A stretch of 64,000 nucleotides of DNA from Aureococcus anophagefferens. Its lineage: Eukaryota > Sar > Pelagophyceae > Pelagomonadales > Pelagomonadaceae. The notes beneath the pieces were generated by a model. It was not told where the DNA came from, did no database searches, and worked only from the letters and a program-made list of their open reading frames with translations. Made by a program: the position numbers and the translations under genes. Position 1 is the first letter of the stretch. Each line of letters begins with the position of its first letter. The stretch is taken from assembly GCF_000186865.1 (NCBI RefSeq), contig NW_008705565.1, forward strand, positions 315,927 to 379,926, in the 5' to 3' direction. This document shows, in pieces, positions 1 to 64,000 of the stretch.

Positions 1-1
1 G

Positions 2-712
2 CTGGCGGAGGCTTTGGCCGTCGACCTGGGCATGGTCGTCGTCGCCGTCGCGCGGCGCGCGGAGAAGCTCGAGGTCGCGGCCGCGGCCGCGAAGGCGCGC
101 GGCGGCGACGTGCGGCCCGTCGTCGGCGACGTCTGCGACGCGGCGACGGTCGCCGAGGCGCTGCGCGTCGCCGCGGCCTGCGACGGCGGCCGGCCGCCGC
201 GGCTCCTCGTGAACAACGCGGGCCTCGCGCTCGACGGCGCGACGCTCCGCGGCGGCGACGACGCGGCCATCGCCGCGACCTTCGGGGTCAACGCCCTCGC
301 GCCGGCGACCTGGACGCGCGCCTACCTCGCCGCCCTCGAGGCCGCGGAGGCGCCCGCGGGCCACGTGCTCCACGTGAGCTCCATGTCCGCGCACCGGCCG
401 CCGAGCGCCGCGGACCTCGGCGTCTACGCGGCGTCCAAGGTCGCGCTCAAGGCCCTCGCCGACGCGGCGCGCGCCGAGCTCCGGGCCGCGAAGCGGCCCT
501 ACCGCGTCTCCTGCCTCTCGCCGGGCCTCGTCGAGACGGACTTCTACGTCGCCAAGGCGGGGCCGCACGCCGCGGGCCTCGTCTACGCGGCCGCGGAGAC
601 GCTGGCCGCGCGGGACGTCGTCGACGCGGCGCTCTTCCTCCTGACGGCGCCGCCCCACGTCGAGGTCGCGGACCTCCTCATCAACCCCGTCCGCGCGGCG
701 GAGGAGGCGTAA
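2..712 (+). CDS. Short-chain dehydrogenase/reductase, 5' end outside window
   Basis: NAD(P)-dependent oxidoreductase of the classical SDR family. The reading frame is already open at base 2, so the N-terminal glycine-rich TGxxxGxG nucleotide-binding motif lies upstream of the window. Visible SDR marks are the NNAG motif about 70 residues into the visible part, a catalytic serine in HVSSMS, the active-site YAASK (YxxxK) about 140 residues in, and the SPGLVETD segment after it. The order and spacing are those of classical SDRs. The substrate cannot be read from the sequence. The frame ends at a TAA at 710-712. There is no sign of a plastid presequence because the start is missing. Confidence 0.85.
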   Translation: MAEALAVDLGMVVVAVARRAEKLEVAAAAAKARGGDVRPVVGDVCDAATVAEALRVAAACDGGRPPRLLVNNAGLALDGATLRGGDDAAIAATFGVNALAPATWTRAYLAALEAAEAPAGHVLHVSSMSAHRPPSAADLGVYAASKVALKALADAARAELRAAKRPYRVSCLSPGLVETDFYVAKAGPHAAGLVYAAAETLAARDVVDAALFLLTAPPHVEVADLLINPVRAAEEA

Positions 713-1216
713 GGGCCTTTTTTTTGTTTCATCTGATGGCGCGCCCGACCCCCGGCGAGTGAGGCCGATCAGCGACACGGCCTCGCTGCTTTGCTGCCCT
801 CGCTCGTATGGTCCGGCGCCTTACGCTACGTGAGAAATTTTTCCGCCCGCCGCGCCGCGATCAGACGACGTGGGGGAAGCGCCGGAGCTGGGGTTATGCG
901 GTTGTGTTGAGCCGCGACGTCGCCGCAACCTCTGCGCGCCTCATGCGCGCCGGAGGCTGATGCGCGGCGCCGTGGACGACGCTCCGCCCCCGCTCCGAGT
1001 GGCGGACCTCGCGGCGATGATTGCGGGCAGCGTTCGACGAGAGACGAGAGACGAGAGGCGCTGCCGCCGTGCCAGGCCCGGCCCGCGCGGCGCCGCGGCG
1101 CCGCCGGGCCGTCGCCCGGCCGGTCCGGCCGGCCGCCGCGCTCCCCCGGACGCCCTTCGACGCGCGCGGCCTTTTCGCAGTCCGCCCGCGACCCGCGCCC
1201 CGTTCCCCAGGTTACG
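713..1216. other. Intergenic region upstream of eL22
   Basis: About 500 bases between the SDR stop and the eL22 start. A short T-run follows the SDR stop. The rest is GC-rich; open frames on both strands here are Arg/Pro/Ala-rich composition artefacts. I see no RNA gene or repeat. It presumably holds the eL22 promoter and 5' UTR. Confidence 0.4.
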
Positions 1217-1576
1217 ATGGCGCCCGCGAAGCCCAAGACGTCCAAGAAGAAGCAGGCGAAGTTCGTCATCGACTGCTGGCAGCCGGTCGAGGACTCGGTC
1301 CTCGACGTCGCCACGTTCGAGAAGTTCCTCCGGGACTCGATCAAGGTCGGCGGCAAGGCCGGCAACCTCGGCGACTCGGTCACGCTCTCCGTGGACAAGA
1401 CGAAGGTCGTCGTCGCCGCCGAGCTCCCCTTTGCCAAACGCTACCTCAAGTACTTGACGAAGAAGTACCTCAAGAAGCAGCAGCTCCGCGACTACTTGCA
1501 CGTCATCGCGACGAACAAAACCACCTACGAGATGCGGTACTTCTCCATCAACTCCGAGGGCGACGACGAGGCGTAG
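1217..1576 (+). CDS. RPL22: 60S ribosomal protein eL22 (L22e)
   Basis: Structural protein of the large cytosolic ribosomal subunit, 119 residues, close to the usual length for the family. It begins with a basic N-terminal tail ([12 protein letters not shown]), then the conserved L22e core: [53 protein letters not shown] and a C-terminal YEMRYFSI strand with an acidic tail. The ATG at 1217 is the first in frame and directly precedes the lysine-rich tail. Single exon. Identification rests on several uninterrupted family motifs and is secure. Confidence 0.97.
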
Positions 1577-1772
1577 AGCACGCCGCGATTCGCCGACTTC
1601 GCCGTATAAAAGTACCCCTCTTCGAACTCGTCGCGTGATCCGTCGGTGGCGCGCGGAGCCGGCCGCGTCGCCAGTGGTCGAGCGCTTTGCGAGGCGTGCG
1701 GCGCGCGCGAGCTCTAGAGGCGACGCGCGCCGCGCGGAGCCTCCGGGGCCAGCGCAGTCGAACGAGAGCAAC

Positions 1773-2781
1773 ATGGTGGTGCTGCAGCTCCTGCTGCTGC
1801 AGCGCGTCGCGGCGATGCGCGCGCCCCGCGCGCCGTCGCTCGCAACGAACCGACGCGCGGCGCTGCGCGGCGCCGCCGCGGTCCTCGCGACGGCGGCGCT
1901 GCCGGCGAGCGCCGCGCCGCCGCCCGTGCCCGGCGCCTTCGACTACTTTTCGCAGTGCGCGAGCGTGCCGCGGGCGCTCGTCATCAACAGCGTCGACGTC
2001 GACGCGACCGTGGCCTTCTTCTCCAAGGCGCTGGGCATGGACTGCGTGTCGCGGTCGCCCGACGGGTCCGCGCCGGCGTCCCGCGGCCGCGACGATGTTC
2101 GAGAGGTTTGGGGTGGGAACACGATGAGCAATCGTCACCGTCATGCGTGGTAGGTCCGCGCGAGTGAGCTTCGGGCCGACGCAGCTCTCGCGGCCGGCGG
2201 ACTTTGTTCCGGGCATCTCGTCCTTCGAAGTCGACGGCGGCCACTTCGCCCTCGAGGTGCGGCCGTCGCCGGCGGCCGCCCCCGCCGAAGCCGTCGCCTA
2301 CGTGCAGCTCGCGCTGCCGACGCTCCGCGCGTCCAAGGTCCTCGCCTTCGGCGGCGAGGTCGTCGACGCCTACGGCGTCTGGAACGTGGTGGCCCCCGGC
2401 GGCGTTCCCGTGCGGCTCCTCGTCGGCGACGAGCGCCGCGACCGCGTCATGTACGTCGCCTACCGCGTCCCGGACGCGAAGAAGGCCGCGGCGTTCTACG
2501 GCGCCTACGGCTTCGCCAGGGCGCCCTACCCGCGCGCGCGGCCGCCGACGGCCGACGAGTCGCCCTTCGACCCGAACCCGCCGAAGAACGCCGTCTACCT
2601 CGAGTCGTGCGCGGACGCCGTCGGCGTGCTCCTCATCCCGGAGAAGAAGAAGCGCAAGGCCGCCGACGCGCCCGCCGCGGGGGCCGACGCCGTCGGCGCG
2701 CTCCGCCTCCGGTCCGCCGACACCGCGGGCGTCGCGCGCGACGGCGCGGGCCTCGTCGTCGACCTCGCGGGGGACATCTAA
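1773..2781 (+). CDS. VOC (glyoxalase/dioxygenase superfamily) protein, probably thylakoid-lumen targeted
   Basis: Two exons, 1773-2065 and 2154-2781, 306 residues. The N-terminus has a hydrophobic signal segment (LQLLLLQ), then a basic stretch and a second, Tat-like signal (NRRAALRG followed by an alanine-rich core and ASAA), as expected for delivery through secondary-plastid membranes into the lumen; the targeting is inference. Two VOC half-domains follow: ALVINSVDVDATVAFFSKALGMD with its continuation, and VMYVAYRVPDAKKAAAFYGAYGF to the C-terminus. The exon junction gives RSPDGSARVSFG in frame and restores the first half-domain. Substrate and metal ligands were not assigned. The stop codon lies at the start of a diverged tandem duplication. 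Confidence 0.8.
2066..2153 (+). mobile_element. Short introner (88-bp GT-AG intron) in the VOC gene
   Basis: The intron begins with GTCCGCGC and the same eight bases follow its terminal TAG, giving a perfect 8-bp target-site duplication. The first two bases of the left copy are the 5' splice site; the inserted segment (2074-2153) starts CGGCGTC and ends GTGGTAG, supplying the 3' AG. Length 88 is exactly the frame offset needed between the two exons. Without removal the upstream frame stops at 2151-2153. Confidence 0.85.
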
Positions 2782-2958
2782 CACGAGTCGTATTTCGCGC
2801 ATGGACTATGTACGTGTATCGAGCGCCTCGGCCGTGCCGTAAACCGTACGCGAGGCGACTTTGTCCATCTAACACGAGTCTCGCCGGGACACGCGCCACG
2901 CCGCGACCAATTGATCCTGCGCGTCCCGAGGCCTCGGCCGTACGCGAGGCGACGTCGT
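2772..2958 (+). repeat. Diverged tandem duplication at the end of the VOC gene
   Basis: Two units of about 94 bases. Both start CATCTAACACGAGTC (the TAA in the first is the VOC stop codon) and both end with GCCTCGGCCGT...GTACGCGAGGCGAC. The interiors have diverged. The rest of the 312-base gap to the next gene shows nothing else. Confidence 0.7.
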
Positions 2959-3093
2959 CCTCACGTTAATCCTCACGCGGCACCGCGGCGGTACTGTTGG
3001 CTTCAAATAATCGCAGCTTTCGAGGGATATATGCAATGAAGATATGCTTAATTTGGAGTTGTCACCCACTTCACCTCTCTTCCGCGGGGCAGC

Positions 3094-3807
3094 ATGGGGC
3101 CCGCCGACGCGCCGATCCTGCCGTCGAAGGATGCGGCGGAGCCGAAGCGCGGCCGCGCGTTCAGCGTCTTCGCGCTGATGCTCGGCGCCACGGCCGTCGC
3201 CGCCGTCGTCCGGTCGACGACGGTGCTGAGCGCCGTGTCCACGGGCGCGGAGCTCGCCGTGAACGGGCGGGGGCTGTACCACTGCAAGAACGGCTACCCC
3301 GACGTGCCCAAGGCCTACGACCGCGACTGGGGCGACCTGACGGGCGACTGGTACGTGGTCATGCAGAACCCCGCGGACCAGGCGCGCGAGTTCGAGTGCG
3401 ACCGCATGGTCTTCGACATGCGCAAGGACGACGCGCGGCTCCGCCAGTCCATGCTCTACGAGCGCGAGGGCACGGATTACTACTGGAACGTCACGCAGGC
3501 GGAGTACAAGGACCGCACGGGCGTGTGGAAGGACACGGAGAACCAGTTCTGGAGCTCCGTCTACGCCGTGGGCACGGAGGACGACGGCTCGCGCTGGGTC
3601 GGCTGGTACTTCTGCGGGCCGGCGGTCGCGGCGACGAAGAAGGGCATCTCCTATATCCTCAAGGACTCGACGGACGGCCTCACGAAGAGCTTCTACAAGA
3701 AGGCGCGCAAGGCCGCGAACGCCGCGGGCGTCAACGACTACGGCAAGATGGTCGAGGTCGACATCGAGGACTCCTGCGACTACACGTTCCCGACGGCGGG
3801 CGTCTAA
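3094..3807 (+). CDS. Lipocalin-like membrane-anchored or lumenal protein
   Basis: 237 residues, single exon. A basic N-terminus (PKRGRA) is followed by one hydrophobic segment at about residues 26-50 that could be a signal anchor or the second part of a plastid presequence. The remainder is soluble, beginning with a Cys-containing YHCKNGYPDVPKAYDRDW and a DLTGDWYVVMQNP stretch that resembles the opening GxW strand of lipocalins and of the lipocalin core of violaxanthin de-epoxidase-like proteins. Further aromatic strand-like segments (WSSVYAVG, WVGWYFCG) follow. No de-epoxidase catalytic motif is visible. The family call is tentative. The stop codon sits in a short tandem repeat. Confidence 0.55.
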   Translation: MGPADAPILPSKDAAEPKRGRAFSVFALMLGATAVAAVVRSTTVLSAVSTGAELAVNGRGLYHCKNGYPDVPKAYDRDWGDLTGDWYVVMQNPADQAREFECDRMVFDMRKDDARLRQSMLYEREGTDYYWNVTQAEYKDRTGVWKDTENQFWSSVYAVGTEDDGSRWVGWYFCGPAVAATKKGISYILKDSTDGLTKSFYKKARKAANAAGVNDYGKMVEVDIEDSCDYTFPTAGV

Positions 3808-3855
3808 CTTTAACTTGTGTTTTTATTTTCGTTACCGTCTAACTTTAACTTGTGT
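3801..3855 (+). repeat. 20-bp direct repeat spanning the stop codon of the lipocalin-like gene
   Basis: CGTCTAACTTTAACTTGTGT occurs at 3801-3820 and again, identically, at 3836-3855. The TAA in the first copy is the stop codon of the upstream gene. Confidence 0.9.
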
Positions 3856-3862
3856 GTTATCT

Positions 3863-4869
3863 TTACTTTTTAAGGGCCGCGTTGCCGAAGCAGGGCGCGT
3901 AGCGAGGCGCGTCGGGCCGCGCGACGGCGGCCGCCGCGCCCGCGCCGCCGACGGCGACGATCGGATAGGCCGCGTCGAAGGAGCCCCGCACGCCCGGCCG
4001 CACGCGCGTGCCCGTGGGCACGTAGCGCACGATGAACGCGAGGCGCCGCCGGCCGCTCCGGTTCGGGTCCGACCGGTGGATCGTCCACGCCTAGGCCGAG
4101 GTCCGCGTTTCCGACGCGCGTATCGCCGGCGGACGCCGGTCCGCGCGGAATGGGCCTCCGCGTCGCCCCGCCGGAGGAGGACCTTGCGGGCCCCGGAGAC
4201 GTTGAGCTTCGCGGCGTCGACGGACAGGTTGAAGTTGTCGAAGCCGTCCGTCGAGCCGCCCGCGTCGACGACGAGCTCGTCGACGCTGCGGCCCCGCGAC
4301 TCGGGCTGCGCGGCGTACGGGAGGACGTCCATGGGGCCGTTGCGCTCCGTGACGTCGTCGAGCGCGACCCACACGGACGCGACCTGCGGCGCGACGTCCG
4401 TCGACCCGGGCGGCACGAGCGGCCAGTAGTTCGAATCCTGGTGCCAGCAGATCTCCTTGCCCGTGTGCGGCATCTTGCAGAGGATGCGCGACGTGAAGAC
4501 GGAGACGTCGTCCGCGCCCAGGAGCCGTCGAGCCAGCGCCAGCATGCGCGGCAGGCGGCACGCCGCCAGCACCTCGGGGACCGTGAGGTGGAGGTTCAGC
4601 AGGTCCTCGGGCGCGAGCTCCGGCGGCCGCGCGTCGACGAGCGCCGTGCACAGCGCGTCGAGCTCGTCGAGGCTCGCGCCGGCGAAGAGCGCGATGGGGA
4701 AGACGCAGCCGTTCGCCCGGTACTCGGAGGCGACGGCGTCGAGCTGGGCAGCCCACGCAGCGTCGTCGTCGTGCTGGGCAGCGCCGTCACCGTCCTGGGC
4801 AGCAAACTGGGCAGCTCCGGCGGCCGAAGGCATCGCGGTGGCGCCGTCCTGGGCAGCATTCCAAGGCAT
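3863..4869 (-). CDS. Phytanoyl-CoA dioxygenase (PhyH) family 2-oxoglutarate/Fe(II) oxygenase
   Basis: Two exons on the minus strand, 4869-4147 and 4090-3863, 316 residues. The iron-binding HxD is in ICWHQDSNYWPL near residue 142. After splicing, the distal half reads AHSAWTIHRSDPNRSGRRRLAFIVRYVP, with the third iron ligand His and the 2-oxoglutarate-binding Arg in the usual PhyH context. Both phases are 0, and the junction falls inside this motif. The unspliced frame runs into Arg-rich nonsense. The first 35 residues are repeats of AAQ/AAQD from a tandem DNA duplication, so the exact start (4869 or 4833) is uncertain. Substrate unknown; the family includes halogenases and small-molecule hydroxylases. 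Confidence 0.88.
4091..4146 (-). mobile_element. Short introner (56-bp GC-AG intron) in the PhyH gene
   Basis: On the minus strand the intron begins GCGCGGAC and GCGTGGAC follows its terminal CCTAG: an 8-bp target duplication with one mismatch. The insert starts CGGCGTC, as in the VOC and ASST-like genes. The 5' splice site is GC, taken from the duplicated target. At 56 bp it is very short, and removing it restores the PhyH motif. Confidence 0.8.
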
Positions 4870-4932
4870 CGCGGTGGCGTCGTCCTGGGTAGCAAACTAG
4901 GCAGCTCTGGCATTCGAAGGCAGCGCAAGCGC
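4783..4932 (-). repeat. Imperfect tandem repeats covering the 5' end of the PhyH gene
   Basis: Units of about 50 bases (CGTCCTGGGCAGCAAACTGG ... GAAGGCATCGCGGTGGC) at about 4791-4842 and 4881-4932, with a shortened unit between. The repeats contain the candidate start codons and encode the AAQ-rich N-terminus. Confidence 0.7.
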
Positions 4933-5107
4933 GGCCATCGCAGACAGACGACACGGGGAAGATGCAGACAGATATCGGCAGACGAGATGAAGTTGACCAT
5001 GTCAATGAGCCAAAGTTTGCCGACGTCAGCGAGCCAAAGTTTGCCGTCGAGGACCTGGGCCGCCGCGGGCGAGCACTGCCGCGCCGACCCGAACCTCTCG
5101 ACGCGCC

Positions 5108-5941
5108 ATGGAGACCATCGAGATCCCGTCGATCCGCCTGGACCGCGAGGCCTTCGAGCGCATCCGCGAGGCCCTCATGGTCGTGCTGTCGCTGCTCAGC
5201 TTCTGGGTCATGGCGGCGGCGGAGACGAGCCACCACTACCAGTACCACTACAAATTCTACCCGTCGCTGACCTTCTTCGTCTGGGTCGGCGTGCTCTCCT
5301 TCGTCTACACGCTCGGCATGGCCGTGGGCACGCGCACGGGCGCGCTGGGCGTCGAGCTCCGGCGGCAGCTCGAGACCGCGGGGCCGCCGGTCCTGGCCTG
5401 GCTCACGTACACGGCGGCCATCGCGGCGTCGGCGACGTCGACGGACCTCCACGCGACCTTCGACGAGAGCGACGGGCCCGTCTGCAAGGCGCGGCACGGG
5501 GCAGGAAAAGAGTGCGAAATTCCCAACTTCAAAGGCTCCTCTCTCGGCCGTTTTCCACTCGTTTTGGCTGATTTTTGGACGAGCGATCATCTCTCGGAAC
5601 GGTCTCGAAGCGTGGATGCTTTTTCCGGAACGCGCGCGCGCGGAACACTCACGTTGAAGCGAACTTGAATCACTCTTTTTCCTGCCCAGGCGCGTCAGTC
5701 GCACGCGCGCGCGGTCGCGGGCGCGTTCTTCTGCGGCCACGTCGTCACGGCGACGGTCTTCATGTACGGCCTCTGCGCGGCCTACGTCGGCGTCGTCGTC
5801 TCGTCCGTCTACGGCGGCGGCGGCTTCGCGAGCGACGTCGAGGCGCCCCGCGTCGGCTTCGCGGGCACGACGGGCTACAACGAGATCGACGCGTCGGACC
5901 TGCCGCCCGCGCCGCCGAGCCACCAGAACATGGCGCTGTAA
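5108..5941 (+). CDS. Four-transmembrane protein, MARVEL-like topology
   Basis: Two exons, 5108-5488 and 5690-5941, 210 residues. Four hydrophobic segments are visible: LMVVLSLLSFWVMAAAET, LTFFVWVGVLSFVYTLG, VLAWLTYTAAIAAS and, after the exon junction, FFCGHVVTATVFMYGLCAAYVGVVV. The loop between helices 3 and 4 carries a Cys (GPVCKARQSHARAV) formed across the splice junction. Both ends are probably cytosolic; the tail is acidic and Pro-rich. The topology is that of MARVEL/CASP-like four-helix proteins, but no family motif is firm. Two short GAGCCAAAGTTTGCCG repeats lie upstream at about 5008-5045. Confidence 0.75.
5489..5689 (+). mobile_element. Long introner (201-bp GC-AG intron) in the four-TM gene
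   Basis: The intron starts GCGCGGCA and is followed by GCGCGTCA, an 8-bp target duplication with one mismatch. The insert starts CGGGGCAGGAAAAGAGTG and ends CACTCTTTTTCCTGCCCAG, so it carries imperfect terminal inverted repeats of about 16 bp. It is clearly homologous over its whole length to 29632-29829. The GC 5' splice site comes from the target, the AG from the element. Confidence 0.92.
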
Positions 5942-6000
5942 CGTGTGAGTGAGGCGCTCATCCAGGGGAGTGTACCTCGGCGAGCCGAGTTTTCGCCGTG

Positions 6001-6717
6001 TTAGGACCGGCGGAAGCAGAACCAGCAGTGGTTCTCCCGGTAGACGTGGCCCGGCGGCGCCGTCGCCGTGGGCCGCACGACGGGCGACGCGTGGGGGTTC
6101 GCCTCGGCGCGCCAGAACCAGCGGAGCCGCGACTCCGCGGCCGCCGCGGCCTTGTCGTCGTCGTCCGCGTCGGCCTCGCCGAGGAGCGCGGCGCCGACGG
6201 CGAGCGCGTCGAGCTCGGCCTCCTGGGGCGTGTAGGACGTGACGACCGTCGGCGACCCCCGCGCGAGGAGCGCCCGCAGGGACGCGCGCCAGGTCGCGTA
6301 GCCCCAGAGGCCCGGGTGGAAGAGGAGCGCGACGTCCGGCGGCGGCTCGCGCGCGCCCGGCCCCGCGAGCCACTCGTCGTAGAAGCCGGACGCGTGGGCG
6401 ACGCCGCCGCCGCCGCCGACGCGCGCGGCGGGCCGGTCCGCCATGCCCGGGCCGACGACGATGATTCGGACGGCGCCGACGCCGCGCCGCGCGACGGACG
6501 CGACGAGCGGCGCCCACGCGTCGTCGTCGCCCTCGCGACCGGGCTCGCCGCCGACGACGTGGACCACGAGCTCCTGCGGCCAGACGGCGAAGCTCATGAC
6601 GCGCTCCACGGCGCCGATGGCCGTCGACGCGAAGGACCGCCGGCCCGCGTCGTTCGGCGCCAGGGCGCCCTCGTCGACCATGGCGTCGTCGCCGTCGCTC
6701 TCGGCCATGGCGGCCAT
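6001..6717 (-). CDS. MSS51 C-terminal-domain-like protein
   Basis: 238 residues, single exon, from the ATG at 6717 (the first with good context; the frame stays open further upstream). An N-terminal acidic region is followed by LVVHVVGGEPGREGDDDAW, VRIIVVGPGM, PPDVALLFHPGLWGYATW, SPTVVTSYTPQEAELDA and ANPHASPVVRP. This is the series of motifs seen in the C-terminal domain of MSS51-like, often MYND-associated, proteins. No MYND zinc finger is present here. The protein ends in HCWFCFRRS. Function of the domain is poorly known; mitochondrial translation roles in fungi should not be transferred. Confidence 0.65.
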   Translation of the reverse strand: MAAMAESDGDDAMVDEGALAPNDAGRRSFASTAIGAVERVMSFAVWPQELVVHVVGGEPGREGDDDAWAPLVASVARRGVGAVRIIVVGPGMADRPAARVGGGGGVAHASGFYDEWLAGPGAREPPPDVALLFHPGLWGYATWRASLRALLARGSPTVVTSYTPQEAELDALAVGAALLGEADADDDDKAAAAAESRLRWFWRAEANPHASPVVRPTATAPPGHVYRENHCWFCFRRS

Positions 6718-7673
6718 ACGTTCGCAGCGATGCGCTTTCGTGCGGTCGCGCAGCGGTCGCGCACGAGTCGTCAATGCGGCGTCAGCGGCGCGCGGAGGCT
6801 GCACTCTGAGAGAGGCTCTCCATCGTTGTGGACAAAATCGCAAAATCGCAAAGCCGGACACTTACTAATCGACGGACCAAGTTGCAGTGAAATGTATCGC
6901 TCGGCTGAAACGTCGTCTTTTGATGGAGACAATGTGGTTGGTCGGCGGAGCGGGGCTGCGTCTGGGGTCTGGGGCGCCCGAAGGTACTATGCCCGCGCGG
7001 CTGCCGGCCGGAATCGGGGCGACGAGAGAGGGGTTCGCTTGGCATAGTACCTTCGAGCACCCAGAACCTCGCCGCGGGGACCGCCTCGCGCGCGCGGAGA
7101 GAGAGGGGAAAATGATCTCGGCTTCTGCGTGCTCCCGAGACGAGCGGGCTGAAGATTTGGGATGCTCGACCCCGAATTGCCATTGCGAAGTGTGCTCAGT
7201 TTCTCTCCCCCTGGCCTGGAACATGCCAAACCCAGCATCAGAGATCGTGCGACCATCATCGACGACGTCCAACCCTTTTTCGAAAGTAAACTTCTAGGTT
7301 CAATAAGTTACTGTTGCGTTCCGGCCGACGATTGGTAAGTGCCGGAGCTCCGCGACGGCGTCCGATGGCCGACGTGTCGGACGCCCGAACCTGGCCCCTT
7401 TGGCTAGCGCCCAGGGACGTCTCGTGTGGCTACAAGCGACAAAAAAAACCGCTCCGTTGGGGACGAATGGCCGGCCGTTTCGCTGGTGTGAGCAGAAGAC
7501 CGCGGCCTCGATCTCGACGCGAACGAGGCTAGCAGATGTGTCTCGAGGTTATATCGGCTGCCTTCTAGCGTAACTGCGAAGGCTGGCGTGGCTAGGTAGG
7601 GCGCCGATAGCCTCTCCATCGACTGCAAGTTACAGTGCACGAGAAGCCGACAGAAGGCGATTCGGCCGGAAGC
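6718..7673. other. Intergenic region with a foldback element
   Basis: About 950 bases with lower GC than the flanks. Apart from the inverted repeat described separately (about 6979-7055), I see no conserved frame, tRNA or tandem repeat. It separates divergently oriented genes and presumably holds both promoters. Confidence 0.4.
6979..7055. repeat. Perfect 15-bp inverted repeat (MITE-like foldback)
   Basis: CGAAGGTACTATGCC at 6979-6993 is matched by its exact reverse complement at 7041-7055, with a 47-base loop. Similarity continues imperfectly outward for about 15-20 bases (GTCTGGGG... against its counterpart near 7056-7075), so the whole may be a foldback of about 110-150 bases. Confidence 0.75.
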
Positions 7674-9146
7674 ATGATGGTTCGCATCGCGGCCTTGTGC
7701 ACGCTGGCCGGCGCCGCGGCGCTCTCCGTGTCGCGCGCGCCCTTGGAGGCGCCGCTGCTCTCCTCTCCCGTCTACTCCTTGGCGACGCTGAACGGCGACG
7801 ACTCGACGAATATGAATATCTGCACCTACGCCACTCCTGTCGGTATCCGGCCCCAGCGGCGCTGGACGCTGAGCCTCTACCGCGGCACGCGGTCCCACGC
7901 GAACTTCGCCGCGCGGCGCCGCGGCGTGCTCCAGCTGCTGCGCGAAGCGCACGCGCCGGCGACGCACGCGCTCGGCGGCGTGTCCGCGGCGAGGGTCGGC
8001 GCCGTCGACAAGGCGGCGGCGTGCGAGGCCCTGGGCCTCGACTGGGAGGCTTGCGGCGACTGGGACGAGCGCGTGCTGCCGGGCTGCGCGGCCTACCTGC
8101 GCCTCGTGGCCGTCGACGGCTCCGTGGACTGCGGCGACCACGAGGTCTTTATCTGTCGCGTCGCGGGCGGCTTCGGCGACGCCGGCAACCACCTCACGAC
8201 CGGCGAGCTCCGGCGGCTGGGGCTCATCACGGCGAAGGGCGCCGCCGTGGAGCCGGCGGCGGCCTTCGCCCCGGCGCCCGCGGCGGCCTTCCACCAGCCG
8301 GCCTTCGCCCCGCCGAAGCCGCGTTACGCGAACGCGCGCGCGCCGGAAGTTCCGGCAACCCCCGCGGACCCGCCGATCCGCAAACACAGCGCCACGATAC
8401 GCGAACAGGGCGAACCATTGCGCCCGGACACCGAAACCTCCGAGCAAGCCGAGCGGACGCCCGCGCCGCCGGCGGTCGAGGCCGAGGCCGAGGCCGCGCC
8501 GCCGCCGGAGGCGAGCTCCGACTCGGACGTCGTGGACGTCGAGTTCGCGGGCGCGCAGACCAACGGCGTCGCCGCCGCGAAGCTCCAGGACCTTCCGGAC
8601 GACGACGACGACCTCAAGGGCTTCTTGCTCGAGGCGCTCAAGGCCGTGGCCAAGGCCAAGGGCGTCGACGTGTCCGCGTGCTCCGAGAAGGCGGACCTCG
8701 TCGCCGCCATCCGCGCGGCGCCCGCCGCGGCGGAGCCCTCGAACAGCACGGCGAGCGGCCTCGATCTCGGCGCGGGCGACTACGACGGCGTCCTCAACTA
8801 CTACGAGAACGTCGCGGTGCGCCGCCTGACGAAGCAGATGGTCGCGCGCGTGCTCCAGGCCGCGAACCACTACGACGTTCTGGGCGTCGAGGTCGCGGCC
8901 GGGGACCGGGACGTCAAGGTCGCCTACCGCGACCTCGCGTTGCTCGTGCACCCGGACAAGTGCGGCGCGGACGGCGCGGCGGAGGCCTTCCAGAAGATCA
9001 ACGAGGCGAACGAGGTCCTCGGCGACTCGGCGAAGCGCGCGACCTACGACGCCGCGCGGGAGCGCCCGAAGTCGGACCTGCCGAAGGAAAAGTCGCCCGA
9101 AGGGCCGCGCAAATATCGCATTCGAAAAACAAGCTACGACGACTAA
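7674..9146 (+). CDS. Flavin-reductase-like domain fused to a C-terminal J domain
   Basis: 490 residues, single exon, start at ATG 7674 (a second ATG follows immediately). A short hydrophobic signal leads into SPVYSLATLNGDDSTNMNICTYATPVGIRPQRRWTLSLY, which resembles the start of the FMN-binding split barrel of flavin reductases. A Pro/Ala/Glu-rich linker spans about residues 195-300, and a SAP-like segment (LLEALKAVAKAKGVDVSACSEKADLVAAI) follows. The C-terminus is a J domain: HYDVLGVEV, the HPDK tetrapeptide in LLVHPDKCG, and FQKINEANEVLGD. J domains stimulate Hsp70 ATPases. The pairing of the two is unusual. A paralogue of the N-terminal half lies just downstream. Confidence 0.75.
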   Translation: MMVRIAALCTLAGAAALSVSRAPLEAPLLSSPVYSLATLNGDDSTNMNICTYATPVGIRPQRRWTLSLYRGTRSHANFAARRRGVLQLLREAHAPATHALGGVSAARVGAVDKAAACEALGLDWEACGDWDERVLPGCAAYLRLVAVDGSVDCGDHEVFICRVAGGFGDAGNHLTTGELRRLGLITAKGAAVEPAAAFAPAPAAAFHQPAFAPPKPRYANARAPEVPATPADPPIRKHSATIREQGEPLRPDTETSEQAERTPAPPAVEAEAEAAPPPEASSDSDVVDVEFAGAQTNGVAAAKLQDLPDDDDDLKGFLLEALKAVAKAKGVDVSACSEKADLVAAIRAAPAAAEPSNSTASGLDLGAGDYDGVLNYYENVAVRRLTKQMVARVLQAANHYDVLGVEVAAGDRDVKVAYRDLALLVHPDKCGADGAAEAFQKINEANEVLGDSAKRATYDAARERPKSDLPKEKSPEGPRKYRIRKTSYDD

Positions 9147-9363
9147 TGTCTTTGAATTGGCGACGCCTCGTCTCGGCTTCTCGCTCGAGGTGCGCCCGGC
9201 GCGTGACGCCAGGCCTGACGACTAACTGACGACCGCGTACTTCAACGTCGGAGGATGCCGTGTTTGGTTGAAGAGCGTCGACGACGTCCGACGACGGGTC
9301 TAAGCGGCGCTTGAGCTCGTCGCCGCCAGCGTCGCGCGCCGCAGCACGCCCACCTTTGCAACC

Positions 9364-9594
9364 ATGGCTCGCGTCGCAGCGCTCTTGTGCACGCTGACCG
9401 GCGCCGCGGCGCTCGCGGCGCCCGTGACGCGCGCGCCTTTGGAGGCGCCGCTGCTCGACGCGCCCGTCTACTCGCTCGCGACGCTGAACGGCGACGGCTC
9501 GAGCAACATGAATATCGTGACCTACGCCAGTCCCGTCGGCATCCGTCCCGAGCGGCGCTGGACGCTGAGCCTCTACCGCGGCACGCGGTCCCAC
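9364..9594 (+). CDS. Tandem paralogue of the flavin-reductase-like gene, cut by assembly gap
   Basis: 77 residues are visible before the gap. They match the start of the preceding gene almost residue for residue: LTGAAALAAPVTRAPLEAP, PVYSLATLNGDGSSNMNIVT, YASPVGIRPERRWTLSLYRG and TRSH. It has its own ATG (9364, context ACCATGG) and signal-like N-terminus, so it is a separate tandem copy. Whether it also carries a J domain cannot be seen. Confidence 0.8.
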
Positions 9595-10171
9595 NNNNNN
9601 NNNNNNNNNNNNNNNNNNNNNNNNNNNNNNNNNNNNNNNNNNNNNNNNNNNNNNNNNNNNNNNNNNNNNNNNNNNNNNNNNNNNNNNNNNNNNNNNNNNN
9701 NNNNNNNNNNNNNNNNNNNNNNNNNNNNNNNNNNNNNNNNNNNNNNNNNNNNNNNNNNNNNNNNNNNNNNNNNNNNNNNNNNNNNNNNNNNNNNNNNNNN
9801 NNNNNNNNNNNNNNNNNNNNNNNNNNNNNNNNNNNNNNNNNNNNNNNNNNNNNNNNNNNNNNNNNNNNNNNNNNNNNNNNNNNNNNNNNNNNNNNNNNNN
9901 NNNNNNNNNNNNNNNNNNNNNNNNNNNNNNNNNNNNNNNNNNNNNNNNNNNNNNNNNNNNNNNNNNNNNNNNNNNNNNNNNNNNNNNNNNNNNNNNNNNN
10001 NNNNNNNNNNNNNNNNNNNNNNNNNNNNNNNNNNNNNNNNNNNNNNNNNNNNNNNNNNNNNNNNNNNNNNNNNNNNNNNNNNNNNNNNNNNNNNNNNNNN
10101 NNNNNNNNNNNNNNNNNNNNNNNNNNNNNNNNNNNNNNNNNNNNNNNNNNNNNNNNNNNNNNNNNNNNNNN
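9595..10171. other. Assembly gap (577 N)
   Basis: Run of N between the 5' part of the flavin-reductase paralogue and the DUF1499-like end. The nearly identical neighbouring gene at 7674 may explain why this part did not assemble. The true gap length is unknown, so frame continuity across it cannot be judged. Confidence 0.95.
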
Positions 10172-10496
10172 CCTCTCCGTGGAGTTCGTCGACGACGCGA
10201 GCCTCTACCTCCGCGCGACGGCGGACACGGTCGTCAAGGGCGGCCGCGCCGTCGACAAGGACGACGTCGAGTTCGTCGTCGACGAGAAGAAGTCCTTCGT
10301 CTTCTACCGGTCCGCGAGCCGCGAGTCCATCTTCTTCTTCCCGGCGCAGAACCTCTACAGCGTGCCCCTCGGCGACGACGGCACGAACCAGGCGCGCCTC
10401 GAGAGCATACGCACGAAGCTCGGCTGGGAGAGCATGGGCGCGCGCTCCGAGGACGTCGACGACGACCCCGCGTCCTACCAGCCCCTGCGGCGGTGA
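10172..10496 (+). CDS. C-terminal part of a DUF1499-like protein (5' end in gap)
   Basis: About 107 residues, open from the gap to the TGA at 10494-10496. The segment VDKDDVEFVVDEKKSFVFYRSASRESI followed by NQARLESIRTKLGW matches the DUF1499 pattern (acidic VEF strand, RSASR, then an Arg-rich helix). Between RSASR and the final helix it has an aromatic insertion (FFFPAQNLYSVP). Several plant and algal DUF1499 proteins are plastid-located. It could be the end of the flavin-reductase paralogue or of a separate gene; the gap prevents a decision. Confidence 0.6.
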
Positions 10497-10574
10497 GCGT
10501 AATTAGCCGGTAGTGCCAAGCCAATCGTGCACTGCACGCACGCTCTTGTTGAGGTCGTCAACCGTAACAAAAGC

Positions 10575-11168
10575 ATGGCGCCGTGCTGCCCGTCGTCGCG
10601 CAGCGCCAAGATCCAAGACGAGCCCGTGCGGCAGCTGCTCGTCGTCGGCGCCGCCGGCGCCGGCAAGTCGACGCTGTTAAAACTGCTGAAGCAGCGCTTC
10701 GACGCCGCGAGCGCGCGGAAAAAAAGGGGGCAGCCCGAGGCGCCGCCGGCCGCGCTGCCGGCGACGCGGCCGACCGTCGGCGTCGAGGTCGAGCACGTGT
10801 CCGCGCCCGCGAGCCGCATCATGCTGCAGGAGGTCGGCGGCTGCATGACGCTCATGTGGGAGCGCTTCTACGAGCCCTGCGCCGCGATCCTGTACGTCGT
10901 CGACGCGACCGACGCGGCGACGCTCGCGGCCGCGTGGGTCGAGCTGTTGACGCTGCTCGAGGACGGCCGGTCCCGGGGCAAGCGCGTCACCGTCGTCCTC
11001 AACGCCAAGGGCGAACCGGAGCGCGCGGCCGCGGCCGCGCGGTTCCTCGGCCTCCACCGGCTCGGCGCGCGCGTCGCCGTGCTCGCGGGCAGCGCGAGCG
11101 ACGGCGCCTTCGTCGACGCCGTCCGGGCCGCCGTCGTCGAGACGACGGCGCTCGTAACGCCGGCCTAG
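10575..11168 (+). CDS. ARL16: ARL16-like small GTPase
   Basis: 197 residues, single exon, ATG at 10575. The P-loop GAAGAGKST is near residue 22. A charged insertion is followed by TRPTVGVEVEHV (switch I region with the conserved TVG) and by IMLQEVGGCMTLMWERFYEPCAAILYVVDATD. The EVGGCM with a following W is a hallmark of ARL16, which has ELGGCM in place of the DVGGQ of other Arf/Arl proteins; the catalytic Gln is therefore absent. The guanine-specificity region reads VVLNAKGEPE rather than NKxD, also a typical loss in this group. ARL16 is linked to cilia and ER/Golgi traffic in animals. The N-terminus has no Gly2 myristoylation site. Confidence 0.85.
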   Translation: MAPCCPSSRSAKIQDEPVRQLLVVGAAGAGKSTLLKLLKQRFDAASARKKRGQPEAPPAALPATRPTVGVEVEHVSAPASRIMLQEVGGCMTLMWERFYEPCAAILYVVDATDAATLAAAWVELLTLLEDGRSRGKRVTVVLNAKGEPERAAAAARFLGLHRLGARVAVLAGSASDGAFVDAVRAAVVETTALVTPA

Positions 11169-11187
11169 GGTCCTTAGGGCGGCGGCG

Positions 11188-12613
11188 CTCACTCGAGGAG
11201 GGCGAGCGCGCGGTCCGTGCTCGCGAGCGCGCGGACGACGTCGACGGCGGCGGACCGGCGGAGGACGAACTGCTCGTCGAGCTTGTAGAGCGCCTCGAGG
11301 GCGTCGACCTCCGTGGGCGTCAGGTCCGGGTGCCAGAAGTCGACGACGAGCCAGTAGGCGGCGGCGCCGCCGTCGTTGGCCGTCGCGTGCTTGAACGTCG
11401 AGTCGACGACGACGGGCCCCTCGCGCGGCGGCGCGTCGCCGACGACGACGGCGCCGCCGCCGCCCGCGAGGGGCGCGTAGAGCGTCAGCACGTGGTTCTG
11501 GAGCTCGCTGTGGCTCGGCGTGCGCGTGCCCGGCTGCTGGGCCATGATGGACACGTGGCGCGGCCCATAGGGGCAGCCCTCGAGCGCCGCGAGCGTCTCC
11601 GGGAACGCGTCTTTCCCGAGCGCCGTCGCGCGAAAGTACGCGGCCAGCGCCGCCGTCGCCCGGCCGTGGGTCTCGGCGCGTTTCGGCGGCGCCGCCGCGG
11701 CGGGCTTCGTGACGCTCTCGACGAAGAAGGGCGCCGGCGGCGTCGACAGGCGCCGCTCGGGCGCGTCGTCGTCGTCGCCGAAGGCGTCGTCGAGCGCCTC
11801 GAGCGACGCGGCGAGCGACGCGCCGTCGTCGCGGCTCGACGCGGCCAGGGGCGACTCGTCGAGCTCGCCGAAGTCGTCGCTGAAGTCCGTGCCGAACTCC
11901 TCCTCGAAGAACTGGTCCGTCCGCAGGTACTGGCCCCGGTCCTCGGCGTCGTCGTCGGCCGCCGCCGCGGCGCCGCCGCCGTCCGCGGCGAGCGCGGCGC
12001 GCAGGGCCGCCTCGGCGAGCTCGCCGCCGCCGAGGGCGTCGAGCTTCGCCACGAGGTCCGACGCCCAGGCCGGCGCGTCCCAGGTCGGCGCGGCGCGCAG
12101 GCCCGCGTAGCAGTGGAGCGCCGCGACGCGCCGCGCGCCGCCGTCGGTCTCCGCGAGCGAGCAGGGCGCGTAGCGGCTCACGAACTCCGTGCGGTTCCGG
12201 CCCCGGGCCGACAGCGAGATGATGCGGTGCGCCGTGAGGTGGTGCGCCAGCCGCAGGGCCGCGGCCTCGCCCTCGGCCGCGCGCGCCCTCGCGACCCAGC
12301 CGTCGCCGTCGTACTCGCGCCAGAACGCCGCGTCCCAGGGGCCGTCGACGCCCGGCGCCGTCTTCGCCTTCGCGAGCGCCTCCTCGATGGACTCGTAGAA
12401 CTCCGCCTCCTCGGCCGTCGCCGGCGCCTCGAAGAGCGACGGCAGACCGTCGAGGGCCGGGTTGGGCGCCGGCGCCGCGGCGACGGCGGGCGCCACCTCC
12501 GGCGACGCCTCGTCGACGAAGGTGGACCGCGCGGCGGTCGTCACCCGCGGCGCAGCGCCGTGCTGGAACGCGCCGGCGCTCTGCAAAAGGAGGAGCACCT
12601 TCAGGCCTTCCAT
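11188..12613 (-). CDS. Aspartyl/asparaginyl beta-hydroxylase-like 2OG oxygenase with signal peptide
   Basis: About 474 residues, start at ATG 12613 directly before a hydrophobic signal (EGLKVLLLLQSAGAF). A long acidic and alanine-rich region precedes the catalytic domain in the last third: PGTRTPSHSELQNHVLTLYAPL with the first His, VVVGD, GPVVVDSTFKHATAND with the distal His, and YWLVVDFWHPDLTPTE. This order is diagnostic for the AspH/LPS-hydroxylase family. These enzymes hydroxylate Asp/Asn side chains or lipids using Fe(II) and 2-oxoglutarate. The signal suggests an ER or secretory location, or plastid entry. The stop is 20 bases from that of the convergent ARL16 gene. Confidence 0.85.
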
Positions 12614-12776
12614 ATCGCTTGCACGGCCTGAGCACTTCACGTCAACGACATCGTCGGCGACGGGCGGATCGTGCCGTCGAGGTGTACGCCGCGCGCGCCG
12701 GGGATGCCACCCCGAGCGCTCGCACGCATCGCGAGCTACACCACGAGCATCCTCGCATCGTCGAAAAAGCGGCGCC

Positions 12777-15700
12777 TTACCCCTCCTCGCCCTCGTCGTC
12801 GGAGGGCTGGTCGTGCCAGTCGGTCCGCGCGAGGCACTCCGCCGCCTCCTTGAGCGCGTCGAGGAGCCCCGCGTTCGTGTGCTGCTTGAGGTCGTCGCAC
12901 GCCTGCGTGAGCGCGGCCATGAGCGCGTCGTCGTCGTTGAGCTTGAGCCGCGCCTTGCGGTCGTGGAGGCAGTTGGCGAGGCAGTAGGCGCCGCGGTGCA
13001 CGAGGCTCGGCTCCTTGGACCGGAGCACGTGGTCGAGCGCCGCCTTGCCCCTGTTGTCCGCGATGGCGCGCGCGACGTCCGCGTCGCCCTCCGATGCCAT
13101 GGCGAGGCAGCCGATGGCGGCGCGGGCGAGCTGGACGTCGCCCTTGCCGCCGTCGGCCTCGTCGTCCTCCTGCGCGAACGCGAGCCAGAGCTTGATCTTG
13201 TCCGGCTTCAGCAGGTGCGCGATCATGTCGCGGTCGGGCACCATGTTCGTCAGCGCCTCCGTCGCCGCGCGCTGGACCTCGTCGTTGTCCGAGAACTGGA
13301 GGTACTCCAGCGCGTGGATGCCCTTGTTCGCCGCGACGCGGCGCCGCGCGGTCTCGCCGAGGCTCAGCAGGTTCGTCAATCCTAAAAGCGCCTCGAAGTG
13401 CACCAAATCGTTGACCTTGAGCTGCTTGCAGAGCCAGAGCAGGGGGCGGATGCCCGCGAGGCGCTGGGCGTCCGTCAGCCGGTTCGGGTCCGTCGTCACG
13501 AGGATCTTCGCCGCCGCGTGGCCCGCGAAGATCCGGCACTTGTCCGACCGGTCGCCGCCGGCCTCGCTGAGCGCGACGGCGGCTTTGAAGCCGCCCTGCT
13601 GCACGAGCGTCCCCCGCAGGTTCTCGTCCTTGGCCAGCGCCACGAGCGTCGCCGCGAGGTGCTCGGACGTGAGCGGCGACGGGTCCGTGGCCGCGAGGTT
13701 CGCGAGCGCCAAGACGCCGTCGGCCATCGCGAGCTTGACGCACCGCGCGCCGCAGAGGTCCGCCGTGTCCGTGTCGGCGTCGTCCTCGGCCTTTTGCTTC
13801 GTGATGCGCTGGAGCTCGTCGTACTGCTCCGCGGTGATGTCCATCTCCTTGTCCGCGAAGTGGCGCCGCCGGAGCTCGTCGTTCGTGACCGTCAGGTTCG
13901 CGAAGACGCAGCTCAGGCCGTAGGCCACGGGGTCGCTGCCCTTGGAGGCCGACGCCAGCGCCGTCAACGACGGCAACGCCGCGCCGCAGCGGCCGCTGCC
14001 GTGGGCGAGCTCCTCCTTGACGGACGACGCGGACGCCATCGCCGCGACGACCTCGACGGCGCGCTCGACGGCCGCGACGCCGTCGTCGCCGTCGCCGACG
14101 CCCTCGGCGACCTCCTCCTTGCGCTTCAGAGCATCGCGCAGCAGGGCCACGGCGCTGTCGAGGAGGCGGCCCGTCTCCCGCGCGCCGCTCTTGAGCGCCT
14201 TGGCGGCGAGCCCTAACTTCGCAACCGCGCACGCGGCCGCGGACCGCACGGCCGTCGACGCGCCGTCCTCCATGAGCCGCTCGAGCGTGCCCGACGCCAC
14301 GAGGGGCTGCAGCAGCACGCGGCCCTCGTTCGTGCTCGCGCAGGCGCTCAGCGCCTCCGCGCCGAGCGCCTCGCCGAGCGGCTCGCGCGCGCCCAGGAGC
14401 CGCACGACGTCGACGACGCCCTCGGGGCAGCAGTCGCCCTCGACGGCCAGCGCGGCGAAGTGGCCGCAGGCGAGGTGGCAGGCGCCGACCAAGCCCGCGC
14501 CGCGGCGCTTGCGCGCGAGGTCGCGGCTCCAGTCGCCCGCGGACGCCTCGGCCGCCAAGGGGTCCGCGAGGCCCGCGGGGAACGACGACACCCACGCGTC
14601 GTCCGAGACGCCGCCCGCCGCGACGAGCGCCGCGACGAGCGACGCCGGCGCGGCCTCGTCGGGCGACTCCCACTCGAACTCGACGTCGGACACCGCCGGG
14701 TCGCCGCGGCGCGCGACGGCGCGGCAGACGCGCGCGACGGCCGCCTGCGCCTTGCGCCGCTCGCCGTCGTGCTTCGCGTCGAGGAGCGCCCAGAGCCCGC
14801 CCAAAACGCCGCGCCGCACGGGGCCGTCGGGCAGCTCGAGCACCTTGCCCAGGCGCCGCGCGCGGCACCGCCGCAGGTCCTCCTGTTCTTTCGCGTCCGC
14901 CGCGCGGCGCTCCCGCGCCTCCGCGTGGCCGGGCTTCGACGCCTCGAACATGGCCGCGAGGCCCTTCTTCTTCTTCGCGGCCTCCTTGGAGAGCTCCGGC
15001 GCGAGCCAGCGCACGAGCAGGTCGAGGCCGAGCTCGCGGACGCGCCGCGTCCCGCTCGCGAGCGCCCGGGCGACGACGACGACGGCCGCGCCGTCCGCGG
15101 CCGCCCGTAGCCGCGCGGGCGTCAGGTCCGCGTCGTCGTCGCTGGCGTCGCCGTCGCCCTCGACGACGGCGTCGTCGTCGATGTCCAGCGCCGCCTCCTC
15201 CGCCGCCGCGGCCTCGTCCGCCGCTCCTCGTCGGCTTCGGGCGCGGCCTCGCACAACGCCGCCGCGAGGCCGAGCGCCGCGGGCGCCGCGTCGCCGCCGA
15301 GGAACCCCTCGCCCTCGCGCCGCAGCACGCCCGCGACCTGCCAGACCATGGACGGCTCCAGCGCGCCCGCGTGCCGCGCGGCGGCCGCGAGCATGCGCAC
15401 CGCCGCGCGCCGGACCTCGCCGTCCTCGGTCTTCGACTTCGCGCTCGCGCAGGCCGCGTCGCAGGCGCCGTACTTCCAGAGGGCCCGCGCCGCGGCCTCG
15501 TCCTCGACGGCGCAGCGCGCGCCGGAGACGAAGAGGCCCTTGCGCTTCCGCGCGTCGCCGTCGGCCTCGCCGCTCTCGACGCATTTCGAGATCTTCAAAG
15601 CGAGCTGCACCGCGGGCGACTCGTGGGCGCCCTCCTGTTTCAGGGTCGCGCTCAGGCGCTCCTTGACGCTCCTCGCGAGGGCGACGGCCTCGCGGTTCGC

Positions 15701-16015
15701 CGGCTCGAGGCGCACGCAGGCCTTCAAATCGCGGAACGCGTCCGCGAGCTCGCCGAGACCGTCGCGCGCGCGCGCGCGGCGGTAGTAGGCCTTGGCCTTG
15801 GAGCCGTCGAGCGCGAGCGCGCCGTCGCAGTCCGCGACGCAGGCGGCGAAGGCCTCGAGGCGCAGGTGGCACGCGGCGCGGTTGCTCAGGATCGCCACGC
15901 GCAGCGGCGCGTCGTCCGTCTTCTCCAGGGCCGCCGTGTAGGCGTCGATGGCCTTCTGGTCCTCGCCCTTGGCGAAGTGGGCGTTGCCCGTCGCCTTTAG
16001 TGCTTGCGCGTCCAT
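12777..16015 (-). CDS. UNC45: UNC-45 family myosin co-chaperone (TPR + UCS), one apparent frameshift
   Basis: Start at ATG 16015, stop 12777-12779, about 1,078 residues if one base is restored. The N-terminal TPR domain (ALKATGNAHFAKGEDQKAIDAY, LSNRAACHLRL, KAYYRRARARDGLG) would bind Hsp70/Hsp90 C-termini. A central armadillo-like region and the C-terminal UCS domain follow (FANLTVTNDE, GVLALANLAATDPS, FEALLGLTNLLS, RAATEALTNMVPD, RAAIGCLAMASE), which folds myosin heads. The two halves are in different frames: the shift lies at about 15218-15228 in an Ala/Glu-rich stretch between LCEAAPEADEE and DEAAAAEEAALDID. No intron fits. A missed base in assembly is more likely than a true mutation because both halves are intact. 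Confidence 0.88.
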
Positions 16016-16541
16016 TCGCGGTCTTAGCGGTCTGGCTGCGCGCAGCACGGCGGCAGGATGCGCGCCTCGCGATGGATGATAAAAGGCTGCGGCAATTCGT
16101 TGCTTCTTGAAGCTAAGTTGAAGAAATTACCGGGACTTCGACGTATGTGGCGACGCGGACGTCCCGTCGGTGGATAGCGGCCGCCGCGCGTCGGTCTTCG
16201 GACCGCATTCGGCGGGTGGCTGGCGAAGTCTCGCAGCGCGCGCAGCACCGCGTCGTCCTTCTCCGGCGCAGTTCGTCCTCATCGCCGCCCCATCAGCGCC
16301 GGCACGACCCGTAGACGCCGCGGGGCAGCCGCCAGCCGGGAGATGCAGCTGTCCCGTGATCCGTCGCCGCGCGCGCGGCGTGCGCAAAGCCTGCGCAACG
16401 ACGCGCTGATAGCCTGCGCCGATGTTGCCGCGGCCGATCAGCCACACCCTCGCTCGTCTGCAAGCCGCCGCCGTAGAACAGGGCCGCGCCGTACAGAAAC
16501 TCCGCGCGCGAGTCCACCGGCTCCGCCTGCCGCAGACAAAC
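16016..16541. other. Divergent intergenic region
   Basis: 526 bases between the UNC-45 start and the small membrane protein. Reading frames here are composition artefacts. I see no repeat or RNA gene; it probably contains two promoters. Confidence 0.4.
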
Positions 16542-16781
16542 ATGTCGATCCACCAGCGCCTCATCTCGAAGCTGAGCGCGATGCCCAACGCCCAAGTCAT
16601 GGTCGGCGCGTCGGCGGCGATGGGCTTCGGCTCCTTCTGCTGCTGCATGGTGTACAACACGATCTACAAGAGCGGCACGCCCGGCACGTGGAACAGCTCC
16701 CTCTGGACCGAGGCGACGAACGCCTACATGAAGTACCAGGTCGCCGACCCCATGAGCTACCCGGAGGTCCGCGGGAAGTGA
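16542..16781 (+). CDS. Small single-pass membrane protein, unknown
   Basis: 79 residues from ATG 16542 (SIHQRLISKL...). One hydrophobic, Gly/Cys-rich segment lies near residues 22-40 (MVGASAAMGFGSFCCCMVYN), containing three adjacent Cys. A polar tail rich in Trp and Tyr follows (GTWNSSLWTEATNAYMKYQVADP). The compact build resembles small subunits of mitochondrial respiratory complexes, but I recognise no family. It could extend further 5', as the frame is open, but the upstream part is Arg-rich and unlike protein. A GC-rich stretch downstream (16800-16930) could form a strong hairpin. Confidence 0.55.
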   Translation: MSIHQRLISKLSAMPNAQVMVGASAAMGFGSFCCCMVYNTIYKSGTPGTWNSSLWTEATNAYMKYQVADPMSYPEVRGK

Positions 16782-17032
16782 AAAAACGGCTCGATTCGCC
16801 GGGTCCGAACCCCGCGGGCCCGGCGGCGCCCCGAGGCCCGGCGTCGGCGCGGCGTCGGCGCGGCGGCGCGCCGACCGCCGCGGGCCCGCCGCCCCGCCCC
16901 CGGGGGGTCGAACGCGCCGCGGTCGCGCGGCGCGTTTCAAAACGTTTATCTAAGATTGTATAGCTCGCCTCCTCCGGGGCCGCCGCTGCTCGACGAACGG
17001 GAAACCAAATTAGGCGCGCGCGCGCGAAGAAC

Positions 17033-18109
17033 TCAGCGCGGCGGTCGGACGAGCGTGGACGCGGCCCGGGACGGCGACGCGCAGGACGACGTGCACTTCT
17101 TGCGGACCTCGAGGGGGCAGTAGGAGCGCATGAGGCTGTGGGCCGGGCAGGAGCCGCCGCCGCCGCCGTCGGACTGGGCGTCGCGCTGGGCGTGGCGGCG
17201 CCGGTTCGCGATCTTCGGCGACACCCGAAAGTAGCCGCGCGAGAGGCCCGAGTCCGCGTCCGTGGCCTCCATGGCGTCGTAGAGGTGCTCCAGCGCCACC
17301 CACCAGGGCGGGTACTTGAAGCGGGCGACGTCGAGCACGAGCACGCTGTCCGTGCGCACGTCGTAGGCGCTCAGGGGGCTGAAGTGGCCCGCGCCCGTCT
17401 GCCCGAGCGCGGACCGGTCGAAGGACGCGACGACCAGCGGCGGGTCGCTCGACGTCGCCGACGCGACGACGTGGCGCCGGAAGGTCGCCAGGCTCGCCGG
17501 CCCGCAGGCGCCGTGGCCCTCGCCCGCGTTCGCCTCGTGGTGCCAGTGCTCGGCGACGGCGCCGTGGCACCGCGCCATCGACGCGAACTCGTGCATGGTG
17601 ATGCCCCGCTCGTCGACCTCCTCGGGCGCCTTGCAGCAGTTGCCCAACACCATGGCCTCGTCGAACCAGCGCCAGCCGCCCTTCCACCGCACGTTCGGGT
17701 CGATGGCGAGCGCGTTCATGACCATCGCGAGCGTCGTCACGCCGCACGACGGGGGCGAGCTCTGCGTGAGGAACTGGTTCGCGAGCTTGAAGTGGTTCTC
17801 CGCCGTGCCGCCGACGAGGGCGCGCTCGAAGCGCTTGCGCCCGCAGGGGCCGTCGAGCGGGACGCACTTGTCCTCGGGCAGCGGCCGCCCGTGGAACGAC
17901 CACTTGGGCGCGGCGGACAGGGCGCGCCGGGCGGCGCGGCCGGGCGGCGCGGGCGGCCGGCGACCGGCGGGGGCGCCGCGGGCCGCGGGCGCGGCGCGCG
18001 CGGCCGCGGGGCGGCCGTTCAGCGTTTGAAAAGATCGTGCCGCCGACGAGGTCGTCTGGCGCGTCGCCGCCGCCAGAGACGTCCGGGACGCGGCGCAGGC
18101 GAAGAGCAT
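17033..18109 (-). CDS. PCS: Phytochelatin synthase
   Basis: Glutathione gamma-glutamylcysteinyltransferase, a papain-fold dipeptidyltranspeptidase that makes metal-chelating phytochelatins from glutathione. 358 residues. The catalytic triad is in place: Cys in QSSPPSCGVTTLAMVMNAL near residue 119, His in GAGHFSPLSAYD near 242 and Asp in VLVLDVARFKYPPWWV near 258. Other conserved parts are NHFKLANQFLTQ and KGGWRWFDEAMVLGNC. The first 75 or so residues are Arg/Ala/Pro-rich with hydroxylated residues, typical of organelle targeting, which is unusual because plant enzymes are cytosolic. A C-terminal Cys-containing tail (CPLEVRKKCTSSCAS) could sense metal. Activated by Cd and Zn in known members. 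Confidence 0.92.
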   Translation of the reverse strand: MLFACAASRTSLAAATRQTTSSAARSFQTLNGRPAAARAAPAARGAPAGRRPPAPPGRAARRALSAAPKWSFHGRPLPEDKCVPLDGPCGRKRFERALVGGTAENHFKLANQFLTQSSPPSCGVTTLAMVMNALAIDPNVRWKGGWRWFDEAMVLGNCCKAPEEVDERGITMHEFASMARCHGAVAEHWHHEANAGEGHGACGPASLATFRRHVVASATSSDPPLVVASFDRSALGQTGAGHFSPLSAYDVRTDSVLVLDVARFKYPPWWVALEHLYDAMEATDADSGLSRGYFRVSPKIANRRRHAQRDAQSDGGGGGSCPAHSLMRSYCPLEVRKKCTSSCASPSRAASTLVRPPR

Positions 18110-18587
18110 GGTCGGCGGTGGTGCGCGGGAGCGCTCCGCTCGCCGCGAGAGTTCAGGCGCGCACGTCGCGCACGTCGCGGCCTGCGAACATCATGATCGG
18201 GTGGGGGCCCACGCTCTCGCCCACGCGCCGCTCTTCGTACCGGGGATTAGCACCGCGGGGGGTGCGTGTGCTTGGAAGAGATCTCCCGTCGACTGCGAGC
18301 GCCTTCCCACTCCACAAGGCCGGTCGAGAGCGAGAGATCCCGAGCGCTACTAGCAGTCCCTGCGAGCCTATTCTTGCCGCGCGCGCGCGGACGCGCGCGT
18401 GCCACCAGCACAGACTGCGAGTTTCCCCGAGCGAGCCGTCGTGCACCCGTCCGATCGAGATGGGCCGACGACGCGCTGGCCAGGCTGCCTCCAGGCGACC
18501 TCGGACACCTGGGGCAAAACAGGGCCGGCGAGCTTGTCGTGTACGACGGGTTGTGTCGCTGCTGTGCCACCTTGGCTGCAGCCGGCC
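18110..18587. other. Divergent intergenic region
   Basis: 478 bases upstream of both phytochelatin synthase and the 18588 gene. No repeat, RNA gene or conserved frame recognised. Confidence 0.4.
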
Positions 18588-19157
18588 ATGTTCTCGCAGC
18601 TCACGCGACGAGTAGCACTCACAACCCTCCGCAGCGCTCGCTGCTGGCACCAGCTCGCGGCGACACAAAAACACAACACAACAAAACCGCTCGACGCCGC
18701 GAAACCGCTCGCCGCCTTTTTGTCCACAAACTCGGACGACAATAACAACGACGACGCCGCGCCCGCCGAAAAACTCGACGACGCGGACCTCCTCGCGCGC
18801 GACATCAGCGACCTCGGCGAGGGGTTCCTGCGGCGGAGCACGGCCGCGCGCGGCGGCGGCGACAGCGCCGCGCGCATGGCGCAGGCGACGTCGGCCGGCG
18901 ACCTCATGTACTCGGGCGACCGGCCGGACAACTGGGAGGCGCTCCTCGCCGAGGCGCGCGCGGCCTACCCCGAGCGCGCGGGCCCCCGGCGCAACAACCA
19001 CCGCAAGCGCGAGGCCGCGCGCTTCAAGGCGATCCGCCGCCAGCACCGCGTCGCCAAGGAGCAGCGCATCCTCGCGCACCACGCGGCCATGCTCCGGCGC
19101 TCGAAGCTCGCCGTCGAGCGCCGCGGCTGGGACGGGCCGCGCCTGCCCGCCGCGTGA
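18588..19157 (+). CDS. Basic protein with predicted mitochondrial presequence, unknown
   Basis: 189 residues from ATG 18588 (context GCCATGT). The first 30 residues are rich in Arg, Leu, Thr and Ser without acid residues (FSQLTRRVALTTLRSARCWHQL), a mitochondrial-type presequence. A middle acidic part contains DADLLARDISDLGEGFLRRS and LMYSGDRPDNWEALLAEARAAYPERAG. The last 55 residues are a strongly basic helix (RRNNHRKREAARFKAIRRQH...). Such tails occur in mitochondrial ribosomal proteins and RNA-binding factors, but no family is recognised. The alternative start at 18399 would add an uncharacteristic stretch. Confidence 0.6.
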   Translation: MFSQLTRRVALTTLRSARCWHQLAATQKHNTTKPLDAAKPLAAFLSTNSDDNNNDDAAPAEKLDDADLLARDISDLGEGFLRRSTAARGGGDSAARMAQATSAGDLMYSGDRPDNWEALLAEARAAYPERAGPRRNNHRKREAARFKAIRRQHRVAKEQRILAHHAAMLRRSKLAVERRGWDGPRLPAA

Positions 19158-19267
19158 GGCGCGCGCGCGCGCGACGCGGGCCGCGGGCGCGGGGCCACGC
19201 CGCGCGTAACCATCTATCCAAAGGACGCGCCTCGAAGGCGAACACACGGCGGGGCCGACGACGCTTA

Positions 19268-19861
19268 CTACGCCCCGTTGTTCGCGAGCCACGCGGCGTG
19301 CCACTGCGCGACACGGTCGCCCGCGGCGTCGAGGTCCGCGGGCGTCTCGTTGGTGAGCTCGACGACGATCTCCGGCGCGTAGCTCTCGCGCGCCTCCTCG
19401 AGGATCGTCTGCATGATCTCGCACTGGAGGTTCTCCTGGAGCTTCGCCTCGGCGTAGCCGCGCGCCGCGAGGCGGTCGTAGAGGATCTCGGTCCCGGCGC
19501 GGAGGACGAGGACGAGGTCGAACCAGCGCTCGGGGAAGAGCTCGCAGGCGTGGTACTCGACGACGCAGCCGCCCGCGCCGAGCTTGGGCTCCATCGCGTC
19601 GAGCACCTTGTCCTCGTCGAGCACGTGGCACGCGCGCTCGTCGTCCCAGGCCTCGTGCGCGCCGATGGACGCCGCCAGCGCGCTCACGCCGACGCACTCG
19701 AGGCCCAGGCGCTTCGCGAGCGCCTCGGCGACGGCCGTCTTGCCCACGCCGGGCGTGCCCGTCACGAGGATGTTCGGCCGCGTCGCGCCCTTGCGCGCCC
19801 GGTTCGACGCGGCCTCGAGGCTCTCCTCGGCGCCCCGCTTTTTTTGGAGCTGGCAGGCCAT
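19268..19861 (-). CDS. AK6: Adenylate kinase isoenzyme 6 (AK6/FAP7)
   Basis: 197 residues, start at ATG 19861 just before a short basic leader. The P-loop GTPGVGKT is near residues 35-42. Family-specific motifs follow: ECVGVSALAAS, CHVLDEDKVLDAMEPKLGAGGCVVEYHACELFPERWFDLVLVLR and YDRLAARGYAEAKLQENLQCEIMQTILEEA. The YHxCxxFPERWF and RGYxxxKLxENxQCEI blocks are diagnostic. AK6/Fap7 is a nuclear nucleoside monophosphate kinase/ATPase needed for the last cleavage of 18S rRNA in 40S maturation, acting with uS11. Divergent from the desaturase with 211 bases between starts. Confidence 0.95.
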   Translation of the reverse strand: MACQLQKKRGAEESLEAASNRARKGATRPNILVTGTPGVGKTAVAEALAKRLGLECVGVSALAASIGAHEAWDDERACHVLDEDKVLDAMEPKLGAGGCVVEYHACELFPERWFDLVLVLRAGTEILYDRLAARGYAEAKLQENLQCEIMQTILEEARESYAPEIVVELTNETPADLDAAGDRVAQWHAAWLANNGA

Positions 19862-20072
19862 CGTCTGCGCGTGTCGTTCGACGGGTGGTGGCGCGGTGTT
19901 GTTCGCAGGCGGCGGCGCGGCGCAGAGAGGCCGAAGAGATGGCAGCCTCGCCCGATTGTCGAGTGCAACATGTGCAAGCTCGAGATCAACATCTACTGCA
20001 ACGTTCCATACTGCGGCGTCCACCTAAGCAGTCGCGGGCAGCCGCAGCCGGTTATTGGGGCCAGCGCTATCC

Positions 20073-21509
20073 ATGTGTCCGCGGCCAAAGGCGCACGAGC
20101 TCCTGGGCGCGAAGCGCGAGGCCGACCTGCTCGACGAGGGCGGCCTCTGGATCATCCACGGCGAGGCCTATGATTTGTCGGCCTTCCGCGAGCGCCACCC
20201 GGGCGGGACGACGGCGCTGGATCTGTGCCGGGGCAGCGATGCGACGGACCTCTTCGAGCAGTTCCACGTCATGACGGACCTGCACCGCGCGGCGCTGCGC
20301 AAGTACCGCGTCGGCGGCCGGGCGCCGGCGACGGCCGCGGAGCCGTACAGCGCGTTCCACGAGGACGTGAAAGCCATGGTCCGCGACCACTTCGGCGGCC
20401 GCGGCGACGCCCACAAGGCGTCCTGGGAGCACCTGGGCCACATGGCGGTCGTCTTCGCCGTCTACGCCGCGGGCTGGCGCGGCTGGTGGGCCGGCGACGT
20501 CGTCCTGGGCGGGCTCGTGCTGCCCGTTTGCGCGTGGCTCATCATGGCCAACTTCGCGCACGACGGCAGCCACCACGCCGTGTCGAGGAAGCCCTGGGTC
20601 AACGAGCTCGCGCTCCTCACGTCGTCGCCGCTCCTTTATAGTTATGGCAGCTGGTACCAGCAGCACTGCGCGTCGCACCACCTCGAGACGAACGACCCCG
20701 ACTCCGACGTCGACGTGCAGCACCACCCGTTCACGCGGTGGCACCGGTCCATGCTGCGGGACAGCGCGTCCATGACGGGCGTCGTCAACCTCTTCTGGCA
20801 CTTCACGGCCTTCCTCGTGTCGACGATCAACATGTCGAACGTGCACCCCTGGAAGTTCGTCTTCGTGCCCTGGGTGCAGCGCCACCTCCTGAACCAGGAG
20901 CTTCCGCCCTACTTTTCGCCGGACAACGACCTCTACTGCGACGCGCTCAAGGCGGCGGGCAAGGACGCGCCCCACGAGCTCGCCTTCTTCAAGGTCTCGG
21001 GCCGCATGCACCGCCAGGGCTTCATGGACGGCTGGCGCGGCGGCCTCGCCGTCGCGAGCTTCCTGTCGTCCGTCGCGTTCCTCGCGACGCCCTATTTCCG
21101 CTTCGGCCCGGCGCGCGCCGCGGCGCTCACGCTCCTGCCCTACCTGGTCACGTCGGCCTTCTTCTTCACGGTCACGCAGATCTCCCACGTCCAGGCGCCC
21201 TGCCAGAAGGACCAGGACCGCGCGACGGGCGACTTCTTCAAGATCCAGGCGACGACGTCGCTGGACTACGGCGTCGACTCGGAGCTCTGGCGCTTCCTCA
21301 CGGGCGGCCTCAACGTCCAGGCCATCCACCACGTCCTCCCCGTCGTCAACTCCTGCCACTACACGAAGCTCTACCCGAAGTTCTACGCGCTCTGCGAGAA
21401 GCACGGCTGCGCGCCCGCGAACAGGCCGGGCATCCTCTCCGCCGGCTACGCCCACCTCAAGCACATCTACGACCTCGGCGAGCTCTACACGGGGCCCCAC
21501 GTCGAGTAA
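20073..21509 (+). CDS. Cytochrome b5-fusion front-end fatty acid desaturase
   Basis: 478 residues from ATG 20073. The N-terminal cytochrome b5 domain has the haem-binding HPGG (about residue 42) in YDLSAFRERHPGGTTALD. Three histidine boxes follow: HDGSHH near 163, HCASHH near 198 and QAIHH near 416. Replacement of the first His of the third box by Gln is the signature of front-end (delta-4, -5, -6, -8) desaturases that act on polyunsaturated acyl chains. Four hydrophobic helices lie between the boxes, as expected for an ER enzyme. The exact regiospecificity cannot be read. Probably part of EPA/DHA synthesis. Confidence 0.95.
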   Translation: MCPRPKAHELLGAKREADLLDEGGLWIIHGEAYDLSAFRERHPGGTTALDLCRGSDATDLFEQFHVMTDLHRAALRKYRVGGRAPATAAEPYSAFHEDVKAMVRDHFGGRGDAHKASWEHLGHMAVVFAVYAAGWRGWWAGDVVLGGLVLPVCAWLIMANFAHDGSHHAVSRKPWVNELALLTSSPLLYSYGSWYQQHCASHHLETNDPDSDVDVQHHPFTRWHRSMLRDSASMTGVVNLFWHFTAFLVSTINMSNVHPWKFVFVPWVQRHLLNQELPPYFSPDNDLYCDALKAAGKDAPHELAFFKVSGRMHRQGFMDGWRGGLAVASFLSSVAFLATPYFRFGPARAAALTLLPYLVTSAFFFTVTQISHVQAPCQKDQDRATGDFFKIQATTSLDYGVDSELWRFLTGGLNVQAIHHVLPVVNSCHYTKLYPKFYALCEKHGCAPANRPGILSAGYAHLKHIYDLGELYTGPHVE

Positions 21510-21669
21510 GGGGCTCGAGGTTGCTCGCGGCGCGGCGCCGGAACCGGAGTCCGGAGTCGGTCAAAGGGTCATTCAAGTTGCCAGTTCCGACGAAGTTTTT
21601 GTTGCAGTGAGTTTGCTCGACCACTCGAGGTGAGAACCCAGGAGTCGGGCAGCGTCAAGCGTTCGGCGG

Positions 21670-22194
21670 ATGCGATCGATGCGATTCGCCTGGCGATCCC
21701 TGTTGCTCGCCGCCGCGGCGCTGCGCGCCCACTGCTGGGCGCCGCTCGGCCGGAACAGCACCTGGACCATGACGCACTGCCCCGCAGGCTGCCGCGAGAT
21801 CACGGTGCGTCGTCGTCGTCGCGTCGTCGTCGTCGCGCGCGCGCGGACCGATGCGTCGTCGTCGTCGCGCGCGCGGGGACCGAAATTCGCGCGCGGTGGA
21901 TGCGGAGATACGCGCGCTTAGGTGCTCCACCCGCTGGGCAGCGCCGTCTTCTCGACGCTCACGCTGCTCTCGATCGCGGCCGCTTTCGCGATAGGATGGG
22001 CTTGCGGCCGCGCGTCGTCGCCGCCGGCGCCGGTCGCGCCGGTCGCGGCGCCCGTGCACGACCTCGAGCGCCTGGGCGGCGGCGCGGGGACGCGACGTTG
22101 TCGGACCGCCCTGCTCGAGCCGTGCGGGTCCGACGGGGACCCGCAGCCCGCGCGCCCGGGCCGCACGACGAGCTGGTCCGCGTATGGATTTTGA
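21670..22194 (+). CDS. Small secretory or plastid-targeted membrane protein, unknown
   Basis: Two exons, 21670-21804 and 21922-22194, 135 residues. A signal peptide (MRFAWRSLLLAAAALRAHCWAP; Trp-Ala-Pro after the cleavage area recalls the ASAFAP motif of stramenopile plastid presequences) is followed by a Cys pair (MTHCPAGCREIT). Directly after the junction comes VLHPLGSAVFSTLTLLSIAAAFAIGWACG, one membrane helix. The tail is Pro/Ala/Gly-rich. No family recognised. The second ATG (21679) may be the true start. The exon join is supported because the first frame otherwise ends at a TAG exactly at the acceptor. Confidence 0.6.
21805..21921 (+). other. 117-bp intron with internal (TCG)n-type repeats
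   Basis: GT at 21805, AG at 21920-21921, phase 0. The interior contains two similar blocks of TCGTCGTCGTCGCGCGCGCG. The bases after each boundary (GTGCGTCG and GTGCTCCA) share only five of eight positions, so it is not a clear introner, though the end CTTAG resembles the short family. Confidence 0.6.
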
Positions 22195-22453
22195 GGTCTC
22201 GCGCTGGTGTGGTTCGATGGGGGCCCGGGGAGCACGCGATGGGAGGGCGGTCTGTCGCGAGTTCTGTCGCGATCGAGGAAAAGGTCGATGTTGTTGTCAA
22301 ATCATTACCCTGCGCGAGCGCGCCCGCAGATTAATTAGAGCACATCGCAGAACAAACCAAGTGTCCGGTCACGTCCCGAGTCGGGTTCGACGGCGCGGGG
22401 TCCGTCGTCGGCGCGTCGGCCTGCTTCGCGCTCCCGCGTCCGTCGGAGGAGCG

Positions 22454-23338
22454 ATGAACACCATCGACATCGAGGTCCAGCCGGCCGAGGAGCCGGTGGA
22501 AGACGGCATGCTCGGGGACGGGGGCTGCTTCATCTGCTACGCGAGCCCGAGCGAGGACGCGAGCCTCGAGTTCCGCCACCTGGACTGCTGCGACGTCCGC
22601 GTCTGCGCGCCCTGCCTGCGCCAGTACGTCGAGGTCAACGCGCGGCGGGGCCGCCAGTTCCTGCGGTGCCCGAGCCCGGCGTGCGGCCGGGGCTTCGGCC
22701 TCGGCGACGTGCGCCGGCTCGTCGACGCGCCGACGGCCGCGAGCGTGGAGCGCGCGTGGTACGAGGGCGACGAGGACGCGACGCGGTGCCACTTCAGCCC
22801 GGACTGCGACGGCCTCGTGCGCGTCGAGCAGGGCGCGCTCGGCCTCGTCGCGCGGTGCGACGCGTGCGCGCGGTCGTCCATCGTCGCCTGGGCGTCGCCC
22901 TTCCCGCGCTTCGGCGACGAGGACCCGAACGAGGCGGCCTTCCGCACGTGGGCCTCGCGGCGCATGGTCAAGGCCTGCCCGGCCTGCGGCATCTCCATCG
23001 AGAAGGCCGGCGGCTGCAACCTCATCGTCTGCCACTGCGGCCACCGCTGGTGCTGGTCCTGCTCCCTGCCCGCGGCGACCCACTCGTCGAACCTCTGCCG
23101 CGTCGTCCAGGCCGCGAACCACCCGGCCTGGGGGCCGCCGACGATCCAGGTCATCACGAAGCCCGTCGGCCTCGCCATCACGATCTCCGTCGTCGTCGCG
23201 GCCGCGGGCGTCTGCGTCGCCATCGTCGTGCCCGCCTTCATCGGCTTCGGCGTCGTCGCGGCGGGGACCTACACGTACAACCTCGTCGGCGACAAGGCCG
23301 CCGCGGGCGAAAACGAGGTCAACTTCGTCCGCGCCTAG
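22454..23338 (+). CDS. RBR-type E3 ubiquitin ligase with C-terminal membrane segments
   Basis: 294 residues. RING1 starts at CFICYASPSED near residue 24 and continues LDCCDVRVCAPCLRQYV and CPSPACGRG. An in-between-RING region has CHFSPDCDG and RCDACARSS. RING2 is KACPACGISIEKAGGCNLIVCHCGHRWCWSC, where the Cys of GGCN is the catalytic thioester acceptor of RBR ligases. The C-terminus has hydrophobic stretches (LAITISVVVAAAGVCVAIVVPAFIGFGVVAAG), as in the membrane-anchored RNF19/RNF144 group. Start at ATG 22454. The target is unknown; the anchor suggests membrane quality control. Confidence 0.88.
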   Translation: MNTIDIEVQPAEEPVEDGMLGDGGCFICYASPSEDASLEFRHLDCCDVRVCAPCLRQYVEVNARRGRQFLRCPSPACGRGFGLGDVRRLVDAPTAASVERAWYEGDEDATRCHFSPDCDGLVRVEQGALGLVARCDACARSSIVAWASPFPRFGDEDPNEAAFRTWASRRMVKACPACGISIEKAGGCNLIVCHCGHRWCWSCSLPAATHSSNLCRVVQAANHPAWGPPTIQVITKPVGLAITISVVVAAAGVCVAIVVPAFIGFGVVAAGTYTYNLVGDKAAAGENEVNFVRA

Positions 23339-23624
23339 CGCGCCCCTTTTTTTGCCGTTCGTGCTCCCCCCCCCGCCCCGCTGTGTGTGGCCTCGCGTAT
23401 AGGCTCGAAACTGGCGCGGGGGTGTGCGGGGGCGAGCTCAGGATGAGAACATACAAGGTGAGCTCAAGTAGCCTTCAAGTACCCATCAATGTCGACGTCC
23501 CGCGCCGACTTCTTCGCAGCACCACACGCCGCGCTGGCGCGCAGCGTCGTCACCTTGCGCGCACTCTGACCGCCGCTCCACCGTGGAACTCTCGTAACAC
23601 CTGCGCTCGTGTGCTCTCGCAGCG

Positions 23625-24666
23625 ATGCTGCGGTGGCTCGCCGTCGTCGCCGCGGCGCAGGCCCTCCAGCGGCCGCAGCTGCCGGAAGTTCGACTGCCGC
23701 GCACGAAGCAGGAATTTTCCAGCGCCCTCGACGACTGGCGCGGCTCCCTGAAGCTGCCGGACGCGGGCAGCTTCGTCGGCGGCGCCGTCGCCGGCGTCGC
23801 GCTGTCCGTGTTCGTGGCGCTGAGCCCCGTCGGCGACGCGGCGAGCGGCGAGAGCCGCGAGACGCGCGAGGCCGCGACGCAGTTCGCGGTCATCCTCGAC
23901 GCGCTCGACCGCGGCTACGTCGACGCGGTGTCGCCCAAGGCGCTCCTCGAGGCCGCCGTCGACGGCATGCTGTCGACGCTCGACCCGTACACGCAGTTCG
24001 AGCGCGCGCGCGAGGCGAGCGACCTCGTCGAGAGCGTCGAGGGCCGCTACGGCGGCGTCGGCCTCGTCATCTCCCGGCCCGCGGCGGCGGCGGCGCAGGC
24101 GCAGGGCATCGCCGTCGTCGACGCCTACGAGGACTACGCGTGGGAGGCGGGGCTGCGGCCCAAGGACACGCTGCTCTCCGTCGGCGGCGCGTCCGTCGTC
24201 TCGAAGGGAGGCTCCGAGGCCGCGCTCGACGACGCGCGGAACCGGCTCCGGGGCGCGCCGGGCACGTCCGTCGCCGTCGAGTTCTCCCACCCCTGGGACA
24301 AGGGCGCCGTGCGCTCCGCGGACCTCCGGCGCTTCGCCGTGCGCCGCAAGGACGTCGAGGTCGCGGCGCTCCTGCCGTCGCCGACGGCGCCGAAGATCGT
24401 CGCCTACGCGCGCGTCGCCGGCTTCTCGCGCGAGACGGCGCCGGAGCTGCTCGAGAGCCTCGCGGCGCTCCGCTACGACGCGGCGAGTTCGAAGCTCCAG
24501 GGGCTCGTGCTCGACCTCCGGGGCAACCCCGGCGGCCTCCTCGACGCCGCCGTCGACGTCGCGAGCCTCTTCCTCCCGCCGGAGTCCCTCATCGCGTCCG
24601 CGGGCGGCCGCGGCTTCGTGCCCGACGCCGGCGCGTCCGCCGCCGCGGCGGCGCCGCCGGCCGCCG

Positions 24667-24697
<31 letters not shown>

Positions 24698-25625
24698 GGC
24701 GAAGAAGGCGGCGAGCTCGCGCGTCGAGTTCCGGAGCCGGGCGACGGGCGCGACGCTCTTCGGCGCCGTGCCCCTCGTCGTGCTCGTCGACGGCCAGTCG
24801 GCGTCCGCGTCGGAGATCGTGTCCGGGGCCATCCAGGACTACGACGCCGGCGTGATCTTGGGCACGCGGACCTTCGGCAAGGGCCTCATCCAGGACGTGT
24901 CCGCGCTGCCCTTCGACGGCGCGGCGCTCAAGGTCACCGTGGGGCGCTACTACACGCCCAGCGGCCGCTGCCTGCAGGCCCTGGAGTACGGCCGCGGCGT
25001 CGTCGCGCGCGGCGGCGCCGAGGCCGCGGACCGCGGGCCGCCGCAGACGTCGACGGCGTCGTCCCGGGAGGCCTTCCGCACGCTCCGGTCGAAGCGGCTC
25101 ATCGAGTCCGGCGGCGGCGTCTCGCCGGACGTCGTCGTCGAGGCCGAGGTGCTGACCAAGGGCGAGACGGCGCTCCTCCGGTCCGGCGTCGTCCAGACCT
25201 TCGTCGCGGACTACCTCGAGCAGCGGCCCGACCTCTGCCGCGCGCTCTACGACCGGGGGGCGGCCGCCGACGGCGACGCCGCGGGGGCCGTGCTCGCGCG
25301 CGGCGACCTCGCGGCGCTCGAGGCGCGCGCCGTCGCCGCCGCCAAGGCCGGCGAGCTCCGCTACGCGCCCAAGGCCGGCGAGGACCAGGCCAAGGACGAC
25401 GCCGCGGCGCGGGCCGCCGTCGCGCGCGACGTCTCCGCCGAGTTCCGGCGCAACCCGGACCGCATCCTCAAGGTCGCCGACGCGCTCCTCAAGGAGCGCT
25501 TCTTCCGCTCCACGGCGCTCCTCAAGGCCCAGCTCCCGGACGACGTCGTCCTCCAGGCCGCGACGAAGCTCCTCAACGACAAGGGCGCCTTCGACGCGCT
25601 CCTCGCGGCGCCGAAGACGTCATAG
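23625..25625 (+). CDS. ctpA: C-terminal processing peptidase (S41, CtpA-like), organelle targeted
   Basis: 666 residues from ATG 23625. A signal-like N-terminus and a hydrophobic segment near residues 47-65 (SFVGGAVAGVALSVFVALSP) suggest plastid import. LDPYTQFERAREA is followed by a PDZ domain (GRYGGVGLVIS ... AWEAGLRPKDTLLSVGG). The protease core has KLQGLVLDLRGNPGGLLDAAVD, the catalytic Ser in GQSASASEIVSGAIQDY near residue 390 and the catalytic Lys in GTRTFGKGLIQ. Homologues cleave the C-terminus of the photosystem II D1 precursor. An Ala/Pro-rich insertion (about residues 325-360) sits between LRGNPGG and the nucleophile. The C-terminal 150 residues are an extra helical region. The stop is 13 bases from that of the convergent neighbour. 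Confidence 0.92.
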
Positions 25626-25638
25626 AAAAACACGCGAG

Positions 25639-26556
25639 CTAGCGCCGCGGTTCGCTCGAGGACCGGTAGCTCTGCGTCTCGTAGTAGCCGCCGTCCTCGA
25701 GGTAGGCGTCCTCGTCGTAGTAGGCGTCGCCGTCGTAGTAGAGCGTCGGCGGCGGCGCGCCCGCGTCGTAGTAGTCGTAGGGGTCGACGTCGTCGAAGAG
25801 GTCGTCGTAGTCGTCCGCGTAGGCGCCGTCGACGTAGCCGCCCGCGAGGCCGTCGGCCGCGTAGGTGCCCTCGTCCGCGGCGTCGCTCGGTGGCGGCGCC
25901 GGCGGCAGGCAGTCGCGCTCGACGGCGACCTCGTACATGGTCCGCAGCCGCCCCTCGACGCGCGCGACGCGCTGCTCGAGCACGGCCTCGTGCGCGTCCC
26001 ACTCGGCCAGCAGGTCCGCGCGCTGCCGCGTGAGCGCGTCCTCGGCGGCGTCGACGCGCGCCAGGTGCGCGACGCCCACCGTCGCCAGGAGCTCGTCCAG
26101 GTCCGCGGGCGCCATGCGCTCGTAGGCGTCGAGCTTCCTCCGCGCCGCGTCGTCGCAGCGGTCGCGGCGCGCGGGCGAGCACGGCGCGCGCACGGACTCG
26201 CCGAGCGCCCGCAGCGCGTCGAGCGTCTTGGCGCCCGCGTACTCGGAGAGCTCGTAGGGGTCGCCGTAGAAGACGCTCGGGAAGGCCGACAGCAGGCGCC
26301 CGTTGATGAGCTCGCCGCAGAGCGCCTCGCCGTCGTGCTCGACGTCGTCGCAGAAGAGGCGCCCGACGAAGACCTCGCTCGAGGCGCGGAAGTGGTCCGA
26401 CAGGGCGCGCCACTTGGCGCGCGTGTCGTTCGCCGCCTGGTCGTGGACGGCCAGCTGGAGCAGCACGCCCTTGCCGGCGACGAGCTCATCGTACTCCCAG
26501 GCCTGGAACTGGAGGCCGGAGGCGGCGGCGACGGTCAGGAGCAGCGCAAGGCGCAT
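25639..26556 (-). CDS. Thioredoxin-fold-like secretory protein with acidic Tyr-rich tail
   Basis: 305 residues from ATG 26556, which begins a clear signal peptide (RLALLLTVAAASGLQ). The next 110 residues read like a redox-inactive thioredoxin domain: FQAWEYDELVAGKGVLLQLAV, VFVGRLFCDDVEHDGEALC, FPSVFYGDPYELSEYAGAKTLDALRALGESV. There is no CxxC active site. A helical part (LLATVGVAHLARVDAAED, LEQRVARVEGRLRTMYEVA) follows, and the last 90 residues are repetitive, rich in Asp and Tyr (YDDLF, DPYDYYD, YYDGDAYYDED). This resembles ER-lumen PDI-like or ERp29-type proteins and suggests Ca2+ binding by the tail; both points are inference. Confidence 0.6.
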   Translation of the reverse strand: MRLALLLTVAAASGLQFQAWEYDELVAGKGVLLQLAVHDQAANDTRAKWRALSDHFRASSEVFVGRLFCDDVEHDGEALCGELINGRLLSAFPSVFYGDPYELSEYAGAKTLDALRALGESVRAPCSPARRDRCDDAARRKLDAYERMAPADLDELLATVGVAHLARVDAAEDALTRQRADLLAEWDAHEAVLEQRVARVEGRLRTMYEVAVERDCLPPAPPPSDAADEGTYAADGLAGGYVDGAYADDYDDLFDDVDPYDYYDAGAPPPTLYYDGDAYYDEDAYLEDGGYYETQSYRSSSEPRR

Positions 26557-26828
26557 CGCTTCCGCGTCGCCCGCGGGCAAGAGCTTGCCGCAAGCCTCAA
26601 ATGAACCTCGGCAAAGGGCGGTGCTGCCCGCGCGCGTCGCGACGAGGAGCAGGTCGCCGCCCTCGAGAGATTGCGGCTGCCTCAACTAAGCGTGTTGGAC
26701 TAATTGTTGAAGGGGATGCCTGCCCTACAATTGTAGGCTGCCCGACGACTGCGTCTGCGACTGCGTGTTGACTTTTCAAGCGGCTCTCATCACCAGGACC
26801 TGGTGCGGCTGCCCGCCTGCCTATTTCC

Positions 26829-27209
26829 ATGCGATTCTGCGTGCTGACGATCCTCGCGACCCAGGGCGCCGCCCGCTACGCCGGGCGGGAGTCGTCTCGG
26901 CGCACGGAGAAGCGGCGGGAGCAGCTCGTCGCCGGGCTGGGCGACTACGAGCGGTCCATGATCACGGAGATGCATACGCAGGGCCTGAACCCGGACCACA
27001 TCAACATCCAGCTGGGCCTCGGCCGGAGCGGCGGCTACGTGCGGGAGGTCGTCGAGGCGCTGCGGATCGACAAGCCGAGCCGCGGCGGCCGGCGCACCGG
27101 GCCGAAGAAGGCCAGGGGCAAGCCCGCGCCGCGGCCCGCGCCGAGCGACCTGCCCGCCGCGCACCGCGCGCGGGCCCGCGAGCGGAAGCGGCGGCGGCGG
27201 GAGCTGTAA
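26829..27209 (+). CDS. Small basic protein with helix-turn-helix-like segment, unknown
   Basis: 126 residues from ATG 26829. After a short hydrophobic start (RFCVLTILATQGAA), the middle reads LGDYERSMITEMHTQGLNPDHINIQLGLGRSGGYVREVVEALRI. The stretch from GLNPDHI to YVREVVEAL resembles a helix-turn-helix as in resolvases and sigma-like factors. The C-terminus is Arg/Lys/Pro-rich, ending KRRRREL. It could be DNA- or RNA-binding. A C-rich, low-complexity stretch follows (27210-27374). No family recognised. Confidence 0.5.
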   Translation: MRFCVLTILATQGAARYAGRESSRRTEKRREQLVAGLGDYERSMITEMHTQGLNPDHINIQLGLGRSGGYVREVVEALRIDKPSRGGRRTGPKKARGKPAPRPAPSDLPAAHRARARERKRRRREL

Positions 27210-27374
27210 GCGCCGCGACCCCCCCGCCCCGCGTCGAGCGAAGATCCGGGGGCGTACGTGTAGGGTCGGGCGGGGGGGCGGCGGCGTCGCCGGGGCGGCG
27301 CGCGGGCGCCGGCGTCCGCGCCGCGGCGCGGGCGCCGGCGTGTTTTTTTCCGAAGGCGGCGGCTTGGTGCCCCC

Positions 27375-28506
27375 TCAGTTGTAGTTCTTGGCGATGTCGA
27401 GCTTGCCGATCATGCGCTTGAAGGTTGGCCTGTCGATCTTGACGAGGCTGAGCGGCGTCGCGGCCTTGACCGTCGCCTGCCGCGGCGCGTCGTTGACGAG
27501 CGCGAGCTCGCCGAAGTAGTCGCCGGCGTTGACCGTGAAGACGTGCTTCTCGGCGCCGTCGACGGTCTTGTAGCAGTTGGCGACGCCCGTCTCGACGATG
27601 TAGAAGTCGTGGCCGACCTCGCCCTCCTTGATGATCGTGTCGCCGGACTGGTAGTCCATGCCCGTGAGCGAGTTGCAGAGCGTGTTGATCTGGGACATGG
27701 TGAGGTCCTTGAAGATGGAGATGGACTGGATGAACTTGGAGTAGAGCATGATCTTCTTGTCCTCCGTCTCCTGGAGGATGGACTTGAAGGTCGTGCGGTC
27801 CAGGCCCCAGGACTTGACCTCGTCGCGGCTCGCCACCGTCGCCGCGCGGGGCGCGTCGTAGAGGAGCGCGAGCTCGCCGAAGAAGCGGCGCTCGACGGAC
27901 GGGTCCTCCTTCGACGGGCACGGGATCTCCATGACCTTGCCGACGCCCTCGACGGTGATGTCGCAGATGCCGTCCTCGACGATGTAGAACATGTCGCCCT
28001 CCTCGCCCTGCTTGATGATGTCCGACCCCGGCTCGTAGGCGATCTCCTTCATCGCGGCGACGAGGACGCCGATCTCCTTCCGCGTGAGCGCCTTGATGAA
28101 GAAGATGGAGCTGAGCTCCTTCGTGAGGAACTTGGTCGTCTCCGGCGACTTCTCGTAGACCGGCGGCTGCCAGCTCTCGGCGACGGTGACCTTGGGCGCG
28201 GCGATGGACATGCGCTTCTTGGTCGCGAGCTGCGGCTTGATCGGCTCGAAATCCGCGTAGTCGCCCTCGTCGTCCTCGTCCTCGGAGTCGGGCGGCGGGT
28301 CGTCGTCCTTGCCCTCGTCCTTGTACTGGGCGTCCTTGGCCTGGGCGCCGCCGGAGCCGGAGCCCTTGGCGTCCGCGCCGCCGTGCGTCGTCCGGAGGTA
28401 GTCGATCATGAACTCGACGGGCGCCGCGGGCTGCGCGGTGATGAGCTCGCTCGTCATGTCGCGGAAGATCTTCTCGATGCCGTGGTCCGCGAGGTAGGCC
28501 TCCCAC
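27375..28506 (-). CDS. PKAR: cAMP-dependent protein kinase regulatory subunit
   Basis: Main exon on the minus strand, about 376 residues, stop at 27375-27377. It opens with a docking/dimerisation helix pair (EAYLADHGIEKIFRDMTSELITAQP), then an acidic linker and a pseudosubstrate-like TKKRMSIAAP. Two cyclic-nucleotide-binding domains follow, each with a phosphate-binding cassette: FFGELALLYDAPRAATV and YFGELALVNDAPRQATV. It inhibits the PKA catalytic subunit until cAMP binds. A 5' exon is needed: the acceptor is probably CCCAG|G at 28507, and a good start (CACCATGG, 28661) is followed by a GTGAGC donor, but that pairing is out of phase. A phase-correct donor (28661-28612 as exon 1) or an acceptor 7 bases downstream is possible. 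Confidence 0.9.
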
Positions 28507-28661
28507 CTGGGAGGGGCGAAACGATGGCGGCGGGGGGGCGCGCGACGGGGCGCGCGGATGGTCGGCGGCTATGCGGCGCCGCGGGGCCGCGGCGGACGCG
28601 CGGCCGCGGACGCGGCGGCGCGCTTCGTCTGCTGCCCGCTCACGTAGGTGTCCGTCGCCAT

Positions 28662-28881
28662 GGTGGAGGAGCCCGCGCGGCCCGGGGGGTCGACGAGGGC
28701 CGAGAGCGTCGAGCCTGTGGGCAGCGCCGCTCGAGCTCTCGTTTTGTGGCGCCCTTTGGGGATACTTAAGAATTCAACGTCGGTTTCTTTGCCAGAGCTC
28801 TCTTCGGGGCAGCCGATCTCGCGGGGCCAGTCCTGTCCTCCGCCCAACCCGCGGGGGGCGGGCCGTCGTGGCCCCGGCGCC
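28662..28881. promoter_or_regulatory. Shared upstream region of PKA-R and cyclic-nucleotide phosphodiesterase
   Basis: 220 bases separate the probable PKA-R start (28661, minus) from the phosphodiesterase start (28882, plus). It includes a relatively AT-rich patch (TTTTGTGGCG ... ACTTAAGAATTCAACG) near 28740-28775. It probably acts as a bidirectional promoter; no element was identified. Confidence 0.45.
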
Positions 28882-30738
28882 ATGTTCTCCATCAGCCTCT
28901 GCGGGGCCGACGACGGCGTCGACGAGAGCGTCGACTGCTTCGAGAGCGACGACGTCGAGGACGACACGCCTCGGAGCCACATGGCCGAGCTCGCCCTGAG
29001 GGCGCGCGTCAACCGGCGGCTGCGGTCCGCGACGCCCGGGGCGCGCGCGACGCTCACGCTGAGCCCCGGCGAGGTCCACGTGCTGCGCCTCCTCACGGAG
29101 CCGAGCGGCGACCACGTGGCGAGGGCCGACGTCAAGGCCACGGACAAGAGCAGCGAGGACTTCTTCGACCGGCTCCGGAACCAGGTGAGCGCCGACAGCG
29201 ACACGCGCACGGCGGAGAGCGTCATGTCGGCCTTCGGGGCGACGCCCAAGTCGCGGCGCGACGACGTCCGGGCGGCCCTGCGGGCGCCGCGCGGGGGCAA
29301 GCGCGCGGGCCGCGCGCGGTTCCAGGGCGCGATCAAGAAGGTCATCCAGACGAACCGCTTCCGGAGCGCGCTGGGCCCCCCGGACCGCCTGCCCAAGGAC
29401 CTCGGCGAGGCCCAGCGAACGCAGATCCGCGCGGCCTTCGCGCGCGTCGACGGCTGGGACTTCGACCTCTGGGCCGTCTCCGACGCCGTCGCCGGCGACG
29501 GCAAGCTCGCGGCGCGCGTCGTCGCGGAGGAGATCATCCTCGAGCGGCGCCGCGTCGCCGCGACCCGGTCGCCCGACTTCTGCGCCCTGCTGCGCGCCTT
29601 CTTCGCGAGCGTGCTCGACCGCTACGAGCGCGTGCCGTACGGGGCCAGGAAAAGGGTGCGAACTTCCCAAGTTCAAAGGCTCCTCTCTCAGCCGTTTTCC
29701 ACTCGTTTCGGCTGATTTTTGGACGGGTGATCATCTCTCGGAGCGCCCTCGAAGCGTGGATGCTTTTGGTGGAAAACGCGCGCGCGGATGACTCAAGGTT
29801 GAAGCGAATGTGAATCGCCCTGTTCCCAGGTGCCGTACCACGGCGCGCTCCACGGCGCGGACGTGCTCCAGTCCGCGCACGCGCTCCTGATCCAGAACGA
29901 GGCCTTCGACGGGTCCCTCAACGAGGACACGATTCTGGTCGTGCTCGTCGCGGCGCTGGCCCACGACGTGGGCCACCCGGGGCTCACGAACGCGTTCTTG
30001 GTGGAGACGCAGCACGAGCTCGCGGTGCGCTACAACGACCACAGCCCCCTCGAGAACATGCACAGCCGCGTGGCCCTGGACCTGGCGCGGCCCTGGCTCG
30101 CGACGCTCGACGCGGACGCGCGGAAGCGCGCGCGGTCCACGTGGATCGAGCTCGTGCTCGCGACGGACATGAAGGAGCACGCGGCGGCCATCTTCCAGGT
30201 CGAGCACGCGCTGTCCAAGGACCCGGCCTACGACGCGCGCGCGGTCGCGAACCACACGACGTGCCTCAAGCTGCTCATCCACGCCGCGGACCTGTCGAAC
30301 CCGACGAAGGCCTGGGCGACGTACGACCGGTGGACGGCGAAGATCATGGAGGAGTTCTACGCGCAGGCGGACCGCGAGGCGGAGCTGGACCTCCCGCGCA
30401 CCGTGCCCCCGCGGGGCCAGTGCGAGATGGACAAGTTCCAGCTCGGCTTCATCGGCTTCATCCGCCCGCTCTTCGTCGCCGCGTCGAAGATCCGCCACCT
30501 CGACATGCGGCCGCAGGTCGAGGGCCTCGACGCCGTCGCCCGGGTCTGGCAGGACAAGGCCAAGGCCGCGGACGAGCCGCAACCGGCGGACGAGGCGCGC
30601 CCGCCGCCGGAGCCAACCTGCGACCCGCCCGGATACCGCCGCGAGGGCGCGCCGCCCGCCGGCAAGCCGGAGCCCGCCGCGCCGCCGCCCGCGCCCGAGC
30701 CCGAGCCCGGCGCCGTGGTCCGCGAACGAGACGACTGA
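28882..30738 (+). CDS. 3',5'-cyclic nucleotide phosphodiesterase (PDEase_I)
   Basis: Two exons, 28882-29631 and 29830-30738, 552 residues. The N-terminal half is a variable regulatory region. Across the junction the catalytic signature reads RVPYHGALHGADVLQ, with the metal-binding and general-acid His. The remaining metal ligands are HD in LAHDVGHPGLTN, NDHSPLENMHS, and Asp in LIHAADLSNPTKAW. The C-terminal part (MDKFQLGFIGFIRPLF) is the usual end of the domain before a Pro-rich tail. It hydrolyses cAMP and/or cGMP; specificity is not readable. Start at ATG 28882 (GCCATGT); the frame is open further upstream. The intron lies inside the active-site motif and is an introner. Confidence 0.93.
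29632..29829 (+). mobile_element. Long introner (198-bp GT-AG intron) in the phosphodiesterase gene
   Basis: GTGCCGTAC is found at both edges: at 29632-29640 starting the intron, and at 29830-29838 starting exon 2. The insert begins CGGGGCCAGGAAAAGGGTGC and ends CGCCCTGTTCCCAG. Blocks such as TTCAAAGGCTCCTCTCTC, CCGTTTTCCACTCGTTT and CTCGAAGCGTGGATGCTTTT are shared with 5489-5689. The GT of the left target copy is the 5' splice site; the AG belongs to the element. Confidence 0.94.
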
Positions 30739-30841
30739 GACGTCGCCGGCTAACCGTGGGGGCGCACGTTGGAACGCGACGCGGGGACGGAGGCTGTCAG
30801 TCTCGGCCTCGATGGCCGCGGCTCCAATGCACACACATCGT

Positions 30842-33256
30842 TTAGACGAGCGCGGGGGCTCCGGAGTCGACGCCGAAGGACGCGCGCGCCGCCGGCGCCT
30901 CGCCCTCGCCCTCGCCCGCCTCCGCCACGAGGGCCGGCTGGGCGTAGTAGGTCGCGTCGAGCTTGGCGCCGTGGTCGTCGAAGAGGCCGTGGTCCGCAGC
31001 GGCGGCCCGGTGGAGGAAGCGGCTCGGCTCGACGTAGCGGAGGACGAGGCGCCGGTAGTGGACGAGCGTCGCGACGGGCAGGGGCACGAGGCAGGGCACC
31101 TCGCGGAGGCCGCCGAGGATGCCCACGAAGGACACGAGCGTGAGCTGCGCGGCGACGAGGGACACGGCGACGAAGAACGCGAGGTGGTGGAAGACCGCCG
31201 CGCCGCCCGACTCGTAGCGGCGCACGTAGACGAGGAGGAAGTTGCGCGCGAGGACGACCTCCCCGGCCCAGAACGCGGCCGTCGCCGGCAGCAGCACGAG
31301 CGGCGCGATGGCCGCGTAGAGGCACGCGACGAGCACGACCGTGAGCAGCTGGGGCACCGCGTGGCCGTACTTGAACTCGGGCGCGGCGGACACGTCGCGC
31401 GCGTCGGCCCCGCCCCCGCCCCGGAGCCGCTCGAGCAACGCCCGCGCGCGCGACACGTCCACAATCAAAGGCCAGGCGCGCGCGAGCTCGAGGCCCGGCG
31501 AGAGCGTCGCCTTGGTCACGAGGAGCTGGAGGAAGTAGGCCCCGACCTGCGGCAGGCTCTCGCCGAGGAAGTCGACGAAGGAGCCCGGGTGCTTCAAAAA
31601 CTTCTTGAGCACGTGCAGCAGCGAGCCGCTGAGCACCGTCACGAAGATCGTCAGCAATTGAAAGCCGAAGTGGCGGCTCAGCACGTAGGACTGGATCGCG
31701 CTCTTCGCCTTGAGGCGCACGTAGTGCGTCGCGAGCCACTCGAGGCCCACGGGCACGAGGACGAGGACGCCCAGCGCCAGGACCACGGGGAGGTAGCCCG
31801 TGACCAGGCTCCGCGCGTACGCGTAGCGCGGCTCCTCGACGAACGGCCGGAGCCAGGGGAAAGCCTCCGCGAGGGAGCCAAGGTTGTTGAACGCGAGGAT
31901 CAGCGAGATGAGGGGCGTCCACATGGCGCCGACCCAGAGCAGGAACCCGTCGGCGCACCAGCACCGGTACTCGACGCCCGCCGGGTCGCCCGCGACGTTC
32001 TCGAAGACGAGGTCGTCGCGCGCCGGCGCGAGGCCCTCCGCGGCGACGACGCCCCGGAAGTCGGCCAGCGCGATCTGGCTCACCGTCGCCGCCACGCCCG
32101 GCGACGCGAAGGTCACGACGGCCGTCGACGACAGGTCCAGCGGCCGCGACAGCGCGACGTCCTCGAGCGCGAGCGTCGACAGCAGGCCCCGCGTCGCGCT
32201 CGCCGCGAGGTCCCGCGTCCGCGCCGCCGCGGCCCCCGCGGCCTCGCCGAGGGCGTCGCGCGCGTCCTTGGCCTCGGGCTCGCTCGGTAGGGGCGCGTAG
32301 GCGCCGCCGGCGTCGGCGACGCGCGCGCGGTGCGCCGCGCGGCCCTCGCGGAGCTCGCGGTCGAGCCGGCCGCGCCGCGCGGCCCAGTAGGCCCCGGCGG
32401 GCGCGACGCGCCAGCAGCAGCGGGCCTCGCCCGTCGCCGCCGCGTCCTCGTCCCAGCGCGGCGCCGCGACGCGCCCGCCGTCGCCCGCGCGCGCGGCCGC
32501 GGCGTCGCGCGCGAGCCGCGACCGCTCGAGCGCGCGGCAGTCCGCGTAGACGACGGCGCTGTGCACGCTGCCCGGGCCCATGAGCCGCTCGAAGTAGCGC
32601 GCGAGGGCCCCGTCGGACCGGAGGTCCACCGGCACGCGCTCGACGAGCACGGAGCACCGCGGCTGCGGCGACCCGTCGTCGTCGCCCGACGCGAGGAACG
32701 CGGTCCGCGCCTCCGCGTAGGCCCGCGCCTCGAGCTCCATGGCGCGGCAGGCGAGGCCCGTGAAGACGTAGGCGAAGGCGACGGGCGCCCAGAGCCGCTC
32801 GCCCTTCTTCGCGAGGTTACCCATCGTGTACTTGTAGAACCCGGACTTCTCGTTGAGGCCCGACCCGTAGACGGGCGCGAGCACGCCGACGGCGACGACG
32901 GACCCGGCGAGGCAGAGGCGCCGCATGGCGCGCAGGAACCGCAGGAGCGTGTGCGCGTCGTAGCCCACGCCGCGCCGGAGCCGGCCGTCGTCCATGCGCG
33001 CGACGTCGAGTAGGCCCGCGAGGCCGTCGCGGAGGCCCGCGGGCACGCGCGACGGCCGGTAGGTCCGCCGCGGGCAAAAGACGCCGGCGCGGTCCTTGAA
33101 GTAGGCGAAGCAGGCCAGGAGGCAGAGCCCGAGGAAGAGGTTGACCTCCACCGTCGACTTGACCTCGCTCCACGTGCCGCTCGGCACGGACCAGGGGTTC
33201 TTCTCGTCGCCCGCCGTCGGCGCGAGCGTCGTCGGCGCCGCCGACGGCGACGCCAT
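30842..33256 (-). CDS. OSCA/TMEM63 (CSC1-like, DUF221) mechanosensitive channel
   Basis: 804 residues, single exon, start ATG 33256. The first helix (VNLFLGLCLLACFAYFKDR) is followed by the cytosolic loop with CSVLVERVPVDL and the RNA-recognition-like region ending in STAVVTFASPGVAATVSQ. The pore-forming helices contain MWTPLISLILAFNN, GYLPVVLALGVLVLVPVGLEWLA, FQLLTIFVTVLSGSLLHVLKKFLKHPGSFVDFLGESLPQVGAYFLQLLV and YGHAVPQLLTVVLVACLYAAIAPLVLLPA, typical of the OSCA/CSC1 family. These are Ca2+-permeable cation channels opened by osmotic or membrane tension. The cytosolic loop is longer and more Ala/Arg-rich than usual. The C-terminal tail is acidic. Confidence 0.93.
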   Translation of the reverse strand: MASPSAAPTTLAPTAGDEKNPWSVPSGTWSEVKSTVEVNLFLGLCLLACFAYFKDRAGVFCPRRTYRPSRVPAGLRDGLAGLLDVARMDDGRLRRGVGYDAHTLLRFLRAMRRLCLAGSVVAVGVLAPVYGSGLNEKSGFYKYTMGNLAKKGERLWAPVAFAYVFTGLACRAMELEARAYAEARTAFLASGDDDGSPQPRCSVLVERVPVDLRSDGALARYFERLMGPGSVHSAVVYADCRALERSRLARDAAAARAGDGGRVAAPRWDEDAAATGEARCCWRVAPAGAYWAARRGRLDRELREGRAAHRARVADAGGAYAPLPSEPEAKDARDALGEAAGAAAARTRDLAASATRGLLSTLALEDVALSRPLDLSSTAVVTFASPGVAATVSQIALADFRGVVAAEGLAPARDDLVFENVAGDPAGVEYRCWCADGFLLWVGAMWTPLISLILAFNNLGSLAEAFPWLRPFVEEPRYAYARSLVTGYLPVVLALGVLVLVPVGLEWLATHYVRLKAKSAIQSYVLSRHFGFQLLTIFVTVLSGSLLHVLKKFLKHPGSFVDFLGESLPQVGAYFLQLLVTKATLSPGLELARAWPLIVDVSRARALLERLRGGGGADARDVSAAPEFKYGHAVPQLLTVVLVACLYAAIAPLVLLPATAAFWAGEVVLARNFLLVYVRRYESGGAAVFHHLAFFVAVSLVAAQLTLVSFVGILGGLREVPCLVPLPVATLVHYRRLVLRYVEPSRFLHRAAAADHGLFDDHGAKLDATYYAQPALVAEAGEGEGEAPAARASFGVDSGAPALV

Positions 33257-33503
33257 GAGTGCGGCGCACTGGCCGGCGGCCGCCGCGCTGGAGGAGCAGC
33301 GGTGCTGTGGGCACCGGCGGCGCAGGGCGCAGCTCGAGAACGCGCTCTCCGAAGTGGCGGCGTCGAGGCGAAGCCCGCCGGCGGCCGGCGTCGCGCGCGC
33401 CGGCCCGCGCCGGCCCGAGGACTGGCCCGACGCGTCGCCTAGACGCGTCGCCGCGCGCCGACAGGCCTGCCCGACCGGCTCATGTGCCCGGGGGTCTCGA
33501 GGC

Positions 33504-34997
33504 TTACTCGCCCATGGCGTACTCGCGGATGCCCCGGGAGTAGGAGCCGACCGCGGGGAGGCCCATCGCGGCGAAGAAGCCCGGCGACGCGAGGTCCGAG
33601 TCGTCGCCCGAGGCGGACCGCGACCGCGGCCGCGAGCTCGAGACGCCGGGGACCATGCGGTTCGAGTCCTCGTCGAAGCGGAAGTGCAGGGCCATGACGA
33701 CCAGCGCGACGCAGGCGACGACGGTGAAGACCCAGAGGACCCTCTCGAGGCCGAGGAGCGCGTACTCCGAGAGGCCGAGGTTCGCGCGCGAGCCGCGCGA
33801 GCCGATGAGCTTCACCCAGGCGCCCGGCTTCGCCGCCGCCGCCGCGGGGTAGAAGGCCCAGACGTCGGCCATGCGCCGGTACTTCTTCTTGCCCTCCGTC
33901 CGCGAGACGATGTGCTCGCCGCCGAAGACGACGACGGCGCCGCGCGCGCGGTTGAGGCTCGTCCGGATCGGGTTCGCGGCGGGCCAGGCCGCGGCGCTGT
34001 GGAGGTAGCGCGACGACGGCGCCGCGGACGCGGACAGGTCGCTCCAGCGCCGCGTCGCGAGGTCGTAGCGGTAGAGGTCCCCGAGCGCGCGCTTCGCCTG
34101 GTCGGTCGTCTTGCCGCCGTGGACGTAGAGGCCGCCGGCGAGGTACGCGGCCGCGTGGTGGTCGCGCGCGGACGGCGGCGCGTTCGCGTACGCCTCGCGG
34201 CGCCACGAGTCCGCGCTGGCGTCGTAGAGCCAGAGGTCGTCGAGGTAGGTGAACCCCGCGTCGTCCTTGTAGCGCCCGCCGAAGACGGCGACGCGCCGCG
34301 ACCCGTCGGCGACGCGCGTCGCCGTGTGGCCCCAGCGGCACGCGTACTCGTCCTCGGGCGGCATCGACGCCTCGCGCCAGCCGCCGCCGACGGCGTAGAC
34401 CCAGGCGTCGCGGAGGCACTCGTGCCCGCCCTTGCGCCCGCCGACGATGACGAAACTCTCGAGCTCGGGCACGGCCGCGGAGACGTGGCCGCGGCGCGCG
34501 GGCGGCCACGGCGCGGTCCGCGTCCTCGCGACCTCGGTCCACTCGGCCGTCGCGGGGTCCAGGACCCAGAGGTCGTCGAGGAACGTGTTCTTGCCCCCGC
34601 TCTTGATGTTGCTCCCGGCGAAGACGTAGAGCTTGTTGTCGAGGCCCGCGCCGCCGCTCTTCCACCGCGGCGACGGCCGCGATATGTCGGCGGGCGACCG
34701 CCGCGCGGCGGCGCCGCGCGGCTCGATCTTCGTCCACGACGCTTCGCTACGCGGGTTGAGCTCGAGCAGCCACGCGTCCCCGACGAGCGACATGTGCCCG
34801 GCGTTGCAGTGTTCGTCCTTCGTCTTGCCCGAGAACAGGACGATCTTGTCGACGTCGACGGCCTCGAAGACGGCGCCTTTGCGCCGGCAGGGCGGGCCAT
34901 CGGTGGACGCGTTCCCGCCGATCTTTCGCCCCGGGAGGTCCACGATATTTTGCGCGGCGGCGAAGCCCCACAGGGCGAGGAGGCATATGCGACCCAT
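33504..34997 (-). CDS. Kelch-repeat type I membrane protein
   Basis: 497 residues from ATG 34997, which starts a signal peptide (GRICLLALWGFAAAQN). At least five kelch blades are visible: KIVLFSGKTKD, LYVFAGSNIKSGGKNTFLDDLWVLD, FVIVGGRKGGHECLRDAWVY, RVAVFGGRYKDDAGFTYLDDLWLYD, LYVHGGKTTDQAKRALGDLYRYD and VVVFGGEHIV. A single membrane helix (VLWVFTVVACVALVVMALHF) and a Ser-rich cytosolic tail end the protein, which therefore has a lumenal or extracellular beta-propeller. The upstream open frame lacks protein character. Function unknown; such propellers often bind proteins or glycans. Confidence 0.85.
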   Translation of the reverse strand: MGRICLLALWGFAAAQNIVDLPGRKIGGNASTDGPPCRRKGAVFEAVDVDKIVLFSGKTKDEHCNAGHMSLVGDAWLLELNPRSEASWTKIEPRGAAARRSPADISRPSPRWKSGGAGLDNKLYVFAGSNIKSGGKNTFLDDLWVLDPATAEWTEVARTRTAPWPPARRGHVSAAVPELESFVIVGGRKGGHECLRDAWVYAVGGGWREASMPPEDEYACRWGHTATRVADGSRRVAVFGGRYKDDAGFTYLDDLWLYDASADSWRREAYANAPPSARDHHAAAYLAGGLYVHGGKTTDQAKRALGDLYRYDLATRRWSDLSASAAPSSRYLHSAAAWPAANPIRTSLNRARGAVVVFGGEHIVSRTEGKKKYRRMADVWAFYPAAAAAKPGAWVKLIGSRGSRANLGLSEYALLGLERVLWVFTVVACVALVVMALHFRFDEDSNRMVPGVSSSRPRSRSASGDDSDLASPGFFAAMGLPAVGSYSRGIREYAMGE

Positions 34998-35294
34998 CGT
35001 CCGCGCGTGCCTGCCGAGAACGGCGTAGTTGGACGGCGCGTCGAACCTTGAGGTGTGAGTGGGCCCAGAATGCCACAAGGTTTGTGATCGGCGAATCTCG
35101 AGGCTATCTCGATAGGAGGACCTAGGAGGAGGTACCCGAGGCGTTACCCGTGAGGCGTCAGTGCGTCGCACCGGCCCCAGTTTCTACCTCGACATCTACC
35201 AATCTCCGCCGAGAGACCAGTTGACACCACAACAGACACAGTCTCCCAAAAAAAAAGCCGCTGAGCCCCGAAGACGGGCCGAAGTCACACGCCG

Positions 35295-36416
35295 TTATCT
35301 CGCGGCGGCGGCGGCGGCGGCGGCGGCGCGCTCCGCGTCGAGCGCGCGGATGGACGAGTAGTCCGCGGCGCTCGTCAGCACGACGTCGCGCTTCGACTTG
35401 AGGACCTCGACGGCGGCGTGGGCCTCCCGGCCCTCGTTGATGATGTAGTGCGCGAGCGCCATCGTGGACGCGCGCGCGATGCCGCCCTTGCAGTGCACGT
35501 AGACGCGCTTGCCCGGGTTCGCGTCGAGCTGGGCCCGGATGAAGGCGGCGCCCTCGCGCAGCGCGTCCTCGCTCGGCGCCGTCGTGTCCTGGAAGGGCAG
35601 CCGGCACTGCGCGACGCCGTGCGCCGCGTAGGCCGCCGTCGGCCCGGGCCACTCCTTGCACATGTTGACGACGGCGCAGACGTTGTACGGCGCCCCCACG
35701 AGCTCGGGCACGTCCAGGGCGAAGGGCATGGCGCCCTGGACGATGTCGTCGTCGATGATGGACGCGAAGGGCGTGAAGAGCCGGACGCCGCAGCGCCGGA
35801 GCGCCCAGCCCGTCGCGACGAGCGGCAGGTCGAAGAGCACGCGGAGGAGCACGGTGCAGGGCTTCGGGTAGGGCACCTCGCGGTTCCGCTTGAAGGCGAT
35901 GACGAGGAGCGGCGCGTAGACCGCGAGCGCGTGGTACGCCGTCACCGGCTGCCGGAAGAGGACCGCGAGCGGGACGGCCGCGACGGCCACGGACCAGCCG
36001 ACCCAGGCCGACGCGAGCGCGACGACCTTGACGACGCGGCCCGCCAGGGAATTGCCCTCGGACTTCTTGAGGAACTTGTGCACGAGGAGCAGCACGGGCG
36101 AGCCGGCGACGACGACGTTCGCGCCCGCGAACGCGAGCAGCGCCGTCGCGGCGACGAAGGGGCCGACGAGCGCGCTGCGCCCGGCGAAGGACGTCGCCGT
36201 GCTCGCGTCGTTCATGCGGTCCTTCTTCTTCTTCTCGCCGGCGGTCGCGGCGGCAAACGATGGCTGTAGGCGCGCCGGCGCGGCGCCAAGAGACGGGCGC
36301 GGCGCGCCGGGCGCGCGCAGCCCTCGCGCGCCGGGCGCGCGCAGCGGCCGCGGCGCCCACGCGTTCGACCGCCACAACATGGCGGCGAAGACGAAACACC
36401 GAGCTCGCAGACGCAT
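35295..36416 (-). CDS. Plastid-targeted membrane dual-specificity phosphatase
   Basis: 373 residues from ATG 36416. The N-terminus is a signal peptide followed by SNAWAPRPLRAPGARG, close to the ASAFAP-type cleavage site with a large residue at +1 that marks stramenopile plastid proteins, then a basic transit region. Hydrophobic helices follow (LVGPFVAATALLAFAGANVVVAG, VVALASAWVGWSVAVAAVPLAVLF, YHALAVYAPLLVIAF). The catalytic domain near the C-terminus has VHCKGGIARASTMAL, the CX5R P-loop of cysteine phosphatases, with an upstream NMCKEWPGP and CRLPFQDTTAPSED as in PTPMT1/DSP-like enzymes. It could act on phosphoprotein or phospholipid in plastid membranes. An alternative start lies at 36440. 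The last residues are polyalanine. Confidence 0.82.
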   Translation of the reverse strand: MRLRARCFVFAAMLWRSNAWAPRPLRAPGARGLRAPGAPRPSLGAAPARLQPSFAAATAGEKKKKDRMNDASTATSFAGRSALVGPFVAATALLAFAGANVVVAGSPVLLLVHKFLKKSEGNSLAGRVVKVVALASAWVGWSVAVAAVPLAVLFRQPVTAYHALAVYAPLLVIAFKRNREVPYPKPCTVLLRVLFDLPLVATGWALRRCGVRLFTPFASIIDDDIVQGAMPFALDVPELVGAPYNVCAVVNMCKEWPGPTAAYAAHGVAQCRLPFQDTTAPSEDALREGAAFIRAQLDANPGKRVYVHCKGGIARASTMALAHYIINEGREAHAAVEVLKSKRDVVLTSAADYSSIRALDAERAAAAAAAAAR

Positions 36417-37002
36417 GATTCCGAGCCACGACGTGCGCATCGTTGCGCCTCAAACGTCGTGAGCTCACGAGCAAGGCCGCCAAGGCGTCCGCCAGTGGCG
36501 TCGGCGGCGCCCCTGCGTGCGCGGCCGGGTGGTACGTCATACTGCAGGGAAACGGCGTTCCCCAGCCGTCACACCCACGTCGCGCCCAAAACCAAGGGGC
36601 GCATCCAGCGCCATCGATGGTGGTGCGCGCTGTGAACACGGACTTGTACGCGCCCGCGGGCCGCGGAGACGAGCGCGGCGTCCGACGCGTCCGCGGCCCC
36701 GCAGCCTGCTAGCCGGGTACGCAACTGCAGATTCAGGGTGAGCACAAGAGGCAGGTTGTCGCCGCCTAAGTACGCCTCTAAGTGCATACGGCTAAATGAA
36801 AAGCATAATTTTTTTGCCACAAATTTTGACAAAATTTGCCTTACAGCTTTAGCGGCCGGCGCAGGGAGAAAAATGTTGCCTTAGTGCCGAGTTCGCACGA
36901 GCGTTGACGTCTCCTCACACACGAGCGTTGACGTCTCCTCACACAGGGCGTCGAATACCACGAATGCCGCATGGGAGATCGACGACGTCCTCAATGCCAC
37001 GA
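36417..37002. other. Divergent intergenic region with AT-rich patch
   Basis: 586 bases. An AT-rich island at about 36770-36850 contains CAAATTTTGACAAAATTTG, an inverted repeat. A perfect 24-bp tandem repeat lies at 36898-36945. No RNA gene seen. Confidence 0.5.
36898..36945 (+). repeat. Perfect 24-bp tandem repeat upstream of the thioredoxin-PhyH gene
   Basis: The unit ACGAGCGTTGACGTCTCCTC plus ACAC occurs twice head to tail without mismatch, about 60-100 bases before the probable start codon. Confidence 0.9.
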
Positions 37003-38199
37003 ATGCTGCGAATACTCCCGCTGCTCGTTCAGATAGGCGGCACGATCCTCGAGCTCGGGCCCGAGGAGCTCGCCCGGATCAGGGCCTCCTCGCGACCGGC
37101 GTATGTGAAAATCGATCCGGCGTCGTGCGGCGACGCCTGCGACGCGCTGGAGCCGTTCTGGGAGATGGTCGACGCGCGCCTCTTCCCCGGCGGTCGCGTC
37201 TGGCGGCTGCGCTGCGGCGCGCACCCCGACGTCTGCGCGGAGCTCGGCGCTGGCTTCCGCGTCGACGTCGTCGGGTCGCTCGTCGAGGCGTGGACCGGCG
37301 CCGCGTTCGAGCGGTTCGCCGGCGAGAAGAACCTCGACGCGCTCGTCGGCTGGCTCCGGCGCGTCGAGGACGGCACGCTCGCGCGCGAGCTCGCCACGGC
37401 CCGGTCGCGGCCGCCGCGCGACCTGCGGTCGATGCCGGCGATCGCGGCGACGCCGGCGCCGGCCGCGGCGGACGCCCTCCGGCGCGAAGGCGTCGTCCGC
37501 GTCGCGGGCGTCCTCCCCCCGGCGCTGTGCGCGGCGCTCCTCCGCCGGGTCAACGAGACGCTCGCGTCGTCGATCGCGGCGGTGGAGGCGGGCACGTTAA
37601 ACGAGACCGACGCCTTCGGCCGCGTGCACGAGCGGCGGCACCGCTACGACGTCAAGCTGCCGCTCGTCGCCGAGACGGAGGCCGCGCTCCACACGCTCGC
37701 ACACACACTGCGGCCGCTCGTCGCGTCCGCCGTCGGCGACGCCGCGGAGCTCTTCGATCTGAGTTCCGTCGTCGCCGACCCCGGCGCGGCGGAGCAGCCG
37801 CTCCACCCGGACCAGGCCTGGACGGACGCGGCGACCGTCGTCACCGTCTTCGTCGCGCTCCAAGACGTCGCGCCCGACATGGGGCCGACCCTCTTCGTCC
37901 CGGGCACCGCCTCGGCCGCGACGCGCGAGCGACAAAACCTCAAACAACACGTCGCGCTCCTCGACGCCGGCGACGCGGCGGTCTTCGACGCGCGGATATC
38001 GCACGCCGGGGCGGCGAACGGGAGCGCGCGCCGCCGCGTCATGTTCTACGTGTCCTTCAAGGCCGCGGGCGCGCGCGCCGGCGCGACGTCGTCGGAGTCG
38101 GGCGGGTCCCTCCTCGGCGCCGTCTCGAAGCGCGGCTTCACGCTCGCCGACCTCGCCGGGACCGACCCCGCCGGAGAGGCCGCCCCCGGCGAGCTGTAA
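37003..38199 (+). CDS. Thioredoxin-like domain fused to PhyH-type 2OG dioxygenase
   Basis: 398 residues from ATG 37003, which begins a hydrophobic leader (LRILPLLVQIGGTILEL). Residues 20-125 resemble a thioredoxin fold: AYVKIDPASCGDACDALEPFWEMV, a GFRVDVVGSLVEAWTG strand pair and a final helix. The CGDAC motif is CxxxC, not the classical CxxC, so redox activity is uncertain. The second half is PhyH-like: LRREGVVRVAGVLPPALCAALLRRVN, the iron ligands HPD in QPLHPDQAWTDA near 267, TVFVALQDVAPDMGPTLFVPGT, and the distal His and Arg in ISHAGAANGSARRR near 332. Substrate unknown. The LINE insertion lies 15 bases after the stop. Confidence 0.8.
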   Translation: MLRILPLLVQIGGTILELGPEELARIRASSRPAYVKIDPASCGDACDALEPFWEMVDARLFPGGRVWRLRCGAHPDVCAELGAGFRVDVVGSLVEAWTGAAFERFAGEKNLDALVGWLRRVEDGTLARELATARSRPPRDLRSMPAIAATPAPAAADALRREGVVRVAGVLPPALCAALLRRVNETLASSIAAVEAGTLNETDAFGRVHERRHRYDVKLPLVAETEAALHTLAHTLRPLVASAVGDAAELFDLSSVVADPGAAEQPLHPDQAWTDAATVVTVFVALQDVAPDMGPTLFVPGTASAATRERQNLKQHVALLDAGDAAVFDARISHAGAANGSARRRVMFYVSFKAAGARAGATSSESGGSLLGAVSKRGFTLADLAGTDPAGEAAPGEL

Positions 38200-38214
38200 A
38201 ATTTACGTCGACGG

Positions 38215-41200
38215 GTCCGAGCAAATAAGGAGCCTGGGAATGCGGACGTTGAGAAGACGCGGCCCATCACGCTCCTCGCCGTGGTCATGAAGGGCTTTTG
38301 GGCCGTCCTTGGCCGCCGTGTCGACAAGGTGTGGGAGGCCGGCGGCCTGCTGTCGGGGCAGCAGTTCGGCGCTCGGCGGGGGCATGACTGCTCCTCGCCC
38401 CTGGGTGTCGCCACGCTCCTCTGCGAGCAGGCGTGGGACGAGGGCCGGCCTATGTCGGTCCTCGTCCAGGACATCTCCAAGGCCTTCGACTCCGTCGCGC
38501 GCCGCGCGGGGAAGGAGCTGTCTCTCCGTCGACTTGCAGTTCCCGAGTCAGTGATTGACCTCTTCGGCCAGATGGACGAGGGGAACCGCGCCGTCGTCGT
38601 CACGGCGTTCGGCCGTTCGGACGAGGTCGTCGGCACGGAGGGCGTCTTCGAGTACCATCGAGGTTACTGCCAGGGGTCTTCCGAGGGCCCTCTGGGATGG
38701 AGAGCCTTCTACGACATCTTGCTATCCATGCAGGACAGGGCCGCTCGTGACCACGGGGGTGCGGCCCTGGTCGAGGGCGGCGAGTCGCCGCCGTCTTCGA
38801 CCACGGGCCTGTGCTTCGTGGACGACGCCTTGTGGCTGCCCGGCGGCGAGGACGCCGGCGCCATCCGGCGCTCTCTCGAAGTCCGCGCCAACGTCTCCGC
38901 CCTTTTCTGCAGTTTTGCTGTAATCGGCCTCAACGTAAAGAAAACTCTCGTCATCGGCCAGCAGTACGACACCCACTATCGCGTCGACTCCACGACGCAG
39001 GGATGGTCGTGCGAGATTTACGATTTGGCGGGCGTTTTCGACCGCGGCGGCATCGTGGTGTCCCCGGCGACGAGCTCGGGCCGCTTCGCCGGCCACATCG
39101 CCCCCCGCTCGCTCTCTCGCGGCTCCTTTGGGACGGCCCCGATGGGCGAGGGCACGCGGTACCTGGGCGTGAACTTCTCCCCGACGTTTTCCCGCGGCGA
39201 GGGCGTCACCCGCAATTCTCTGGGCGGCGTCGTCCGGGAGTTCCTCGCGGACCTTCATCACGTGCCGCTTCACCCCGAGTCCGCCAGGTACCTGGTTGAC
39301 CAGGTCCTTTGGCCGAAGCTGGCCTACCGCCTCCGCTTTGAGCGGGTCTCGCGGCCGGACCTCCAGGGCATGGCTCACGACGCCCGCGTCGTGGTCCGAC
39401 TCCGCGCCAGGCTCCACAAGAACGTGAAGGACGAGGTGGCAGCCGGCCCCTCCGCCTACGGCGCGGGGGGCGAGGCCCCGTGGTTCGAGAGCGTCATGAT
39501 CGACAGGCTCCTGTGGTCCCACCGCGCGCTGGAGCGGGGGGCCTTCGTGGCCCCGCTCATCGAGGCCGCAGTCGAGCGGCTGCAGCGGCAGTGGGGCGGC
39601 TCCCGGCCTGTCTTCGAGGATGTGGATGCCGAGGCTTGCACGATGCGGTGGCTCACAGACGACAAGAATGCGCGAGAGTACGGCTTCGTGGGTTCGGTGC
39701 TGGCATGGGCGTCGTCCGCGGGGGTCCAGTGGCACGGCTTCGCGCCCCTTCGCGGGGCCGTGGCGGGCCCCGAGGGCCGCGAGAGCGCCTCGGTGGCTGA
39801 CCTCTTGCCGAAGGACAAGTTCTCCTGCCCTACCCGACGGGTTTTGGCTGGCTCGGCGGCGTGGTGGCCTTCGGACTTCCTCCTGGCCGACGGTAAGACG
39901 TTCAACCCGCTCGCCATCCAGCCGTCGGTGGGCAGGAAGTCGGCTTTGGCCCGCGTCAAGTCGGCCCTGGGGAGTTTCAGGACGTACGTCGACCCTCGCT
40001 ACTGGCAGGAGGGCCGCCTGGGCCTTCACTCCGAGGTCGCCGTGGGCCACGTCTTCCTCTGCCCGGTCGCGCCGCCGCCGGAGTCGACCGGCGTCGTCCC
40101 CTGTGCCTTGTTCGAGTGCACCGCTGTCTCTGGCGGGTCCTGCCGCGCTCGCCGCCTCGAGCGGATGGTCTCGGCCGCCGCCGAGCCCGGGGCCGTGGTC
40201 CGCATGTTGTGGAACACCGCTCCCGAGGGCGGCAATGGCCGCAGCTACTTCGTGGAGGGCTGCGTCCGGCGGACTGGTCCTGGCTCGGTCGTCGCAGTGC
40301 GCATCGACACGTTTCGGGAGTCCGACGGCGAGGAGTCCGACGATGAGGTGAAAGCGGCGCGGGAGCACATGTTGGCTTACGAGGACGTGCCGTGGGACTC
40401 GGCGGAGCCCTGGCCCGGGGACGGGGCCAGGTGGCGAGCCCGCGGGCCGGCAGTCGCGATTGCCCGGCGGTGGGTCGTGAAGGTCCCGCTCGCCCGCCTC
40501 GAGGAGCGCATCCATGGGGCCTCCCCTCCGTGTGTGTCTGTCCTCTTGGGCGGCGGCCTGGCTGAAGCGGTCCGGGCCGCGTGCGCGGGCTTCTCACTGA
40601 GTGGTGTCGAGGACCGGCGCCTCCCCCCGACTGGCGGTCCCGGCCTCGCGGCGCTCCTCGAGGCGGCGGGCCACATGGACGCGTCGTCCGGGGGGCCGGC
40701 GTCGGCAGTCCTCGCGGACCGGCTGACGGTGCCTGCCACGAATCGGTCGGACTCTCTTGTCCTGGTGTCGGACGGCTCGGAGGCGATGGGCCGCGGCGGT
40801 TCTGGAGGAGTGCTCCTGGTGCCCGGGTCGTCGGCCCCGGAATGTTTTGCGGGTGCGGACCCCCCGGCCGTCTGCACGTCCTCGTCGTACCGCTCCGAGG
40901 CCGTGGGGGTGCTCCGCGGCATGATCGTCGCCTGGGTCGTGCGCTGCTCGCTCCCGGACCCCGGGAGGGCGCCCCTCCGGGTCTGCGGGTGGCTCGACAA
41001 CCAGTCAGTGGTCCGTGTCTACGCCGACTGCGAGACACGGCTGATCCAGACCTCTGTGGACGTCTGGGACGACATCCGGTACTACAAGCGCGCCTTCCGG
41101 GAGGTGGGCGTGGCGTACGAGTTGGAGTGGCGCCGGGGCCACCCGGAGAAGACGAAGGGCCCGGACCCTGCGGACTGGGATAACCTGGACCGCCTGAACC

Positions 41201-42000
41201 ACGCGGCGGACGGCCTCGCGGACGTGGGCCGGCTTTCCCCGGGCGACCCGCCGGGGGGGGGCGTCCCCCTTTTGCGGCATGCGCGGCGCTGGCGGATCTC
41301 CCACGCGGGGAAGCGCGTGGTGGATCTCGGCCGTGCCGACGCTCTGCTTTCGGTCCTTGGGCTCGGGCGGCTCCTCTCGTACGAGATCGAAGACGGCTCG
41401 GACCCGGCTGTCCCCCGGATGGGGTACCCCCACCTGACGCGGCTCTTTGCCCGTCCGGCGTCGGTCATCTCGCGCGCGGAGAGCCTGAAGTTCATGTGGG
41501 GCCAGCTGGCCACGCGCAGGCGGATCTCGGACTGGGAGGGGCGGCGGCCGCCCCCGGACTCGTTGAGGTGCCGCGCCTGCGGCACCGAGGAGGAGAACTT
41601 GATGCACGTCGTGGTGTCCTGCCGGGCTCACGTGGTGGTGAAGGCTCGGCGCCGTTTTTACGAATCGTGCGAGCGGACGATTCTCCGCCTGACGGAAGGC
41701 CTGCCGAGGCCCTCGGCGGCCTCCCTTGCCGACAAGTTCCGACGGGCGCTGACGCTCCTGGATGACGGGCGCATCGTCTCCGGGTCAGGAGACCTCGCCT
41801 ACACTCGTTCCTTTCGGATCCTTACGGGTCATTTTACTCCGGAGTTCGCGGCCTTGGTTGCAGACTTCGACTCTTCTGTGGCGTCTGGCGCCGCAAAGTT
41901 CTTGCGGCGTTTCCGCACGGAGTGTGCCGCAAAGCTTTGGTGGCCGGCCTGGCAGGCTTGCCGGGCTGCGGACGCGTCCGACGGCTCTGACGGCCCTTAG
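38215..42000 (+). CDS. LINE reverse transcriptase-RNase H polyprotein, N-terminus missing
   Basis: About 1,260 codons without a stop. RT motifs in order: KTRPITLLAVVMKGFW, QQFGARRGHDCSSPL, QDISKAFDSVA with the first catalytic Asp, CQGSSEGPLGW, and the active site CFVDDALWL. The RNase H domain lies at about 40750-41230: VSDGSEA, YRSEAVGVL, GWLDNQSVV and RLNHAADGLADV carry the Asp-Glu-Asp-Asp/His set. Near the end CRACGTEEENLMHVVVSC is a zinc-knuckle-like CCHC. RT followed by RNase H occurs in the I, Tad and related LINE groups; the clade was not resolved. The intact frame shows recent insertion, but without a 5' end the copy cannot move by itself. Confidence 0.92.
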   Translation, partial: VRANKEPGNADVEKTRPITLLAVVMKGFWAVLGRRVDKVWEAGGLLSGQQFGARRGHDCSSPLGVATLLCEQAWDEGRPMSVLVQDISKAFDSVARRAGKELSLRRLAVPESVIDLFGQMDEGNRAVVVTAFGRSDEVVGTEGVFEYHRGYCQGSSEGPLGWRAFYDILLSMQDRAARDHGGAALVEGGESPPSSTTGLCFVDDALWLPGGEDAGAIRRSLEVRANVSALFCSFAVIGLNVKKTLVIGQQYDTHYRVDSTTQGWSCEIYDLAGVFDRGGIVVSPATSSGRFAGHIAPRSLSRGSFGTAPMGEGTRYLGVNFSPTFSRGEGVTRNSLGGVVREFLADLHHVPLHPESARYLVDQVLWPKLAYRLRFERVSRPDLQGMAHDARVVVRLRARLHKNVKDEVAAGPSAYGAGGEAPWFESVMIDRLLWSHRALERGAFVAPLIEAAVERLQRQWGGSRPVFEDVDAEACTMRWLTDDKNAREYGFVGSVLAWASSAGVQWHGFAPLRGAVAGPEGRESASVADLLPKDKFSCPTRRVLAGSAAWWPSDFLLADGKTFNPLAIQPSVGRKSALARVKSALGSFRTYVDPRYWQEGRLGLHSEVAVGHVFLCPVAPPPESTGVVPCALFECTAVSGGSCRARRLERMVSAAAEPGAVVRMLWNTAPEGGNGRSYFVEGCVRRTGPGSVVAVRIDTFRESDGEESDDEVKAAREHMLAYEDVPWDSAEPWPGDGARWRARGPAVAIARRWVVKVPLARLEERIHGASPPCVSVLLGGGLAEAVRAACAGFSLSGVEDRRLPPTGGPGLAALLEAAGHMDASSGGPASAVLADRLTVPATNRSDSLVLVSDGSEAMGRGGSGGVLLVPGSSAPECFAGADPPAVCTSSSYRSEAVGVLRGMIVAWVVRCSLPDPGRAPLRVCGWLDNQSVVRVYADCETRLIQTSVDVWDDIRYYKRAFREVGVAYELEWRRGHPEKTKGPDPADWDNLDRLNHAADGLADVGRLSPGDPPGGGVPLLRHARRWRISHAGKRVVDLGRADALLSVLGLGRLLSYEIEDGSDPAVPRMGYPHLTRLFARPASVISRAESLKFMWGQLATRRRISDWEGRRPPPDSLRCRACGTEEENLMHVVVSCRAHVVVKARRRFYESCERTILRLTEGLPRPSAASLADKFRRALTLLDDGRIVSGSGDLAYTRSFRILTGHFTPEFAALVADFDSSVASGAAKFLRRFRTECAAKLWWPAWQACRAADASDGSDGP

Positions 42001-42047
42001 CGGCGGTCCGGGGCCGTCGGGCGCTCCTGGCGGGTAGCCCGGCCCGG

Positions 42048-42097
42048 NNNNNNNNNNNNNNNNNNNNNNNNNNNNNNNNNNNNNNNNNNNNNNNNNN
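42048..42097. other. Assembly gap (50 N) in the LINE 3' UTR
   Basis: Fifty N, a conventional gap size, in a C-rich stretch of the LINE 3' untranslated region. Confidence 0.95.
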
Positions 42098-42375
42098 TCC
42101 CCCTCCCTTGCCCCTCGGGGCCCCCCCCATCTCTCGCCCTTCGGGGCTTCGCCACGTGTGGCGCTGGGGAAGCTGATCCTCCCCCCGTGGGCCTCCGGCC
42201 CCTGCTGGGGGGCAGCTGCCCCGCCTACTTCAACTTCTTCCGTCCGGGACCTATAGGCCGCGTGTGCTCTTGTGCATGCGGCTTCCCCGACGCTAAATAC
42301 AAAATAATAATAATAATAATAACGGCACGTTGACGGCAGCTAGGCCGCATCTTGAGCCATCTCACAAGGGAGAGG

Positions 42376-44439
42376 ATGGCGAGCTCTCCCGCCGCCTCCT
42401 CGCAACGGCGATCGATCCCGGCCGTGGTGCACACGCGCATCGACAAGGCGCGCGTGCGCACGCTGGCGCAGAACATCGCGTCGACCCATCTTTCCGCGCT
42501 GCTCGGCTCCGGCGTCGCGCTGCCGAAGCCGCCCGCGCTGCCCTGGGTGGACCTCGAGGTGTCGCCGCGCTTCGACCGGCCCGTGGAGATCTGCATCGAC
42601 TGCCCGGAGAAGGCCTGCGGCGCGCCGGGCGTCGCGCGCGTGCTCGTGCTGCTCGAGCCCGAGGAGGTGTCGCGCGCGGCGGCGGCCGCGGCGGCGCGCG
42701 GCGGCTTCGACGTCGTCCTCGGCCACGACGCGGCGGCGACGGCGGCCGCGGGCGCGCGGGCCGCGGCCTTCTTCGCCCACGGCGGCACCTGGGTGCCCGA
42801 GGCGACGTGGCGGCGTCCGCGGAGCGCGCCGAAGCGCCGCGCCGCGAGCCTCGTCTGCGGCGACAAGCGGACGACGCGCGGCCACGCGATCCGGCGCGCG
42901 CTCTGGGCCGCGGCCGCGGGGTCCAAGGCCGTGGCGCGCTTCGCGTCGGCGCGCGCGACGACGCTGGCGATGGACGGCGGCGCGAAGAGGATGGGCGCGG
43001 CGCCCGAGGCCAAGGCCGCGGCCGTCGCTCCCTACGCGTTCCACGTGGCGATCGAAAACGTGCGGCGCGACGGCTACTTCACGGAGAAGCTCCTGGACTG
43101 TTTTTTGCTGCGCACGGTGCCCATCTACTGGGGCTGCCCGAATCTGGCCGACTTCGGCTTCGACGCGACGGGCGTGATCGTCGTCGACGACGGCGGCGAC
43201 GTCGACGACGTCGCCGCCGCGGCGCTCCGCGCGGCCGAGGCCGCCGTCGCGACGGACGGCGACTACGCGGCGGCCATCGAGGCGAACTACGAACGGGCCC
43301 AGGCGTTTCTGGATCTCGAGGGCCGCCTCGAGGCCGCCGCCGCGGCCGCGCTCGCCGCGCCGCCGGCGCCGGCCGACGAGGCCGCCGTCGCGGCCGCGCT
43401 CGCCGCGCCGCCGGCGCCGGCCGACGACTGCGTCTGGCGGCCGCGGACCTGGCCCCTGCGGCTGCTCAGCGAGGCGCAGTACGCGGCCTGGGAGGCCGAC
43501 GGCTACGTGTGCCTGCCCGGGGTCGTGCCGCCGGCGCTCTGCGCGGCCGCGGCCGCGGCGATCCGCGAGTTCGTGCGCGCGGACGACGCGGACGAGGCGA
43601 CCTGGTACGCGAACACGGGCGACATCTACGACGAGTCCCTCGCGCCCCGCCTGGCCCACGGGCCCTGCGGCATGGTCCAGATGAGCCACCACGCGAGCCT
43701 CTGGGCCATCCGCCAGTGCCCCGGCGTGCATCGCGCGTTCGCGGACGTCTACGGCACGGAGGAGCTCTGGGTCACGTGCGACCGGGCCCACTTCAAGCCG
43801 CCGGAGCGCGCGGACCACCCGGCCTGGGCCGACCCGGGCGACGTCCACCGGGGCATGCACTGGGACGTCGACGTCGGCCGGCCGCCCGTGCCCTTCTCCG
43901 TGCAGGGCGTCGTGTACCTCGAGGCGACGGACGCGTCCACGGGCGCGCTGCGCGTCGTGCCGGGCTGCCGCGGCCGCCTGGCGTCGCTGCGCGAGGCCTG
44001 GCGATCGACGGGGGCCGACGCGCACGCGGGCGAGGCCGTCGCCGCGGAGGGCCCCGCGGGCACGCTCGTGCTCTGGCACGGCGCGACGCACCACGGCCCG
44101 GGCCGCAACGTCGGCGAGAGGCCGCGCGTGTCGGCCTACGTCGCCATGCTCCCCGTCGACGCCGCGCCCTTCGTCGGCCCGCGGCGGCCGAGCTACCCGC
44201 TGAGCCTCAGCGACGCGGGCACGCTCGCGTACGACGCCGACCCGGACTCCGCGACGCGGCTCGACCGCGGCGCCCGCGCGGCCAAGTGGCGCGGCCGGGC
44301 GCCGCTCCTCGTCGAGGACCCGGCGGAGGCCGACCTCGACCGCCGGCCCCCGGGCGAGGCCGACGGCGCGCCGTTCCCCGGGCTCACGGCGCTCGGCCGG
44401 AAGCTCGCGGGGCTCGACGCGTGGGACGGCGGCGCCTAA
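42376..44439 (+). CDS. GT10-like glycosyltransferase fused to PhyH-type dioxygenase
   Basis: 687 residues from ATG 42376 (context AGGATGG). The N-terminal half contains YAFHVAIENVRRDGYFTEKL then LDCFLLRTVPIYWGCPNL near residues 221-255, the nucleotide-sugar-binding signature of GT10 alpha-1,3-fucosyltransferases (ExN...DYxTEK...PxxxG). An Ala/Pro-rich linker with an in-frame duplication (AAALAAPPAPAD twice) leads to a PhyH domain: EADGYVCLPGVVPPALC, the iron ligands in MHWDVDVGRPP near 495, VVYLEATDASTGALRVVPG, and LVLWHGATHHGPGRNVGERPR near 565 with distal His and Arg. It may glycosylate and hydroxylate the same glycan or protein; that is inference. The LINE 3' end lies only about 50 bases upstream. 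Confidence 0.85.
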   Translation: MASSPAASSQRRSIPAVVHTRIDKARVRTLAQNIASTHLSALLGSGVALPKPPALPWVDLEVSPRFDRPVEICIDCPEKACGAPGVARVLVLLEPEEVSRAAAAAAARGGFDVVLGHDAAATAAAGARAAAFFAHGGTWVPEATWRRPRSAPKRRAASLVCGDKRTTRGHAIRRALWAAAAGSKAVARFASARATTLAMDGGAKRMGAAPEAKAAAVAPYAFHVAIENVRRDGYFTEKLLDCFLLRTVPIYWGCPNLADFGFDATGVIVVDDGGDVDDVAAAALRAAEAAVATDGDYAAAIEANYERAQAFLDLEGRLEAAAAAALAAPPAPADEAAVAAALAAPPAPADDCVWRPRTWPLRLLSEAQYAAWEADGYVCLPGVVPPALCAAAAAAIREFVRADDADEATWYANTGDIYDESLAPRLAHGPCGMVQMSHHASLWAIRQCPGVHRAFADVYGTEELWVTCDRAHFKPPERADHPAWADPGDVHRGMHWDVDVGRPPVPFSVQGVVYLEATDASTGALRVVPGCRGRLASLREAWRSTGADAHAGEAVAAEGPAGTLVLWHGATHHGPGRNVGERPRVSAYVAMLPVDAAPFVGPRRPSYPLSLSDAGTLAYDADPDSATRLDRGARAAKWRGRAPLLVEDPAEADLDRRPPGEADGAPFPGLTALGRKLAGLDAWDGGA

Positions 44440-44448
44440 CTCATAGTT

Positions 44449-45291
44449 TTAGCCCGCGCGGCGCGGCGCCTTCGCCGGGTAGGCCGCGACGGGAAGCCCG
44501 CAGCGCCAGCGGAGCTCGGGGGCCTCGCCGCACGCGTCGACGCGCGCCGCGGAGAGGAGCTGGACGCAGAGCCACGTGCCGCCGAGCGCGCCGACGTGCC
44601 AGAGCGGGTGCAGGAACGCGGGCCCGAGGACGCTCTCCCGCACGAGCGCGCAGAAGTGGAACTCGACGACCCACGCCGTGCCGCCGCCGACGGCGTAGCT
44701 GCCGATGGCCGCGACGAAGAGGGGCTTCACGAGCCCCCGCCGCGTCCGCTCGCCGACGGCGCGCCCGAACGCGAGGCGCGCGCACCCGGCGACGATGCAG
44801 AAGATCGACAGGAGGTACAGCGTCATGAAGGCCTCGTAGAAGGCGCGCCAGCGCGCGTAGACCGCGACGGCGGCGCCCGACGCGGCGGCGAAGGCCTTGG
44901 GCAGCCACGGCCGCCGCAGCGCGGCCGCGCCCGAGCCGAGCTCGCAGAGGATGAAGACGAGGACGGCGTTGAGCAGCAGCATGGGCGCCTCGTCCGCGGC
45001 CTGGCCCGGCGCGATCATCGTCGCGTGCAGCGCGACGCTGCCGGCGCCGATGACCGCCGTGAGCAGGTACGCCAAGGCGAACGCCGGCCGCTCCCAGCCG
45101 TGCGCCGCCGGCGCGCGCCGCATCGGGTTCGCGACGCAGACACCAAATATACCCAGGGCCACGTAGGGCAGCGACGACGCCGCGTTCCACGGCTCGGCGA
45201 CCCAGGCGCTCCGCTCGAAGTTGGGCTCGCAGAAGTCGACCGACGACGGCGAGAAGCCGAGCGTCTCCCAGTAGCCGACCGGCGGGGCCAT
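44449..45291 (-). CDS. ACER: Alkaline ceramidase
   Basis: 280 residues from ATG 45291. Hydrolyses ceramide to sphingoid base and fatty acid in ER/Golgi membranes. The family pattern is complete: VGYWETLGFSPSSVDFCEPNF and WVAEPWNAASSLPYVALG at the N-terminus (catalytic-site Glu and Asn context), then GAGSVALHATMIAPGQAADEAPM with the conserved Ser, His and Asp, and FLHPLWHVGALGGTW at the C-terminus with the two zinc-ligand His. Seven hydrophobic segments match the CREST-type topology. The upstream reading frame (to 45492) lacks protein character. Its stop is 9 bases from that of the convergent GT10-PhyH gene. Confidence 0.92.
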   Translation of the reverse strand: MAPPVGYWETLGFSPSSVDFCEPNFERSAWVAEPWNAASSLPYVALGIFGVCVANPMRRAPAAHGWERPAFALAYLLTAVIGAGSVALHATMIAPGQAADEAPMLLLNAVLVFILCELGSGAAALRRPWLPKAFAAASGAAVAVYARWRAFYEAFMTLYLLSIFCIVAGCARLAFGRAVGERTRRGLVKPLFVAAIGSYAVGGGTAWVVEFHFCALVRESVLGPAFLHPLWHVGALGGTWLCVQLLSAARVDACGEAPELRWRCGLPVAAYPAKAPRRAG

Positions 45292-45491
45292 TTGATGATT
45301 CGTGGGTGCGATCGATGTGGATGTGATCGATGCGCTGCCTCGCGGCCACAAATGGCTGGGAGACGCGGTCAAATGGACCGATTTATCCGCGCATAAGCAG
45401 CCCAGCCTGTATGTTTGCCTCACCTTGCAGTGGAATTGCCACAAATCCTTGAGGCATGGCTTGCCATCGGATCTCGATAGAGCGCGCATCA

Positions 45492-45965
45492 ATGCGCTCC
45501 TTCTCGCTCAAGCGGGTCATTAGCATCACTATGCTCGCATGCGCATCGAGCATGAAGCCGATGCCGCACCGAGTGGCTCCGCACCGGCCTCAGAGCTCTC
45601 CCGATGTTGCGCCGAGCTCTCTGGCGCGCAAGCACCTGCTCTCGGCGGGCGTGGCTGCGCCGAGCTCTCTGGCGCGCAAGCACCTGCTCTCGGCGGGCCT
45701 GGCGCTGCTGGCCGCCGCGCCGCTGGCGTCGCGCGCGAAGGACTTTGGGTGCACCGAGGGCGAGGACGACTACTTCTGCCTCGACGGGAAGCTCCGCGCG
45801 CAGAACGGCCTGCCGGCGTACCAGGCGCCGCCGAAGGCCAAGGTCGACGGCGCCGCGGCGAAGGAGCGGCGCCTCGAGGCCATGCGCGCGCAGTACCGCG
45901 GCGCGCGGGCCGGCGCGGCGCCGGCGCCGGCGCCCCCGCCCGGCGCGGCGCCGCCGCCGGCGTAG
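45492..45965 (+). CDS. Small lumen-targeted protein with duplicated presequence segment
   Basis: About 157 residues if started at ATG 45492 (RSFSLKRVISITMLACASS, a good signal peptide); 45456 and later ATGs are possible. The presequence contains APSSLARKHLLSAG twice from a 48-bp tandem DNA duplication, followed by LALLAAAPLASRAKDFG, which looks like a thylakoid-lumen transfer signal with an AxA-type cleavage site. The mature part is short: DFGCTEGEDDYFCLDGKLRAQNGLPAYQAPPKAK, a charged helix (ERRLEAMRAQYRGA) and an Ala/Pro tail. Two Cys could form a disulfide. I do not recognise the family; it may be a small photosystem-associated protein. Confidence 0.6.
   Translation: MRSFSLKRVISITMLACASSMKPMPHRVAPHRPQSSPDVAPSSLARKHLLSAGVAAPSSLARKHLLSAGLALLAAAPLASRAKDFGCTEGEDDYFCLDGKLRAQNGLPAYQAPPKAKVDGAAAKERRLEAMRAQYRGARAGAAPAPAPPPGAAPPPA
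45609..45704 (+). repeat. 48-bp in-frame tandem duplication in a presequence
   Basis: Units 45609-45656 and 45657-45704 are almost identical (start GCGCCGAGCTCTCTGGCGCG; last codons GTGGCT and CTGGCG differ). Each encodes 16 residues. Confidence 0.92.
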
Positions 45966-45990
45966 GCGCCGCGTAACGCCGGCGCGCGCC

Positions 45991-47739
45991 TTAGGACCCG
46001 GGCCCGGGCTCGTCCCAGCCCTTGCGCCAGTAGGCGCCGTGCTGGCCGATGAGGGCGGCGAGGCCCTTGTTCTGGACGAAGACGCGGCGGAGCGCGCCGC
46101 CGGGCCGCGCGTCCGCGGCCTCCGCCGCGCAGGCCGCGAGGCCCGCGAGGTCCGGCGTGCACGTGTAGACGTGGTCCGACGGCAGGGGCCGGAGGGGCGC
46201 GACGATGTGCCGCGCCGCGCGGAACTTGTGGACCGCCGCGCGCGCGCCGCCGAGGTGCCAGTCGTCGATGACGACCGCGCCGCCCGGCGAGAGGCGGTGG
46301 TACGCGCCGTGGAGCGCGTCGAGGACGCCGTCGTAGGCGTCCGCGTCGATGCGCAGGAGGGCCAGGACCGGCGCGCCCTCCGGCGGCGGAACCGGCGCGA
46401 CGTCGGACGTCGAGCCGAGGACCGGCGGCAGCGACTCGTTGAAGAAGCCCTCGACGAAGGTCACGCGGCCGTCGAGGAGGCCGTAGCGGCGGAAGTTGTA
46501 GCGCACGGCGTCGACGCCGGAGACGAAGCGGTCCGTCCAGTCCGCCGTCGGGTCGACCTCCTTGGCGTGCGTCTCGCCCGTGGCCGCGACCTCGATGTCG
46601 AGGCGTGGCGGCGGGATGCCCGCGAACGAGTCCGCGACGACGACGCGCCGGGTCGCCTCGGCTGGGAACGCCGCCGCGAGGAGGCCCCGGAGGAAGATGC
46701 AGGCGCCGCCGCGGAAGACGCCCGCCTCCATGAGGTCCCCGGGCACGCCGTCGTCGAAGAGCCGGCCGACGAGGCGCTCGAGGTGGTCGAGGTCCGCGAC
46801 GCTGAGCGTCGTCTGGTAGCGCCGCCGCGCGCGCTCCGCCTCCTCGCCGTCGGCGCCCGAGCTCAGGCCCGAGACGCCCGCCGCGCGCCACGTGAGGCCG
46901 AAGGGGTGCTCGCACGGCGCGGCGACGGGCGATTCCGCGGACCCGACGCCGCAGCCCGCCGCGGCGTCGTGGAGCCGCGCGTCGCCGAGGATGGCCGCCC
47001 ACTCGCCGAGCTCGAAGTCGGCGTGGAGGTAGTTCGTCAGGCCCCGCTTGAGCCCGTCGAGGTAGAGGCCCGCCGCGTCGCCCTCGAGGCGCGCGGCGCC
47101 CGCGCCCGCGGGCGCCTCGCCGCCGAAGCGGTCGTCGGCGCAGGCGAGCTCCGGCGCGCCGGCGGCGCAGACCTCGCCCTCGAGGCCCACGTCGTAGACG
47201 CTCAGCGCGCCGCCGCCGGCGACGTCCGCCGCGCGGCCCTCGAGCGCCGCGTGCAGCCGCGCGCTGCTCAGGCGCACGACGGTGGCGCTCAGGCCGCTCT
47301 GGTCGCTCGGCAGGGGCCGCGCCGCCAGCGCCCAGTACCAGTTCTTGTAGATGGCGAGGCACGGCGATAAGACGAGCGCGTCCGCGCCCGCGAAGTCGCG
47401 CGCGCCGCCGTAGAAGTCGCTGCTGTTCCACCGCGTCTCGCACCAGGCCGCGAGGCGCGAGAAGGCGATGTCCGCCGCGAGCGTGTCGCCCTCGAGGAGG
47501 TAGGTCAGGGCCGCGTTGTTCCGGAACTCGACGGACTGGACGAGACCCTCGGTCATGGCGAGCTCGCGCAGCTCGCCGTAGCGCCCGGACCGCAGGAGCG
47601 ACGCGCCGGCGTCGCCGTCGACGCCGTCGACGACGATGTCGTCGGGCACGACGAGCGTCGTCGGCAGCATGCGCTCCGGCTCCCGCGCGCCGCACGCGGC
47701 GACGAGGACGACCAGCCAGCGCGGGCGTTGGGCAGCCAT
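45991..47739 (-). CDS. TylF/macrocin O-methyltransferase-like protein
   Basis: 582 residues from ATG 47739 (alternative 47745), with a short signal (AAQRPRWLVVLVAACGA). The N-terminal 280 residues are of unknown type, with several Cys (VLSPCLAIYKNWYWALA, GEVCAAGAPELACADD), possibly a lumenal domain. The C-terminal third is a SAM-dependent methyltransferase of the TylF family: LMEAGVFRGGACIFLRGLLAA, RVVVADSFAGIPPP, RYNFRRYGLLDGRVTFVEGFFNESLP, LLRIDADAYDGVLDALHGAYHRLSPGGAVVIDDWHLGG and KFRAARHIV. TylF methylates macrolide sugars; eukaryotic relatives are largely uncharacterised and a sugar substrate is only possible. The LRIDADAY Asp residues suit metal-dependent catalysis. Confidence 0.82.
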   Translation of the reverse strand: MAAQRPRWLVVLVAACGAREPERMLPTTLVVPDDIVVDGVDGDAGASLLRSGRYGELRELAMTEGLVQSVEFRNNAALTYLLEGDTLAADIAFSRLAAWCETRWNSSDFYGGARDFAGADALVLSPCLAIYKNWYWALAARPLPSDQSGLSATVVRLSSARLHAALEGRAADVAGGGALSVYDVGLEGEVCAAGAPELACADDRFGGEAPAGAGAARLEGDAAGLYLDGLKRGLTNYLHADFELGEWAAILGDARLHDAAAGCGVGSAESPVAAPCEHPFGLTWRAAGVSGLSSGADGEEAERARRRYQTTLSVADLDHLERLVGRLFDDGVPGDLMEAGVFRGGACIFLRGLLAAAFPAEATRRVVVADSFAGIPPPRLDIEVAATGETHAKEVDPTADWTDRFVSGVDAVRYNFRRYGLLDGRVTFVEGFFNESLPPVLGSTSDVAPVPPPEGAPVLALLRIDADAYDGVLDALHGAYHRLSPGGAVVIDDWHLGGARAAVHKFRAARHIVAPLRPLPSDHVYTCTPDLAGLAACAAEAADARPGGALRRVFVQNKGLAALIGQHGAYWRKGWDEPGPGS

Positions 47740-47846
47740 GATCATTGCGCGATTCCTAATTCGGCGGCGCTTGGCGTTCAACACGAATCCTTGAACCTCT
47801 CGCGCGAACGAAGGAACGCCGTCACGGAGTCCGGGAACCCTTACGC

Positions 47847-49679
47847 CTATCGCGCGCAGGTGAAGGCCAGGGGCGTCGACGAGACGCCCCAGACGCTGTG
47901 GACGACGACGCTCGCCGCGCTCTCCGGCGCGTCGAGGTCCACGCGGACCGTCGACGTCCGCCACATGGCCTCCATGGAGAAGGACCCCGTCTGGATCGCG
48001 ACGCCCGCCGCGTCCAGGATGTCGAAGTCGGTCTCGTAGGCGTCGTTCATCTTGACGAGGTCCCAGGCGTCGAAGCGCAGCGCGCCGTCGGCGCAGGACG
48101 CGCGCGACACGAGCGGCTCGTCGAAGAACTTCTCGACGGCGTAGGCCGCCCAGCCGACGACCTCCTCGAGCGTCGGGTCGTTGTTGTAGCGCGTCTCGTT
48201 GCCCGTCGTGCCGTAGACCTTGAGGTCCAGCGCCGACGTGGGCTGGCCGCCGTCCAGGGGCCGCGTGACCTCGACGACGGCCGCCTCCCACGTGATGTCG
48301 TCGGTCATCGTCGTCGGCCAGTAGAGCGACAGCACGTTGCCTACCAAGTGCGACGGGGTCGGAACTCTTTTCAGGCGACATTCGCGCGAAAAAAACACTC
48401 GCGTCGCTCGACGCCGCGCGTTGCCCGTGGGCATCCTATCCGCGTCGCCGTAGACGAAGGCGTAGGGCACCTGGTAGTCCCAGACGACGCGCGCGACCAT
48501 GGCGTCCATGTCGAGGTTCACGACGGCGACGCGGGACCGCAGGTCCGTCGCGTTCCGCGAGTTCGCGAACACGAAGTAGTCGCCCTCGCCAAAGTATTCC
48601 AGGCCGTGGTTCACGTGCCAGAACGAGTAGTTCCGCGCCTCCGTGTCCGCGCGGCTCCCGTCGATGTCGTACATCGCAAAGTCCGTGGCCCGCCCGCCGA
48701 CGCACCACTGCGTCTCGAGCGTCTTCTGGTCCATGAGGAAGAAGGAGCAGACCTCGGGGTCCGCGGCCTTGTTCCCCGTGAGGACGACCGCGTCCTGCTG
48801 CAGGTACTGGATGTGGTTCGGGTAGTTGGGCAGCGCGTAGACGTTGAAGCGCACGAGGTCCATCGCGCCCGTCTTCGTGTCGTAGCGCGCCAGGCCCGTC
48901 GAGTTCTCGTTGAGGTCCTGCAGCGCGTAGAACTTGGACGTGCCCGAGGGGGCGTCGTAGACGAGCGACGACGCGTGCGAGTCGATGAGGAGGTTCGTCG
49001 TCTCGTCGGGCACGACGTAGGGCGCCGTGTCCGTCTTCCACTCCCAGAGGTACGGGTTCCCCGCCTTGATGCGGCCCGAGTTCGACATGAGGAGGAAGGC
49101 GTCCGGGCTATAGTAGCGCATGCCGTCCACCGTGACGCGCAGGAGGTCGTCGATTTCGTCGCCCTGCGAGTCGTAGGGCAGGCTCGACGGCACGATCGTC
49201 GCCGCGCGGATCGTCCCCGTGGGGCTGAACACCACGAGCAGCGACGCCGTCGACGTGTCCAGCGTGTACTGGTTGAAGCACGTCGCGAGCCAGCCGGTGG
49301 CGCCCTCGCCGAGGTCGCCCTCGAGCGCCGCGGCGTCGAAGGTGAAGACCATGCTCGAGGGCAGGTACTGCTCGACGCACGCCTCGTAGTCGTACATCTG
49401 CGTCACGCAGCCCTGGTCGCCCATGTCCGCGAGGGCCTCGCGGACTTTAGGGAACTGGCGCACGAGGTCCATGGCGGTGACCGTGACCGTTCGCTGCTGC
49501 GGTTCGCGTTTCGCCCGGGTCGCCAGCAGCGCCGCGCGGCTCGGCGACGCGCCGCCGGTCCAGGCGGCGACGCCGAACACGGCCAGCAGCCCCAGCGCGT
49601 TCAGCGCCACGACGCGCCCGGGCCCGCGTTCCTTCGTCGTCGGCCGGAGCACGTGGGTCCCATAGCTGGATCGCAGCAT
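47847..49679 (-). CDS. Arylsulfotransferase (ASST)-like membrane-anchored protein
   Basis: Two exons on the minus strand, 49679-48425 and 48340-47847, 582 residues. A basic N-terminus and one signal anchor (RVVALNALGLLAVFGVAAW) precede a large lumenal beta-rich domain. Blade-like units include AYTLDTS-type strands, TNLLIDSHASSLVYDAPSGTS, NHIQYLQQDAVVLTGNKAADP, RNYSFWHVNHGLEYFGEGDYFVFANS and VVNLDMDAMVARVVWDYQVP, resembling the six-bladed propeller of ASST-type proteins. After splicing the junction reads DADRMPTGNVLSLYWPT, a typical ASST strand. Catalytic His could be that of WHVNHG; this is not certain. Pairs head to head with the MYND gene (102 bases between starts). Confidence 0.7.
   Translation of the reverse strand: MLRSSYGTHVLRPTTKERGPGRVVALNALGLLAVFGVAAWTGGASPSRAALLATRAKREPQQRTVTVTAMDLVRQFPKVREALADMGDQGCVTQMYDYEACVEQYLPSSMVFTFDAAALEGDLGEGATGWLATCFNQYTLDTSTASLLVVFSPTGTIRAATIVPSSLPYDSQGDEIDDLLRVTVDGMRYYSPDAFLLMSNSGRIKAGNPYLWEWKTDTAPYVVPDETTNLLIDSHASSLVYDAPSGTSKFYALQDLNENSTGLARYDTKTGAMDLVRFNVYALPNYPNHIQYLQQDAVVLTGNKAADPEVCSFFLMDQKTLETQWCVGGRATDFAMYDIDGSRADTEARNYSFWHVNHGLEYFGEGDYFVFANSRNATDLRSRVAVVNLDMDAMVARVVWDYQVPYAFVYGDADRMPTGNARRRATRVFFSRECRLKRVPTPSHLVGNVLSLYWPTTMTDDITWEAAVVEVTRPLDGGQPTSALDLKVYGTTGNETRYNNDPTLEEVVGWAAYAVEKFFDEPLVSRASCADGALRFDAWDLVKMNDAYETDFDILDAAGVAIQTGSFSMEAMWRTSTVRVDLDAPESAASVVVHSVWGVSSTPLAFTCAR
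48341..48424 (-). mobile_element. Short introner (84-bp GC-AG intron) in the ASST-like gene
   Basis: On the minus strand the intron starts GCAACGCG and is followed by GCAACGTG, an 8-bp target duplication with one mismatch. The insert starts CGGCGTC and ends TTGGTAG, as in the VOC gene. It is a multiple of three and free of stops, so gene finders would read through it; splicing gives the smooth join MPTG|NVLSLYW. Confidence 0.8.
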
Positions 49680-49781
49680 GGTGGGCGCCGCTTGGGGGAG
49701 GCTGCCCATCGCACGCTGACAGAGAATATCCGAACTTCTCAAGGTTGATGTCGAAGTTTGAGAGAAGCTGCCCCCAGGACG
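49680..49781. promoter_or_regulatory. Short bidirectional upstream region (ASST-like / MYND)
   Basis: Only 102 bases separate the two start codons, so both promoters and 5' UTRs must lie here or overlap the genes. No specific element recognised. Confidence 0.4.
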
Positions 49782-51164
49782 ATGGGCCAGCGGAAGAAGC
49801 AAGGTGCTGCGGGGGGAGGGAGCACGCCGCCCCCGGGCGGTGCTGCGGCGCCAGGGCCGGCGGGCGGCGCGTCGCGGGCCAACGGCGGTGCGCTCTCTGA
49901 AGGGTCGGCATCTGAAGGATCGCCATTCGACGGGCTGTCCGAGGTGCAGCAGAAAGCATTTGTCTGGATGGTCAATTTTTTGGGCCCGCTCGAGGGCCGC
50001 GCCCGAGAGCTGCGAGACAGGACTCGCGGCAAGTCGGAGCTGATGGTCTTGGACCTGCGCGTGCGTCGCGGCGCGGACCCGCCGCCGGACGCGCGCGTCC
50101 TCGCGGAGGCGCGGCTGTTCTCGCGCGGCCGGCCGAGGAGCATTGTCTCGCACATGGATGACATCGGCTATCCCGTTTCCTACGGCGAGCCGCAGGTCGC
50201 TCTCATCCTGTCCAAATGCGAAGTCCTGCGCGAGGCGGACACGATGCTCATCTGCTGCGTGGGGGACTCGGTCCCGCCGGGAGGCGGGCCACTGCCGCCC
50301 AACTTCAGCCACTCCTTCCTGAGCACGTGCTTCGACCAGCTCCGGGAGATCCGCAGCGCGTTGGCGAAGCCCGCGAGGCCCAAGGAGCGACCGGAGCCGG
50401 AAGCGGTCTGGAGGACGCGGGACGCCCGCCTCGCGTGCGGAAATTGCGGGACTCACGAGGGGAAGATGCTGTCCTGCGCCGGTTGCGGGCAAGTGCGTTA
50501 TTGCGGGCGCTTGTGCCAGAAACAGGCCTGGTCGCAGCACAAGGAGGAGTGTAGAAAATACCAGAAGGTCGCGGCCGACGTCGACGCCATGGGCCAAAAG
50601 ATGTCGGAGAGCGCGTCGCTCCGAGTGCACACGAATGGCAAGGAGGTGGTCAAGCACCTCTCGGGAGCGGGACTCGACGCGATGATCACCCCCGAGGATG
50701 CCGCCGCCTTCCAGGTGAAAGTCGAGCAGTTCGCGAACGTCATGGTTCGGGAAGGATACCTGTCGAAGCTCGTCTGGGGGATGAGGTGCAACAAATTTAG
50801 CACCGCGGGGGGCCTATCTGCCGACGTCGTCCGGCGCAAGGGCCTCGACGGGACCCGGAAAATCCTCTGCATGATCAAAAACGCGGCTTTCGAGGACTGG
50901 CTCGCGCGGCACATGAAAAGCCTCGAGCTCGTCGGCCGCGCCTGTTCCGAGCTCGCGATGACGCTCTTGGATGAGGACGACGTCCGCCTCTGCAAAGGCA
51001 AGGGGATGACGGGCGTCGACGTCTTGAGCAGGCAGCTGCGCAATCCCGACTTCGACCCGAAAGAGGGCTTCCTCTGCATGTTCATCGACCCCTCCTACGG
51101 GCCGTACGCGGACGCGACCCTCATCGTCCGGTGGGACCTCCGCTTCGAGTGCGAGGCTCCGTAG
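49782..51164 (+). CDS. MYND zinc-finger protein
   Basis: 460 residues from ATG 49782. A Gly/Pro/Ala-rich start is followed by a region of unknown type (LSEVQQKAFVWMVNFLGPLEGRARELRD, VSHMDDIGYPVSYGEPQVALILSKCEVL). The MYND finger is at about residues 222-262: CGNCGTHEGKMLSCAGCGQVRYCGRLCQKQAWSQHKEEC, with all zinc ligands. The C-terminal 190 residues (SLRVHTNGKEVVKHLSGAGLDAMI ... FDPKEGFLCMFIDPSYGPYADATLIVRWDL) have no recognised family. MYND fingers mediate protein contacts. GC content and codon use are lower than in neighbours (several AAA, AAT, TTT codons), hinting at a different history, such as expansion of a lineage-specific family. Confidence 0.8.
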   Translation: MGQRKKQGAAGGGSTPPPGGAAAPGPAGGASRANGGALSEGSASEGSPFDGLSEVQQKAFVWMVNFLGPLEGRARELRDRTRGKSELMVLDLRVRRGADPPPDARVLAEARLFSRGRPRSIVSHMDDIGYPVSYGEPQVALILSKCEVLREADTMLICCVGDSVPPGGGPLPPNFSHSFLSTCFDQLREIRSALAKPARPKERPEPEAVWRTRDARLACGNCGTHEGKMLSCAGCGQVRYCGRLCQKQAWSQHKEECRKYQKVAADVDAMGQKMSESASLRVHTNGKEVVKHLSGAGLDAMITPEDAAAFQVKVEQFANVMVREGYLSKLVWGMRCNKFSTAGGLSADVVRRKGLDGTRKILCMIKNAAFEDWLARHMKSLELVGRACSELAMTLLDEDDVRLCKGKGMTGVDVLSRQLRNPDFDPKEGFLCMFIDPSYGPYADATLIVRWDLRFECEAP

Positions 51165-51197
51165 AATCGAACGAAAACTTAGCGCGGGGGCGCGGCG

Positions 51198-54100
51198 CTA
51201 CGCGTCGTCGGGCGGCATGCTCGCGTACGCGTCGAAGAACTCGGCGTCGTCGCTGTCCTGGGAGATGGCTCGCGGAAGCCGGCTCGGGTCCATGCCGAGG
51301 ACGGCGCGGAGGACGTCGTCGTCGGCCGGGGGCGGCGCGTCGGACGCCGCGCGCGTCTTCTCGAGCGTCGCCCGGAGCCTGCCGAGGAGCCGCTGGACCT
51401 CCGCGGACGTCTGGGGCTCGTCGCGGGGCCGGGGCTCCGGCGCGCGCGCGCGCCGCTGCTGCTTCGCGGCGAGGTACTCCTTGAGGCTGACCTGCTTCGC
51501 CGGCGGAGGCCGCGCGGGCCCGCGGTCGTTCTCGTCCGCGGCGGCCGCGGCCGCGCGGCGCGGCGGCGGCGGCGGCGGCGCGTCGCCGCCCGCGTCCGCG
51601 GGGTCCGCGGCGGCGGCGCGCGGCGGCGGCGGCGCGTCGCCGGCGCCCGCGGGCGCGCGCGGCGGCGACGGCGCGGGCACGGGCCCCGCGAGGACCTCGA
51701 CGACGGATTCGCCGCCGTCGCCGTCGCGCGCGCGGCGGTCCGCGGCGATGCGCGCGCGCATCTGCTTCCGCGACGCCTCGCGCGCGGCCGCGCGCGCCTC
51801 GGCGAGCGTCGGCTCGGCCGGGGGCCGCGGCGCCGCGGCCGCGCGCGCGGCCTCGGCGTCCGCGGCCTCGGCGCGCGCGCGGAGCCGCGCGGCGGCCGCC
51901 GCGGGGCCGGCCTTGGGGTCCGAGCCCCGGCGGCCGTTCCCCGGCGGCGACCGGCGCCGCGGCGCCCGCGGCGCCGCGCCCGCGGCCGCGGCCGCGTCCG
52001 CGGCGGCCGCGTCGCGCGCGAGCGCCTCGGCCCGCGCGCGGAGCCGCGCGGCCGCGGCGCCCGCGCGGGCCGCGGGCGACACGGCGACGGGCTTTTCCGC
52101 CGGCTCCGGCGACGCGGGGAAGGGCAGCGCGCAGCGGTAGACCGCGGGCGCCGCCGCGGCCTCCGCGGCGGCCGCCGCGGCCTCGGCGTCGAGGTCGGCG
52201 TCGAGGTCGACGGCGTCGCCAACGTCGTCGGGCGGCGGCCGGCGCATGCCACCGAGCTGCTCCTTGAGCTGGCCCATCTGCGCCTCGAGGTTCCCGAGCC
52301 AGGCCGGGCCCGCGACGGGCGGCGACGGCGCGCGCCGGTCGGCCGCGCGCGGCGCGGGCGCGGGCGGCGTCGCGGCGCGGCGCTCCGGCGACGGGTCCCG
52401 CGCGGCCGCGGGCGCCGGCGCCGCGTCGGCCGCGGGTGCCGCGTCGGCCGCGGCGTCGGCCGCGGGCGCCGCGTCGGCCGCGTCGCCGCCCCGCGCCGCG
52501 GCGCGCGCGCGGACGGCGTCGCGGACGCGGCGGCCCGCGACGTCGTCGCGGCGGTCGCGGTCGCCGGCGGCCGGCGGCGGCGGCGGCGGCGGCGAGCCGC
52601 GGGGCGGCGCGCCGTCGACGCCGTCGGGCATCTCCCACTGGCTGTGGCCCGTGATCTCGTTGACGTAGAACCACTTGTCGCTCGCCGGGTCCCGCTTGAG
52701 CCACCAGCCGCCGCCGAGCGCGCGGTACTCGGCGCGCTCGTCGCCGTCGCCCGCGGCGCCGTCGTCGCTCGAGTCGTCGTCGTCGTCGCTCGACGAGTCG
52801 TCGCCGCCGCCGCCCGCGGGCACCGCGCCGTCCGACGACGACGACGACGCCGTCGACGGGGCCTCGGCCGCGGCGTCGCCCGCGGGCGGCCGCGGCGCCG
52901 CGGCGCCGGGCCGCGGCGACGGCCGCCGCTCCGGCGCCCGGGCCGGCGACTCCTCGGCGCCGGCGTCCTCGTCGAGCGTCGCCAGGGGCGCGCGCGGCGC
53001 GCGGAGCGCCGCGGCGCCGTCGCCGTCCGCGGGCTCGCGCGCGCGGTCCGCCTCGCGGCGGACCTCGCGGATCGCGCGCGCCTTCGCCGCGCGCTCCAGC
53101 GCGCTGCGCTCCGCGGCCCGGGCGCGCGCGAGGAAGCGCGGCGGCGCGCGCTTCGGCGCCGCGCGCGGTTGCGCCGCGGGCACGGGCGGCTTCCGCGGCG
53201 GCGGCCGCGGCGGCGCGGCGTCGTCGGCCGCCGCGCGCGCGAACTTGCGGTCGAGGCGCGCGCGCGCGTCCGGCAGGTTGCTGTCGCGGGACCGCTGGCG
53301 CTCGAGGGGCACGGGCGGCCGCGCGGGCGCGCCCGGCGCGACGCGCGCGCGGTCCGGCGGCGCCGCGGCGGCCCGGTCGCGGCGCCGGGGCTCCGCGTCG
53401 TCGCGCGCGCGGCCCCGGAGCAGGCCCCGGAGCTCCGCGGCGTCCGGCGGCCGGTCCTCGTCGCGCGGCGGCGGCGGCGGCGGCTCGTCGGGCCGCGCGC
53501 CGTCGCCCGCGGCGGCGCCGCGGACGCGCCGCGCGGCCGCGGCGACGACGGGCCGCGCGAGCACGTCGACGATGTCCGGCCGGTCCCGGGGCCGCTTCGC
53601 CAGGAGCTCCGTCTGCAGGCGCCGCAGCTCCGGGGAGAAGGACCCGCCGAGCTTCGGGTACGCCGGGCTGTTGTTCGCCGCGCCGTACATCACTAAACGC
53701 ACGAGCGCGGGCATGGACCGCGCCTCGAAGGCGCGCTTCAGCGCCACGAGCTCGAAGAGCACGCAGCCCACGGACCAGACGTCGGCCTTGTAGTCGTAGG
53801 GCTTCTCGTCGAGGAGCTCCGGCGCCATGTAGCACGGCGTGCCGACGGCCGTCGCCGCGAGGTCGCCCGTCGCGTCGAGGACCCGCGAGATGCCAAAGTC
53901 CCCGAGCTTGACGACGTCGCGCCCGCCGCCGTCGCGCGTCACGAAGGCGTTGGACGTCTTCACGTCGCGGTGGACGACGCGGTGCGCGTGCACGTGCTCG
54001 AGCGCCATGCACAGCTGCGCGAAGACCCGGAGCGCCGACGACTCCGACGGCCGCTGCCTCGCGCGGCGCCGCACGGCGACCCACTTCTCCAGGTCGCCGC

Positions 54101-54368
54101 ACTCGCAGTACTCCATGACGATGCAGAGCTCGCGGCCGCCGCTCGAGTTCCGCCGCAGGAACGACTCGAGGTGGCTCACGATGTGCGGGTGCCGCAGCGT
54201 CGCGAGCAGCTTCGCCTCCTGGCGCACGAGCTTCGCCTCGCCGCGGCTCAGCCGCGCGAGGGCGATGGTCTTGACGACGCAGACGAGGCCGTCCTTCTTC
54301 CGCTTCGCGACGATGGCGCTCCCGTAGGACCCCTTGCCCACGACCTTCTTGCAGTCGTACTTCTCCAT
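51198..54368 (-). CDS. NEK-family protein kinase with WW domain
   Basis: 1,056 residues from ATG 54368. The kinase domain occupies residues 1-260: YDCKKVVGKGSYGSAIVAKR (glycine loop), VVKTI (ATP-binding Lys), MEYCECGDLEKWV (NEK-like hinge), HRDVKTSNAFV, KLGDFGISRVLD, GTPCYMAPELL and DVWSVGCVLFELVALK. EYCECGDL and the DFGISRVL context are typical of NEKs. The rest is very rich in Ala, Pro and Arg. At about residues 551-580 a WW domain is visible (GGWWLKRDPASDKWFYVNEITGHSQWEMP). NEKs control centrosome, cilia and cell cycle. The low-complexity tail makes long false open frames on both strands. Confidence 0.88.
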   Translation of the reverse strand: MEKYDCKKVVGKGSYGSAIVAKRKKDGLVCVVKTIALARLSRGEAKLVRQEAKLLATLRHPHIVSHLESFLRRNSSGGRELCIVMEYCECGDLEKWVAVRRRARQRPSESSALRVFAQLCMALEHVHAHRVVHRDVKTSNAFVTRDGGGRDVVKLGDFGISRVLDATGDLAATAVGTPCYMAPELLDEKPYDYKADVWSVGCVLFELVALKRAFEARSMPALVRLVMYGAANNSPAYPKLGGSFSPELRRLQTELLAKRPRDRPDIVDVLARPVVAAAARRVRGAAAGDGARPDEPPPPPPRDEDRPPDAAELRGLLRGRARDDAEPRRRDRAAAAPPDRARVAPGAPARPPVPLERQRSRDSNLPDARARLDRKFARAAADDAAPPRPPPRKPPVPAAQPRAAPKRAPPRFLARARAAERSALERAAKARAIREVRREADRAREPADGDGAAALRAPRAPLATLDEDAGAEESPARAPERRPSPRPGAAAPRPPAGDAAAEAPSTASSSSSDGAVPAGGGGDDSSSDDDDDSSDDGAAGDGDERAEYRALGGGWWLKRDPASDKWFYVNEITGHSQWEMPDGVDGAPPRGSPPPPPPPAAGDRDRRDDVAGRRVRDAVRARAAARGGDAADAAPAADAAADAAPAADAAPAPAAARDPSPERRAATPPAPAPRAADRRAPSPPVAGPAWLGNLEAQMGQLKEQLGGMRRPPPDDVGDAVDLDADLDAEAAAAAAEAAAAPAVYRCALPFPASPEPAEKPVAVSPAARAGAAAARLRARAEALARDAAAADAAAAAGAAPRAPRRRSPPGNGRRGSDPKAGPAAAAARLRARAEAADAEAARAAAAPRPPAEPTLAEARAAAREASRKQMRARIAADRRARDGDGGESVVEVLAGPVPAPSPPRAPAGAGDAPPPPRAAAADPADAGGDAPPPPPPRRAAAAAADENDRGPARPPPAKQVSLKEYLAAKQQRRARAPEPRPRDEPQTSAEVQRLLGRLRATLEKTRAASDAPPPADDDVLRAVLGMDPSRLPRAISQDSDDAEFFDAYASMPPDDA

Positions 54369-54551
54369 GGTGGTGTGTGTTGCGGGGGTAGCGTGTGCGT
54401 GTGCGGCAGGTGTGGCGCCGTCGCGCGGGTTCAACGGCGCGCGCGGGCAGCGCCGCGCCCCCGGAGACGCGCTCAGGAGGCGCGACCGAGTTGGTTTTTA
54501 GCAGCACCCATCCCGTCAACCGCGGATTTTTACGAATCGCCACAAGGCGCG

Positions 54552-56315
54552 ATGGAGGCGCCCGGCGACGATGCCAGCGACCCGACGCTCAAATCGGCGC
54601 TCGCGCAGGAGGTCGGCGCGCTGCGCGAGGCCAACGAGTCCGCCGGCGCGCCGTCGGCGCCGGCGCCCGCCGGCGACATCTCCTGGGAGAACGTGACGGA
54701 CGACGGCCTCGTGAAGAAGGCGACGCTGCGCGCGACGAGCATGAAGGTGCCGCTCTACCCCGTGGACGGCATGGAGCTCAAGGTGCACTACACGGGCACG
54801 CTGCCCTACGTCGAGGGAGCCGACGAGCCCTTCGACTGCTCGCGGAAGCGGAAGACGCCGTTCACGTTCACGCTCGGCCACGGCGCGGTCATCGCGGGCT
54901 GGGACGAGGCGTTCTGCAAGGTCGCCGTCGGCGAGACGGCGCTCATCGAGGTGGGCCCGGCCTACGGCTACGGGTCCGAGGGCCACCCGCCGGTGATCCC
55001 GCCGGACGCGCACCTCCGCTTCGAGGTCGAGCTCCTGAGCGCGGCCGTGAAGAAGAAGGAGCTGCACCAGCTCACGGCCGAGGAGAAGTACGAGCTGTCG
55101 ACGCTCCACAAGGCCAAGGGCCTCGAGCTCTTCGCCGCCCAGGAGTGGAAGGGCGCGCGCCGCGCGTTCGCGGAGGCGGTGCACTACTGCGACGCGTCGA
55201 CCTACACGCGCAACGACAAGCCGCTGCCCGACGACGTCGCCGCCGTCTACCTCTCCTGCCACCTCAACGCGTCCCAGTGCGCCCTGAACGCGAAGGAGTG
55301 GCCCGCGGCGGCGGCCTACGCGACGCGCGCGGTCCGGCTCCGACCCGACAGCGTCAAGGCGCTGTACCGGCGGGGCGTCGCGCGGAGCCGCATGGGCCTC
55401 CTCGACGAGGCCAAGGCGGACCTGAAGAAGGCCGCGGCCCTCGACCCGAAGAACAAGCCCGTGCGCGTCGCCTGGGCCGAACTCAAGACCCTCGTCGCGG
55501 AGCAGACCAAGGGCCAGAAGACGACGTTCAAGGGCGCGTTCGACAAGGTGAGCCTCTTCGGCGACAAGCCGTCGAACGTGCTTCACCCGAGCGAGACGGA
55601 GAATCCCTACGTCTTCTTCCGCATCCGCGCGTTGCCCAAGGGCGGCGAGGGCGGCGCCGCGGCCGCGGAGGGCTTCGACGGCACGCTCGTGCTCCGCGTC
55701 TACGAGGACAGCCACCCGAAGACCGCGAAGAACTTCCTCGCGCTCACGCGCGGCGACAAGGGCCGGGGCCGCGTCTTCGGCAAGCCCCTCGCCTACGCGG
55801 GCACGCCCATCCACCGCGTCGCCAAGGACTTCATGATCCAGGGCGGCGACGTCGTCGCGGGCGACGGCACGTCGGGCGAGTCCATCTACGGCAAGACCTT
55901 CAAGGACGAGCACACGCACCTCAAGTTCGACGCGCCGGGCTGCCTCTCCATGGCCAACAGCGGGCCGGACACGAACCAGTCCCAGTGGTTCGTCACCTGC
56001 GACGAGGCGCCGCACCTCGACGGCAAGCACGTCGTCTTCGGCAAGCTCGTCGCGGGCATGGCCTTCCTCAAGCAGCTCGCGAACCTCGACGCCGACGCCG
56101 ACGGCGCGCCCAAGTTCTTCTCCGTGAAGATCGCCCAGTGCGACGTCCTCGACAAGCACGTCGCCGTCCAGATGATCGCCGAGGACAAGCGCGAGGCCAA
56201 GGCCGCGGCGCTCGAGGCCGCGGCCGCCAAGGCCGAACCCGCGGCGGCGACCCCGGAGGCCGACGCCGACGCCGCGGCCAGCGACGCGAAGATGATCACG
56301 GAGAACGAGCTGTGA
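54552..56315 (+). CDS. Dual-family immunophilin: FKBP-TPR-cyclophilin
   Basis: 587 residues. FKBP domain at about 60-165: GMELKVHYTGTLPYVEGADEPFDCS, FTFTLGHGAVIAGWDEAFCKVAVGETALIEVGPAYGYGSEGHPPVIPPDAHLRFEVELL. TPR domain at about 180-315: KAKGLELFAAQEWKGARRAFAEAVHYC, LSCHLNASQCALNAKEWPAAAAYATRAVRL, ALYRRGVARSRMGLLDEAKADLKKAAALDP, suitable for Hsp90 binding. Cyclophilin domain at about 345-540: ENPYVFFRI, ENFLALTRGD-like NFLALTRGDKG, FMIQGGDVVAGDGTSGESIYGKTF, GCLSMANSGPDTNQSQWFVTC and HVVFGKLVAGM. Both halves are peptidyl-prolyl isomerases. The combination in one protein is rare; it was described in Toxoplasma and some bacteria. Divergent from the NEK gene. Confidence 0.94.
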   Translation: MEAPGDDASDPTLKSALAQEVGALREANESAGAPSAPAPAGDISWENVTDDGLVKKATLRATSMKVPLYPVDGMELKVHYTGTLPYVEGADEPFDCSRKRKTPFTFTLGHGAVIAGWDEAFCKVAVGETALIEVGPAYGYGSEGHPPVIPPDAHLRFEVELLSAAVKKKELHQLTAEEKYELSTLHKAKGLELFAAQEWKGARRAFAEAVHYCDASTYTRNDKPLPDDVAAVYLSCHLNASQCALNAKEWPAAAAYATRAVRLRPDSVKALYRRGVARSRMGLLDEAKADLKKAAALDPKNKPVRVAWAELKTLVAEQTKGQKTTFKGAFDKVSLFGDKPSNVLHPSETENPYVFFRIRALPKGGEGGAAAAEGFDGTLVLRVYEDSHPKTAKNFLALTRGDKGRGRVFGKPLAYAGTPIHRVAKDFMIQGGDVVAGDGTSGESIYGKTFKDEHTHLKFDAPGCLSMANSGPDTNQSQWFVTCDEAPHLDGKHVVFGKLVAGMAFLKQLANLDADADGAPKFFSVKIAQCDVLDKHVAVQMIAEDKREAKAAALEAAAAKAEPAAATPEADADAAASDAKMITENEL

Positions 56316-56421
56316 GGTCTGCGTAAAGTTGCGGCTAGGCTAAGAGAGGCTAAAGCTAGAGAGCCCTATCCAGCACGGCTGCAACATCGCTTCAAGTTGA
56401 ATGTGAGAGCACTGTGACGGC

Positions 56422-57798
56422 ATGGCGACATCGCTCGGCCGCATGCCGAAAGCGTCGTTGCCGATGCAGTCGCTCGGCCGCACAACGCGTCTGCTGCTGC
56501 TCCTCGCATCGGCACTGGCGTTGCCGCCGACGCCGACGCAGAAGCGGCGCTACGACCTCGTCATCTACGGCGCGACGGGCTTCACGGGCCGCCTCGCGGC
56601 GGAGTACATGGAGTCGCGCTACCGCAAGACGACCGTGACCTGGGCGCTCGCCGGGCGGAACCGCGCGAAGCTCGAATCGCTCGCCAAGGAGATCGGCGCC
56701 GACGACGTGCCGCTTTTGGTCGCGGATGCGAACGACGCCGACGCCGTCGCCGCCATGGTCGGCGACGCCAAGGCCGTCGCGAATTTCGCGGGCACGCCGT
56801 TCCTCACGAAGGCGCTGCCCGTCGTCGAGGCCTGCGGCCGCCTCGGCACGCACTACGTGGACATCACGGGCGAGACGGCGCTCCACAGGGCGTCGGCGGC
56901 GCGCTACGACGCGCTCGCCAAGTCGACGGGCGCGTGCGTCGTCCACAGCTGCGGCTACGACAGCGTGCCGTCCGACCTCGGGTATTTGCTGGCCAACGAC
57001 GCCTACCGCCACCTCCACGGCGGCCGCGCGCCGTCGCGCGCGCGCTACGTGAGCCGGTCCTTCTCGGGCGGCGCGTCCGGCGGCAGCATCTACACGGGCC
57101 TGGCGCTCTTTGGCTTCGCGGACGAACTCTTCGACGACGACGCGAGGCGGCTCGTCGCCGAAACCTCGGGCAAGTACCCGCTCAGCGACGTCTGCGGGCC
57201 GGACGCGACCGACACGGTGTCGTTCCCCGAGTGGGACTGGCTCGCCGACGCCTGGGCGATGCCGTTCATCATGGCGGGCGCGAACGCGCCCGTCGTCCGC
57301 AAGAGCCAGGAGATCTACGGCGACTACGTGCCCTACGACGAGGTCGAGGCCTACGCCGGCTCGCGCGTCGGCGCCTACGCGTCCTACGCGGCGACCGTGG
57401 GGAGTCTGCTCGCGGTCCTCTTCCCGCCGACGCGGGCGCTCCTCAAGCGCTACGTGCTGCCCAAGCCCGGCGAGGGGCCGGACCGCGCGACGCGCGACGG
57501 CGGCGGCTTCCACTCGGAGGTCATCTGCTCCGGCGTCGAGGGCGCCGTGAGCGCCCACGTCAAGAGCGGCACGGCGGGCGACGGCGGCTACAAGGCGACG
57601 GCGCACATGGCCGTCGAGGCCGCGCTCGGCCTGGCCCTCGGCGACGGCGGCTGCGAGGACGGCGGCGTGCTGACGCCCGCGACGGCGCTCGGCTACGTCC
57701 TCGTGGAGCGCCTCCGGGCCACGGGCATGGACCTCTACATCGAGGAGAAGACGCTCTCGGCGACGGCGCTCCACTACCTGCAGGCCGCTAAAAGCTAG
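56422..57798 (+). CDS. Saccharopine dehydrogenase-like oxidoreductase (SCCPDH-type)
   Basis: 458 residues. A signal-like leader (RTTRLLLLLASALALPP) is followed by the Rossmann motif YDLVIYGATGFTGRLAAEYM near residue 50. Conserved SCCPDH/enoyl-reductase segments are WALAGRNRAKLESLA, VANFAGTPFLTKALPVVEACGRLGTHYVDITGE, VVHSCGYDSVPSDLG and a hydrophobic part near YAATVGSLLAVLFPPTRALLKRYVLPKPGEGP. The C-terminal GDGGYKATAHMAVEAALGLAL is typical. These proteins are lipid-droplet or membrane-associated relatives of saccharopine reductase; the mycobacterial ones are trans-acting enoyl reductases. The true substrate is unknown. Confidence 0.88.
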   Translation: MATSLGRMPKASLPMQSLGRTTRLLLLLASALALPPTPTQKRRYDLVIYGATGFTGRLAAEYMESRYRKTTVTWALAGRNRAKLESLAKEIGADDVPLLVADANDADAVAAMVGDAKAVANFAGTPFLTKALPVVEACGRLGTHYVDITGETALHRASAARYDALAKSTGACVVHSCGYDSVPSDLGYLLANDAYRHLHGGRAPSRARYVSRSFSGGASGGSIYTGLALFGFADELFDDDARRLVAETSGKYPLSDVCGPDATDTVSFPEWDWLADAWAMPFIMAGANAPVVRKSQEIYGDYVPYDEVEAYAGSRVGAYASYAATVGSLLAVLFPPTRALLKRYVLPKPGEGPDRATRDGGGFHSEVICSGVEGAVSAHVKSGTAGDGGYKATAHMAVEAALGLALGDGGCEDGGVLTPATALGYVLVERLRATGMDLYIEEKTLSATALHYLQAAKS

Positions 57799-57810
57799 GT
57801 GTGAATGGCG

Positions 57811-59283
57811 TTACCGCTCGCCGCACCACTCGGCGACGTGGTCGAAGGGGAGGACGTCGATGCCGTCGTCGTCGTCGAAGCGGACCGTCGCCTGCTCCTT
57901 GCGCTTGTCGCGCGCGAGGAGCGTGCCGAGGGCGTTCTTCCGCGGGCCGAGGACGGCGCGGACGGCGCCGCCGTCCTTGGGGAGCGCCGTCTCGAGGTGC
58001 TTCTCCCGGAGGCCCGGCTCGTCGACGCGGTCGCCGTTCTCCAACGCGAGCGTCGCGCGGAGCGCGCCGCCGTCGCCCATGAGCACGTCGAGCACGCGGC
58101 CCTTGCAGCGGAAGCGCGGGTCGCCGTCGCGGGCGACGCGCACCTTGATGCCGACGACGAGCCAGGGCGGCGCCTTGGGCCGCGCGGGCTCCGCGGCTCG
58201 CTTCCGCGCGCCGCCGCCGCCGTCGGTTTCCCGCTTGCGCTTCTTCTTCGGTTCCCTGAAGGGCTTCTTCGCCAGGCTCGCGGCGTCGACGCGGGCCAGG
58301 GCCCGGTGGGGCAGGGGCAGCAGTTCCCGGCCGGAGCTCCCCGCGGTCGCCTCGATCTCCACGACCGCGTGGTTCGGGCGGATCGCGTCCGACGGCTCGA
58401 CGACGCGCGCGCGCCGCCCGTCGAGGTCCGCGTCGAGGGTCTTGTCGCCGCGGGGCCGCGAGATGCGGACGACGTCGCCCGCGGCGAGGGGCGCGTCGGG
58501 CGCCGCGGGCGCGTCGTCCTTCTTCGCGGCGCCGAGCCACGCGCGCTTCGTCCCCTCCTTCTCCTTCTCCTGCTTCTTCCGCTCCTTCTCGCGCTTCCGC
58601 AGCAGGTCGAGGTCGACCTGCTGCGCGGCGGCGGCGGCCTCCTTGGACGTGGCGCTGCGGCCCTCGCGGAGGCGGCCCCGCTTGTCGTAGATCTCCGGCG
58701 GCTTGGGCGTCGCGCCGAGCCCCAGACCCTTCTGCCGCGCCTCCACGGGGTCCTTGAACCGGTCCTCGTCCTCGTCCGTCGGCCCGCCCCAGCCCATGCC
58801 CCGGAGCATGCCCACGCCGAAGGCCTCGATGGGCACGGCCTTGTAGGCCGCGTCCTCGCACGTGATGTCGTCCGCGCGCCGGCTCACGTCGTGGCGGAAC
58901 TTGTCGCCCTCGTCCTCGATGTCCGCGAGGCCGGGCATCATCGCCGCCACGAGCAGGGGCGCGTCGGCCCGCGGCGCCGCACCGCCGCCGCCGTCGAGGG
59001 GGATGACGAGCTTCGCGTCGGGTTTCTCCGTCTTGACGAACTCGCCGACGCCCTCGGCGATGACGGCCGCCGCGGCCGCCTCGTCGAGGCTCGCGGACGC
59101 CGCCGACGGCGCGGCGGGCTCGCGCTTGACGGGCTCGCCGGCCCAGGGGTTCGCCGTGAGCGGGATGACGAGGTCCTTGGCGATGTCGCGCTTCGCCTCC
59201 TCCTCGCTCTTGTCGACGAAGGCGGCGATGACCGGCTGCTTGGCGGTCGCCGACGGCTTCTTTTTGATCGAGAAGCCGTTCAT
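57811..59283 (-). CDS. GPKOW: Spp2/GPKOW (MOS2) G-patch and KOW splicing factor
   Basis: 490 residues from ATG 59283, giving NGFSIKKKPSATAKQ, like the short FSLK-type start of Spp2 proteins. The G-patch of the Spp2 type is at about 145-165: YKAVPIEAFGVGMLRGMGWGG. Two KOW-like segments follow: LAAGDVVRISRPRGDKTLDADLDGRRARVVE and PPWLVVGIKVRVARDGDPRFRCKGRVLDVLMGDG. A charged Lys/Glu helix lies between (RKREKERKKQEKEK). Spp2/GPKOW activates the DEAH helicase Prp2 at the first catalytic step of splicing, in the nucleus. The frame extends upstream to 59442 without protein character. The stop is 12 bases from that of the convergent gene. Confidence 0.9.
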   Translation of the reverse strand: MNGFSIKKKPSATAKQPVIAAFVDKSEEEAKRDIAKDLVIPLTANPWAGEPVKREPAAPSAASASLDEAAAAAVIAEGVGEFVKTEKPDAKLVIPLDGGGGAAPRADAPLLVAAMMPGLADIEDEGDKFRHDVSRRADDITCEDAAYKAVPIEAFGVGMLRGMGWGGPTDEDEDRFKDPVEARQKGLGLGATPKPPEIYDKRGRLREGRSATSKEAAAAAQQVDLDLLRKREKERKKQEKEKEGTKRAWLGAAKKDDAPAAPDAPLAAGDVVRISRPRGDKTLDADLDGRRARVVEPSDAIRPNHAVVEIEATAGSSGRELLPLPHRALARVDAASLAKKPFREPKKKRKRETDGGGGARKRAAEPARPKAPPWLVVGIKVRVARDGDPRFRCKGRVLDVLMGDGGALRATLALENGDRVDEPGLREKHLETALPKDGGAVRAVLGPRKNALGTLLARDKRKEQATVRFDDDDGIDVLPFDHVAEWCGER

Positions 59284-59684
59284 CGTCGCGTGGGTGGCGC
59301 GATGGATGCGAATGCTCGCAGGTGCGCGCGCGCGTTCAGGCGCCGCTACCGTTCGCTGTGCGATCCGCGAAGCGTCGAGGCGCCATCGGCGGCCGTGGGA
59401 ATTGGGCCGATGTTGAGCGGCACGCTCGACGGCAACGTTCATCGCGCGCGCGTCAAAAGACGTGTGCGAGTATCTCGCGGCCGTTCATGCTGCCTCGTCA
59501 CCGTGTTCCCGGGGCTGCGAGCTTCCCGAGACTGCTCGCAAATCGGCTGACTCGCGGCCGGAGTGACTTCCGCGTCGCGGAGTACGACGAGGTCCGGCCG
59601 TCGTGGTCGTCCGCGCCGCAGCAGCGGCACGCGGCGCCCGGGCGGCGCTCCACGAGCACGTTGAGGCCGCCTTTCAGGCTGAGT
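59284..59684. other. Intergenic region up to the LTR element
   Basis: 401 bases. On the minus strand it contains most of a 64-codon open frame that the LTR element has split (59679-59498, continued at 61764-61752). Nothing else recognised. Confidence 0.45.
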
Positions 59685-59800
59685 CAGAGAGACACAAAGT
59701 ATGTTAGGAATGTGTGAGAGGACCAGTAGAGCCGGTAGAGGCTCGGTAAGGCCGATGGTGAAGGCAGGGTAGGGTGCTCCTGTGTGTGTGGTGTCTTGTG
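59685..59800 (+). repeat. 5' LTR (116 bp)
   Basis: Identical to 61636-61751. Contains GTATGTTAGGAATGTGTGAG and ends TGTGTGTGGTGTCTTGTG. Confidence 0.88.
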
Positions 59801-60379
59801 CTCCCCCGCAGCGCGCAGGGTGAGTCAGGGCGTGGCGAACACGCGTGATGAAAGTGGTGGAAGAGCGAGACGGGTCAGTGCGGAATCTGGACCCGGCCCG
59901 TCGCGGAGTCGGCGGCCGCGTAGAGAGGAGCTCGTCGGTAGCATCGGCGGCGTAGACGGTCTCGGTGTCGCCGTGGAGGCGGGCTTGAACGCCGGACCCG
60001 GGGTGTGCCGGGGGCGTGGTGCCGCTCGCCAGAGATACCCCCGGCGGTATCCCCCGTATCCTATAACACTCATACCCCGAGTCTGGGCTATGGACCACTA
60101 ACGCTGCTTTTCTGCGGCCCTGTGATCACAGGGTAAGCCTGCTAACCCCAGCACCGCCGCAGCTCCGGCCGAGCGCCGCTCTCCGCCGGAGCGCCGCCCC
60201 GCGCCACGCCGCCGCGAATCCCGTCGGATTCCGCCGCGACACGGCCCGGAGCGGCAGCCCCTCCGCCGGCCGGGACCCCCCAGAGGCCCCCGCCCGCGGC
60301 GCAGCCCCCTCCTGTCGCGCCCCGTTCCACTCGGGGCGCTGGGACTGCAGTAGACGCTCCGCGTCTACCAGCCGTCATC

Positions 60380-61633
60380 ATGACCGACGAGACGGAGACC
60401 GACACGTCAAATTTCGCAAAAATGTTTGACAGACTCCCCGCGTTCAACCCGCCCGACACCAACAGCGCCGGCGCCATCGCGCTCCGCGCCTGGGTGCGCG
60501 GCCTGACGGCGCGCGGGCCGCCGGCGCTCGCGTTCCTCCGCAAGTACGAGGAGGACGACTTCGTGAGCAGCTACGACTCGTACCTGCCGAGCGGGACCGG
60601 CTCCGGAGCCAAGAAGGCCTACATCGCACGCGCCCTCATGTACGCGCTCGAGACGCGCTTGGAGGGCACGGCGCAGGTCTACGTCGACCTGCTGATCCAG
60701 GCCAAAGGCGACATCTCGGCCAAGGGCATCTTCCTCTCGCTCATCGAGGAGTACAAGGCCGGGGACGCGAGCGACGTCCGGCGCGACCTCGCCGCGCTCT
60801 CGGCGAACGCCAACGGCGGCCTCCGCGCGACGCAGCTGCGCCTCAAGGTCCTCGCCAATCAACACCGCGTCGCCACGGGCATGCAACTGTCCAGCGCGGA
60901 GCTCCGCGACTACGCGCTCGACGCCCTCGACCCGGAGGGGGGGCGAGCGGGCGGCGCGGTCGAAGGCGGGCCGCCGGCCTCGCGCTGCGACGTGACGTTG
61001 ATGTCAATCGTCGTTTTCGAGCTCGCTCGCTCGTTTGGCGCCGGTAGCGGCACCGGGTCTACGCGACGCCAGAGAGGCGCCGCGGTCGACTCCCCCGGAA
61101 GGAGAGGAGAGCCGCGGGGACAGCCGACGGCGGAGCGTCGTGTGACGTGCCGTTCGTTGACTGTCTTAATTCCCGCACGAGTTCGCGCAGGAAGGCGGCG
61201 GCGGCGGCGAGCCAACGCGACGCCGAGGAGGCGCCGCGGGGCGACTCCCCCGCGAGGAGGGAGGAGCCGCAGGAGGGGGCGGGCGGCGGGGCGCTCTGGT
61301 GGCGCGTGTCCGCGATGCCCTCCGTTCGCGTCCTCGTTCGTTCGGAAGACGCGCGTGTCGTTTTGGCGCCGGAGGTGGCTCCGGGCTTGCGACGCCGAAG
61401 GGCGCCGCTCGCGACTCCCCCGGAAGGCAGGAGGAGCCGCGCCCCGCCGCGGCCAGAGCCGCGGCGAAAAATGGGCTGCACGGCGGGGCGCGGGCTGCCT
61501 CGCCGCGCTGCCGTGCCGCAGGACGCTTCGCAGCGCCCTGTTGCTGCGCGAGGGACCCGGTGGGTGTCGCGCGAGCAGGCTGCGCCCGGCGGCTAGCCGG
61601 GCGCGCGCGCAGGAGCGCATAGTGGGCCCATAA
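60380..61633 (+). CDS. Gag-like protein of the LTR element
   Basis: 417 codons from ATG 60380; the TAA at 61631-61633 is two bases before the 3' LTR. Only the first 190 residues look like a folded protein: MFDRLPAFNPPDTNSAGAIALRAWVRGL, a helical centre (KKAYIARALMYALETRLEGT, YVDLLIQAKGDISAKGIFLSLIEEY) and LKVLANQHRVATGMQLSSAELRDYALDALDP. This helical build fits a capsid/gag domain, but no zinc knuckle is present and I name it gag by position. After residue 195 the frame runs through degenerate repeats and is Arg/Gly-rich, so translation there may be fortuitous. Confidence 0.6.
   Translation: MTDETETDTSNFAKMFDRLPAFNPPDTNSAGAIALRAWVRGLTARGPPALAFLRKYEEDDFVSSYDSYLPSGTGSGAKKAYIARALMYALETRLEGTAQVYVDLLIQAKGDISAKGIFLSLIEEYKAGDASDVRRDLAALSANANGGLRATQLRLKVLANQHRVATGMQLSSAELRDYALDALDPEGGRAGGAVEGGPPASRCDVTLMSIVVFELARSFGAGSGTGSTRRQRGAAVDSPGRRGEPRGQPTAERRVTCRSLTVLIPARVRAGRRRRRRANATPRRRRGATPPRGGRSRRRGRAAGRSGGACPRCPPFASSFVRKTRVSFWRRRWLRACDAEGRRSRLPRKAGGAAPRRGQSRGEKWAARRGAGCLAALPCRRTLRSALLLREGPGGCRASRLRPAASRARAQERIVGP
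61062..61440 (+). repeat. Three degenerate repeat units inside the LTR element
   Basis: A core GCGACGCC ... GGCGCCGC ... GACTCCCCC followed by GGAGGAGCCGC-like sequence occurs at about 61062-61120, 61216-61270 and 61389-61440, 154-173 bases apart, each preceded by a CGTTCGTT / CGTCGTTTT-type segment. Confidence 0.65.
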
Positions 61634-61635
61634 CC

Positions 61636-61751
61636 CAGAGAGACACAAAGTATGTTAGGAATGTGTGAGAGGACCAGTAGAGCCGGTAGAGGCTCGGTAA
61701 GGCCGATGGTGAAGGCAGGGTAGGGTGCTCCTGTGTGTGTGGTGTCTTGTG
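61636..61751 (+). repeat. 3' LTR (116 bp)
   Basis: Identical to 59685-59800 and followed by the TGAGT target copy. Confidence 0.88.
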
Positions 61752-61887
61752 TGAGTTCGGTCATCGAGCGGCGCGCGGCCGGTCCATGTCGCGCGCCAAC
61801 ATCGGTTCAAGATAGATGCGATCAGCCGATTTGTGACGATCGATTGCTCGGTGCTCCGACTTGCCCGCTCGCCATCGACCTCGACCG

Positions 61888-62712
61888 ATGGCGCCCGCAT
61901 CGGCCGACGACGACGACCGCAAGCAGACGATCAATTTGGCGAAGTCGATCCTCTTGAAAGCGCTCCTCGCGACGAGCGTCGTCGTCGCGGGCGCGAAGAT
62001 CAAGGCGCTCGCGCTGCCGTCGACGAATGCGGACGGGCGGCCGCGGCGGGCCGTGGCGCCGTTCACGAAGCCCGGCGACGGCTGGCCGAGCAAGCTGAGC
62101 AAGACCCACCTGGCCCAGCTCGACGACGGCAAGAAGGTGCTGCTCGCGGGCCGCGAGGCGAACGCGGGCGGCGGCCGCGGCACGGCGGTCTGCGACGTCG
62201 CCGCGCCGCCGGACAGCTGCTGGCAGGCCATCCTCGGCTTCGAGCGCTACGCGGGCCGCCTCGCCCAGTGCTCCTCGAGCTCCGTCTACGAGCGGAAGAA
62301 GAACGTCATGGCGCGGAGCGAGACGATCAAGGTCCACATGAAGCTCGCCGGCGGCGTGAAGACGTTCAACTGCTTCTACGACCACACCTACCGGCCCGAC
62401 AAGCACACGGTGACCTGGACCCTGGACCCGGACAAGAAGTCGGACTTCCTCGACGTCCAGGGCCAGTGGTGCGTCTACAAGCACCCGACGAAGAAGAACT
62501 GGAGCCGCGTATGGTACTCCGCGGACGTCGTGTTGCCGCCGTGGCTGCCCCGCGTCGTCGTCGTCCAGCTCTGCAAGACGTCGGGCACCAAGGCGCTCCA
62601 GTTCGCGAAGAAGGAGGCCGAGGCCGTCTACAAGAGCTCGAGCCGCTTCCGCGGCGGCTTCCGGCTCCCGAGCTCGCTCGCGCCCACGCCGAAGATGGCC
62701 CATCTGAGGTAG
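61888..62712 (+). CDS. START/polyketide-cyclase-like protein with membrane leader
   Basis: 274 residues from ATG 61888 (alternative 61861). A leader with one hydrophobic segment (INLAKSILLKALLATSVVVAGAKIKALAL) precedes a domain with the look of COQ10/START-like lipid-binding folds: GTAVCDVAAPPDSCWQAILGFERYAGRLAQCSSSSVYERKKN, then strands ETIKVHMKLAGG, FNCFYDHTYRPDKHTVTWTLDPDKKSDFLDVQGQWCVYKHPTKKNWSRVWYSADVVLPPWLPRVVV. The Val-Trp-Tyr-Ser strand and the PPWLP turn followed by a C-terminal helix are typical. A hydrophobic ligand is likely but unidentified. Confidence 0.72.
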   Translation: MAPASADDDDRKQTINLAKSILLKALLATSVVVAGAKIKALALPSTNADGRPRRAVAPFTKPGDGWPSKLSKTHLAQLDDGKKVLLAGREANAGGGRGTAVCDVAAPPDSCWQAILGFERYAGRLAQCSSSSVYERKKNVMARSETIKVHMKLAGGVKTFNCFYDHTYRPDKHTVTWTLDPDKKSDFLDVQGQWCVYKHPTKKNWSRVWYSADVVLPPWLPRVVVVQLCKTSGTKALQFAKKEAEAVYKSSSRFRGGFRLPSSLAPTPKMAHLR

Positions 62713-62754
62713 GGCGCGCCGGGCGCGATTCCCCCTAAGACGACGAAGACCAGT

Positions 62755-62946
62755 CCCCGGGGTTGTCGTTACGCGTCGAAGGCGACGAGCTTCAGCACCG
62801 TCGCGAGCGAGGAAGCATTCCCCGGGGTTGTCGTTACGCGTCGAAGGCGACGAGCTTCAGCACCGTCGCGAGCGAGGAAGCATTCCCCCGGGGTGAGAGT
62901 CGTTACGCGTCGAAGGCGACGAGCTTCAGCACCGTCGCGAGCGAGA
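62755..62946 (-). repeat. Tandem triplication of the F-box gene 3' end
   Basis: Three units of about 65-69 bases share TTACGCGTCGAAGGCGACGA and GCTTCAGCACCGTCGCGAGCGA. Read on the minus strand each encodes LATVLKLVAFDA followed by TAA. The innermost one (62903-62946) is the true gene end; the other two are nearly identical to each other. Confidence 0.93.
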
Positions 62947-63868
62947 CGCTCGTGCCGAGGCCGTCCCAGAAGGAGTCGAGGCCGCGCGGCGACTCGGGCG
63001 CGTGCTGGAAGAGGACGAAGTAGAGCTCCCAGTCGACGAAGCTCAGCTTGAGGCGGCCCGGGAAGGCCCGCTCGTGGGCCAGGTGGAGGTCGATCTCGCG
63101 GACCCGCAGGTGGAGGTGGGCCTCGTCGTCGGTCTGCCAGTAGGACGCGACGCGCTGGCGCACGAGCGCGTGGCTCTTGGGCCAGACCGTGCACTTGACG
63201 ACGGCGCGCTTCGCGCAGCAGTCGCGCTTGCCCGCGACGGCGGAGAACGCCGCGCCGTCGGCCTTGCGCACGAAGGTCACGCGCGCGACGCACGCGCCGC
63301 ACTTGAGCGCCGCGTGGAGGCGCGCGGCGTCGACGCCCGGCAGGTCCACGGCGTACTCGGGCCCGCCGTCGACGGCGACGTCGGCGAGGCCCGCGAGGCT
63401 CGGGAGGCACCGCCGCGCGGCGAAGCCCGGGCCCTCGACTTCGAGAAAGAGCGCGACGCCGCCGAGGCCCGCGTCGCCCCGCGGCGGCGCGGCGAGGCGC
63501 CGGAAGAGCGCGCGGCGCGCGCAGCCCACGTCCGCGGGCGCCGCGCCCGGCCACCGCGCTTCGACGAGGGAGCCCCAGAGCCCCGGCGCGGCGGCGAGGC
63601 GCCTCCAGTGCTTCGACACGCTCGCGGCGGCGCCGAGGCTGCGGTGGTCGGCGAACCAGAGGAACTGGATGTCGCCGAGGCCGTCGACGAAGCTCGCCGG
63701 CGGGCCGTCGCGCCCGGACGACGACGCGAGGGTCTCGACGAGGTCGGTCTTCGCGCGCTCGAGCTCCCGCCGCGCCGCCTCGAGCTGGGCGCGCGTCGCG
63801 AAAAAGCCCGACCCGCCGGCTGCCCCTCCGTTGCCCGACAACGCGTCCCGCCGCGCCGCCCGACCCAT
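62903..63868 (-). CDS. F-box protein
   Basis: 321 residues from ATG 63868. A short helix (RAQLEAARRELERAKTDLVETLAS) leads into an F-box at about residues 60-105: VDGLGDIQFLWFADHRSLGAAASVSKHWRRLAAAPGLWGSLVEARWPG. F-boxes bind Skp1 in SCF ubiquitin ligases. The C-terminal part is probably substrate-binding: FLEVEGPGFAARRCLPSLAGLADVAVD, CCAKRAVVKCTVWPKSHALVRQRVASYWQTDDEAHLHLRVREIDLHL, and KLSFVDWELYFVLFQHAPES. No repeat family (LRR, kelch, WD40) is recognised. Both ends of the gene lie in tandem duplications. Confidence 0.8.
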   Translation of the reverse strand: MGRAARRDALSGNGGAAGGSGFFATRAQLEAARRELERAKTDLVETLASSSGRDGPPASFVDGLGDIQFLWFADHRSLGAAASVSKHWRRLAAAPGLWGSLVEARWPGAAPADVGCARRALFRRLAAPPRGDAGLGGVALFLEVEGPGFAARRCLPSLAGLADVAVDGGPEYAVDLPGVDAARLHAALKCGACVARVTFVRKADGAAFSAVAGKRDCCAKRAVVKCTVWPKSHALVRQRVASYWQTDDEAHLHLRVREIDLHLAHERAFPGRLKLSFVDWELYFVLFQHAPESPRGLDSFWDGLGTSVSLATVLKLVAFDA

Positions 63869-63960
63869 GTCTATCGCAGTAGACTTGTGCGAAGTGGACA
63901 GCGGCTAGTTTGAAGAAGCCCGGCCCATACGCTTAGTAGACTTGCGCGAAGTGGACTGCA
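63864..63960 (-). repeat. Tandem duplication over the F-box gene start
   Basis: CCCATGTCTATCGCAGTAGACTTG...GCGAAGTGGACAGCG (63864-63902) and CCCATACGCTTAGTAGACTTG...GCGAAGTGGACTGCA (63924-63960) are diverged copies. The first contains the start codon (CAT on this strand). Confidence 0.75.
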
Positions 63961-64000
63961 AGATAGCCGTTTGATGATCTTGAACTTTAACGGGTAGCTC

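Follow-up and report, generated by a model that had tools for sequence, protein, structure and literature searches.

Introners have been documented to generate introns en masse. Those of Aureococcus anophagefferens, as treated by Huff, Zilberman and Roy in Nature in 2016, are reportedly short non-autonomous DNA elements in which one splice site is carried by the element and the other is said to be co-opted from the duplicated target. Transposons of the hAT group, in turn, make 8-bp duplications, start with CAG and have CTG at their 3′ end.

As far as the available parts of the papers go, A. anophagefferens introners are about 210 bp long (PMC9481584) and carry direct repeats as well as inverted repeats whose length is constant, their splice motifs being canonical (PMC7789003); the introners of Huff et al. 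2016 are remarked on in a further paper too (PMC10228655, likewise in part). Gozashti et al. 2022, in the part of the text available (PMC9860276), describe from Aureococcus sp. TARA_AOS_82_MAG_00129 an introner family 4 that carries both splice sites and is flanked by 8-bp duplications. An introner of this family occupies scaffold positions 3289-3365 (77 bp), and its insertion is described as lengthening the mRNA by 12 nt, of which the element contributes 4 and the target 8. The same part of that paper gives GC 5′ splice sites at 0 to 50% per introner family. Here we analysed a 64,000-nucleotide stretch of A. anophagefferens DNA (the window; G000:C5:315927-379926), in which a sequence-only reading had recognised three short introns of one family, together with the genome that contains it (49.05 Mb in 86 contigs).

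Three inserts in the window and their host genes

When the window was re-read, all three inserts were found where the sequence-only reading had placed them (Table 1), on the shared plan that it had described: target copies matching at 8/8, 7/8 and 7/8 bases, and inserts of 80, 48 and 76 bp (in the VOC, PhyH and ASST-like genes, respectively) that begin with CGGCGTC directly after the left copy and end in TAG. Taking out the left copy together with the insert removes 88, 56 and 84 nt and leaves a single open frame in each gene. The accompanying proposal, that splicing at the first base of the left copy restores the frame, holds for VOC and PhyH; in the ASST-like gene the unspliced insert is in frame and open, within an ORF (47847-50657) that spans it, so that for these 84 nt frame restoration is uninformative. 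The window has a G+C content of 62 to 77% (in 4-kb steps) and contains 126 CGGCGTC words on both strands, three of which match the insert plan against 0.33 expected. This chance rate was obtained from 254 seven-letter words of similar abundance, CGGCGTC included, which gave 69 plan matches in 26,464 words; one other of the 254, GTCCGCG, also reaches three plan matches in the window. Given the expectation of 0.33 and this second word, the window by itself is weak evidence, and copies elsewhere in the genome become decisive. Window positions 62754-62945 hold 2.9 repeats of a 65-bp unit, with 96% identity.

Table 1. Positions, in window numbering, of the inserts, their target copies and the genes that hold them
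Feature	Window positions	Strand	Details
VOC-gene intron	2066-2153	+	Left target copy GTCCGCGC 2066-2073 plus 80-bp family A element 2074-2153
VOC right target copy	2154-2161	+	GTCCGCGC, exonic; 8/8 against left copy
VOC (glyoxalase-type) gene	1773-2781	+	306 aa with intron out; Pfam Glyoxalase 26.6 bits; homologues
PhyH-gene intron	4091-4146	-	Left target copy GCGCGGAC 4139-4146 plus 48-bp insert 4091-4138
PhyH right target copy	4083-4090	-	GCGTGGAC, exonic, codes conserved A-W; 7/8 against left copy
PhyH gene	3863-4869	-	316 aa with intron out; Pfam PhyH 76.9 bits
ASST-gene intron	48341-48424	-	Left target copy GCAACGCG 48417-48424 plus 76-bp family B element 48341-48416
ASST right target copy	48333-48340	-	GCAACGTG, exonic; 7/8 against left copy; same as single copy of empty paralogue
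ASST-like gene	47847-49709	-	592 aa with intron out; homologues
193-bp introner-like insert	5489-5697		Target copies GCGCGGCA/GCGCGTCA; CGGGGC start, CCCAG end
190-bp introner-like insert	29632-29837		Target copies GTGCCGTA/GTGCCGTA; CGGGGC start, CCCAG end

Homologous proteins were compared across the three junctions. The closest named relative of the VOC protein is the A. anophagefferens gene model SO694_00118096 (P0003), which is nearly identical in its N-terminal part and extends into the next window gene after VOC. At the VOC junction, P0003, a gene model, and the MMETSP product P0004 have the same length as the protein spliced at the target duplication; in other relatives the length differs by between one and a few residues (one extra in P0002), which makes this region only mildly informative. 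The ASST-like protein has no Pfam family at 0.001, and its relatives carry arylsulfotransferase-type Pfam accessions; its DxxPxGN motif is unbroken and without extra residues in all five relatives that cover it (P0013 and P0015-P0018), with one residue give or take upstream of the motif in P0015. In PhyH, the motif A[WY]T[ILM]HRS is unbroken in 11/11 insert-free relatives (13 of the 36 matches were aligned), and the left target copy would code R where the right copy codes the conserved W. A real PhyH intron is thus supported, as a prediction from homology. Metagenomic proteins P0012 (99%) and P0019 and P0020 (96%) run, by eye, into inserts at the ASST and PhyH sites, indicating that these two insertions are also present in environmental populations. 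Short CTGGGCAGC-type repeats stand at the start of the PhyH gene (window 4739-4920), and P0019 and P0020, the environmental PhyH relatives, have differing numbers of N-terminal repeats.

Dispersed families, target duplications and an empty site

The VOC insert has at least 41 matches in the genome (40 of 228 candidates scored) and the ASST insert at least 40 (40 of 86 candidates scored), each count including the insert itself, while a genome search with the PhyH insert yields no copy besides the insert itself. The first two inserts are members of two dispersed introner families, A and B, with consensus sequences of 80 bp (from 65 copies) and 81 bp (from 68 copies); the ASST copy measures 76 bp against the 81 bp of its family. 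Both consensus sequences start with CAGCGTC and end in CTTGGTAG, and their middles are unrelated. What the sequence-only reading took for a single short family is therefore two families with common ends, which the PhyH insert joins by its ends only. The introner nature that it assigned to the VOC and ASST inserts, with a TAG borne by the element, is supported by dispersed copies that have their own target duplications, and the further copies that it anticipated exist for these two inserts and not for that of PhyH.

Patterns for the 3′ end, with up to one mismatch, occur at 154 places for family A (backward control, 0) and at 99 for family B (backward control, 4). Copies that have changed further, or that carry A at the ninth base past the end, escape these patterns. 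We examined 140 loci: the best 30 per family, which include both window copies, were joined by 80 taken from the pattern lists, where 53 exact A matches and 67 B matches remained and 40 of each were used; the 138 copies left after subtraction of the two in the window are the basis of the genome counts. Target copies are exact in 92 of the 138, and have at most one mismatch in 121 and at most two in 131. The script that finds the ends favours good target matches and known starts, a bias gauged by swapping right flanks, which in 1,371 trials gave 0.2%, 6.4% and 26%, respectively. A few copies fit duplications of 7 or 9 bp better than 8. Among the 131 copies with at most two target mismatches, 93 start with CAG and 30 with CGG, so that the CGGCGTC earlier regarded as the family terminus is a variant of the commoner CAGCGTC. 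Both consensus sequences contain subterminal inverted repeats (stems) with the outermost bases unpaired, their ends not being perfect inverted repeats, and neither shows unusual folding (fold-energy z of -0.20 and -1.30).

The genome also contains a paralogue of the ASST-like gene that is unbroken at the insertion point; of the 138 residues searched, residues 1-137 align to it with 85% identity. Aligned to the window, its DNA lacks exactly 84 bases where the insert lies, has two small gaps upstream (9 and 3 bases) and carries a single GCAACGTG, equal to the window's right target copy. The change is therefore in the left ASST copy, as would be predicted for sequence inside an intron, and an intron-free relative with one target copy, envisaged by the sequence-only reading, was found for this site. 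The ASST piece has about two dozen relatives in the genome (25 matches, of which two are to the window gene), and one of these relatives has a family A copy nearby (L013, C7:1324853).

The status of the PhyH insert is different. Its middle has no likeness beyond chance to the best of 133 A and B members, with 79 of 300 shuffles equalling its internal score, and its end-to-end scores, which look significant, include the common terminal bases. We therefore rejected it as a proven family member: it is present once and its middle resembles neither family, so that its ends are what would make it a member, at best a decayed or internally deleted one.

Several further features of the copies were noted. 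By eye, variants of A and B copies genome-wide are often shifted from A/T towards G/C, one example being a start that reads CGG instead of CAG, as if inserts drifted toward the base composition of their host with age. One 70-bp copy (L169, G000:C5:2204104-2204582) combines a family A-like start with a family B-like end (CGACGCACTTGGTAG), which indicates that mosaics or further subfamilies with the same ends exist. Two copies, at C1:2377462 and C13:429452, have an identical target sequence; the idea that they are parts of a larger element was dropped, only 139 bp being common. L157 and C13:429452 have the same target, GTTCAGCG, and the 139 common bases comprise the element and some downstream bases. 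Viral contigs gave no match to three exact end patterns (19 to 23 bases), in a collection that may omit records near this genome.

The 193-bp insert of Table 1 (element 5489-5689) represents a larger family, with 2,123 first-look candidates, 40 of them scored. Ends were placed by script in 16 of 20 stretches, the target copies being exact in 14 and differing by one mismatch in two, and all 16 have a GC or GT start. The ends of this family, CAGGGCAGG or CGGGGCAGG and CCTGCCCAG, are near-perfect inverted repeats. A 3′-end pattern from the window copy found 2 places, because the family consensus differs there from the window copy.

Predicted splice sites, placement in genes and rival explanations

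The left target copy starts with GC in 87 of the 131 copies, GT in 42, TC in 1 and GA in 1. The bases that follow the 3′ end are likewise GC or GT in 98 of 99 B matches (the remaining one is TA), in 62 of 63 exact A matches (the remaining one is GA) and in all 37 one-mismatch A places read by eye, these A counts covering all but 54 of the 154 places. In the right copy, position 1 is G in 131/131 and position 8 is C in 74/131. At the level of sequence, one predicted splice site thus lies in the element and the other in the target copy, TAG by construction of the copy list and GC or GT in 129/131. Target preferences of transposases tend to be symmetrical, and for a one-sided GC/GT rule a splice requirement is the simpler cause; part of the GC/GT start could come from target preference, clear intergenic copies being absent from the comparison set. 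On these grounds splicing is predicted, in both families, to remove the stretch that begins with the left target copy and ends with the TAG.

Placement was judged with a codon model trained on five window genes, three of which are the intron genes. By the set margin 131 of the 138 copies score as sense coding and two (L128 and L157) as antisense, and 126 are sense with both flanks in one frame; at 4,000 random sites of the same window the corresponding values were 42%, 45% and 38%. Ten loci, most of which had scored weakly or inconsistently, were inspected by eye, and L093, L110 and L127, for example, look coding; the flanks of L157 have no sense-coding score. Copy lengths are not divisible by three in 118 of 133 copies (those with good target matches, window copies included), so that retention would break the frame. 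There are almost no intergenic copies, a scarcity that appears to go beyond simple transposition with purging of antisense insertions, and insertion bias is the only explanation that we can offer; such a bias is reported for some introner families in the available part of PMC9860276.

We interpret families A (~80 bp) and B (~81 bp) as short non-autonomous DNA-transposon-like introners in which the element brings the TAG, the duplicated target brings the GC or GT, and splicing is predicted, a reading to which we give a probability of about 0.88. It builds on what was directly observed, namely the dispersed families, the target duplications, one empty paralogous site, the sense coding placement, the GC/GT start and the consistency of the frames. 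Transposition, splicing itself and the history of the PhyH insert are the steps that we infer. A putative transposase would insert the element into coding sequence, duplicating usually 8 bp of the target; the 3′ end of the element, CTTGGTAG, would act as the 3′ splice site, the GC or GT with which the left target copy begins would supply the 5′ splice site, and splicing would take out the left target copy and the element, giving an mRNA as before the insertion. The PhyH intron would most likely have the same origin and have later decayed or lost its middle. Searches of the genome for a transposase gave no match for MULE (the search did match in control genomes), none for KDZ (a search without a working control) and 0 for hAT PF05699 (0/14 in the controls as well). 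Both families consist of short and numerous elements, recent enough for target duplications to be exact, which, with the empty ASST site in the same genome, makes the birth of an intron readable base by base.

The published layout, in which both splice sites lie within the element, would place the 5′ site at the GT in C(A/G)GC|GTC and add 12 nt per insertion. It gives no reason for the GC or GT at the target start in 129/131 copies, even if it has been published, in the available part of PMC9860276, for an Aureococcus introner of matching length and family B measures 77 bp from the internal GT to the TAG. The 12 retained nucleotides would keep the frame, and the internal GT stands at the standard distance in 126/133 copies by script and in a 127th (L147, missed by the search word) by eye. 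However, L026 has lost the internal GT, and in four copies (L054, L102, L126 and L151) the retained stretch would be 13 or 11 nt long, which would shift the frame. For each of these frame-informative copies the coding score favours removal that starts at the left target copy (42 v -54, 53 v -11, 76 v -39 and 68 v 18, respectively), so that 4/4 speak against a 12-nt addition in this indirect, sequence-level test; in L099 a normal start is missing and the two flanks give different frames. Splicing at the internal GT would also lower the PhyH Pfam score from 76.9 to 67.4 bits, a loss expected of any insertion, which shows just that four extra residues would disturb the PhyH domain. We consider element-borne splice sites on both sides unlikely here.

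Less probable still is that the inserts spread not as DNA transposons but as RNA, with introns reverse-splicing after their release. The 8-bp target duplications (exact in 92/138), the empty ASST site with its single target copy, the subterminal inverted repeats of both consensus sequences and the presence in the same genome of a larger family with near-perfect terminal inverted repeats all stand against it, whereas the nearly strict sense coding placement (131/138 sense, 2/138 antisense) is what it would have in its favour. Least probable of all, to the point of being hardly credible for the set as a whole, is that three unrelated ordinary short introns have common ends by chance. The window alone, with 0.33 matches expected and another word that reaches three, would have allowed this, and it may hold for the PhyH insert, which is without relatives; for the VOC and ASST inserts it is ruled out by scores of genome copies, each with its own target duplications. 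DNA-transposon-like introners spliced at the target copy are thus our preferred reading. Going further, we lean, by somewhat more than even odds, towards the view that these ~80-bp introners build mostly GC-AG introns that are kept almost only in sense coding sequence and removed precisely, that the published 12-nt addition is a gene-model artefact of an internal GT preferred over a GC 5′ site, and that introners elsewhere could be misdelimited where GC sites are ignored. The GC majority and the frame test together make a clear prediction for RNA-seq on whether introners alter host proteins.

Comparison with described systems

Families A and B resemble the introners that Huff et al. reportedly described in 2016 in host lineage, in being short and non-autonomous and in the predicted co-option of a target splice site. 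Both they and the 193-bp family resemble hAT transposons in their 8-bp duplications, and the 5′ ends CAGCG (A and B) and CAGGG or CGGGG (193-bp family) recall the hAT CAG start; the 3′ ends differ, being TAG in A and B and CCCAG in the 193-bp family, not CTG.

In the literature that we covered, which was without most subscription papers and all supplements, we met no description of a GC majority for introners, and we do not claim that it is unreported. In our copies GC accounts for 87/131 5′ sites, compared with 0 to 50% per family in the available part of PMC9860276. Compared with the A. anophagefferens introners as described in the parts of the papers available, A and B are shorter, at ~80 bp against about 210 bp (PMC9481584), and differ in their imperfect inverted repeats and GC majority at the 5′ site (PMC7789003). 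The 193-bp family (window 5489-5689) is the better match to those elements, its length being close to about 210 bp (PMC9481584).

A family this short, which the sequence-only reading had offered as a new inference, had in fact been published already, in the 77-bp introner of the Aureococcus MAG with its 8-bp duplications (PMC9860276, available part). Family B is like that family 4 in its 8-bp duplication, in the 4 element bases that precede the internal GT and in the 77 bp that remain from there (81 - 4), a length and layout from which, rather than from a comparison of sequences, we think that the two are probably the same family. Unlike family 4 as presented in that part of the paper, the copies examined here favour splicing at the target copy over element-borne sites and 12 added nucleotides. 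A and B are well supported as DNA-transposon-like introners, an element type already described from this host lineage.
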